Shown here: positions 1-33,149 of the stretch, one piece after another
Position numbering within the stretch: the first letter of the stretch is position 1
How the letters are laid out: the number at the start of each line of letters is the position of its first letter
NCBI GenBank assembly: GCA_025355875.1
Contig: JANXYV010000017.1
Span: 1 to 33,149 of the forward strand
Length of the DNA: 33,149 nt
Source: Prolixibacteraceae bacterium
GTDB taxonomy: Bacteria > Bacteroidota > Bacteroidia > Bacteroidales > Prolixibacteraceae
Direction: 5' to 3'
Translations under genes and position numbers: made by a program
The notes under the pieces: model-generated
Seen by the model: only the letters and a program-made list of their open reading frames with translations
Databases searched by the model: none
Told to the model about the DNA's origin: nothing

Positions 1-111
1 GTTGCCCCCCAGCAGAGCCCTTCTCCGCTTGACCAGACTAACCAAAGATAAAACAGGAACAACAAAAAAGTAAATTGAGTTATTAACAACCAAGTTGTCA
101 GTTCTATCTTT

Positions 112-140
112 TTTGTCACCTATATTTATGAAATGACAAA
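112..140. promoter_or_regulatory. Inverted repeat upstream of xseB (possible operator)
   Basis: TTTGTCA at 112-118 is the exact reverse complement of TGACAAA at 134-140, separated by 15 nt. The position 40 nt upstream of xseB would suit an operator or part of a terminator of the gene to the left, but there is no T-tract directly after it. The role is not known. Confidence 0.3.
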
Positions 141-147
141 CCCGGAA

Positions 148-178
148 CTTTGAACTTGAAACTTGAAACTTGAAATAA
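148..178. repeat. Short tandem word repeat (ACTTGAA)
   Basis: The sequence repeats a 7-10 nt word (ACTTTGAACTTGAAACTTGAAACTTGAAA) about four times just before the xseB start. It is a low-complexity intergenic repeat of a kind that recurs with different words elsewhere in the window (388-419, 450-472, 29555-29577, 31643-31678). Confidence 0.6.
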
Positions 179-179
179 T

Positions 180-380
180 ATGGCAACGAAAAAAGCAACT
201 TACAAGGAAGCAATCACAGAGATTGAAGAAATCCTGGAAAAGATTGAAAACGAAGAACTGGATGTGGATGAACTGGCAGAACAAGTCAGCCGCGTTTCAG
301 TATTAATCACCATCTGCAAAGACAAACTTCACAAAACGGAGGCAGAGGTGGAGAAGATATTGAAGGAGATGAACCAGTAA
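180..380 (+). CDS. xseB: Exodeoxyribonuclease VII small subunit
   Basis: A 66-residue acidic/basic helical protein matching the XseB family in length and pattern: an N-terminal TYKEAITEIEEILEKIE helix, the ELDVDELAEQVSRV turn and second helix, and a C-terminal KLHKTEAEVEKIL helix. XseB coats the XseA catalytic subunit to form exonuclease VII, which degrades single-stranded DNA in the cytoplasm during mismatch repair and recombination. The partner xseA is often directly upstream; here 179 nt precede the gene and no xseA end can be recognised, so the partner may lie elsewhere or further upstream. The ATG start follows a short tandem word repeat (about 150-177) with no clear Shine-Dalgarno sequence, as is common in Bacteroidota. 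The identification is family-level but the length and pattern fit well. Confidence 0.88.
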   Translation: MATKKATYKEAITEIEEILEKIENEELDVDELAEQVSRVSVLITICKDKLHKTEAEVEKILKEMNQ

Positions 381-387
381 AAGTTTC

Positions 388-472
388 AGTCACAGTTGCC
401 AGTCGCAGTTGCCAGTTGTATACCATCAACACAAAGTAAGCCACTGAGACTGATTACTGGGACTGATCACTT
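388..472. repeat. Two intergenic word repeats between xseB and the TonB receptor
   Basis: 388-419 repeats CAGTTGCCAGT/CAGTCGC words; 447-472 repeats ACTGA-type words (ACTGAGACTGATTACTGG and ACTGATCACT). They sit between two convergent genes. No terminator hairpin is obvious here. Confidence 0.5.
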
Positions 473-483
473 TCTCTTTTATC

Positions 484-2928
484 TTAAAACTTGATATTCA
501 TCCCGGCCATGAAATTGATTCCGGCCTGAGGGAAATAACCGTCCATAGCATAACGCTGACCAACAAGCATATAGGAATACACCCAGGCATTATTCTCATA
601 TTTGGTGTCGAACAGATTATTCAGCATCAGGTGCAAGTTCAGTTCTTTGGCAAATTTTTGTGGAACCTGGTAGGTCAATTTCAGGTTGTTCAGAAAATAG
701 GAGCTCAGCTTTCTATCGTTGTTCGAAGAGTTGTCGATATACTGTTTGCTCACCGAGTACGATTGCAGGGCCATGTTCAGGCCTTTTACCGCCATCCAGC
801 TCAACTGACTATTGGCAATCATTTCAGGAGAAAATGACAGATCGGTGGTTCCCAGTTTATTGGTAATTTGTCCGCCCGTGTCCCAGTCATCAACCGACTC
901 GATATAATCCTTGATTTTGTTTTTGCTGAAAGTCAGGTTGACATCCCAATTCAAGGTTTCAGTCAGCTTCATTCCGGCCATCAATTCCAATCCGGCACGG
1001 TAACTCTGGTCGACATTGGTCATGATAGGAGCGCCCACATCGTTGATTTGTCCGGTCAGAATCAGTTGGTTCTGGTAGACCATGTAATAGGCGTTCACAT
1101 TGAAAGCCAGCAGGTTGTTTTTGAGTTTATAGCCCAGTTCAAAGTCGTTCAGGGTTTCAAAAGTCGGCTGTTTTCCATGGGGGTCGGCATCCACATAATT
1201 ATCGCGGTTGGGTTCGCGGTTGGCCCGTGCAAAATTGGCGTACAGGTTTTGATGTTCATTCAGTTGGTAATAGATTCCCAGCTTCGGATTGAAGAAATTG
1301 AAATGATGCACCTGAGTCAGCACGCGCTGGTTTTGGTCGGTTCCATCAATTTCATGGTCAATTTTGCGGTACTGAACATCGGCCAGCATATTGAACTGTT
1401 CTGACAGTTTGAAATTGTATTTGGCAAACAGGTTCAGGTCTTTTTTCAGGCCGGTTCCACGATACCAATCGTGATTGATTTCAGAATTTCCAGCCGTGCG
1501 CGCCCAAATTACATTTCCGAAATTATTACCGTCGTAAGTGTTGTACCCGCCGCCCAAAGTCAATTCTCCGGTTTCCTTTTTGCGGTTGAGCGAAAAGGTC
1601 ATTCCGTAGAAACCGTTGTCGAGCCATTTCCGGCGGATCAGATCCGAATTGGTGATGGTCACTCCACCAACTTCCGGTGGGGTAATCAGGTAATCAGCCA
1701 GCTTCTGATCTTCCTTGTATTCTTCGTAATAGCCTTTCCCTTTGGTGTAAAACAGACTGGCATTCAGATTTACTGATTCGTCAAACTGATGCGAAAACAA
1801 CAGTTGATAATGATCCTGCTGATAATGATCGACCTGATTTTCGTAGGTAAAAAGATTGTAAGTCCGGCTGTTCGAGGCCATCATTTCGTCCACCTGTTTC
1901 TGGGTGTACAAGCCATGATCGGCATAGCGCTGCATTCCAGCCAGATCGTTGTTCAGGCGAACCGAGGGCACCCCATTCCATGCCTGATAGGTTTCTTCCA
2001 GTCCTGAAAAAATATTCAGTTTCAGGATTGAATTTTCGGTAAAATATCCTCCGGAAACAAAAAACGATTTCAGATCGGAATTTGCCCGGTCGATAAAACC
2101 ATCGGAACTAATCTTGGATAGCCGGGCATCGAAGGCGAATTTATCTTTGATCAAACCTGAACTTACGCCAATCGTATTTTTCACTGTGCCGAACGAACCG
2201 GCCGATGAGGAATATTCGGCCGAAGCATCTTTGTTAATGGTGGTCGTTTGCAGATTGATGCTCGCGCCAAATGCTGCAGCACCATTACTGGAAGTTCCTA
2301 CCCCACGCTGTACCTGAATATTGTCGGTCGAGGAAGCCAGATCGGGCACATCAACCCACCAGGTTCCGTGCGTCTCGGCATCGTTCATCGGGATTCCGTT
2401 CACCGTTACGTTAATCCGGTTCATGTCGGTTCCCCGAATCCGGAAATAGGTATATCCAACTCCGTTTCCTGCATCCGAAGTAGCCACAAAAGACGGGGTC
2501 AGGCTGAGCAGATAAGGAATATCCTGTCCCAAATTATTTTCCCTGATCTGCGATTTTTCGACGGTGGTATAAGCGACCGGCGTTTTTTCTTTCACGCGGC
2601 TGGCCGAAATCAGGACTTCTTCAGTCAGGATGGTGCTTTGCTTCAGCACGATTTTCATTTCCTGATCGCCTGAAATTTTCACTTCATGAGTTTGTTTTTC
2701 GTAGCCGATGTAAGAAACGGTAAGTTGGTAATTTCCAGCTTTCAGGTTTTTGAACTGAAACATTCCATTGGCATCAGACGCAGTTCGGACGAAACTGTTC
2801 GAAATCGTCAGGTTGGCGCCAGACAGAGACTCTCCCTCCTCGTTTCTTACCGAACCTTTCAGCGTAAACTGGGCTATTGCCAGATACACCGCGCATTGCA
2901 GTAGCAATGTCAAATAAATCCCTTTCAT
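484..2928 (-). CDS. TonB-dependent outer-membrane receptor, predicted thiamine/thiamine-precursor uptake
   Basis: An 814-residue protein with a signal peptide (residues 1-19, ending AIA), a carboxypeptidase-D regulatory-like beta-sandwich (about 22-105, KGSVRNEEGESLSGANL), a plug domain (about 110-225, with RIRGTDMNRINVTVNGIPMN and VQRGVGTSSNGAAAFG), and a beta-barrel ending in the aromatic residue Phe (NIKF), as needed for outer-membrane insertion. The family takes up siderophores, vitamins or glycans using TonB energy. The substrate here is inferred from the TPP riboswitch directly upstream (2981-3076): Bacteroidota TonB receptors under TPP riboswitches are assigned to thiamine uptake. No SusD partner and no thiamine biosynthesis gene is adjacent, which also favours vitamin rather than glycan uptake. 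The start ATG at 2926-2928 is supported by the signal peptide. The substrate is a prediction, the family is certain. Confidence 0.92.
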   Translation of the reverse strand: MKGIYLTLLLQCAVYLAIAQFTLKGSVRNEEGESLSGANLTISNSFVRTASDANGMFQFKNLKAGNYQLTVSYIGYEKQTHEVKISGDQEMKIVLKQSTILTEEVLISASRVKEKTPVAYTTVEKSQIRENNLGQDIPYLLSLTPSFVATSDAGNGVGYTYFRIRGTDMNRINVTVNGIPMNDAETHGTWWVDVPDLASSTDNIQVQRGVGTSSNGAAAFGASINLQTTTINKDASAEYSSSAGSFGTVKNTIGVSSGLIKDKFAFDARLSKISSDGFIDRANSDLKSFFVSGGYFTENSILKLNIFSGLEETYQAWNGVPSVRLNNDLAGMQRYADHGLYTQKQVDEMMASNSRTYNLFTYENQVDHYQQDHYQLLFSHQFDESVNLNASLFYTKGKGYYEEYKEDQKLADYLITPPEVGGVTITNSDLIRRKWLDNGFYGMTFSLNRKKETGELTLGGGYNTYDGNNFGNVIWARTAGNSEINHDWYRGTGLKKDLNLFAKYNFKLSEQFNMLADVQYRKIDHEIDGTDQNQRVLTQVHHFNFFNPKLGIYYQLNEHQNLYANFARANREPNRDNYVDADPHGKQPTFETLNDFELGYKLKNNLLAFNVNAYYMVYQNQLILTGQINDVGAPIMTNVDQSYRAGLELMAGMKLTETLNWDVNLTFSKNKIKDYIESVDDWDTGGQITNKLGTTDLSFSPEMIANSQLSWMAVKGLNMALQSYSVSKQYIDNSSNNDRKLSSYFLNNLKLTYQVPQKFAKELNLHLMLNNLFDTKYENNAWVYSYMLVGQRYAMDGYFPQAGINFMAGMNIKF

Positions 2929-2980
2929 TCTTGTTTTTTAAATGGTTAATACATAACCAATGAGGCAAGTAATTCCCTTT

Positions 2981-3076
2981 CGCCATCCCTTCGCCGGCAT
3001 TATCCGTATCAGGTTCGGTGGGTGTGATCTCAGCCTGTAATTACCCCGTCTTTCGGCGGGAAGGCACCCCATTGCG
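2981..3076 (-). ncRNA. TPP riboswitch (THI element)
   Basis: Read on the minus strand, the conserved TPP aptamer elements appear in order: GGGGTGCC, a variable hairpin (CCCGCCGAAAGACGGG), GGCTGAGAT, ACCC, GAACCTGAT, GGATAATGCCGGCGAAGGGA. The closing P1 stem pairs CGCAAT with ATGGCG with one mismatch. It lies 52 nt upstream of the TonB receptor start. The stretch from 2929 to 2980 has only a weak hairpin (GGTTA/TAACC) and no T-tract, so control is more likely at translation or by another mechanism than by a simple intrinsic terminator. Confidence 0.96.
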
Positions 3077-3089
3077 TAAATTGATGGGG

Positions 3090-3120
3090 CAAAAATAGGT
3101 TTTTAAGTATCGGGTTCAAA
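3090..3120 (-). promoter_or_regulatory. Bacteroidota-type promoter for the riboswitch and TonB receptor
   Basis: On the minus strand a -33 TTTG (3117-3120) and a -7 TATTTTTG (3090-3097, consensus TAnnTTTG) are separated by exactly 19 nt, an almost ideal match to the Bacteroidota housekeeping promoter. The predicted transcript would start at about 3083, just ahead of the aptamer. Confidence 0.8.
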
Positions 3121-3134
3121 CATTTTCGGAAAAA

Positions 3135-3230
3135 ATGTCATTTCTGACGGACTGATATCAGAAAAAATGACTTCAAAAATGACATTATGACATTAATAAT
3201 CAGTCATATATCGTTTGGTATCGGGTTTGA
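3135..3230 (+). promoter_or_regulatory. Candidate control region of hsp20: TGAC repeats and a sigma-54-like element
   Basis: Upstream of hsp20 are repeated TGAC words: ATGTCA at 3135-3140, TGAC at 3145-3148, ATGAC at 3167-3171, and a perfect tandem octamer ATGACATT at 3179-3186 and 3187-3194. They are followed by TTGG-N8-TTGA (3215-3230), which has the GG/TTG spacing of a -24/-12 sigma-54 promoter but with GA in place of the usual GC. This is suggestive of an activator binding cluster plus a weak RpoN promoter; it is not a confident call. Confidence 0.3.
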
Positions 3231-3293
3231 AAAAGTGCTTCCGAAAACAAAAAGGAACAAAAATGTATAACTTAAAAAATGGAGGATTAAACT

Positions 3294-3725
3294 ATGTTAC
3301 CTGTATTTAGAAACAGAAATTTACCGGATTTATTCGACGAGTTTTTTAATTCAAATTTACTTCCGAATTTCGTCGAAGAAGGAGCTTGGAAATCGACTCC
3401 AGCTGTAAACATTTACGAAAACAACGAAAAGTTCGAAATTGAAGTTGCAGCTCCCGGCCTCGAAAAAGAAGATTTCAAAATTGATCTTAAAAATGACCAT
3501 CTGATTGTTTATTCCGAAAAGAAAGACAAAAAAGAGGAAAAAGAAAAAGGAAAAGTGGTCCGTTCTGAATTCAGGTATTCGACGTTCCAGCGCTCGTTTG
3601 CTATGCCGCATGAAGTAGATGCATCAGCGATCAAGGCCAATCACAAAAATGGTGTTTTGACTGTTGAACTTCCGAAGAAAGCTGAATTCAAGGAAAACTG
3701 GTCGCGTCAGATCGAGATTCAGTAA
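3294..3725 (+). CDS. Small heat-shock protein, Hsp20/alpha-crystallin family
   Basis: A 143-residue ATP-independent holdase chaperone that binds unfolding proteins in the cytoplasm. A short N-terminal arm (1-34, LPDLFDEFFNSN) precedes the alpha-crystallin domain (about 35-135), which opens with TPAVNIYENNEKFEIEVAAPGLEKED in the usual pattern and carries the diagnostic A-x-x-x-NGVLTVELPK motif near residue 120. It ends in IEIQ, the I-x-I tail motif used for oligomer assembly. A highly charged stretch (KKDKKEEKEKGK) lies in the loop region. Unusually for this phylum there is a good ribosome-binding site (GGAGG, about 10 nt before the ATG), in keeping with a gene that must be strongly expressed on stress. 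It is monocistronic and ends at the hairpin terminator at 3747-3779. Confidence 0.95.
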   Translation: MLPVFRNRNLPDLFDEFFNSNLLPNFVEEGAWKSTPAVNIYENNEKFEIEVAAPGLEKEDFKIDLKNDHLIVYSEKKDKKEEKEKGKVVRSEFRYSTFQRSFAMPHEVDASAIKANHKNGVLTVELPKKAEFKENWSRQIEIQ

Positions 3726-3746
3726 GCATTGAATGGCTCTAATTTG

Positions 3747-3779
3747 AAAAGGATTGTACCTTCCGGTGCAATCCTTTTT
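3747..3779 (+). terminator. Intrinsic terminator after hsp20
   Basis: A 14-bp stem (AAAAGGATTGTACC paired with GGTGCAATCCTTTT, one G-T pair) around a TTCC loop, running into a T-tract. The A-rich left side means it may also work for the opposite strand, but cdd ends slightly beyond it. Confidence 0.88.
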
Positions 3780-3804
3780 CTATATAGGTCTCTGATTCGT
3801 AACA

Positions 3805-4314
3805 CTATTCCCTTCCGGTGGAGGGGTTAGGGGAGGCCAGGTCTTTCTTGGAAAAACTCAAAGGCAGCAAGATTTCCACACCATTCAATACTAAAATCGA
3901 ATCCTGCCCATCCAGAATGACGCGGATCGGATGATTAAACCGCATTTCAGCTTCAGCCATGACTTGCCGGCAAGAGCCGCATGGTTTTACCGGTTCACTC
4001 ACCAGAATTCCATCATTGGCAGCTGATACGGCGATTGTTTTCACTTCCGAATCAGGATAATTGGCGTTGGCATAAAACAAAGCAACCCTTTCGGCACACA
4101 AACCTGATGGATAGGCTGAATTTTCCTGGTTATTCCCGGTAATGATTTGCCCGTTGCCCAATAAAACTGCCGCCCCAACATGGAATCCGGAATATGGCGC
4201 GTAAGCCCAGGCAGTTATTTTTCTGGCTTCCTGAATCAACAACTGATCATTTTCAGGCAGTTCGCCGATAGATTGGAATTCGTATATTAAAAACCGGATT
4301 TCAGTCGTTTTCAT
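3805..4314 (-). CDS. cdd: Cytidine deaminase
   Basis: A zinc-dependent enzyme that hydrolyses cytidine and deoxycytidine to uridine in pyrimidine salvage. With the ATG at 4312-4314 it has 169 residues. The substrate loop FHVGAA (44-49) is followed by the zinc/catalytic site: Cys73 and Glu75 in GLCAERVA, and Cys112 and Cys115 in PCGSCRQ. All three zinc cysteines and the proton-shuttling Glu are present. An upstream in-frame ATG at 4339-4341 would add nine residues (MYFWEKSIK) and is judged less likely. The C-terminus (LASPNPSTGRE) is encoded by a C/T-rich interspersed-repeat-like sequence at about 3808-3840 rather than by family-conserved sequence, which makes the protein longer than typical ~130-150-residue homologues. 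Confidence 0.93.
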   Translation of the reverse strand: MKTTEIRFLIYEFQSIGELPENDQLLIQEARKITAWAYAPYSGFHVGAAVLLGNGQIITGNNQENSAYPSGLCAERVALFYANANYPDSEVKTIAVSAANDGILVSEPVKPCGSCRQVMAEAEMRFNHPIRVILDGQDSILVLNGVEILLPLSFSKKDLASPNPSTGRE

Positions 4315-4361
4315 TTTGATCGATTTTTCCCAAAAGTACATTAATACTTGTTACATGACAA

Positions 4362-4393
4362 TTGCGATAGCAAACAACATTTTCTTATTTTTG
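4362..4393 (+). promoter_or_regulatory. Bacteroidota-type promoter for the LysM glucosaminidase gene
   Basis: A TTGC at 4362-4365 and TATTTTTG at 4386-4393 (consensus TAnnTTTG) are 20 nt apart. Transcription would start near 4400, giving a leader of roughly 14 nt before the ATG at 4414. This also argues against the upstream TTG codon at 4348 as the start. Confidence 0.7.
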
Positions 4394-4413
4394 CCACATA
4401 CCAAACAAGAGTT

Positions 4414-5370
4414 ATGCTAAAGTACACCTTATTCGTCATTGTTCTTTTTGCTTTTTCGAGTACGTTCGCTCAGAGGATTCAAATTTCAAGGGAAGAATAT
4501 ATTCAGAAATACTATAAACTGGCGATTTCGGAGATGGAACGCAGCGGAATACCGGCCAGCATCATCCTGGCGCAGGGTTGCTGGGAATCGCAAAACGGGA
4601 ACAGCGTTCTGGCTACCGAAGGGAACAATCATTTCGGGATAAAATGTAAAGCCGACTGGACCGGAAAAAAAATCTACCACGACGACGATGCCAAACACGA
4701 GTGTTTTCGGAAATATGCCCATGCCGAAGCTTCGTATATGGATCATTCCAATTTCCTGATGGCCAGTAGCCGGTATAGTTTTCTCTTTCAGCTCGATCCG
4801 AAAGACTATTCAGGCTGGGCGTATGGCTTGAAAAAAGCGGGATATGCCACCGATCCGATTTATGCCGAACGACTCATCAAAATCATCGAGGATTTTAAAC
4901 TCTCGGTATATGACGAATATGGTGATAACCGTCAAATGGCTGCTATAAAACAGGAACCGGTTCCGATACAACCCAAAATCAGCCCTTCGACTTTAAGCAA
5001 AAGCAATGGGAAACGCAAAATCGAGATGCGCAACGGACTTCGGACTATTGTGGTGGTTGAAGGAGATACGTACCAAAGCCTCACCAAAGAACTGGGGCTG
5101 AAAGATTGGCAATTGTATACCTACAACGACTTTGCCAAAGGACGTCAGCCCCGGCCTAACGAAATTCTGTACCTGAGTTCAAAATATAAAAAGGCCAACA
5201 AAAACCACAAACAGCACGTTGCTGAAGAGGGAGATACCATGCATTATATTGCTCAGCGGTATGCCTTGAAATTAAAACCTTTGCTAAGAAGGAACCGGAT
5301 GAAACTGGGCGACGAACCCGCTGCCGGACAGATAATGTATCTTCGGAATAAAAGACCAAAAAACGGTTAG
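4414..5370 (+). CDS. Secreted N-acetylglucosaminidase with two LysM domains
   Basis: A 318-residue exported peptidoglycan hydrolase. The ATG at 4414 gives a typical signal peptide (MLKYTLFVIVLFAFSSTFAQ). The glucosaminidase (FlgJ/LytG-like) domain covers about residues 24-165, with the segment ASIILAQGCWESQNGNS holding the probable catalytic Glu and the following NNHFGIKC motif that is highly characteristic of this family. Two LysM repeats follow (about 207-250, VVVEGDTYQSLTKELGL, and about 270-312, VAEEGDTMHYIAQRYALK), which bind the glycan chains. It most likely trims peptidoglycan in the periplasm during growth or division. It has its own promoter and ends at a long bidirectional terminator. 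An in-frame TTG at 4348 would extend the protein by 22 residues but lies upstream of the promoter. Confidence 0.92.
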   Translation: MLKYTLFVIVLFAFSSTFAQRIQISREEYIQKYYKLAISEMERSGIPASIILAQGCWESQNGNSVLATEGNNHFGIKCKADWTGKKIYHDDDAKHECFRKYAHAEASYMDHSNFLMASSRYSFLFQLDPKDYSGWAYGLKKAGYATDPIYAERLIKIIEDFKLSVYDEYGDNRQMAAIKQEPVPIQPKISPSTLSKSNGKRKIEMRNGLRTIVVVEGDTYQSLTKELGLKDWQLYTYNDFAKGRQPRPNEILYLSSKYKKANKNHKQHVAEEGDTMHYIAQRYALKLKPLLRRNRMKLGDEPAAGQIMYLRNKRPKNG

Positions 5371-5385
5371 AAAAGAGGAAAAAGG

Positions 5386-5433
5386 AAAGAGGAATAAGGA
5401 AACAAACTTTCCTTATTCCTCTTTGTTGTTTTT
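5386..5433. terminator. Long bidirectional terminator between the glucosaminidase gene and gcvT
   Basis: A perfect 17-bp inverted repeat (5386-5402 and 5408-5424) with a CAAAC loop, followed on the plus strand by TTGTTGTTTTTT-type sequence. It separates two convergent genes and abuts the gcvT stop codon. Confidence 0.9.
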
Positions 5434-6521
5434 TAAACCAAGCTGATAAACGGCATCTTGACGATTTTTGCCTTGAGCATTTTCCCGCGGATATTCAGAT
5501 AAACTTCAGTACCAATGGCAGAATATGCTTTGTGGATGTATCCCATTCCAATTCCTTTGTTCAGAACCGGCGACATGGTTCCGGAGGTGACCCGGCCAAT
5601 CACATTTCCTTCCTGATCAGCCAATTCGTAGTCGTGGCGAGGTATTCCACGGTCAATCATTTCAAATCCGCGAAGTTTGCGTTCCACTCCTTCCTGCTTT
5701 TGCATCAGCAGAAAATCCTTATCGATGAAATCGTTGCCGTTGAATTTCGTGATCCAGCACAAACCAGCTTCGATGGGCGAAGTGCTGTCGTCAATATCGT
5801 TGCCATAAAGACAATAGCCCATTTCAAGGCGCAATGTGTCTCTGGCTGCCAAGCCGATGGGTTTGATGCCGAATTCTGCTCCGGCTTCAAAAATGGCTGT
5901 CCACAATTGCTCTGCAAATTCATTCCTGAAATAGAGTTCAAAGCCTCCCGACCCGGTATAACCGGTAGCCGAAATAATCACATCATCCACTCCACCGATT
6001 GCTCCGGTGGTAAAAGTATAGTATTTGATCACCGACAAATCAATGTTAGTCAGTTGCTGTAGTGTGGCTTCCGCCTTCGGTCCCTGAACCGCCAACTGGC
6101 TGATTTCATCCGAAGAGTTTTCAAGAATTGCACCATTCAGGTTTTGGGAAACCACCCAATTCCAGTCTTTTTCGATGTTGGATGCATTCACCACCAGCAT
6201 GTATTTCTCCGGAGAATAGTGATATACAAGCAGATCGTCGACAATTCCTCCCTTTCCGTTAGGGAAACAGGAATACTGCGCCTGTCCGATCGTCAGTTTC
6301 GAAACATCATTTGAAGTAACCCGTTGAACCAGTTCAAGTGCATTTGGTCCTTTCACCCAAAATTCGCCCATGTGCGAAACATCAAAAACCCCAACCGCTT
6401 CACGAACGGTCATGTGCTCGTCTTTGATTCCTGAATATTCAATGGGCATTTCAAAGCCGGCAAACTCCACCATTTTGGCGCCAAGCTGTTTGTGTATTGA
6501 ATTGAAAGCGGTGATTTTCAT
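5433..6521 (-). CDS. gcvT: Aminomethyltransferase, glycine cleavage system T protein
   Basis: A 362-residue folate enzyme that takes the aminomethyl group from lipoyl-H protein, releases ammonia and forms 5,10-methylene-tetrahydrofolate. The GCV_T fold is complete: [14 protein letters not shown] near the N-terminus, [14 protein letters not shown] (47-60), the folate-site [10 protein letters not shown] with Asp95/Asp96, [14 protein letters not shown] in the middle, [20 protein letters not shown], and the C-terminal barrel domain ([20 protein letters not shown]). Length is normal for the family. The gene stands alone in the window; gcvH and gcvP must be elsewhere. A Bacteroidota -7 box lies 26 nt upstream. 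Confidence 0.97.
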
Positions 6522-6546
6522 ATAGTTTTATCAGTTTCTTGGATGG

Positions 6547-6574
6547 CAAAAATAATTGAAAAGCCTTGTACAAA
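6547..6574 (-). promoter_or_regulatory. Probable gcvT promoter
   Basis: On the minus strand TATTTTTG (6547-6554) fits the -7 consensus, and a TTTG (6571-6574) lies upstream, but the spacing of 16 nt is shorter than the usual 19-21 nt. The -7 box is the more convincing half. Confidence 0.5.
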
Positions 6575-6734
6575 GCATGAAAAATATCATTCGGCAAAGA
6601 TATTCGAATAATTATTCATTCCTTGAATTAAAACCGGAAGAATAACCAATTACTTTTCAAATCCCGTTGACTGTTTCATTCCAAATATTTCCGTATAATT
6701 GTATTCAGTGAAAATTACCTCAAAAAAAACACCT

Positions 6735-7088
6735 ATGGCCGAAGCACGTTATACCAATTTGGATTATCTGAAAGAGATTACCGGCGGGGAACCCGAAATC
6801 ATGCAGGAGTTTATTCAGATGTTTTTTGATCAACTGATCGAATTCCGTACCGGGCTCACCGGAAACCTGGCCGATCAAAAGTGGAAAGAACTCGGAGAAT
6901 TGGCACACAAGGCCAAATCATCGGTAATGACATTTGGCATGAACGATCTTGGGCACCGGCTCAAAGAACTTCAGCTAAAAACCCAAAAACTGGAAGACAT
7001 TGAAAGTTATCCTGTTTATGTGGAAGAGTTTATGACTACAATCGCTCAGGCGGAGAATGAATTAAAAGAAGAAATGAGTAAACTGTAA
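6735..7088 (+). CDS. Stand-alone Hpt (histidine phosphotransfer) domain protein
   Basis: A 117-residue all-helical protein consisting of a single Hpt domain. The phosphorylatable histidine is His58 in ELAHKAKSSVMTFGM, matching the family pattern H-x-(L/A)-K-(G/A/S)-S-S. Such proteins relay phosphate between a hybrid histidine kinase receiver and a response regulator in the cytoplasm. No kinase or regulator lies next to it, so its partners are encoded elsewhere. The ATG at 6735 is preferred; in-frame TTG (6699) and GTG (6708) codons upstream would add a lysine-rich extension with no family support. It is followed by two tandem terminators. Confidence 0.88.
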   Translation: MAEARYTNLDYLKEITGGEPEIMQEFIQMFFDQLIEFRTGLTGNLADQKWKELGELAHKAKSSVMTFGMNDLGHRLKELQLKTQKLEDIESYPVYVEEFMTTIAQAENELKEEMSKL

Positions 7089-7110
7089 CTCGTTTCCATT
7101 TTTCAACCGC

Positions 7111-7155
7111 AAAACCCATAAACCCGGATCGAAGAGTTCATGGGTTTTGTTTTTA
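7111..7155 (+). terminator. Intrinsic terminator after the hpt gene
   Basis: AAAACCCAT-A-AAC (7111-7123) pairs with GTT-C-ATGGGTTTT (7136-7148), followed by GTTTTTAT. Confidence 0.85.
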
Positions 7156-7160
7156 TGGCT

Positions 7161-7189
7161 TTCGAAGTTTTGAACTTCGCATTTTTTTG
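7161..7189 (+). terminator. Second, smaller hairpin with T-tract after hpt
   Basis: CGAAGTT (7163-7169) pairs with AACTTCG (7173-7179) around a TTG loop, followed by seven Ts (7182-7188). It looks like a back-up terminator directly after the first. Confidence 0.6.
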
Positions 7190-7284
7190 ACATGCGTGAT
7201 TTAAAGTCGCTTCACTTTTCTCATTTTTAAAACTTTTCCGCTAATTTAACAGTCTTAAAATCATGCAAACCTAATCATCCAACC

Positions 7285-9687
7285 ATGAAATCACTTTGTC
7301 TGAACCTATTGTTCGTCCTCCTTACTTTTTCGGTTACAGCACAGCTTGTCCCGGCTCAGAAAATAAATCCTGAATTGCTCACAGGTCACTGGAAAGCACA
7401 GTGGATCAGCTATCCAACAGAATCATTGCTTGATTACGGAGTTTTTCATTTCCGGAAAACTTTCGAACTTTCTTCAGTTCCTCAGGAGTTTATCGTCCAC
7501 GTTTCAGCAGACAACCGTTACCGCTTGTTTGTAAACGGACAGGCAGTCTGCTTCGGCCCGGCACGCGGAGATCTGTCACATTGGTATTACGAAAGCATCG
7601 ATATTGCCAAATTCCTGAGAATGGGAAAAAACCTTTTGGCTGCCGAGGTCTGGAACTTCGGCGAAGACAAGCCCTGGGCACAATTCTCCATCAAGACGGC
7701 GCTGATCGTTCAGGGGAATTCAACTCAGGAGGAAATTGTAAATACCGATTCAACCTGGAAAGTCATTAAAAACCGGGCTTACCAATCGGCTTCAGCCGAT
7801 GCACGTCAGGCGCTGGGGCAGTTTATCGTCGTTGGGCCTTGCGATAAGGTAGATGCGTCAAAATATCCATGGAATTGGGAAACCAATTCTTTCAACGATC
7901 AAAACTGGAGTTCACCAAAACTGATGGATGTGGGCCATACCCGGGGAGCCGGAACAGACATCAACTGGATACTCACCCCCAGAAGAATTCCGCAGATGGA
8001 ACAAAGGGAACAGCAATTCGGATCAGTAAGAAGGACCTCGTCAGGAATGGTTCCGGAAGGTTTTCTTCAGGGGAAGACCAAATGGACGGTTCCTGCCAAT
8101 CAAAAAATCACCGTTTTGCTCGATCAGGGAAACCTGACCACCGGGTATCCTGAATTACTGGTTTCGAAAGGAAAGAGCAGCAAAATCAAGCTTATTTATT
8201 CCGAAGCACTGTTTGATGAAAAAGGGAACAAGGGCAATCGAAATGAAATCGAAGGCAAAATGATTAAAGGGTATGCCGATATTTTTCTTCCTGATGGCGG
8301 TTCATCCCGATTGTTCCGCCCACTTTGGTTCCGTACCTGGAAATACCTTCAGCTGGAAATTGAAACCAAAAATGAAGCGCTGGTCATCGACGATTTCCAC
8401 AGTACATTCTCAGCCTACCCACTTCAGGAAAATGCAGTTTTCGAAACCGATCAGCCCGAATTGAAAAAGATTTGGAACACTGGCTGGCAAACGGCCAGGC
8501 TTTGTGCCAACGAAACATATTACGATTGTCCTTACTATGAACAGCTTCAGTATGTGGGTGATACTCGTATTCAATCCCTGATTTCGCTCTACGTTTCGGG
8601 CGACGATCATTTGGTCCGAAATGCACTGATGTGTTACGACGAATCGCGAATTTACGAAGGTTTGACGCAAAGCCGTTACCCCTCAGCCAATCCGCAGATT
8701 ATTCCTCCTTTTTCGTTGTACTGGATCGACATGGTGCATGATTACTGGACTTTACGCGACGATCCGGAGTTTGTATCCGGCTTCCTGAACGGTATTGATC
8801 AGGTATTAAACTGGTATTCAGCCCGGATTGATCCAAAGACAGGTCTTTTAGGCAAAACTGAATACTGGAATTTTGTGGACTGGGCCGACGAATGGCCATG
8901 GATCGAAAAGACACGCATTGGCGGGGTTCCTCCGGGCGGTCGCGACGACGGGCAATCATCGATCATCACCATGCAACTGGCTTATGCGGCTCAGAGGGCA
9001 GCCGAACTGAACAACTATTTTGACCAACCCGTTCAGGCTGAAAAATACAAGAAACTGGCCCAATACCTGACCAAGGCCGTGTATCAGAATTGCTGGGATT
9101 CATCACGGAATTATCTGGCAGATACTCCTGACAAAGCTGAATTCAGTATGCACGCTCAAATTTTTGGAGTACTCACCAATACCATTCAGGAATCGGATCA
9201 AAAAACAATGCTGGAGCGGATTATGAACGATCCGAAACTGATTCAGCCCACGCTGTATTTCCGTTTCTACCTCACTCAGGCTTTGAAAAAAGCCGGTTTG
9301 GCCGATAAATACCTTTCAACACTGGGTCCATGGAAAACGATGCTGAAAAACGGATTGACCACTTTTGCCGAAAAACAGGACCCTACCCGCTCCGACTGCC
9401 ATGCCTGGAGCGCCAGTCCGAATTACGATTTTCTGGCCACGGTGGCCGGGATACGTCCGGCTTCACCCGGATTTAAAACCATCCGGATGGAACCCGCTCT
9501 GGGTGAACTCAAATTTATCAAAGGACAGATGCCTCATCCTGCCGGGATGATCGTTTTCGACCTAAAGAAAGTTGGTGTATCCGGAATTCAGGGCGAAGTG
9601 ACTTTGCCTGAAGGACTGACCGGTACTTTTGGATGGAACGGAAAAACCTTGCAATTAAAAGGGAAGACCTTGATTAGCTTCGAGTAA
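7285..9687 (+). CDS. Secreted glycoside hydrolase family 78 (alpha-L-rhamnosidase-like)
   Basis: An 800-residue exported enzyme that probably removes terminal alpha-L-rhamnose from plant or microbial glycans. It has a signal peptide (residues 1-19, ending VTA), N-terminal beta-sandwich domains (about 35-370, including GHWKAQWISYP and the carbohydrate-binding-like DNRYRLFVNG), an (alpha/alpha)6 catalytic barrel (about 385-715), and a C-terminal beta-sandwich. The GH78 acid site is intact: Asp414, Glu419 and Asp426 in DCPYYEQLQYVGD correspond to the Asp/Glu/Asp set of characterised enzymes, and Glu696 in TFAEKQDP, followed by His706 in DCHAWS, fits the general base region. No SusC/SusD pair, sulfatase or other glycosidase is adjacent, so it is not in a typical polysaccharide utilisation locus. 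Exact substrate is inferred from the family only. Confidence 0.87.
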   Translation: MKSLCLNLLFVLLTFSVTAQLVPAQKINPELLTGHWKAQWISYPTESLLDYGVFHFRKTFELSSVPQEFIVHVSADNRYRLFVNGQAVCFGPARGDLSHWYYESIDIAKFLRMGKNLLAAEVWNFGEDKPWAQFSIKTALIVQGNSTQEEIVNTDSTWKVIKNRAYQSASADARQALGQFIVVGPCDKVDASKYPWNWETNSFNDQNWSSPKLMDVGHTRGAGTDINWILTPRRIPQMEQREQQFGSVRRTSSGMVPEGFLQGKTKWTVPANQKITVLLDQGNLTTGYPELLVSKGKSSKIKLIYSEALFDEKGNKGNRNEIEGKMIKGYADIFLPDGGSSRLFRPLWFRTWKYLQLEIETKNEALVIDDFHSTFSAYPLQENAVFETDQPELKKIWNTGWQTARLCANETYYDCPYYEQLQYVGDTRIQSLISLYVSGDDHLVRNALMCYDESRIYEGLTQSRYPSANPQIIPPFSLYWIDMVHDYWTLRDDPEFVSGFLNGIDQVLNWYSARIDPKTGLLGKTEYWNFVDWADEWPWIEKTRIGGVPPGGRDDGQSSIITMQLAYAAQRAAELNNYFDQPVQAEKYKKLAQYLTKAVYQNCWDSSRNYLADTPDKAEFSMHAQIFGVLTNTIQESDQKTMLERIMNDPKLIQPTLYFRFYLTQALKKAGLADKYLSTLGPWKTMLKNGLTTFAEKQDPTRSDCHAWSASPNYDFLATVAGIRPASPGFKTIRMEPALGELKFIKGQMPHPAGMIVFDLKKVGVSGIQGEVTLPEGLTGTFGWNGKTLQLKGKTLISFE

Positions 9688-9702
9688 AATGACATGGAAA
9701 TT

Positions 9703-9755
9703 GTCATCAGTCACTTGAAAAGAGTAAAGCTCTAAATTTTCTATTGACTGATGAC
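9703..9755. terminator. Long hairpin between the rhamnosidase and GNAT genes
   Basis: GTCATCAGTCA (9703-9713) pairs with TGACTGATGAC (9745-9755), and an inner AGAG/CTCT pair lies within the loop. It starts 16 nt after the rhamnosidase stop. The following sequence is only moderately T-rich, so it is either a weak terminator or an RNA-stabilising hairpin. Confidence 0.5.
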
Positions 9756-9860
9756 TATTTCCTGTTTTCATCTGTTCATCGGCAAAAACAGGTCACTCAT
9801 GCCTTTTTATTTTCAGGAATGAATCGGTTGAACCTACCTTCACACGAAAATCGAAAAACC

Positions 9861-10397
9861 ATGAAACAGACCGTTACTATCCGGAAAGAAACTCTGCCAG
9901 ACTACCAACGCGTCATTGAACTTACCGAAAAAGCCTTTGAAACACTCGAAATCAGCGAACACAATGAAGGAAAGCTGGTTGAAAAACTCCGGAAGGAGCC
10001 GACTTTCGTCGATGAACTTTCACTGGTAGCCGAACTCAAAGGCCAGGTAGTCGGACATATTTTGTTTACTCCAATGGTGATTGAAAATGGCGGACATAAA
10101 TTCCACACTTTAATTCTGGCGCCGGTTTCGGTTCTTCCTGAATTTCAGAAACAGGGAATTGGTGGCCAGCTAATCCATGCAGGTCATCAGAAAGCTATAG
10201 AACTGGGATTTCACTCCGCCATTTTATTGGGTCATCCGGAATATTACCCGCGTTTTGGATATAAACCGGCATCCACCTGGGGAATAAAAACACAGATACC
10301 CTTGCCTTGCGACGATGTATTTATGGCGGTTGAACTTACCGAAGGCAGATTGACAGGCGTTTCAGGAATGGTTGTTTTTCCTCCGGAATTTGGATAA
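9861..10397 (+). CDS. GNAT-family N-acetyltransferase (YhbS-like)
   Basis: A 178-residue cytoplasmic acetyltransferase. The acetyl-CoA binding motif A is clear: LAPVSVLPEFQKQGIGGQLI, containing the Q-x-x-G-x-G loop, followed by HPEYYPRFGYKPAS, the C-terminal signature of the YhbS subgroup. Substrate is unknown; relatives acetylate small molecules or protein N-termini. The ATG at 9861 gives the expected N-terminus (MKQTVTIRKETLPDYQRVIEL); in-frame codons from 9744 would add 39 residues without family support. A palindromic interspersed repeat follows directly after the stop. Confidence 0.85.
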   Translation: MKQTVTIRKETLPDYQRVIELTEKAFETLEISEHNEGKLVEKLRKEPTFVDELSLVAELKGQVVGHILFTPMVIENGGHKFHTLILAPVSVLPEFQKQGIGGQLIHAGHQKAIELGFHSAILLGHPEYYPRFGYKPASTWGIKTQIPLPCDDVFMAVELTEGRLTGVSGMVVFPPEFG

Positions 10398-10483
10398 AAC
10401 TCTGTGACACCTCTGTGTTCTCTGTGGTACAAAAAGTTAAACCACAGAGTTAAAATGAGTTTAACACAGAGTTTCGCAGAGAA
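10398..10483. repeat. Palindromic CTCTGTG interspersed repeat
   Basis: Nested inverted repeats: outer AACTCTGTG (10398-10406) with CACAGAGTT (10465-10473), inner CTCTGTGGT (10420-10428) with ACCACAGAG (10441-10449). Additional CTCTGTG words lie between. It fills the space between the GNAT stop and the crtI start, and resembles the CTCTGTG/CACAGAG-type intergenic repeats seen in many bacterial genomes. It could also act as an RNA hairpin terminator. Confidence 0.75.
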
Positions 10484-10499
10484 AAATGAAAACAGAAAA

Positions 10500-12002
10500 A
10501 TGAAAACACAGAAAAAAGCAGTGATCATCGGAGCCGGTGTTGGCGGATTAGCCACTGCCAACTACCTGGCTCAAAATGGGTACGCTGTTGAAATCTATGA
10601 GAAGAACTGCAAACCGGGAGGTCGCTGCGGTCAACTGATTCAGGAGGGCCACCGTTTCGATTTGGGTGCGACTATCCTCCTGATGCCCTCACTTTACAAA
10701 CAGGTTTTATCCGAATTGGGAATTGACCTTGAGAAAGACCTTGAAACGACTTCACTCGAACCTGTTTACAAAATGTTCTTCAGCGACGGCAGCGATTTCC
10801 TATTCACAAGGAATCCTGAGCAGATGGAAGCACAGTTGGAGGCTTCAGAACCGAACAGCTTTACGAAATACCAGGAATATGTGAAGGAAGGCTATGAATA
10901 TTTTAACCTGTCGATGAACGATTTGCTGGGTAAAAACTTCGATCATTTGTTCCAGTTTGTCAATTTTAAGAGCATGCGTCTGCTTCTGAAACTGAAAACT
11001 TATCTCACTCACACCAACTATATCAAACGGTTTTTCAAAGACCCGCATTTGCAGATGGCATTTACGTTTCAGAATATTTACGTAGGCCAGAATCCGTTCC
11101 AGGCACCGGCGTTTTTCTCAATGCTTCCGGGAGCTGAAATTGCCGAAGGCGCCTTGTTCCCAAAAGGCGGAATGCACCGGGTGGTTGAAAAATTGCTGGA
11201 ACTTGCTGAAAAGAATAAAGTTCAGATTCAGTGTAAAAGTCCTGTCCAGAAGATCATCGTTTCAGGAAAGAAAACCGAGGGAATCATGCTCGAAGACGGT
11301 ACCATTGTTCATGCCGATCTGGTAATTGCCAGTGCTGATTTGCCTTACGTGTACAACAAACTTTTACCTGAAAGCTGGAAATCCGGTCGGTTGAAAAAGA
11401 AAAAATACTCCTGTTCAGCCATCGTTTTTCACTGGGGAATCGATCAGGTTTATCCTGAACTCGAGCACCACAGCGTATTCCTGAACGATCCGTATAAAGA
11501 AGGTTTGGAAAAAATATTCAAGGAAAAGTCGCTTTCCGAAAATCCGAGTTTTTACATTCATGCACCAGTGAGAAGCGATAAATCAGCTGCTCCTGAAAAC
11601 CAAGATACCCTTTCGGTGATTGTTCCGGTGGCGCATCTCGATCCTAAAAACAATCAGGATTGGGGAAAACTGAAACAAAGAGCACGTGATGGAGTAATCC
11701 GGAGATTGGAAGAAGTTGGCTTGCACAATATTGAAGAGCACATCAAATTTGAGGTTTGTTACCTGCCCAAAACCTGGGAAAGCTCGTGCAACGTCACCCG
11801 AGGCTCAGTTTTCGGAAGCCTTTCACATTCAATTTTTCAAATGGGATATTTTCGCCCACACAACCAACACAAAAAATACCGAAATTTGTATTTCGCAGGT
11901 GGAAGCACGCATCCCGGAAATGGTGTTCCTTTGGTGCTTTTTGGAGCAAAACTCACCAGCGAACGTATTCTGAAAGACTCAAAGAACCTGAATTTCAACT
12001 AA
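10500..12002 (+). CDS. crtI: Carotenoid phytoene desaturase-family FAD oxidoreductase
   Basis: A 500-residue flavoprotein. The N-terminal Rossmann motif GAGVGGLATANYL (GxGxxG at 11-16) binds FAD, followed by the EIYEKNCKPGGRCGQL ribose-binding segment and GHRFDLGATILLMP typical of carotenoid desaturases. The C-terminal FAD/substrate signature YFAGGSTHPGNGVPLVLFGAKL matches the CrtI pattern HPGxGxP. It probably introduces double bonds into phytoene to form a coloured carotenoid at the inner membrane. It is followed one nucleotide later by crtB, giving a tight two-gene operon. The start at 10500 is chosen because the family begins just before the GxGxxG; the upstream in-frame reading is through the palindromic repeat. 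Exact desaturation number cannot be told from sequence. Confidence 0.92.
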   Translation: MKTQKKAVIIGAGVGGLATANYLAQNGYAVEIYEKNCKPGGRCGQLIQEGHRFDLGATILLMPSLYKQVLSELGIDLEKDLETTSLEPVYKMFFSDGSDFLFTRNPEQMEAQLEASEPNSFTKYQEYVKEGYEYFNLSMNDLLGKNFDHLFQFVNFKSMRLLLKLKTYLTHTNYIKRFFKDPHLQMAFTFQNIYVGQNPFQAPAFFSMLPGAEIAEGALFPKGGMHRVVEKLLELAEKNKVQIQCKSPVQKIIVSGKKTEGIMLEDGTIVHADLVIASADLPYVYNKLLPESWKSGRLKKKKYSCSAIVFHWGIDQVYPELEHHSVFLNDPYKEGLEKIFKEKSLSENPSFYIHAPVRSDKSAAPENQDTLSVIVPVAHLDPKNNQDWGKLKQRARDGVIRRLEEVGLHNIEEHIKFEVCYLPKTWESSCNVTRGSVFGSLSHSIFQMGYFRPHNQHKKYRNLYFAGGSTHPGNGVPLVLFGAKLTSERILKDSKNLNFN

Positions 12003-12003
12003 T

Positions 12004-12951
12004 ATGGAAACAATAGTTCGACCCCAGACCGATTTGTACCGCATGATTTTCGATTCGATCGATTTCGAAAAAATCGTCGATCATCCGAATATCCTGATTG
12101 CCGCTCATTTCTGGGACAAAGAACGCTATCAGGCAGCTAAGAACTGTTACAAATTCATGCGGGCCATCGATGATTTGATCGATGATTACAAAACCGAGCA
12201 CCATACAATTGCTCCTGAAAATCAGGCTCAGTTTGAAACCGATGTTTACCGGTGGATCAGTGCCGTTTCTGATGCGACTTTTGATATTCTAAGCCACCGA
12301 GAACTGATTGAAACCGTGCAGCGGTTCAGCATTCCGTTTTGGCCGCTCGAAGCCTTTGCCAAATCAATGATCTATGATATTTACCATGATGGATTCCCAA
12401 CTTTGGAAGGGTTCATCAATTATGCTGGCGGCGCTTCAGTAGCTCCGGCTTCGATTTTTGTTCATTTGTGCGGAATGAACCAAATCAATGGACAATATCT
12501 GCCTCCGGTTTTCAATGTGAAACGGGTGGCAACACCTTGTGCCATTTTCAGTTACCTGGTGCATATCATCCGCGATTTCCAGAAAGACCACCTCAATCAC
12601 CTGAATTATTTTCCGGATGATTTGATTGCCAAATACGGAATGGATCGTGCAAAACTTCTTCGGATTGCGCAGGACGAACTGGTTAATCAGGGTTTTCGTA
12701 ACCTAATCTCTGAATTATATGAAGTGACTGATTTTTACCGCCTGAAAACTTACGAAATGATTCAGGAAATCAAACCGTTGGTTGAACCCCGCGGGCAACT
12801 CAGTCTTGAAATCATTTTCGCCTTATACCACATGGTTTTCGAGCGCATCAACCTCGAAAACGGAACCTTCACATCCAAAGAACTGAACCCAACCTGGCAG
12901 GAAATTAAAGAACGGGTTGGACAGGTAATTGAGCGATTTGAAGCGGAATAG
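12004..12951 (+). CDS. crtB: Phytoene/squalene synthase-family protein
   Basis: A 315-residue prenyltransferase. Both aspartate-rich motifs that hold magnesium and the diphosphates are present: RAIDDLIDDY (Asp56/Asp57/Asp60/Asp61) and RDFQKD (Asp191/Asp195); the region GGASVAPASIFVHLCG matches the conserved helix that precedes the second motif. With crtI immediately upstream (1-nt gap) the likely reaction is head-to-head condensation of two geranylgeranyl diphosphates to phytoene, although squalene or dehydrosqualene synthesis cannot be excluded by sequence alone. Later carotenoid steps (cyclase, ketolase, hydroxylase) are not in the window. Confidence 0.9.
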   Translation: METIVRPQTDLYRMIFDSIDFEKIVDHPNILIAAHFWDKERYQAAKNCYKFMRAIDDLIDDYKTEHHTIAPENQAQFETDVYRWISAVSDATFDILSHRELIETVQRFSIPFWPLEAFAKSMIYDIYHDGFPTLEGFINYAGGASVAPASIFVHLCGMNQINGQYLPPVFNVKRVATPCAIFSYLVHIIRDFQKDHLNHLNYFPDDLIAKYGMDRAKLLRIAQDELVNQGFRNLISELYEVTDFYRLKTYEMIQEIKPLVEPRGQLSLEIIFALYHMVFERINLENGTFTSKELNPTWQEIKERVGQVIERFEAE

Positions 12952-13015
12952 ATTTCGATTGCTCATTATTTTATTCTAATCCAGATACCAAATTTTTCAC
13001 TGAAACAATTTCAAA

Positions 13016-14917
13016 ATGGCCTCAACCACTGTAGACCTAAACAAATCAACAGTATTTACGGAACTGGAAAGTGCAATACACCTTGCCCTGGAAACCTATT
13101 CGAATGTCCACCGTGGAAACGGACATTTTTCGATGGTGACTACCCATTTGTTCGATCGGGCCAGGGAAATTGTTCTGGAATACCTTGGCTTGAACAAAAA
13201 GAAGTACCTGGTCATTTTTTGCACGCCACGAAGGGCTGCAACTCTCACCGGACAAATTGAAATGGGAAAGTATCAGCTTTTATCGAGTCAGGACATCGGT
13301 CTTTCGTTGGGCGTGACAGCACTGGCAGTTCTGAAAAAATCCTTGCCCGAAGGCGTTCCTTTCCAGCCGGGTGGCGGAACAGCAAGACTCATTTCGAAAG
13401 ATTGGGTGATTTGGGCAAGGGGATCTGATAAATTCGAGGCCGGAACACCTGCTATCATCAATATCATCGCGTTTGCCAAAGCGCTGCGTATGATCCAGTA
13501 TTCAGGAAAAGATACGTTCAGGAATGCACCTGCAGAAAAGCTGTCGGTTGCTGAAATACTTTATCACGACGAACTCGACCAATACTCCGGAAGTGAAATG
13601 TTGGATGAACTCCGTAAAACCCTGATTGGACGAGGCGTTTCTGTTCCCACAGTGGAAGGAATCAAGCCATTTATTAACCTGGACAACAGCGCGAGCACCC
13701 CGACATTCACTCCGGTATGGAATGCTTTTCGCCGGTCATGGCGCCAGTCCGGAGAATTAAAACAGGAGATCGTCCAGGAAGTGAAGTCTATTTGTTCAGT
13801 ATTCCTGAATGCCCCACTGACAGAATACGAGATAATTTTTACATCGAATACCACCGAAGCCATCAATCTGGCCGCAGAAAGTTTTCGGCTTGAATTGAAC
13901 GACAAAATTGAACCAGTCGTGATCTCTACCTTGCTCGAACATTCATCCAACGATTTGCCCTGGCGTGCAATTCCAAACGGTTCGCTGATCCGGCTTTCGG
14001 TCGATGCTGATGGTTTTATAGATTTGATCGAGTTGGAAAAGCTTCTTATCAGCTACAATCAAGAGAAAAAATACGGGAAGAAGCAAATCAAGCTGGTAGC
14101 CGTAAGCGGCGCATCAAATGTTTTGGGCATTTGCAACGACCTCGCATTGATCAGCCGGATAACTCACCGGCATGGAGCAAGACTTCTGGTTGATGGGTCC
14201 CAGTTAGTCGCCCACCGAAAAGTTGATATGGAAGCAGTCGGAATTGACTATCTTGCTTTCTCTGCTCATAAACTTTATGCTCCATTTGGCTGTGGTGTGC
14301 TGGTGGTCAGAAAGGGGCTGCTTCAGTTTGAACCTGCGGAACAGGGATTAATTCGATCGTCCGGAGAAGAAAATGCCGGAGGCATCGCTGCATTAGGCAA
14401 AGCACTGGTACTTTTACAACGGATTGGCATGAACCAAATCCAGAAAGACGAACAGGCTTTGACTAAACATGCTCTGGTGGGCATGGCCCGGATACCTGGA
14501 TTAAAAATTCACGGCGTAAAGGATCCGGAATCACCGTTATTTGCCGACAAACTTGGTGTGATTCCTCTCGAAATCAAGAAAAAAATAGCATACCAGGTAG
14601 CTAAGGAACTGGCCATCGAAAAAGGAATCGGAGTCCGGTCTGGTTGCCATTGTGCTCATATTACGGTCAAACATATCCTTCATGTCGGGCCGGGTCTGGA
14701 GAAGTTCCAGAAACTGATCGTCACCTTATTCCCAAAACTGTCACTTCCCGGCGTGGTCAGGGCGAGTTTGGGCATTGAAAACACGAAAGAGGAAGTTGAC
14801 CGATTCATTCAGGTTCTGGGTGAAATTGCCAATAAGTCGCAAAGCTCATCAAAGAAGGAAGTACAGCAGCAGATCAAGGATTTCGTAATGACCTCGGCTG
14901 ATCGGGTTTATAACTAA
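13016..14917 (+). CDS. Two-module class V aminotransferase/cysteine desulfurase-like PLP enzyme
   Basis: A 633-residue protein built from two related parts. Residues about 15-175 read like a class V (SufS-type) enzyme with its PLP core missing: the N-terminal YSNVHRGNGHFS and then directly the post-lysine part (SQDIGLSLGVTALAV, PFQPGGGTARL, KFEAGTPAIINIIAFAKAL). Residues about 215-610 form a complete second module: NLDNSASTPT, FTSNTTEAINLAAESF, the PLP-Asp in LLVDGSQLVAHRKVD (Asp393), the Schiff-base lysine in FSAHKLYAP (Lys419), and GVRSGCHCAH with Cys544 and Cys546 where SufS has its catalytic cysteine. It may be a cysteine desulfurase-like or lyase enzyme. No Suf/Isc scaffold gene is nearby; it lies 64 nt after crtB on the same strand and could be co-transcribed. 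The specific reaction is unknown. Confidence 0.8.
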   Translation: MASTTVDLNKSTVFTELESAIHLALETYSNVHRGNGHFSMVTTHLFDRAREIVLEYLGLNKKKYLVIFCTPRRAATLTGQIEMGKYQLLSSQDIGLSLGVTALAVLKKSLPEGVPFQPGGGTARLISKDWVIWARGSDKFEAGTPAIINIIAFAKALRMIQYSGKDTFRNAPAEKLSVAEILYHDELDQYSGSEMLDELRKTLIGRGVSVPTVEGIKPFINLDNSASTPTFTPVWNAFRRSWRQSGELKQEIVQEVKSICSVFLNAPLTEYEIIFTSNTTEAINLAAESFRLELNDKIEPVVISTLLEHSSNDLPWRAIPNGSLIRLSVDADGFIDLIELEKLLISYNQEKKYGKKQIKLVAVSGASNVLGICNDLALISRITHRHGARLLVDGSQLVAHRKVDMEAVGIDYLAFSAHKLYAPFGCGVLVVRKGLLQFEPAEQGLIRSSGEENAGGIAALGKALVLLQRIGMNQIQKDEQALTKHALVGMARIPGLKIHGVKDPESPLFADKLGVIPLEIKKKIAYQVAKELAIEKGIGVRSGCHCAHITVKHILHVGPGLEKFQKLIVTLFPKLSLPGVVRASLGIENTKEEVDRFIQVLGEIANKSQSSSKKEVQQQIKDFVMTSADRVYN

Positions 14918-15114
14918 CAGGTTGCAACAGGCGATTAAACGGTATTATGCAGAATAAACTTGATTTCTTTCTGTAGGATGTTAGTCGGCGATTCAATCCA
15001 AAAGTGAAGCCCTGACTGCTTTTTAAGAAAACTTAACAGCAAGTTGTAAACAAAGCTCTTCGTTGTGGGTTTCAGGAAATAGCGAATTCAGGTAAACATT
15101 AAAATTAACTCACA

Positions 15115-15858
15115 ATGAAGAAACTTCTAATTCTTTCGGTAATTATGGCACTTATTCAATCTGTTTCAGCACAAACATTGAAGGCAATTAAATATGCCGA
15201 TGGCGCACAAGAACTCAATGGACTGGTCACCTCCAATGCAGGCAAAAACCTGCCAGGCGTGTTAATCCTTCCTGCCTGGATGGGAATTGACGATGAGGCA
15301 AAAACCGCGGCATTGGAACTTGAAAAGCAAGGCTACATTGCATTCGTTGCCGACATCTACGGAAAAGGAAACATCCCGACCGATTTTGGCAGTGCAGCAA
15401 AAATTGCAACCCAGTTTAAAACCGATTTCCAGCTTTACCAGAAACGCATTTCACTGGCATTGGAGCAATTGAAAGCTTCAGGAGCGCAAAGTACAAAAAT
15501 AGCCGTCATTGGTTATTGTTTTGGAGGAACAGGTGCACTGGAAACCGCTCGTGCAGGCTTCGATGTTGCCGGTATTGTTTCCATTCACGGCGGATTGGCC
15601 AAAGCTCCGGAACGGCCAAATATCCCGATTAAAACAAAGGTTTTAGTTGAAAATCCTGCCGAAGACAAAGGAGTTACCAAAGAAATTTACGATCAGTTGG
15701 TGCAGGAAATGAAGGATGGAAAGGCCGACTGGCAAATCATCACCTACGCCAATTGCGGCCATACGTTTACCAACCCAACATCAAAAGAATACAACGAAGT
15801 GATGGCCAAACGCGCCTGGAAACATACCCTTTTATTTTTGGACGAGTTGCTGAAATAG
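15115..15858 (+). CDS. Secreted dienelactone hydrolase-family protein
   Basis: A 247-residue alpha/beta hydrolase with a signal peptide (1-19, ending VSA), so it acts in the periplasm. The family nucleophile is a cysteine: Cys135 in IGYCFGG, with His216 in NCGHTFTNP as the base and Asp184 in NPAEDKGV as the probable third member. The N-terminal PGVLILPAWMGIDDEAKTAA and FVADIYGKG segments are typical of the DLH family. Characterised members hydrolyse dienelactone, but most genomic paralogues, especially secreted ones, have unknown ester substrates. It is alone, followed by a long repeat-rich intergenic region. Confidence 0.85.
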   Translation: MKKLLILSVIMALIQSVSAQTLKAIKYADGAQELNGLVTSNAGKNLPGVLILPAWMGIDDEAKTAALELEKQGYIAFVADIYGKGNIPTDFGSAAKIATQFKTDFQLYQKRISLALEQLKASGAQSTKIAVIGYCFGGTGALETARAGFDVAGIVSIHGGLAKAPERPNIPIKTKVLVENPAEDKGVTKEIYDQLVQEMKDGKADWQIITYANCGHTFTNPTSKEYNEVMAKRAWKHTLLFLDELLK

Positions 15859-15874
15859 CTGGTACCGGGTACCT

Positions 15875-15944
15875 CGGTCATCCTGAATTCAGTTCAGTAT
15901 CTCATACTATTCAGGGATGCCGAAACAAGTTCGGCATGACACTC
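15875..15944. repeat. Interspersed palindromic repeat (GTCATCCTGAA ... TTCGGCATGAC)
   Basis: The sequence begins GTCATCCTGAATTCAG and ends AAGTTCGGCATGAC, with GATGCCGAAACAAGTTCGGCAT forming a hairpin. It belongs to the widely distributed bacterial repeat type that reads HPEFSSVSHTIQGCRNKFGM when translated. It is a repeat and not a gene. Confidence 0.75.
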
Positions 15945-16006
15945 CGTTAATAAGGCAAATACAACACGCATAGAATAGCCAGAACTGTTTTTAACAGATA
16001 TTCCAT

Positions 16007-16280
16007 CAACTGTTTACCAGTCGATAATTTTATAACGGAATTATCGGATATACGGTTGATTTGAATAGCAATGGCATTTATGCCGTTGAAAAAATGAATA
16101 ATCTTAATTTTGGCTTTAGCCTAAACATTTAACTAATTTGGGCTAAAGCCGGGATTTGTCGGTTTCCTATTTTCCCTGACCTAAAGGTCAGGGCTATTCA
16201 AAACCAATAAACCGATAATTCCGTTTTATGAAAACTCTTTTCCGAAAAAGCTATGGTTTGGAGAAGAGTTTTCTTATTTT
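16007..16280 (+). promoter_or_regulatory. Hairpin module, copy 1 (upstream of rhuM, interrupted)
   Basis: It matches copy 2 (17415-17492). A first part (16007-16033; CAACTGTTTACCAGTCG then ATAATTTTAT) is 25/27 identical to the second copy. The second part (16230-16273) starts GAAAACTCTTTTCCGAAA and pairs with AAGAGTTTTC (16264-16273), then runs into T-rich sequence. The two parts are split by a 192-bp insertion. The module precedes rhuM by about 60 nt, so it may be a leader, attenuator or operator for that gene. Confidence 0.65.
16034..16225. mobile_element. 192-bp palindromic, MITE-like element
   Basis: The element has perfect 14-bp terminal inverted repeats, AACGGAATTATCGG (16034-16047) and CCGATAATTCCGTT (16212-16225). 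A TTAT is duplicated on both flanks (16030-16033 and 16226-16229); because of the T-rich target the duplication could be 4 to 6 bp. The interior is a set of smaller palindromes: CAATGGCA/TGCCGTTG (16069-16088), GGCTTTAGCC (16112-16121) with GGCTAAAGCC (16141-16150), CCCTGACCT/AGGTCAGGG (16174-16193), and TTTGAATAGC (16060-16069) with GCTATTCAAA (16193-16202). It encodes no protein and would need a transposase from elsewhere. The uninterrupted copy 2 module shows the pre-insertion sequence. Confidence 0.72.
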
Positions 16281-16339
16281 TATTGAGGATTATAACAGAA
16301 GCCAACCTTTGAATTTTTATCAGCCTTTATTTGGATACA

Positions 16340-17368
16340 ATGAACCAAAACGCATTAAAACCGATAAATAATTTCATGCTCTACACCACGCCCAATGGCG
16401 ATGTAAAACTGGAGGTATTTATTCAGGACGAAACCCTTTGGTTGACCCAAAAAGCAATTGCAACGCTGCTGGATGTTGAGGTTCCGGCGATTAGCAAGCA
16501 TTTGAATAACATTTATGAATCAGGAGAATTGGTGAAAGAGGCAACTATTTCCATTTTGGAAACAGTTCAAAATGAAGGATCCAGGCAAGTCAAACGAAAA
16601 GTCGAATTTTACAACCTCGATGCCATCATTTCTGTGGGTTACCGGGTTAATTCGAGTAAAGCTACACAGTTCAGGATTTGGGCAACGCAGGTTTTGAAAG
16701 AGTATATCATCAAAGGCTTTGCCATGAACGATGTCCGTTTAAAGCAGGGCGACAAAGCGTTTGGGAAGGACTATTTTCGTGAATTGCTCGAACGGGTTCG
16801 CTCAATCAGAACCAGCGAACGACGTATTTACCAGCAGATTACCGATATTTTTGCTGAATGCAGCATCGACTACGACCCGAATTCGGAAATCACGCATAAT
16901 TTTTATGCCACGGTTCAGAACAAATTTCACTACGCCATAACCAAACACACAGCTGCCGAAATCATTTATGATAAAGCGGAACATTCGCAGCCATTTATGG
17001 GACTGACCAATTGGAAAAACGCCCCGGCAGGTCGCATTCTTCCTTCTGATGTAACAGTCGCCAAGAATTACCTTTCTGAAAGCGAAATTCGGCGGTTGGA
17101 ACGGACGATTTCAGGGTTTTTCGATTACATCGAGAATGTCATCGAAAACGAAAACTCATTGACTATGAGCAATATGGTTGTCAATGTCGACCGGTTTCTG
17201 AATTTCAACAAGTTTGAAGTGTTACAGGGCAAAGGCAAAATCTCGAAAAAGGAAGCCGATGGGAAAGCGTTGAATGAGTACGCCGAATACAACAAGACCC
17301 AACCGATTGAATCTGATTTCGATAGAATGATTAAAAGCCTCGGAAATGGGAAGCAGGAAAACACTTAA
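16340..17368 (+). CDS. RhuM family protein
   Basis: A 342-residue protein of the RhuM family. An N-terminal part resembles a phage-type DNA-binding/regulator domain (about 10-125): ETLWLTQKAIATLLDVEVPAISKHL looks like a helix-turn-helix, followed by the hallmark RIWATQVLKEYIIKGFAMND. The C-terminal part (about 130-342) is helical, with YFRELLERVRSIRTSERR and ITHNFYATVQNKFHYAITKHTAAEII typical of the family. RhuM was first noted as a virulence-associated gene in Salmonella; homologues are frequent in restriction-modification and other defence loci, and no activity is established. Here it sits directly upstream of a methyltransferase/nuclease pair. The ATG at 16340 is used; a TTG three codons earlier is less likely. 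Confidence 0.85.
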   Translation: MNQNALKPINNFMLYTTPNGDVKLEVFIQDETLWLTQKAIATLLDVEVPAISKHLNNIYESGELVKEATISILETVQNEGSRQVKRKVEFYNLDAIISVGYRVNSSKATQFRIWATQVLKEYIIKGFAMNDVRLKQGDKAFGKDYFRELLERVRSIRTSERRIYQQITDIFAECSIDYDPNSEITHNFYATVQNKFHYAITKHTAAEIIYDKAEHSQPFMGLTNWKNAPAGRILPSDVTVAKNYLSESEIRRLERTISGFFDYIENVIENENSLTMSNMVVNVDRFLNFNKFEVLQGKGKISKKEADGKALNEYAEYNKTQPIESDFDRMIKSLGNGKQENT

Positions 17369-17414
17369 ACGGATCAATCTTGCTGGTCATTGCCTAAATT
17401 AGTCAGCAAAAAAC

Positions 17415-17492
17415 CAACTGCTTACCAGTTGATAATTTTATGAAAACTCTTCTCCGAAATCGAGGCATTTCGGGGAAGAGTTTTTATATTTA
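17415..17492 (+). promoter_or_regulatory. Hairpin module, copy 2 (between rhuM and the methyltransferase)
   Basis: CAACTG-CTTAC-CAGTTG (17415-17431) is a small hairpin. It is followed by a strong one: AAAACTCTTCTCCGAAAT (17443-17460) pairs with ATTTCGGGGAAGAGTTTT (17467-17484) around CGAGGC, with one T-G pair. A T-tract and a TATATTTA box resembling a -7 element (17485-17492) come next, 47 nt before the methyltransferase start. It could end rhuM transcription, start the methyltransferase operon, or both. It is the uninterrupted version of the copy at 16007-16280. Confidence 0.7.
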
Positions 17493-17538
17493 GCAGAAAT
17501 AAAAACGGATACGGCACAATCAATTAATTAGACAATAC

Positions 17539-18654
17539 ATGGCGAACAGCAACCTCACCAATGCGAAGAATGCAAAAAACGATGAGTTTTATACACAGTA
17601 CCACGATATCGAAAAAGAAATCAATGCCTATATCGATTACAACTCTGATGTGTTCCGGGGTAAAACGGTGCTTTTGCCTTGCGACGACCCGGAGTGGAGT
17701 AACTTCACAAAATTCTTTGCCCAGAATTTTGAGCAATTTGGCCTGAAAAAGCTCATCAGTACCAGTTACGCTGCGGATAGTAAGAAATACAAAATACCCT
17801 ACCAGCCAAGCTTATTTGAAGTGAACGACCCGCAATTCGACTATAATAAAACCACCAAACACGGTAAAATATTTACTTTGACACACGACAAAACCGGCGA
17901 TGGCAAAGTAGATGTGAATGACCTGGAATGGCATTACTTAAAAGGCAATGGAGACTTTAATAGTGATGAAATTAAAAAACTGCGCGACGAAGCCGACATC
18001 ATCATTACCAATCCGCCTTTCTCGATGTTCCGAGAATTTTTAGCATGGATTATTGATGCTGACAAACAGTTTGTAGCAATTGGAAGCATGAATGCCATTA
18101 CTTATACAGAAGTCTTTCCACTTATCAAGGAGAATAAGGTTTGGTTGGGAGCAACTGGTTTTGGCAGTGACATGGTTTTTGCTGTACCAAAAGATGCTGA
18201 AGTTGATGAGAAAGACAGACAGAAAGCTGCGAGACTTGGATATGTGGGCGATTATACCAGACTTGGAAATTCATGTTGGTTTACCAACCTGGATCATGGT
18301 CGACGTCACAAACCTCTATCACTTTTGCCAATGGCGGACATAATAAAGTTTGGCAGTAAAAAGCCTTTTGAAAGATATGACAACTATGATGCAATAGAAG
18401 TCCCATTTGTTAAATATATCCCAAGTGATTTCGATGGAGTGATGGGAGTACCGATTAGCTTTCTTGATAAATATAGTCCGGAGCAATTCGAAATAATTGG
18501 TTCAAATTTAACACATGGGATACCTATGGCTACGATTGCAAAGAAAGGAACATATGCTCAAGGTGGTCCAAGTTTTTATACTGGCAATGGTGACGGCACT
18601 TTTAAGCGAATATATACACGGATAATCATCAAACACAAAAGCATCAAAAAATGA
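17539..18654 (+). CDS. EcoRI-type adenine-specific DNA methyltransferase
   Basis: A 371-residue enzyme predicted to transfer a methyl group from S-adenosylmethionine to adenine N6 in a short DNA site. The N-terminus ([26 protein letters not shown], then [19 protein letters not shown]) is the signature of the EcoRI methylase family, and the catalytic motif IV is [13 protein letters not shown] with Asn158-Pro-Pro-Phe161. The protein is somewhat longer than M.EcoRI (about 325 residues). Its stop overlaps the next gene by ATGA, so it is translationally coupled to the DUF262-HNH nuclease; no EcoRI-type endonuclease is seen. From about 18040 onward the DNA is more AT-rich and uses AGA arginine codons, unlike the first half, which suggests a mosaic origin. 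The recognition site cannot be predicted from sequence. Confidence 0.88.
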
Positions 18655-19814
18655 TAACAACGCTCAAAACCAAAATCACTGTCGCAGATATTTGCGAAGG
18701 CTTTGTCTATAACGAACTCGAAGGCAAGGGGCTGTTTGGCCTTTCGGGCAAATTAACCATACAGCCGGAGTATCAGCGTAACTATATTTATGCCGACGGC
18801 AAACGCGATGTGGCCGTTATTGAATCCATCCTCAAGGGCTACCCGCTGGGTTTAATTTACTTTGTGAAGGTGAACGACAATAAGCTTGAAATTCTTGACG
18901 GACAACAACGCGTTACCAGTTTCGGAAGGTATGTAACCAACAAGTTTGCCGTAAAGGACGAACATGGCATGGAGCAATATTTCAGCGGTATTGCAGCCGA
19001 CAAGCAGGCCCGGATTCTGGAAACAAAACTCACCATTTACGAATGTGAAGGCGAAGAAAGCGAGATCAAACAATGGTTTCGCACCATTAATATTGCCGGT
19101 GTTCCACTCAATAATCAGGAATTATTGAATGCCATTTTCTCAGGGCCGTTTGTTACGCTCGGCAAGGAGGAGTTTAGCAACAGCCAAAATGCCAACATTC
19201 AAAAATGGAGCGCTTACGTTTCGGGAAGCGCCAACCGGCAGGAGTTTCTGGAATGCGCTTTGGATTGGGTGAGCAAGAGAAATATCGACGATTATATGAG
19301 TCGCCACCGCTACGACACGAACATCAAGGAATTGAAAACCTATTTCAATAGCGTGATTGATTGGGTTTCGGGCGTATTTAAAGATGTTGAAAAAGAAATG
19401 TGTGGTTTGGAATGGGGGCGGTTGTACGAAACTTATCACAAGAAAGCTTACGATCCGGCTAAAGTTTCGACCGAAGTGCAGCAACTCTATGGCGACCTGT
19501 ATATCAAAAACCGAAAAGGAATCTTTGAATACATTCTCGGCGGTTCAACCGACACCAAATTGTTAGAAGTCCGGGTTTTTGATGATGCAACCAAGAAATC
19601 AGTTTATTCAACTCAGACTGCTGTTGCTGTAGCTAAAGGTGAATCGAACTGTCCGCTTTGCGCCATTGGACATGATGCCAACAAGAGTAAAATCTGGAAG
19701 CTGGCCGACATGGATGCCGACCACGTTGCGGCTTGGAGCAAAGGTGGTGCAACAGACGCCGGAAACTGCCAGATGTTGTGTAAGACACACAATCGGGCAA
19801 AAGGAAACCGGTAG
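18651..19814 (+). CDS. DUF262 (DGQQR) protein with C-terminal HNH nuclease
   Basis: A 387-residue, two-part protein. The N-terminal DUF262/ParB-like half (about 10-210) begins [25 protein letters not shown] and carries the nucleotide-binding/hydrolysis motif DGQQR at 83-87. The C-terminal HNH domain (about 330-387) has a zinc pair CPLC (334-337), the catalytic DADHV (Asp357, His358), Asn372 in AGNCQ, and [11 protein letters not shown] with Cys377, His380 and Asn381. All HNH metal and catalytic residues look intact. DUF262-HNH proteins such as GmrSD, SspE and BrxU act as nucleotide-regulated nucleases in phage defence, usually sensing DNA modification. This one overlaps the upstream methyltransferase stop by 4 nt (ATGA), which strongly suggests it is the matching effector. 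The exact target (unmethylated or methylated DNA) is not known. Confidence 0.87.
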
Positions 19815-19906
19815 TTGAGCATTTAATATACCCAATTACCCCTTTGATGCAAAAGAAGGGTAGCGCATTCAATGTTTTCTTTGTGGTTAACCCAAAATCG
19901 ACAAAA

Positions 19907-20749
19907 ATGGCTGAAACAATTTACCTCGACGGTAAGTTTATTCCGAAGAATAAAGCGCTGATATCGCCTGAAGACCGTGGTTTTAACTTTGCTGACGGAG
20001 TATATGAAGTAGTCAAGTATTACCGCGGAAAGCCTTTCAGGTTTGAGGATCACCTCGACCGGCTCAAAAGAAGTTTGCTTGAAGCCCGGATTGATTTTGA
20101 CGAATTAGATCAATTGGAAGCCGTATTTCAAACGCTTCTGGAACAAAACAAATTAACCGATCATGAAGCAGGAATTTATCTGCAAATTACCCGTGGAAGT
20201 AACACCCGCATCCATTCGTTTCCGGAGAAAATTTCGCCTACAATATATGCCACGGGCTTTCCTTTTCCATCAAATTGGGACCAACTCGGAAATGGCGTCA
20301 AGGTTATCACTGCGGAAGATATTCGCTGGCTGCGATGCGACATTAAATCGATTTCGCTTCTCCCCAATGTGCTTGCTGCCGAAAAAGCTCGTGAACAGGA
20401 CGCCGTTGAAGCCATTTTTATCCGAAATGGAATCGTCACCGAAGGCTCGCATTCAAGTTTCTTGGCAGTCAGGAATGGTGTGATTTATACTCATCCCATT
20501 TCGAACCTGATTTTGCCGGGTATTACCCGAAAAGTGGTTTTGGAAATTTGCAAAGAAGGCAACATTCCCATCGTGGAAGAAGGAATTCCTGCCTTGGAAC
20601 TTCAGAATATGGACGAAATGTTGATTGTCGGCACCGGAAGTGAAGTGACTCCGGTGGTGAAAATCGACGACAAACTGGTCGGAAATGGTAAACCCGGACC
20701 AATTACACTTTTTATTCAGGAGAAATTCTTTGAATCGACACTGCTATAA
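19907..20749 (+). CDS. Class IV aminotransferase (D-amino-acid transaminase-like)
   Basis: A 280-residue PLP enzyme of fold type IV. The N-terminal EDRGFNFADGVYEVV and FRFEDHLDRLKRS are family signatures; the PLP lysine is Lys147 in RCDIKSISLLPNVLAA, and TEGSHSSFLAV and LILPGITRKVVLEI form the cofactor phosphate-binding regions. The overall pattern is closer to D-amino-acid transaminases, which feed D-Ala and D-Glu to peptidoglycan, than to branched-chain aminotransferases; 4-amino-4-deoxychorismate lyase is a less likely alternative. The ATG at 19907 gives the expected N-terminus (MAETIYLDGKFIPKN); the in-frame region upstream (from 19844) is probably not translated. Confidence 0.87.
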   Translation: MAETIYLDGKFIPKNKALISPEDRGFNFADGVYEVVKYYRGKPFRFEDHLDRLKRSLLEARIDFDELDQLEAVFQTLLEQNKLTDHEAGIYLQITRGSNTRIHSFPEKISPTIYATGFPFPSNWDQLGNGVKVITAEDIRWLRCDIKSISLLPNVLAAEKAREQDAVEAIFIRNGIVTEGSHSSFLAVRNGVIYTHPISNLILPGITRKVVLEICKEGNIPIVEEGIPALELQNMDEMLIVGTGSEVTPVVKIDDKLVGNGKPGPITLFIQEKFFESTLL

Positions 20750-20760
20750 AACTAAAAAAT

Positions 20761-21270
20761 ATGAAACTAAAACTCTTTTTCCTTCTTGTTTTTTCCTTGA
20801 TACTTCTCAGTAGTTTCGGACAACCAGGTTCAGCATGGATCAACTGGTCGTGGTTAACCGGCGAATGGAAAGGCGAAGGAAGCGGCCAGCCCGGGCAAGG
20901 CGGAGGAACTTTTTCGTTCAAAACCGACCTCGACAGTAAAATAATGATCCGCAAATCGCATTCAGAATATCCTGCAAATGGCAGCCGAACCGCTACCATT
21001 CACGACGATCTGATGATAGTTTCGCTCGATTACTCCGGAACTCCTTCAAAAGCAGTTTATTTCGACAATGAAGGGCATACGATCAACTATTCAATTACTT
21101 ACTCTCCGAAAACCATTATCCTACTGAGTGAGAAAATCGCAGGTGTTCCTATTTTCCGCCTGACCTACAGTTTGCTCGACGACCAGATGGTGAATACAAA
21201 ATTTGAAATGTCGCAGGACGGTGAAAAATTCATGACTTACATCGAAGGGAAAAGCAATAAACTGAAATAG
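20761..21270 (+). CDS. Exported hypothetical protein, lipocalin-like
   Basis: A 169-residue protein with a clear signal peptide (MKLKLFFLLVFSLILLSSFGQ) and no transmembrane segment after it. The mature part is rich in alternating beta pattern (WLTGEWKGEGSG, then GTFSFKTDLDSKIMIRKSH, DLMIVSLDYSG, AVYFDNEGHTINYSITYS), reminiscent of small lipocalin-like or nitrobindin-like barrels, but no ligand residues can be assigned. It lies 11 nt after the aminotransferase on the same strand and probably shares its transcript. Function unknown. Confidence 0.75.
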   Translation: MKLKLFFLLVFSLILLSSFGQPGSAWINWSWLTGEWKGEGSGQPGQGGGTFSFKTDLDSKIMIRKSHSEYPANGSRTATIHDDLMIVSLDYSGTPSKAVYFDNEGHTINYSITYSPKTIILLSEKIAGVPIFRLTYSLLDDQMVNTKFEMSQDGEKFMTYIEGKSNKLK

Positions 21271-21271
21271 A

Positions 21272-22267
21272 TTAACGACTTGCCTTTCGCATGGCCGTCA
21301 GGTTTTCGTGTGGTGTCGCTGCCGTAATTTCGCATCCGGCAGAGAGAATAAATCGCTCATTGCCATGTTTGGCAACCAGTTCACGGGATAGTCTCTCGAC
21401 TTCTTCTGCTGAGGAATTCTGAACTACCATTGGACTTATATTCCCCATCAGGATCATTTTATCGCCCATCATCGACCGCGCAAAAGAAATATCCACATCG
21501 TAATCCAGATCGAGTATGTCGGTTCCGACTTCCCTGAGCGAAGGTAAAATGTGAGTAATGTCGCCGCAGATGTGCAGTTTGGTACGTGCGCCATTTTCGT
21601 GAATAAAGGCGATGATTTCCCGATGACGCTCTTTCACGAAGGTATCATAAGTAAACGGATCGATCTGTGAGCAGATGGCGTCGCCAATTCCAATCACATC
21701 GCAACCTGCTTCAATCTGCGCTTTGGCAAAATCTTTGGCAGTCTGAGTGCATTTATCGAGCAGTAAATTACAAAAATCCGGATCCATCATCAGTTGCATC
21801 AACATCTGGCTGACTCCTGCCAGATCGCAGGCTTCGGCCAGTGGACCTTCAATCCAGCCAATTACAGGCACAGTTCCCTGCAATTTTTTCTGAAAAAGTT
21901 CGGCTCCCTGAATGCGATCGAGCGTGCGGGTACATTTGCAGACGTCGGGTCGCTGAAGATTCTGCACATCTTCCCAGGTTTTAACCAGGATTTTCTCGCA
22001 GCGCGGAACCGCTTCAGGAATAAAGGTTACCGGAGCGCCAAAAGCCGAAGTTTCGCGGTAAGGATCCGAAATCAGGCTAACCATGTCGTAATCGAAGTAT
22101 TCCATGGTTTTGATGTTGCTGTTGACCAGAACGTGATGATCAGAAGCGAATTCGCCATAGGTATTTCCGGTGAAACGGGCTGCAAAGTGCATCAGGATTG
22201 GGCGAAACAAAGTGCGGTCGATCTTTTTGCCTTCAACAAAAGCATCGAAAAGTTGTTTTTTGTTCAT
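21272..22267 (-). CDS. Uroporphyrinogen decarboxylase-family protein, MtaA-like methyltransferase
   Basis: A 331-residue TIM-barrel protein. The zinc ligands of the methylcobamide methyltransferase branch of the UroD family are present: His232-x-Cys234 in LHICGD and Cys312 in SAGCEI. True HemE enzymes lack this His-x-Cys...Cys set, so heme synthesis is not its likely role. Related enzymes move methyl groups between a corrinoid protein and coenzyme M, tetrahydrofolate or similar acceptors. No corrinoid protein or substrate-specific methyltransferase is next to it, so its partner is unknown. The ATG at 22265-22267 is chosen (MNKKQLFDAFVEGKK); an upstream in-frame ATG would add 11 hydrophobic/basic residues. 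Its stop lies 1 nt from that of the convergent upstream gene. Confidence 0.8.
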   Translation of the reverse strand: MNKKQLFDAFVEGKKIDRTLFRPILMHFAARFTGNTYGEFASDHHVLVNSNIKTMEYFDYDMVSLISDPYRETSAFGAPVTFIPEAVPRCEKILVKTWEDVQNLQRPDVCKCTRTLDRIQGAELFQKKLQGTVPVIGWIEGPLAEACDLAGVSQMLMQLMMDPDFCNLLLDKCTQTAKDFAKAQIEAGCDVIGIGDAICSQIDPFTYDTFVKERHREIIAFIHENGARTKLHICGDITHILPSLREVGTDILDLDYDVDISFARSMMGDKMILMGNISPMVVQNSSAEEVERLSRELVAKHGNERFILSAGCEITAATPHENLTAMRKASR

Positions 22268-22421
22268 GGTAAGCCGGAATTGAAATTTGAATTTTAACAA
22301 AAATACAATCCTGAAGGCAAGTTTCAGCGGGTTCCATCATTTTTGTTCCGATTTGTTTGCTCCGAAACTCAATTTGAACCTTCAGTTTCGTAATATTGCG
22401 AAAAATTTAAAAGCATCACCA

Positions 22422-22949
22422 ATGAGCAGCGAACATGCACAAGCCGATCACATGAATCTCCTGAAACATTTACATTCGCTGGAACAGGATCAAATTCTTG
22501 AAACGATCGAAGAGATGCGAATTTCAGGAAAAGTCTCGGATCTTCCGGCGCTGATTGAATTGTTGCACCAAACTACAGATCCGGAAATCCGCCGAAAAAT
22601 ATCAGAATTGATGGCCAATTTAAAGGAAAACGACGCTGTTCCATTTCTGATTGACGCCATTCAGAATCCAGAATTTGCTCCGGAATTGAAAGTACTGGTT
22701 TCATGTTGCTGGGAAAATGGCCTGGATTTCAGCAAATATCTTTCGCTGTTTGTGGATCTCCTGATCACTAACGACCTGATCATCTCCTTTGAAGCTTATA
22801 CAGTGATCATGAATAATGAACATCGGATTGATCCGGAAATTATCGACCTTGAAGTTAACCGGCTCGAGAAAGCCTTACCGGCAATTTCCGAACAAAAAAG
22901 ACCGCTGATCATCGATGTGATAGACTTTTTGCCTTCTATCCGATTCTAA
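22422..22949 (+). CDS. Helical (HEAT-like) repeat protein
   Basis: A 175-residue all-helical protein without signal peptide. Residues about 35-95 resemble HEAT/PBS-type helical pairs (KVSDLPALIELLHQTTDPEIRRKISELMANLKENDAVPFLIDAIQNP); the remainder is helical, ending DVIDFLPSIRF. Such repeats mediate protein binding. No enzymatic motif is seen and the partner is unknown. It is divergently arranged with the MtaA-like gene and convergent with uvrA. The ATG at 22422 is used; the in-frame region from 22287 overlaps the 5' end of the MtaA-like gene and looks non-coding. Confidence 0.72.
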   Translation: MSSEHAQADHMNLLKHLHSLEQDQILETIEEMRISGKVSDLPALIELLHQTTDPEIRRKISELMANLKENDAVPFLIDAIQNPEFAPELKVLVSCCWENGLDFSKYLSLFVDLLITNDLIISFEAYTVIMNNEHRIDPEIIDLEVNRLEKALPAISEQKRPLIIDVIDFLPSIRF

Positions 22950-22965
22950 TCAAGTTCCAAATCTC

Positions 22966-25770
22966 TTACAACTTTCCTTTCAAAGCTGCGCCGGTATAGG
23001 ATTCCTGAATCTTTACCAAATCTTCCGGGTTTCCTTCAAAAAGTACCCTGCCGCCATCTTTTCCTCCTTCAGGCCCGAGATCGATCACCCAATCGGCACA
23101 TTTAATCACGTCGAGGTTATGCTCGATGATGATGATGCTGTGACCACGTGAAATCAGGGCATTGAACGAATCAAGCAGTTTCCGGATATCGTGAAAGTGA
23201 AGTCCTGTGGTTGGCTCGTCAAAAATAAAAAGCGACGGACTGCCTTTTTCCTTTGCCAGGAAGGAAGCAAGTTTGATGCGCTGGCTTTCGCCGCCGGATA
23301 AAGTGCTCGATGACTGGCCAAGCTTGACATATCCCAGACCAACGTCCTGCAATGGTTTCAGCAGTTTGGCAATTTTCTTGGCAGAAGTGGATTTATGGTT
23401 TCCAAAGAAATCGATGGCTTCGTCCACCGTCAGGTCAAGAATGTCGAAAATATTTTTGTCTTCAAAGGTGACTTCCAGAATTTCGTCGCGAAAGCGTTTG
23501 CCTTTGCAGCTTTCGCAAACCAGATGGATATCAGCCATAAACTGCATTTCGACGGTGATTTCGCCTTCACCCTGACATTCCTCGCAGCGACCTCCCTCAA
23601 TATTAAAAGAAAAATGAGAAGGTTTGAATCCGCTGTATTTCGAAGCCTGAAGTTCGGAATACAGTTTCCGTATTTCGTCATACACTTTCAGGTAAGTCAC
23701 CGGATTTGAGCGCGACGATTTCCCGATTGGGTTCTGATCGACAAATTCAACGGAAGTAATCAGGTTGAAATCGCCCCGAATGATATCGTGCTGTCCGGTT
23801 TTCTCGCTGAACCCCCCAAACATCTTGGCTATCGCCGGATACAGAACTTTGGTAACAAGCGATGATTTTCCGGAGCCGCTTACGCCGGTCACCACACAGA
23901 TGGTATTGAGCGGAAATTTCACATCCACATTCTTCAGGTTGTTCTCACGGGCGCCGGTAACTTCAATATAGTTGCTCCATTTGCGACGTGATTGTGGTAC
24001 CTGAATCTTCTCTCTGCCAGTCAGATATTTGGCCGTCAGGCTTTCCGATGAAGTTTCCAGTTGTTCGTGCGTTCCCTGAAAAACGACCTCTCCACCCAGG
24101 CGTCCCGCCAATGGGCCAATGTCGATGATTTCGTCGGCAGCGCGCATGATCTCCTCATCATGTTCAACCACCAACACAGTATTACCCAGTTTTTGTAGTT
24201 TCCGAAGCACCCGAATGAGCCGTTCCGTATCTCTGGAATGCAGGCCAATACTGGGTTCGTCGAGAATGTACATCGATCCGACCAGGCTGCTCCCCAGCGA
24301 GGTAGCCAGGTTGATTCGTTGAGATTCACCTCCGGAAAGCGTGGAAGAAAGCCGGTTCAGGGTCAGATAACCCAATCCCACATCGTTCAAAAAATCGAGG
24401 CGATTCCGGATTTCGGTGAGAATCCTTTCTGCAATCTGGATTTCATGATCGGTCAGTTTCAGGTCGACAAAGAATTTCTGAAGTTCGTCGATGGGCAGCA
24501 AAACCAAATCCTGGATTGATTTTTCGCCAACCTTCACATACATGGCTTCCTTTTTAAGACGAGTTCCCCGGCAATCAGGGCAAACCGTTTTCCCCCGGTA
24601 TCGCGAAAGCATGACCCGGTACTGTATCTTATAGACATTCTCCTCCAGCATTTTAAAGAACTGATCCAATCCCTGAAAATACTTGTTGCCGGTCCACAAC
24701 AACCGGCGTTGTTCTTCGCTCAGCTCGTAGTATGGCTTGTGTATCGGGAAATTGAATTTTTCGGCAGAATAGATCAGTTCATCTTTCCATTCACTCATCT
24801 TTTCGCCTTTCCAACATACCACTGCATCCTGATAAACCGACAAGGATTTGTTGGGAATAATCAGGTCTTCATCAATACCGATCACCTTTCCATAGCCTTC
24901 GCAAGCTTTACAGGCACCTATCGGGTTATTGAAACTAAACATATGCACCGACGGTTCTTCGAATTCGATGCCATCTGCTTCAAAAAGATTTGAAAAATGT
25001 TCTTCCTGAACTTCGGGACCTACAAACATTTTTACGATACATTCGCCATGCCCCTCAAAAAATGCGGTTTGCACCGAGTCGGCAATCCGGCTCTGGTTGT
25101 CCTCATCGTTCAGAACAATGGCCCGGTCGATCACAATGTTACAGGAGGAACTCTTGCATCTCTCCTGATTGTTTTCTTTCAGAAGCTCATCAATTTTCAG
25201 GATTTCCCCGTTTATTTCAAGTCTCGAAAAACCCTGTTGAAGCAACAATTCGGCTTCCTGAAGTAAATTTCTCCCACTTTTGATTTTCAGTGGTGAACCG
25301 ATCATAAACCGGGTGTTTTCTGGGAAAGACTGTATAAAGCTGGTTACGTCGCTCACATGGTGCTGCTTGACTTCTTTGCCTGAAACCGGTGAAATGGTTT
25401 TTCCGATCCGGGCAAAAAGCAACTTAAGGTAATCGTAAACTTCGGTTGAAGTGCCGACTGTGGAGCGCGGATTGCGAGTATTTACCTTTTGTTCGATAGC
25501 TATTGCAGGAGGAATACCTTTGATATAATCGACTTCCGGTTTATTGATGCGCCCCAAAAACTGGCGGGCGTACGACGATAAACTTTCAACGTAGCGGCGT
25601 TGCCCTTCCGCATAAAGGGTATCAAATGCCAGCGAGGACTTGCCTGAACCAGACAGACCACTGATTACGATCAACTTGTTGCGACAAATATTTAAATCGA
25701 TATTTTTTAAATTGTGAACGCGAGCCCCTTTAATCTGGATATATGATGAACTTTTTGAGGAAGAAATCAT
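22966..25770 (-). CDS. uvrA: UvrABC excision nuclease subunit A
   Basis: A 934-residue DNA damage sensor that loads UvrB in nucleotide excision repair. It contains two ABC ATPase modules: Walker A GLSGSGKSSLAFDTLYAEGQ near residue 38 and GVSGSGKSSLVTKVLYP near residue 630, and two signature segments (STLSGGESQRINLATSLG and STLSGGESQRIKLASFLA), each followed by a Walker B (MYILDEPSIGLH and LFIFDEPTTGLH). Zinc-binding cysteines are visible in the insertion and DNA-binding modules (GACKACEGYGK, CPDCRGTRL, and GRCEECQGEGE paired with CESCKGKRF). The length is typical of UvrA. It has a -7 box upstream and no partner gene beside it, which is normal for uvrA. Confidence 0.98.
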   Translation of the reverse strand: MISSSKSSSYIQIKGARVHNLKNIDLNICRNKLIVISGLSGSGKSSLAFDTLYAEGQRRYVESLSSYARQFLGRINKPEVDYIKGIPPAIAIEQKVNTRNPRSTVGTSTEVYDYLKLLFARIGKTISPVSGKEVKQHHVSDVTSFIQSFPENTRFMIGSPLKIKSGRNLLQEAELLLQQGFSRLEINGEILKIDELLKENNQERCKSSSCNIVIDRAIVLNDEDNQSRIADSVQTAFFEGHGECIVKMFVGPEVQEEHFSNLFEADGIEFEEPSVHMFSFNNPIGACKACEGYGKVIGIDEDLIIPNKSLSVYQDAVVCWKGEKMSEWKDELIYSAEKFNFPIHKPYYELSEEQRRLLWTGNKYFQGLDQFFKMLEENVYKIQYRVMLSRYRGKTVCPDCRGTRLKKEAMYVKVGEKSIQDLVLLPIDELQKFFVDLKLTDHEIQIAERILTEIRNRLDFLNDVGLGYLTLNRLSSTLSGGESQRINLATSLGSSLVGSMYILDEPSIGLHSRDTERLIRVLRKLQKLGNTVLVVEHDEEIMRAADEIIDIGPLAGRLGGEVVFQGTHEQLETSSESLTAKYLTGREKIQVPQSRRKWSNYIEVTGARENNLKNVDVKFPLNTICVVTGVSGSGKSSLVTKVLYPAIAKMFGGFSEKTGQHDIIRGDFNLITSVEFVDQNPIGKSSRSNPVTYLKVYDEIRKLYSELQASKYSGFKPSHFSFNIEGGRCEECQGEGEITVEMQFMADIHLVCESCKGKRFRDEILEVTFEDKNIFDILDLTVDEAIDFFGNHKSTSAKKIAKLLKPLQDVGLGYVKLGQSSSTLSGGESQRIKLASFLAKEKGSPSLFIFDEPTTGLHFHDIRKLLDSFNALISRGHSIIIIEHNLDVIKCADWVIDLGPEGGKDGGRVLFEGNPEDLVKIQESYTGAALKGKL

Positions 25771-25835
25771 TCGTTATGTTATTACAATTAAAAAAGATTT
25801 GGTTTTCTGAAAAAAATGATTCACTTTTACAAGCA

Positions 25836-25843
25836 CAAAATTA
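25836..25843 (-). promoter_or_regulatory. Possible -7 box for uvrA
   Basis: On the minus strand, TAATTTTG fits the TAnnTTTG -7 consensus 66 nt upstream of the uvrA start. No convincing TTTG -33 box was found at the right distance. Confidence 0.4.
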
Positions 25844-25935
25844 GCAAATTGTTCAACTCTCATTCTAAAAAGACTTGCTTATAGGCCGAACTCTACTCTT
25901 AAGTTATTGAAAACAGTCACATAATATTTAGAGTA

Positions 25936-26529
25936 ATGTTCAGAACAGAAGATCTGAGCGATAATTCGCTCGTAAAACAATTTGTTGATGGGGACCAGAA
26001 GGCCATTGAATTGTTGATTTCCCGCCACAAAAAGAGAGTTTTTACCTACATTTTTCTCATTGTCAAAAATCACCATCTTGCTGAAGATATCTTTCAGGAT
26101 ACCTTTATTAAGGTCATACGTTCATTAAAAACAGGGAAATATACCGAGAATGGCAAATTCATCTCCTGGGTTCTGCGTATTTCGCACAACCTCATCATAG
26201 ACCACTTCAGGAAAGAGAAACTGCTGAATACCACCTCGAACGACGATACCAACATCGACCTTTTCAACTCGGCCAGGTATTCCGAAGAAAATATTGAAGA
26301 CAAACTGGTTTTTGACCAGATTACCAGCGATGTACGGCAATTGATTGAGGAACTTCCCGACGACCAGCGACAGGTGATCATGATGCGGCATTTTCAGGGT
26401 TTGAGTTTCAAAGAGATTGCAGAACTGACAGATGTCAGTATTAACACGGCTTTGGGGCGGATGCGGTATGCGCTGATCAACCTTCGGAAACTGATCGAGA
26501 AAAAAAATCTCAGTTTGACAAAAATTTAA
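25936..26529 (+). CDS. ECF-type RNA polymerase sigma factor
   Basis: A 197-residue sigma-70-family protein. Region 2 (about 20-90) has RVFTYIFLIVKNHHLAEDIFQDTFIKVI and WVLRISHNLIIDHFRKEK, which contact core polymerase and the -10 element; region 4 (about 135-187) has LPDDQRQVIMMRHFQGLSFKEIAELTDVSINTALGRM, a helix-turn-helix for the -35 element. There is no region 1 or 3, so it is an ECF sigma. No anti-sigma factor with a membrane segment is adjacent; instead a 76-residue soluble protein follows 70 nt later. The signal it responds to is not evident. It is divergent from uvrA. Confidence 0.92.
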   Translation: MFRTEDLSDNSLVKQFVDGDQKAIELLISRHKKRVFTYIFLIVKNHHLAEDIFQDTFIKVIRSLKTGKYTENGKFISWVLRISHNLIIDHFRKEKLLNTTSNDDTNIDLFNSARYSEENIEDKLVFDQITSDVRQLIEELPDDQRQVIMMRHFQGLSFKEIAELTDVSINTALGRMRYALINLRKLIEKKNLSLTKI

Positions 26530-26598
26530 AGGATTGATTACAATATTATTTTGGAGCTTGCGTTATTGATTTATAACTAAAAACAGTAACGTCAGCCT

Positions 26599-26829
26599 AT
26601 GAGTAAACCCTCTACCTTGAATTTTTTGGCCAATTCATATTACGCCGGAAAAAAAGAAGTTAATATCTTTCACTATCATGGATTTTCTTCTGATAATTCT
26701 GGTTCGAATCCGGATCTCAGTTTTTTTGAACCTTCGCAAGACAGTATAGATAAAATCCTGAATTTTGCATCGCAATACGAAGTGCTGAATTCAAGAAAAA
26801 CCGGAAACATTGAATTGAACCTGAATTAG
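26599..26829 (+). CDS. Small hypothetical protein linked to the ECF sigma factor
   Basis: A 76-residue soluble protein with no signal peptide, membrane segment or cysteine. Its C-terminus (DSIDKILNFASQYEVLNSRKTGNIELNLN) has the look of a short helix followed by a beta end that I associate with small proteins encoded after ECF sigma genes in Bacteroidota. This association is inference and no function is established; a role as regulatory partner of the sigma factor is possible. It ends just before a strong terminator (26848-26878), so sigma factor and small protein could form one operon. Confidence 0.65.
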   Translation: MSKPSTLNFLANSYYAGKKEVNIFHYHGFSSDNSGSNPDLSFFEPSQDSIDKILNFASQYEVLNSRKTGNIELNLN

Positions 26830-26847
26830 ATCCTGAAAAAATATTTT

Positions 26848-26878
26848 AAAGCATCTTTTTACCAAGATGCTTTTTTTT
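26848..26878 (+). terminator. Intrinsic terminator after the sigma factor operon
   Basis: AAAGCATCTT (26848-26857) pairs with AAGATGCTTT (26864-26873), followed by an uninterrupted run of Ts to 26878. Confidence 0.92.
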
Positions 26879-26881
26879 ATC

Positions 26882-26889
26882 TATATTTG
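26882..26889 (+). promoter_or_regulatory. -7 box for the SPFH operon
   Basis: TATATTTG matches the TAnnTTTG consensus and lies four nt after the terminator, 40 nt before the SPFH start at 26930. The expected -33 position falls in the terminator hairpin and has no clear TTTG. Confidence 0.5.
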
Positions 26890-26929
26890 TGATATCATTT
26901 TAATATCAAAACAATTTAAATCTAATAGT

Positions 26930-27778
26930 ATGGAAAAGTCATTTACTGCCCGTTCAGGTTATTTGATGCTGGTGATCGAATTTGCACTTCTTGTATTAGC
27001 CATTGCCGGGTTTGTTTCGGAAGTTGTCATTCCCTCTGTCCTGCTCATTGCAGCATTTGTGCTCATCGCGCCAGGGTTCATGGCTGTCGATCCCAACCAG
27101 AGTTATGTGCTCATCCTGTTTGGCGCATACAAAGGCACCATCAAAGACAATGGATTCTTTTGGGTCAATCCGTTCTTTGTGAAGAAGAAATTTTCACTCC
27201 GTGCACGCAATTTCAACAGCGAACCCATCAAGGTAAACGATAAACTCGGAAATCCGATCATGATCGGTCTTGTGCTGGTCTGGAAGGTGGAAGAAACCTA
27301 CCGTGCAGCCTTTGGAGTGGACGAATACGAACATTTTGTAGTGGTTCAGAGTGAAGCGGCCTTGCGCAAACTGGCAGGTTTGTATCCGTACGATAACATC
27401 GAAGACGATCATGCTAAAATTACCTTGCGCGACGGTGGCGAAGAAGTCAACCAAATGCTCGAAGGTGAAATTCGTGAACGTCTGGAAATTGCAGGTATTC
27501 ACGTGATTGAAGCCCGCATCAATTACATTGCCTATGCACAGGAAATTGCCCAGGCCATGTTGAAACGCCAGCAGGCAACCGCCATAGTTGCTGCACGTTT
27601 CAAAATTGTGGAAGGTGCAGTCAGCATGGTCGAAATGGCTTTGGCAGAATTAAGCAAACGCGACATTGTAAATCTTGATGAAGATAAAAAAGCAACCATG
27701 GTCAGTAATCTGCTGGTTGTACTTTGTGGCGATAAAGAAGCCACTCCGGTCGTAAATACTGGAACTCTATATCAATAA
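26930..27778 (+). CDS. SPFH/Band 7 domain membrane protein
   Basis: A 282-residue stomatin/prohibitin-family protein. Two hydrophobic stretches (about 10-48) anchor it to the inner membrane. The SPFH domain covers about 55-215 (NQSYVLILFGAYKGTIKDNGFFWVNPF, RNFNSEPIKVNDKLGNPI, VLVWKVEETYRAAFGVD), followed by a coiled-coil-like helix (YIAYAQEIAQAMLKRQQATAIVAARFKIVEGAV). Such proteins form membrane microdomains or scaffold protease and transport complexes. It is followed 3 nt later by a small membrane protein, forming an operon. The ATG at 26930 is used; the in-frame region upstream overlaps the terminator and promoter and is not credible. Confidence 0.9.
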   Translation: MEKSFTARSGYLMLVIEFALLVLAIAGFVSEVVIPSVLLIAAFVLIAPGFMAVDPNQSYVLILFGAYKGTIKDNGFFWVNPFFVKKKFSLRARNFNSEPIKVNDKLGNPIMIGLVLVWKVEETYRAAFGVDEYEHFVVVQSEAALRKLAGLYPYDNIEDDHAKITLRDGGEEVNQMLEGEIRERLEIAGIHVIEARINYIAYAQEIAQAMLKRQQATAIVAARFKIVEGAVSMVEMALAELSKRDIVNLDEDKKATMVSNLLVVLCGDKEATPVVNTGTLYQ

Positions 27779-27781
27779 AAG

Positions 27782-28303
27782 ATGAATAAGGTTCTATTTA
27801 GAGAAGAGCAGCAATTCAGGCAATGGTGGTACATCCTTCTGATTATGGCCTCTATTGTTCCAGTCATGGTAATGAGTATTTATGCCCTGTATATGCAGAC
27901 GGTCAAAGGTGTTCAGGTTGGCGACAATCCTTCTCCGAATGCGGCTTTGATTGCCGTTTTCTTTACCATGGCTATTTCACTTTGGATCACTTTTTCCCTT
28001 AAACTGGAGGTTTGGATCGATCAGAATGGACTTCATTACCGGTTTTTTCCTATTATTTGGAAGGACAAGCTCATTTCGAAAGCCGAAATTCAACGGTACG
28101 AAATCCGGAAATATAGTCCGATTTTCGATTACGGGGGTCGGGGAATTCGCTATGGAATTGGGCGAAAATGGGGAAAAGCCTACACTGTCAGTGGAAATAT
28201 CGGGCTTCAACTTTACCTGACGAACGGCAAGAAGGTACTCTTTGGAACCCAGCGTTCGCAGGCAATCCAATATGCTATGGACGAAATGATGAAAACAAGA
28301 TAA
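27782..28303 (+). CDS. Small membrane protein with PH-like domain
   Basis: A 173-residue protein with two transmembrane helices (about 16-40 and 54-72) and a soluble part (about 75-173: EVWIDQNGLHYRFFPIIWKDKLISKAEIQRYEI, then VSGNIGLQLYLTNGKKVLFGTQ) of the type seen in bacterial PH-domain membrane proteins. It starts 3 nt after the SPFH stop, so it is probably a functional partner in the same membrane complex. No enzymatic motif is present; role inferred from context only. Confidence 0.78.
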   Translation: MNKVLFREEQQFRQWWYILLIMASIVPVMVMSIYALYMQTVKGVQVGDNPSPNAALIAVFFTMAISLWITFSLKLEVWIDQNGLHYRFFPIIWKDKLISKAEIQRYEIRKYSPIFDYGGRGIRYGIGRKWGKAYTVSGNIGLQLYLTNGKKVLFGTQRSQAIQYAMDEMMKTR

Positions 28304-28331
28304 TATTGTGTAAAAAATTAAAAAATAGATT

Positions 28332-29270
28332 ATGAAACTGCAGATCATTGCTTTTATTCTCGGGATACTTATTTCAACGTTGGTATTTAGCCAGACAGAA
28401 TTGCCTATTACGCTGAAAACTAAAACTGGCAATATTGAAGGGACATTAATGTTGCCTTTAGAGAAACTGCCAGTTTCAGTTGCTTTGATAATTGCCGGAT
28501 CAGGACCTACTGACCGGAATGGAAATAATCCAATGATGACAAATAATTCTCTGAAAATGCTTGCAGAAGGATTAGCAAAAAACGGAATTGCATCTCTTCG
28601 GTATGATAAACGAGGAATTGCTCAAAGTCAAGCAGCCGGAATGAAGGAATCCGATCTTCGGTTTGAAAATTATATTGATGATGTAATTGATTGGATCAAG
28701 CTTCTAAAGAATGATAAAAGTTTCAATCAGATTGTTGTAATTGGGCACAGTGAAGGTTCGCTGATCGGAATGATTGCCTCTCAATACTCGAATGTTGACA
28801 AGTTTGTTTCAATTGCCGGAGCAGGTCAGTCAGCAGATAAAATTATCAAAGAACAGCTGAAATCCCAACCTCCTGCTGTTTTAGAACAAACAATTCCCAT
28901 TCTTGATGAATTGGTAAAAGGAAATACAGTTGAAACTGTACCACCCATGTTAAACTCATTATTTCGTACAAGTGTCCAGCCATATATGATTTCCTGGATT
29001 AAATATGATCCACAAATTGAGATCGCCAAATTGAATAAACCATGTTTAATTGTTCAGGGAACCACCGACATTCAGGTCAGTATTGAAGATGCAAAACGGC
29101 TTCAGGCAGTAAAACCCACTGCAAAACTAGTGTTAATCGATGGGATGAACCATATTTTTAAAAATGCGGATATTGATCGGACGAAGAATATTCAAACGTA
29201 CACTCAACCAGACTTGCCATTGCATGTTGAATTAATACCTGCAATTTCCTCGTTCATCCTGAAAAAATAA
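28332..29270 (+). CDS. Secreted alpha/beta hydrolase (serine esterase/lipase-like)
   Basis: A 312-residue exported hydrolase with a signal peptide (1-20, ending VFSQ). The catalytic triad is recognisable: Ser140 in the nucleophile elbow GHSEGS, Asp246 in QGTTDIQV, and His274 in GMNHIF. The N-terminal VALIIAGSGPTDRNGNNP and LRYDKRGIAQSQ segments are typical of a family of periplasmic peptidase/esterase-like hydrolases. Substrate unknown. It sits between the SPFH/PH-like pair and a small Arc-like regulator, possibly as a later addition to that operon, and codon use is somewhat more AT-rich than in its neighbours. Confidence 0.85.
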   Translation: MKLQIIAFILGILISTLVFSQTELPITLKTKTGNIEGTLMLPLEKLPVSVALIIAGSGPTDRNGNNPMMTNNSLKMLAEGLAKNGIASLRYDKRGIAQSQAAGMKESDLRFENYIDDVIDWIKLLKNDKSFNQIVVIGHSEGSLIGMIASQYSNVDKFVSIAGAGQSADKIIKEQLKSQPPAVLEQTIPILDELVKGNTVETVPPMLNSLFRTSVQPYMISWIKYDPQIEIAKLNKPCLIVQGTTDIQVSIEDAKRLQAVKPTAKLVLIDGMNHIFKNADIDRTKNIQTYTQPDLPLHVELIPAISSFILKK

Positions 29271-29329
29271 TCTTCAAAAAAAGGGATGTTCGTTACAATT
29301 TGAAATAAGAACAAGGAGAGGGTGAGGTT

Positions 29330-29518
29330 ATGGCCAAGAAAAAAACATTTATGTTGCGTATCGATCCTGAGGTATACGACGCTGTTGAGAAATGGGCGGC
29401 TCAGGAATTTCGCAGCGCGAACGGGCAAATTGAATGGATCATTACGAAGGCATTGCGCGATGCCCGGCGAACGATTGAAAAAAGCATTCCGGAAGAACCG
29501 GGAGAGGAAGCCGTATAA
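29330..29518 (+). CDS. Arc-like ribbon-helix-helix DNA-binding protein
   Basis: A 62-residue protein with the ribbon-helix-helix pattern: a short beta strand (KTFMLRIDPEVYD), then helices EKWAAQEFRS and NGQIEWIITKALRDARRT. Such dimeric proteins bind DNA through the beta strand and act as repressors, often of their own operon. A purine-rich ribosome-binding site (AAGGAGAGG) precedes the ATG. I have the impression that this small protein commonly accompanies SPFH genes in Bacteroidota, which fits here and suggests it regulates that operon; this is inference. Confidence 0.82.
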   Translation: MAKKKTFMLRIDPEVYDAVEKWAAQEFRSANGQIEWIITKALRDARRTIEKSIPEEPGEEAV

Positions 29519-29589
29519 CGTAGTCAGTCGAGGTAAAATAAAAGAGCACCTTTGGAACTTGGAATTTGGAATTTTAAACTCAATAAACC

Positions 29590-29796
29590 ATGCAACAAAC
29601 AAAGTATCATTGCCCCAAATGCGGTAATACTAAAGCCGAATCAGATGTGGTTCGGACCACCGGGAACGGATTCTCCAGATTCTTCAACGTTCAGAACAAA
29701 AAATTTACGGTGATAACCTGTTCACGATGTCAATACAGTGAGTTTTACAAAGGAACAGTTAGTCTGGGCAATATTGCCGATTTTCTGCTCGGTTGA
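29590..29796 (+). CDS. Zinc-ribbon nucleic-acid-binding protein
   Basis: A 68-residue protein with two CxxC pairs, HCPKCGNTKAE near the N-terminus and ITCSRCQYSEFYKG near the middle, that together form a zinc ribbon. The middle segment GNGFSRFFNVQNKKFTVITC is characteristic of a small zinc-ribbon family (DUF2082-type). Function is unknown; nucleic-acid or protein binding is likely. It lies 71 nt after the Arc-like gene; the ATG at 29590 directly follows a short word repeat. Confidence 0.78.
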   Translation: MQQTKYHCPKCGNTKAESDVVRTTGNGFSRFFNVQNKKFTVITCSRCQYSEFYKGTVSLGNIADFLLG

Positions 29797-29916
29797 TGCC
29801 AACGGTTTAAATTTTCCTTAAATTGACCCGACATCCTCACCATCCTATGATAAAACCTACGGGTTTAGCGTATTTTTATGACGATTTTAAAAACGTAAAT
29901 CCTGAAAAATATAACT

Positions 29917-31575
29917 ATGACCATTAGCGCATTACAAGCAGAACGGGCTAAATATCAGCCAAAACTACCCAATTCATTAAAATCATCAGTCAAACTGGTC
30001 GAAGGAGCAAATACCGAATCGGTTGCCGATCAGAAAGAAATTAAAGGTCTGTTCCCAAATACCTATGGAATGCCATTGGTTACTTTCGAGGCTGGTGCCG
30101 GGAAACAATCATATTCAGCAGTGAATGTTGGGGTGATCCTTTCCGGAGGACAAGCACCGGGAGGTCACAACGTAATTTCGGGAATATTCGATGGCATCAA
30201 AAACCTCAATCCCTACAGTAAATTGTATGGATTTTTGGGTGGTCCCGGAGGATTGGTAGACCACCAGTACGTTGAGTTAACTTCCGAAATTATAGATCAG
30301 TTCCGCAATACGGGCGGATTTGACATCATTGGCTCTGGTCGGACCAAACTCGAAGAAACGGCACAATATGACAAAGGCACCGAGATCATGAACGAATTGG
30401 GCATCCGGGCGCTGATCATTATTGGCGGCGATGACAGCAACACCAATGCATGTGTCCTTGCCGAATATTACGCTGCTAAAAACACCGGAATTCAGGTGAT
30501 CGGCTGCCCGAAAACGATTGACGGCGACCTGAAAAACGACATGATCGAAACTTCCTTCGGCTTTGATACTGCTACCAAAGTATATTCCGAATTGATTGGC
30601 AACATCGAACGAGATGCCAATTCGGCTAAAAAATACTGGCATTTTATCAAACTGATGGGTCGTTCTGCTTCTCACATTGGTCTGGAATGTGCTTTACAGA
30701 CCCAGCCAAACATCACCCTGATTTCGGAAGAAGTGGAACTGAAAAAACAAACTTTGGGCGAGATTGTGGATTACATTGCCGGAATAGTTGCCAAACGTGC
30801 CGCCAAAGGCGAAAACTTTGGAGTTGCGTTAATTCCTGAAGGTCTGGTCGAATTTGTTCCTGAAATGAAAGCGTTGATCTCGGAACTGAATGACCTGCTA
30901 GCCGAAGGTTCTGAAACCGAACAAAAATTCAAAGCATATACTGATAAAGCCGAAGGACGTGCTTTTGTTGCCGGAATATTATCCGCTGAATCTGCAAAAG
31001 TGTACACTTCACTTCCTTCAGGAATTGCCGACCAGTTAACTCTCGATCGTGATCCGCACGGAAATGTTCAGGTTTCATTGATTGAAACCGAAAAACTTCT
31101 GGGTGAAATGGTCAAGAAACGCCTGAATGAGATGAAAAAAGCGGGCGAATTCAAAGGTAAATTTGGAACTCAGTACCATTTTTTCGGATATGAAGGCCGT
31201 TGTGCAGCTCCTTCAAACTTCGATGCAGACTATTGCTATTCATTGGGATACAACGCATCCTTCCTGATTGCAGAAGGAAAAACCGGCTATATGTCATCAG
31301 TTCGGAACCTGACTGCCCCTGCCGCCGAATGGATTGCGGGCGGAGTTCCGGTTACCATGATGATGAATATGGAACGTCGCCACGGACACATGAAACCAGT
31401 GATACAGAAAGCATTGGTGGAGCTCGACAGCGCTCCGTTCCAGTATTTGGCAGCAAACCGCGAAAAATGGGCGATCGAAACTTCCTTCGTCTACCCCGGA
31501 CCTATCCAGTATTGGGGACCAACCGAAGTTTGCGACCAGCCAACCAAGACGATTACCCTCGAAAGAGCAAAATAA
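29917..31575 (+). CDS. pfp: Pyrophosphate-dependent 6-phosphofructokinase
   Basis: A 552-residue cytoplasmic glycolytic enzyme that phosphorylates fructose 6-phosphate with pyrophosphate in a reversible reaction. The PPi signature is GGDDSNTNA (170-178), where ATP-dependent enzymes have GGDGS, together with PKTIDGDLKN (198-207) holding the catalytic Asp202, and the substrate motif MGRSASHIGLE around 250. The size of about 550 residues fits the long PPi-PFK clade. It is monocistronic, ending in a strong terminator shared with the convergent thioredoxin-like gene. Its use of PPi saves ATP, in keeping with a fermentative or facultative lifestyle. Confidence 0.96.
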   Translation: MTISALQAERAKYQPKLPNSLKSSVKLVEGANTESVADQKEIKGLFPNTYGMPLVTFEAGAGKQSYSAVNVGVILSGGQAPGGHNVISGIFDGIKNLNPYSKLYGFLGGPGGLVDHQYVELTSEIIDQFRNTGGFDIIGSGRTKLEETAQYDKGTEIMNELGIRALIIIGGDDSNTNACVLAEYYAAKNTGIQVIGCPKTIDGDLKNDMIETSFGFDTATKVYSELIGNIERDANSAKKYWHFIKLMGRSASHIGLECALQTQPNITLISEEVELKKQTLGEIVDYIAGIVAKRAAKGENFGVALIPEGLVEFVPEMKALISELNDLLAEGSETEQKFKAYTDKAEGRAFVAGILSAESAKVYTSLPSGIADQLTLDRDPHGNVQVSLIETEKLLGEMVKKRLNEMKKAGEFKGKFGTQYHFFGYEGRCAAPSNFDADYCYSLGYNASFLIAEGKTGYMSSVRNLTAPAAEWIAGGVPVTMMMNMERRHGHMKPVIQKALVELDSAPFQYLAANREKWAIETSFVYPGPIQYWGPTEVCDQPTKTITLERAK

Positions 31576-31596
31576 ATCCAGTCAATCAATCGGATT

Positions 31597-31640
31597 AAAA
31601 GCAAAAACCCCGGAATCACTTTCGGGGTTTTTGCTTTTTT
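31597..31640. terminator. Bidirectional terminator between pfp and the thioredoxin-like gene
   Basis: A perfect 16-bp stem (31597-31612 with 31623-31638) built on AAAAGCAAAAACCCCG and its complement, followed by a T-tract to 31640; the A-rich left arm gives a T-tract for the minus strand too. Confidence 0.94.
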
Positions 31641-31642
31641 CT

Positions 31643-31678
31643 GACTTCCGACTTCCGTCTCTGGACTTCCGTCTTCTT
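31643..31678. repeat. Intergenic word repeat (GACTTCCG)
   Basis: GACTTCCG / GACTTCCGTCT words repeat about three to four times between the pfp terminator and the end of the thioredoxin-like gene. Another member of the word-repeat class seen elsewhere in the window. Confidence 0.55.
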
Positions 31679-31679
31679 C

Positions 31680-32183
31680 CTATTTCTTCACTGAAAGATA
31701 TTTCTCAATATTTTCGATGAACATCTTTTTGGTTTCTTCTTTCGATGATGCAATCCCTGACATCATCGTGGGTTTTCCATTCGCCGGAATATAAAGGAAA
31801 GCCGGGATTCCGCTAATTCCAAAAACCTGCACCAGTTCACGCTCCTGATCGGTATTTACTTTATATATCAGAACTTTCCCGGCATATTCTGTTCCTATTT
31901 CATCCAAAATCGGACTGGCAATCTTGCACGGACCACACCAATCGGCATAAAAATCAACAATTGCCGGTTTGTTACCCAGGTATTTCCAATCATTGGGCGA
32001 CTTCGTATAATCCCAAACTTTTTGAATGAATATCGCCGTGGTCAGTTTCTCCGAACCGCTTAATTCATCCGATTTTAAGAGAGCTTCTTTTGCTTCGGAA
32101 TTTTTGTGGTTTTCGGAATTTTGGTTTCCGCAAGCTGAAAACACTACTGCCAGCGTGAAACAAGTCAGGATTAATTTTTTCAT
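31680..32183 (-). CDS. Thioredoxin-like lipoprotein
   Basis: A 167-residue periplasm-facing protein. The signal peptide ends in a lipobox-like VFSAC with Cys18 as the acylation site, so it is probably anchored to a membrane. After a variable linker (about 20-55), the thioredoxin fold begins around residue 70, with the active site DFYADWCGPCKIASP (redox pair in WCGPC), and cis-Pro in GISGIPAFLYIP. It most likely reduces or shuttles disulfides in the cell envelope. The ATG at 32181-32183 is preferred; an ATG at 32244-32246 would put a hydrophilic stretch in front of the signal peptide. Divergent from the NigD-like gene. Confidence 0.87.
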   Translation of the reverse strand: MKKLILTCFTLAVVFSACGNQNSENHKNSEAKEALLKSDELSGSEKLTTAIFIQKVWDYTKSPNDWKYLGNKPAIVDFYADWCGPCKIASPILDEIGTEYAGKVLIYKVNTDQERELVQVFGISGIPAFLYIPANGKPTMMSGIASSKEETKKMFIENIEKYLSVKK

Positions 32184-32347
32184 TGCCGCGTCATTTGTAC
32201 TCTGAAGTGTAAATATAGTTTTGGATTCCTGAATTTGTGATTCCATAGGAAAATATTTTTAGAATCAGGACAGAATAAACAGTTGCCGACGCAACCCATT
32301 CGGGACATTCTGAATCTATCTATAAATAAAGCAAAGTAGAGTCTGGA

Positions 32348-33022
32348 ATGAAAAAATTGATTATTTCTTTAATGACTGTGATTGGATTTAGCTTTTTATC
32401 CGGCTGCAACTGGGATGAAGACACATCTTCGATGAAGGATATCTGGGTTGGATTTGGCTTAATTCATAATGATGCTGTGGCTCACTCCCTGAACATTGTG
32501 ATGGATGACGGCGAAATTCTTATTCCTGAAAATCCCTCGAAAATTCAGGATGATTTTAAAGATAAGGATCGTGTTCTGACCGACTTCACCATTCAGGGAC
32601 CCAAGGAAAATTCCGACCATCTGGTACAATACAATTTCAGTATTCTGTCGATTCGGAAAATCCTTTTCAAGAAAATACTGGATATTACCTTGGCTATGGA
32701 AGACAGTATCGGCCACGATGCAATCACAGTGAGCAATCAATGGCTCAAGGCTGACATGCTGAACTTCGAACTGAAATACTTTGGCGGCAGCATAGTTCAT
32801 TACATCAATCTGGTAAAACAGCCGGGAGCAATCAATCCTGATGCCGGACCTGTCGTTCTTGAATTAAGGCACAATACCAATGGCGATACGGAACAAATGC
32901 CACTTTCGGCCATCGTTACTTTTGATATGAATTCACTTAAAGTCGCGGGCAAAACCAGCACTCCCTATAAAATTATTGCCAAGGGATTTGATGGTCATGA
33001 TTTTGAATATGTCCTCCCATGA
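32348..33022 (+). CDS. NigD-like lipoprotein
   Basis: A 224-residue lipoprotein: signal peptide with lipobox FLSGC and lipidation site Cys20. The N-terminal part (about 25-85) has an OB-like pattern ending in DDFKDKDRVLTDFTI, and the C-terminal part (about 90-224) is a beta-sandwich with SILSIRKILFKKILD and HYINLVKQPG, which fits the two-domain NigD family found in Bacteroidota. The family was named from a bacteriocin locus in Prevotella, but its general function is unknown. It is followed by the start of a transposase gene. Confidence 0.8.
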   Translation: MKKLIISLMTVIGFSFLSGCNWDEDTSSMKDIWVGFGLIHNDAVAHSLNIVMDDGEILIPENPSKIQDDFKDKDRVLTDFTIQGPKENSDHLVQYNFSILSIRKILFKKILDITLAMEDSIGHDAITVSNQWLKADMLNFELKYFGGSIVHYINLVKQPGAINPDAGPVVLELRHNTNGDTEQMPLSAIVTFDMNSLKVAGKTSTPYKIIAKGFDGHDFEYVLP

Positions 33023-33071
33023 AATAAGGTGACAAGAAGTTTAGTTGATAACTTTTAAATTTCGCTTTATT

Positions 33072-33149
33072 ATGGGAAGTAAAATTAGAAAAGTTAGGCA
33101 TTTTAGCACGGAGTTTAAAAGAGAAAAAGTCAAGCAAATTGACGAAGGG
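33072..33149 (+). CDS. Transposase, N-terminal fragment (cut by window end)
   Basis: The ATG at 33072 opens a reading frame that runs off the window. The 26 visible residues (MGSKIRKVRHFSTEFKREKV, then KQIDEG) match the start of small helix-turn-helix transposase subunits (IS3-type OrfA: FSTEFKREKVKQI). The type of element and its end repeats cannot be determined because the rest is outside the window. Confidence 0.65.
   Translation, partial: MGSKIRKVRHFSTEFKREKVKQIDEG

Follow-up and report, generated by a model that had tools for sequence, protein, structure and literature searches.

The EcoRI-family DNA adenine methyltransferase (MTase) gene and the DUF262-HNH nuclease gene of the window, i.e. 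of the whole 33,149-nucleotide stretch of Prolixibacteraceae DNA that was analysed, probably constitute a mobile two-gene restriction-modification module (with a probability of roughly 0.6) whose sequence specificity resides only in the MTase, by which the nuclease would be directed.

Results

Genes and motifs of the window

As outlined in Table 1, the three genes named in the initial annotation (rhuM, EcoRI-family MTase and DUF262-HNH) were recovered with positions and Pfam matches in agreement, and its reading of an NPPF motif in the MTase, of a DGQQR DUF262 domain combined with an intact HNH domain in one protein and of an ATGA overlap between the MTase and nuclease reading frames (18651-18654) was corroborated as well. 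The catalytic motifs are intact in both enzymes, namely NPPF in the MTase and DGQQR together with the HNH residues in the nuclease. The stated absence of an EcoRI-like endonuclease agrees with 0 matches in the organism's own genome, and none was found in 178 nuclease loci either. Furthermore, no ATP-dependent helicase or translocase emerged when the pair, rhuM and four other neighbouring genes were scanned against Pfam. A second complete pair is present in the same genome on contig C148, its nuclease being 42% and its MTase 43% identical to those of the window.

Table 1 Features of the gene pair and of the neighbouring rhuM gene.
Feature	Position	Strand	Evidence
rhuM gene (ATG 16340, stop 17368); judged a neighbour outside the system	16340..17368	+	PF13310, 355 bits
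EcoRI-family (PF13651) DNA adenine methyltransferase (MTase), 371 aa	17539..18654	+	Pfam EcoRI_methylase 410 bits, full length; PADLOC MTase_II 302 bits
MTase catalytic motif NPPF, residues 158-161	18010..18021	+	invariant in 71-sequence alignment
MTase hypervariable block TRD1, residues about 205-244, putative target-recognition region	18151..18270	+	conservation dip; DNA identity to L056 50% and 32% in 60-nt blocks from 18140 and 18200
MTase hypervariable block TRD2, residues about 321-358, putative target-recognition region	18499..18612	+	conservation dip; DNA identity to L056 43-45% at 18500-18619
DUF262-HNH nuclease, 387 aa	18651..19814	+	Pfam PF03235 GmrSD_N 75 bits and PF01844 HNH 28 bits; PADLOC REase_II full length
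DGQQR motif of the ParB/Srx-like DUF262 domain of the nuclease, residues 83-87	18897..18911	+	invariant in 82-sequence alignment
C-terminal HNH domain of the nuclease, residues 334-387	19650..19811	+	D357, H358 and N372 invariant in 82-sequence alignment

The AF2 model of the nuclease (pLDDT 86.6, pTM 0.65) gave weak Foldseek matches only, the best of them (E 5e-3) to BrxU, and its HNH domain weakly matched the HNH nickase 4h9d and EcoKMcrA 6ghc. The fold search with the MTase model likewise returned weak matches throughout, mostly to generic methyltransferases, and a sequence search for solved relatives yielded none with a meaningful E-value for either protein.

Linkage and mobility of the pair

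An MTase match was found in 164 of the 178 nuclease loci, and 11 of the remaining 14 are contig edges. The gap between the MTase and nuclease matches amounted to at most 60 nt in 139 loci and to 60-1500 nt in 24, and the order of the two genes is reversed in L186. In a draw of 296 genomes from the phylum, 17 of 18 full-length nuclease matches had an adjoining PF13651 match by coordinates (one of them partial), while the 18th starts at a contig end. These surveys support the view that the MTase and the DUF262-HNH gene form a conserved two-gene module of the restriction-modification kind, and they bear out the co-occurrence of the two families as neighbours in a two-gene system, which the initial annotation had envisaged. 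L051, apparently a solitary MTase, was discarded as such a case because the contig end truncates its downstream side. No MTase-nuclease fusion was observed among the 178 loci, so that contact between the two proteins draws no support from gene fusion. The pair is mobile: it is located on plasmids, including small ones, on one phage and in six E. coli chromosomes, in one of which the nuclease is interrupted by IS1.

Exchange of the variable MTase blocks beside a constant nuclease

The conservation profile of the MTase dips in two hypervariable blocks, which we regard as putative target-recognition regions; the labels TRD1 and TRD2 were assigned from their variability and the EcoRI control described below. 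The profile of the nuclease contains no hypervariable block. The G+C content alone was uninformative as evidence of a horizontal mosaic in the window MTase, for which the alignment with L056 (Table 1), a relative with different TRDs and a nuclease 90% identical to that of the window, was informative instead.

For 144 unique pairs the identity of the nucleases and that of the TRDs were compared, and the Spearman coefficients were 0.005 for TRD1 and 0.014 for TRD2 over 6156 comparisons with nucleases at least 55% identical. Among 62 loci whose nearest nuclease was at least 80% identical, TRD1 was below 40% in 46 and TRD2 below 40% in 51. When mapped on the nuclease tree, the TRD1 class changed 75 times (14 would correspond to a block never swapped; shuffled mean 91, shuffle minimum 84) and the TRD2 class 57 times (shuffle minimum 65). 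As both values lie below every shuffle, some co-inheritance with the nuclease persists. The MTase core1 class changed only 9 times, with shuffled means of 24 and 38.

Single pairs of loci illustrate this behaviour. In the complete E. coli genomes with L267 and L269 the nucleases are 98% identical (7 scattered residues, 19 nt) and core1 is 100% identical, TRD1 and TRD2 being 20% and 24% identical, respectively. For L267 and L270, again from complete E. coli genomes, both TRDs are 100% identical, yet the nucleases are further apart (14 residues, 44 nt). Within genome G212 two loci (L043 and L044) combine 97% nuclease identity with 14% in TRD1 and 5% in TRD2. Nor did the nuclease reveal any concealed segment that might confer specificity, since its differences are distributed along the protein in much the same manner in pairs with the same TRDs (13) and in pairs with different TRDs (196).

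For comparison, 11 loci with an EcoRI endonuclease and its MTase (10 of them distinct) served as control. All 55 comparisons gave identities of 62-100% for TRD1 and 67-100% for TRD2, and the nine full-length endonucleases were 58-100% identical. Evidently, nuclease and MTase specificity are coupled in the control, as expected of an orthodox type II system, and this coupling was not found in the genomic comparison of the DUF262-HNH pairs. Judged by these alignments, the TRD blocks swap freely while the nuclease stays constant, a feature that the initial annotation did not contain.

Slippable repeats and damaged genes

A slippable repeat at TRD2, absent from the window MTase, was identified in five relatives (L077, L090, L160, L177 and L180), and these are exactly the five of 147 loci in which the C-terminal MTase motif occurs in both alternative frames. 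As read from these loci, the frames behind the repeat encode alternative MTase C-termini, between which slippage may switch. No locus was found in two copies with differing tract lengths, so the switching itself is unobserved. Two pattern scans of viral contigs for other tract lengths returned three stretches, namely two contigs already in the set and the new locus L256, which carries an MTase with the repeat, yet no DUF262-HNH nuclease in the available stretch. When 13 relatives from plasmids, phages or phage-like elements were scanned along with L256, the thresholds applied revealed no repeat within the TRD2 of any of the 13, and simple repeats were no denser in the MTase than in the DNA upstream of it.

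In three loci (L046, L048 and L136) the nuclease is intact and the MTase has lost either its reading frame or its N-terminal part, and in two (L041 and L272) the nuclease is broken and the MTase intact; many loci are metagenome assemblies, in which frame breaks in the MTase, truncations and homopolymer counts may reflect assembly errors. L188, at first sight a broken MTase, was left out of the damaged cases, because each of the three stop codons in its frame is a TGA at a tryptophan-like position and may be recoded.

Discussion

Proposed mechanism and alternatives

According to the reading favoured here, the MTase would locate its target via two exchangeable recognition regions and methylate it in self DNA, and the DUF262-HNH protein would have no target specificity of its own. 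The MTase would bring this protein to unmethylated targets, or license the nuclease there, and an NTP-dependent step of the DUF262 (DGQQR) domain would then free the HNH domain for cleavage. In its logic such a system would correspond to type I and type III restriction, where one recognition protein serves both modification and restriction, though it would lack a helicase motor. Given that the target would be set by the MTase alone, such a unit could change targets with its cutter unchanged. A more specific version, which we put forward only tentatively, is a distinct, motor-free restriction class in which the EcoRI-type MTase alone reads the target and places the DUF262-HNH protein, a nucleotide-dependent effector of ParB/Srx fold, at unmethylated sites, clamp-like and in lieu of a helicase; in some lineages slippage of a short repeat would act as a ternary switch among TRD2 modules encoded in the frames of a single DNA segment, and a single unchanging nuclease would thereby act on several targets, with no OFF frame in four of the five cases.

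The genomic comparisons point to a specificity-agnostic nuclease, most likely directed by the MTase itself and otherwise by the mark that the MTase leaves. In the latter case the DUF262-HNH protein would sense m6A as the self mark in any sequence context, the mark would stimulate its NTPase and license HNH cleavage of unmarked DNA, and the MTase would be a writer only. SspE, with its identical domain order (DUF262 with DGQQR, then C-terminal HNH), is stimulated by its self mark and described as non-toxic without it (PMC13251355). Such licensing would account for the decoupling of the TRDs too, and for intact nucleases next to damaged MTases. However, the pair is present in six E. coli chromosomes, in one of them with a split nuclease, and in the DNA of this species, where Dam m6A abounds, a context-blind m6A sensor would fire constantly. 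In addition, the free diversification of the TRDs suggests selection on the target itself, and we consider licensing by the mark unlikely.

An orthodox type II enzyme, i.e. a DUF262-HNH protein that reads the site of its MTase by itself and has a few residues retuned upon each MTase change, would fit the filing of the nuclease as REase_II by PADLOC and the occurrence of a two-gene unit on small plasmids, which is typical of type II. It is rendered very improbable by the independence of nuclease and TRD identity, by the opposite behaviour of the EcoRI control, by the 7 scattered residues that separate the L267 and L269 nucleases beside their dissimilar TRDs, and by a single nuclease standing beside frame-encoded alternative MTase C-termini.

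We find it still harder to argue for a guard or toxin-antitoxin arrangement, in which the MTase protein or promoter methylation would restrain a nonspecific nuclease until phage interference with methylation releases it: the tight linkage, with the MTase first and the nuclease second, and the lack of a hypervariable nuclease block would agree with it, but intact nucleases beside damaged MTases would be lethal to the host, unless these are assembly errors, and two independently shuffled blocks would have no obvious reason.

The initial annotation had proposed RhuM as a regulator or accessory. A three-gene system of this kind would agree with the position of rhuM directly 5' of the pair on the same strand, and BRO-N-like or ORF6N-like genes (by sequence reading) that separate the two genes of the pair in L170, L171 and L122 might lend it some colour. 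It is barely tenable, as none of the 182 other loci searched contains RhuM within the reach of its flanks (0 of 177 other nuclease loci), a congener (G301, locus L245) has rhuM in the same chromosomal slot with the pair missing, and a terminator-like hairpin separates rhuM from the MTase in the window; the absence from the 182 loci and the pair-free slot speak against RhuM as a component.

Should the MTase-directed reading hold, a family filed as ordinary type II would in fact be a compact system, retargeted when some 40 residues of the MTase, within one or two blocks, are swapped, with a ready-made nuclease that follows the new target of the MTase. It would provide type I/III logic in two genes and motor-free, explain how such DUF262-HNH effectors are aimed, and offer a natural supply of exchangeable recognition modules. 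A single slippable repeat, with a recognition module of its own encoded in every frame that follows it, would furthermore be an unusual means of diversifying immunity.

Comparison with known systems

Full-length PADLOC-DB models match both proteins (MTase_II, PDLC03297; REase_II, PDLC03418, 279 bits), so both families are already known as type II, and the model names are silent on where specificity resides. The statement of the initial annotation that it was aware of no described system of exactly this composition must be restricted in this respect. Literature searches, which covered open-licence PMC papers, yielded no description of the pair, its TRD exchange or the frame-encoded TRD2 modules. 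In the parts consulted, a Psychrobacter plasmid with two restriction-modification systems (PMC3346939) concerns C5-type enzymes unrelated to the pair, PMC8989522 deals with an HNH enzyme and does not mention DUF262, and PMC4619093, PMC12707154, PMC4978471 and PMC7785942 do not describe the pair. The nuclease also matched NsnA of PADLOC partially, and a literature search for NsnA returned nothing relevant.

EcoRI type II systems (M.EcoRI of PF13651 with R.EcoRI) resemble the window pair in MTase family, adjoining nuclease gene and mobile plasmids, but a DUF262-HNH protein stands here in place of R.EcoRI, and the TRDs, which are kept in EcoRI pairs, are free. SspE, GmrSD and BrxU, the last being the best, weak Foldseek match, share with the nuclease the DGQQR DUF262 domain and a C-terminal HNH-type nuclease, whereas the window protein comprises 387 residues, carries the Pfam HNH domain PF01844 instead of DUF1524 and neighbours an m6A-type MTase. 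In type III (Mod/Res) and type I (HsdMSR) systems recognition lies on the modification side, TRDs are exchanged, MTase repeats are phase-variable and the restriction subunit is constant. The pair carries the genomic signature of such a shared recognition protein, with TRD exchange, MTase repeats and a constant restriction partner, and its recognition would probably lie on the modification side too; in contrast to them it has no helicase or translocase, its TRDs lie within an EcoRI-type MTase, and its repeats lead to alternative MTase endings and not only to on/off states.

Genes of the window and conservation of the pair

As outlined in the table below, the three genes named in the initial annotation were confirmed on contig C67 of the 5.18 Mb assembly (230 contigs), the EcoRI-family (PF13651) adenine methyltransferase (MTase) and the DUF262-HNH nuclease both being full length with intact motifs. 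These two proteins matched the PADLOC models MTase_II and REase_II end to end, and no NCBIfam family scored above cut-off for either. A second complete MTase-nuclease pair is located on contig C148 of the same genome (L002/L055), immediately followed by a gene that by reading is PHP- and ATPase-like. The window also contains a TPP riboswitch ahead of a gene resembling, by reading, TonB-dependent receptors.

Features of the window and of related loci
Feature	Locus	Position	Strand	Repeat
TPP riboswitch	window	2969-3081	-	
Hairpin repeat, upstream copy	window	16007-16280		
MITE-like element	window	16031-16228		
rhuM	window	16340-17368	+	
Hairpin repeat, downstream copy	window	17415-17491		
EcoRI-family MTase	window	17539-18654	+	
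DUF262-HNH gene	window	18651-19814	+	
BRO-N-like/ORF6N-like gene	L170	4127-4978		
BRO-N-like/ORF6N-like gene	L171	2469-3320		
BRO-N-like/ORF6N-like gene	L122	4405-4992		
Doubled MTase or extra C-terminal fragment	L106	19-333		
MTase frame with TGA codons	L188	3600-5000		
EcoRI pair, then DUF262 gene	L227	3001-6825		
Repeat-bearing MTase, viral contig	L256	2011-2030		
Repeat at TRD2	L077			(GA)13
Repeat at TRD2	L090			(AG)8
Repeat at TRD2	L160			(GAACA)7
Repeat at TRD2	L177			(GA)6
Repeat at TRD2	L180			(CA)21

The proposed association of MTase and nuclease was borne out in two samples. A phylum draw of 296 genomes yielded 18 full-length nuclease matches (E below 1e-60) in 13 genomes, and a PF13651 match adjoined 17 of them (partial in G270:C145); the 18th starts at a contig end, preceded by an MTase fragment, and ten weaker matches cover only part of the DUF262 domain. 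The larger set of 178 nuclease loci, which favours close relatives, comprised the best 80 of 373 confirmed relatives on genome contigs, the best 80 of 152 on viral contigs, 17 further loci and the window. An MTase match above 200 bits was present in 164 of these, with at most 60 nt separating the two matches in 139, 60-300 nt in 12 and 300-1500 nt in 12, and with reversed gene order in L186. MTase and nuclease together form the unit.

Five MTases examined from the phylum draw, from which two further MTase fragments at contig ends were left out, had no DUF262-HNH nuclease in the stretch examined: two adjoin an EcoRI-like endonuclease (L052 and L053, cut by the contig end in the latter), one looks solitary (L050), one adjoins phage-like genes by reading (L054) and one is truncated by its contig on the side expected for the nuclease (L051).

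Hosts of the pair, as named in the sequence records, include Bacteroidota, Anaerolineales, Patescibacteria, Actinobacteria, Proteobacteria and Clostridia, among others, and a large share of them are metagenome bins. Furthermore, it is carried by finished plasmids of 9-10 kb in Moraxella, Pediococcus and Apilactobacillus, by conjugative plasmids, by the Flavobacterium phage laban6-1 and by six of 5426 E. coli chromosomes; in E. coli 2015C-3121 (L272) the nuclease is split by IS1 and the MTase is intact. In L188 the MTase frame is interrupted by TGA at three tryptophan-like positions, the nuclease having no stops, and perhaps this host reads TGA as an amino acid.

RhuM, in contrast, did not hold up as a component of the system: a phmmer search matched none of 182 other loci (177 with nuclease; flanks of up to some kb, many shortened by contig ends), and a congener (G301) carries rhuM (86% identical) in the same slot behind a dienelactone hydrolase gene with neither MTase nor nuclease beside it. 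Within their extent, the ten remaining congener regions contain neither rhuM nor the pair. A hairpin repeat of ~80 nt brackets rhuM in the window, and related copies surround the dienelactone hydrolase gene in 9 of 11 congener regions. Thus, rhuM appears to be cargo of a variable slot independent of the pair, which occupies that slot as another item of cargo. By reading, the upstream hairpin copy is split by a MITE-like element of ~185 nt, which has terminal inverted repeats (AACGGAATTATCGG) and is flanked by a duplication of TTTTAT. Genes broadly similar in kind to RhuM (BRO-N-like/ORF6N-like, by reading) are inserted between MTase and nuclease in three loci.

Exchange of the putative target-recognition regions

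Two hypervariable MTase blocks, the putative target-recognition regions TRD1 (residues ~205-244) and TRD2 (~321-358), were found, and no such block was detected in the nuclease in the conservation comparison. For 144 pairs (149 of the 164 with both proteins near full length, minus 5 near-duplicates) the Spearman correlation of nuclease identity was 0.005 with TRD1 and 0.014 with TRD2 (6156 comparisons). Where the nearest nuclease was at least 80% identical (62 loci), TRD1 fell below 40% in 46 and TRD2 in 51, both blocks agreeing (60% or more) in 9. The blocks also move independently of each other, as between L056 and L058 (TRD1 11%, TRD2 86%).

Class changes were counted on a FastTree nuclease tree, leaving out single-member classes. 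TRD1 required 75 changes (128 rows, 15 classes) vs 84-97 in 100 shuffles and TRD2 57 (86 rows, 22 classes) vs 65-73, whereas the MTase N-terminal core required 9 vs shuffled means of 24 and 38 (two thresholds). By these counts the genes travel together, and the blocks are exchanged nearly, not wholly, at random. Possible donors for such exchange are present in L144, L163, L194 and L106, as two tandem MTase genes ahead of a single nuclease or as an additional C-terminal piece of an MTase.

Between the window and L056, DNA identity was 72-92% in the N-terminal half of the MTase, 50% and 32% in TRD1, 43-45% in TRD2 and 70-100% per 60-nt block in the nuclease. The two systems of one genome (G212) have nucleases 97% identical, with 8 of 10 differences within the first 16 residues, vs 14% for TRD1 and 5% for TRD2. 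The E. coli loci L267 and L269 are 98% identical in the nuclease (7 aa differ) and 100% in the MTase N-core vs 20% in TRD1 and 24% in TRD2, and L270 has the TRDs of L267, yet a more distant nuclease (14 aa). Specificity therefore seems uncoupled from the nuclease.

For comparison, the same MTase family was analyzed beside the EcoRI endonuclease in 11 loci (ten distinct, L216 and L217 being identical), including seven of 19 plasmid records found, picked for diversity; L219, L228 and L229 were left out for want of a PF13651 match. Here TRD1 was 62-100% and TRD2 67-100% identical in all 55 comparisons; nine full-length endonucleases were 58-100% identical, lower values stemming from two truncated ones (L053, L220). 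EcoRI-like TRD1s (62-68% identical), combined with other TRD2s, also occur beside the DUF262-HNH nuclease (L034, L059, L060, L124, L154, L183). An endonuclease reading its own site is thus accompanied by kept MTase TRDs; the DUF262-HNH nuclease is not. A Rhodococcus plasmid (L227) carries a true EcoRI pair and, behind it, a separate, distant DUF262 gene.

Repeats and proposed frame-encoded TRD2 modules

A scan of 170 loci unveiled 11 simple repeats in 196 kb from MTase to nuclease, one in 194 kb of nuclease and 24 in 403 kb of upstream flanks. Since the flanks are equally repeat-rich, density alone proves little, and it is repeat position and reading frames that point to frame-encoded modules. 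Behind the TRD2 repeat all three frames reach an MTase-like C-terminus in L077, L090, L160 and L180; L177 has two such frames, and the one present in its sequence stops at once. Among 147 examinable loci (31 of 178 skipped), the C-terminal motif was present in the annotated frame in 129 and in both alternative frames in 5, exactly those with a repeat at TRD2; one alternative frame carried it in L039, behind an A8 tract, and none in 141. A G-tract before TRD2 is G9 and in frame in L047 and L049, and G10 and out of frame in L046, whose nuclease is intact. No locus was seen with tracts of different length. With a nuclease bound to its own fixed target, such switching would expose the host. A viral contig (L256) carries a repeat-bearing EcoRI-family MTase with two frame-encoded endings and no DUF262-HNH gene in the 5.7 kb examined, possibly the phage's own switchable protective MTase.

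Discussion

The nuclease as modelled by AF2 (pLDDT 86.6, pTM 0.65, 82 sequences) weakly resembles BrxU, nucleotide-bound ParB and HNH nickases in Foldseek, and neither Pfam nor Foldseek gave a further DNA-recognition domain. The decoupling of TRDs and nuclease fits two models, in which either the MTase protein would guide the nuclease to its target or the mark set by the MTase would license it. We favour guidance by the MTase protein, because the system is harboured by E. coli, whose DNA is full of Dam methylation, and because the diversity of the TRDs implies a target that matters; licensing by the mark, also compatible with the decoupling, seems less likely.

Both protein families are already catalogued (PADLOC), and each element is known singly: DUF262-HNH effectors, TRD exchange and phase-variable MTases. 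New would be their combination, of which no description was found in the open-licence PMC literature: a two-gene EcoRI-type system with a putatively specificity-agnostic DUF262-HNH nuclease, some members having apparently frame-encoded alternative TRDs. SspE has a similar architecture, and its HNH domain is reported to be licensed by hydrolysis of GTP, which the self mark triggers (PMC13251355). With the EcoRI system the MTase family is held in common, but EcoRI pairs keep their TRDs, whereas the DUF262-HNH pairs exchange them.
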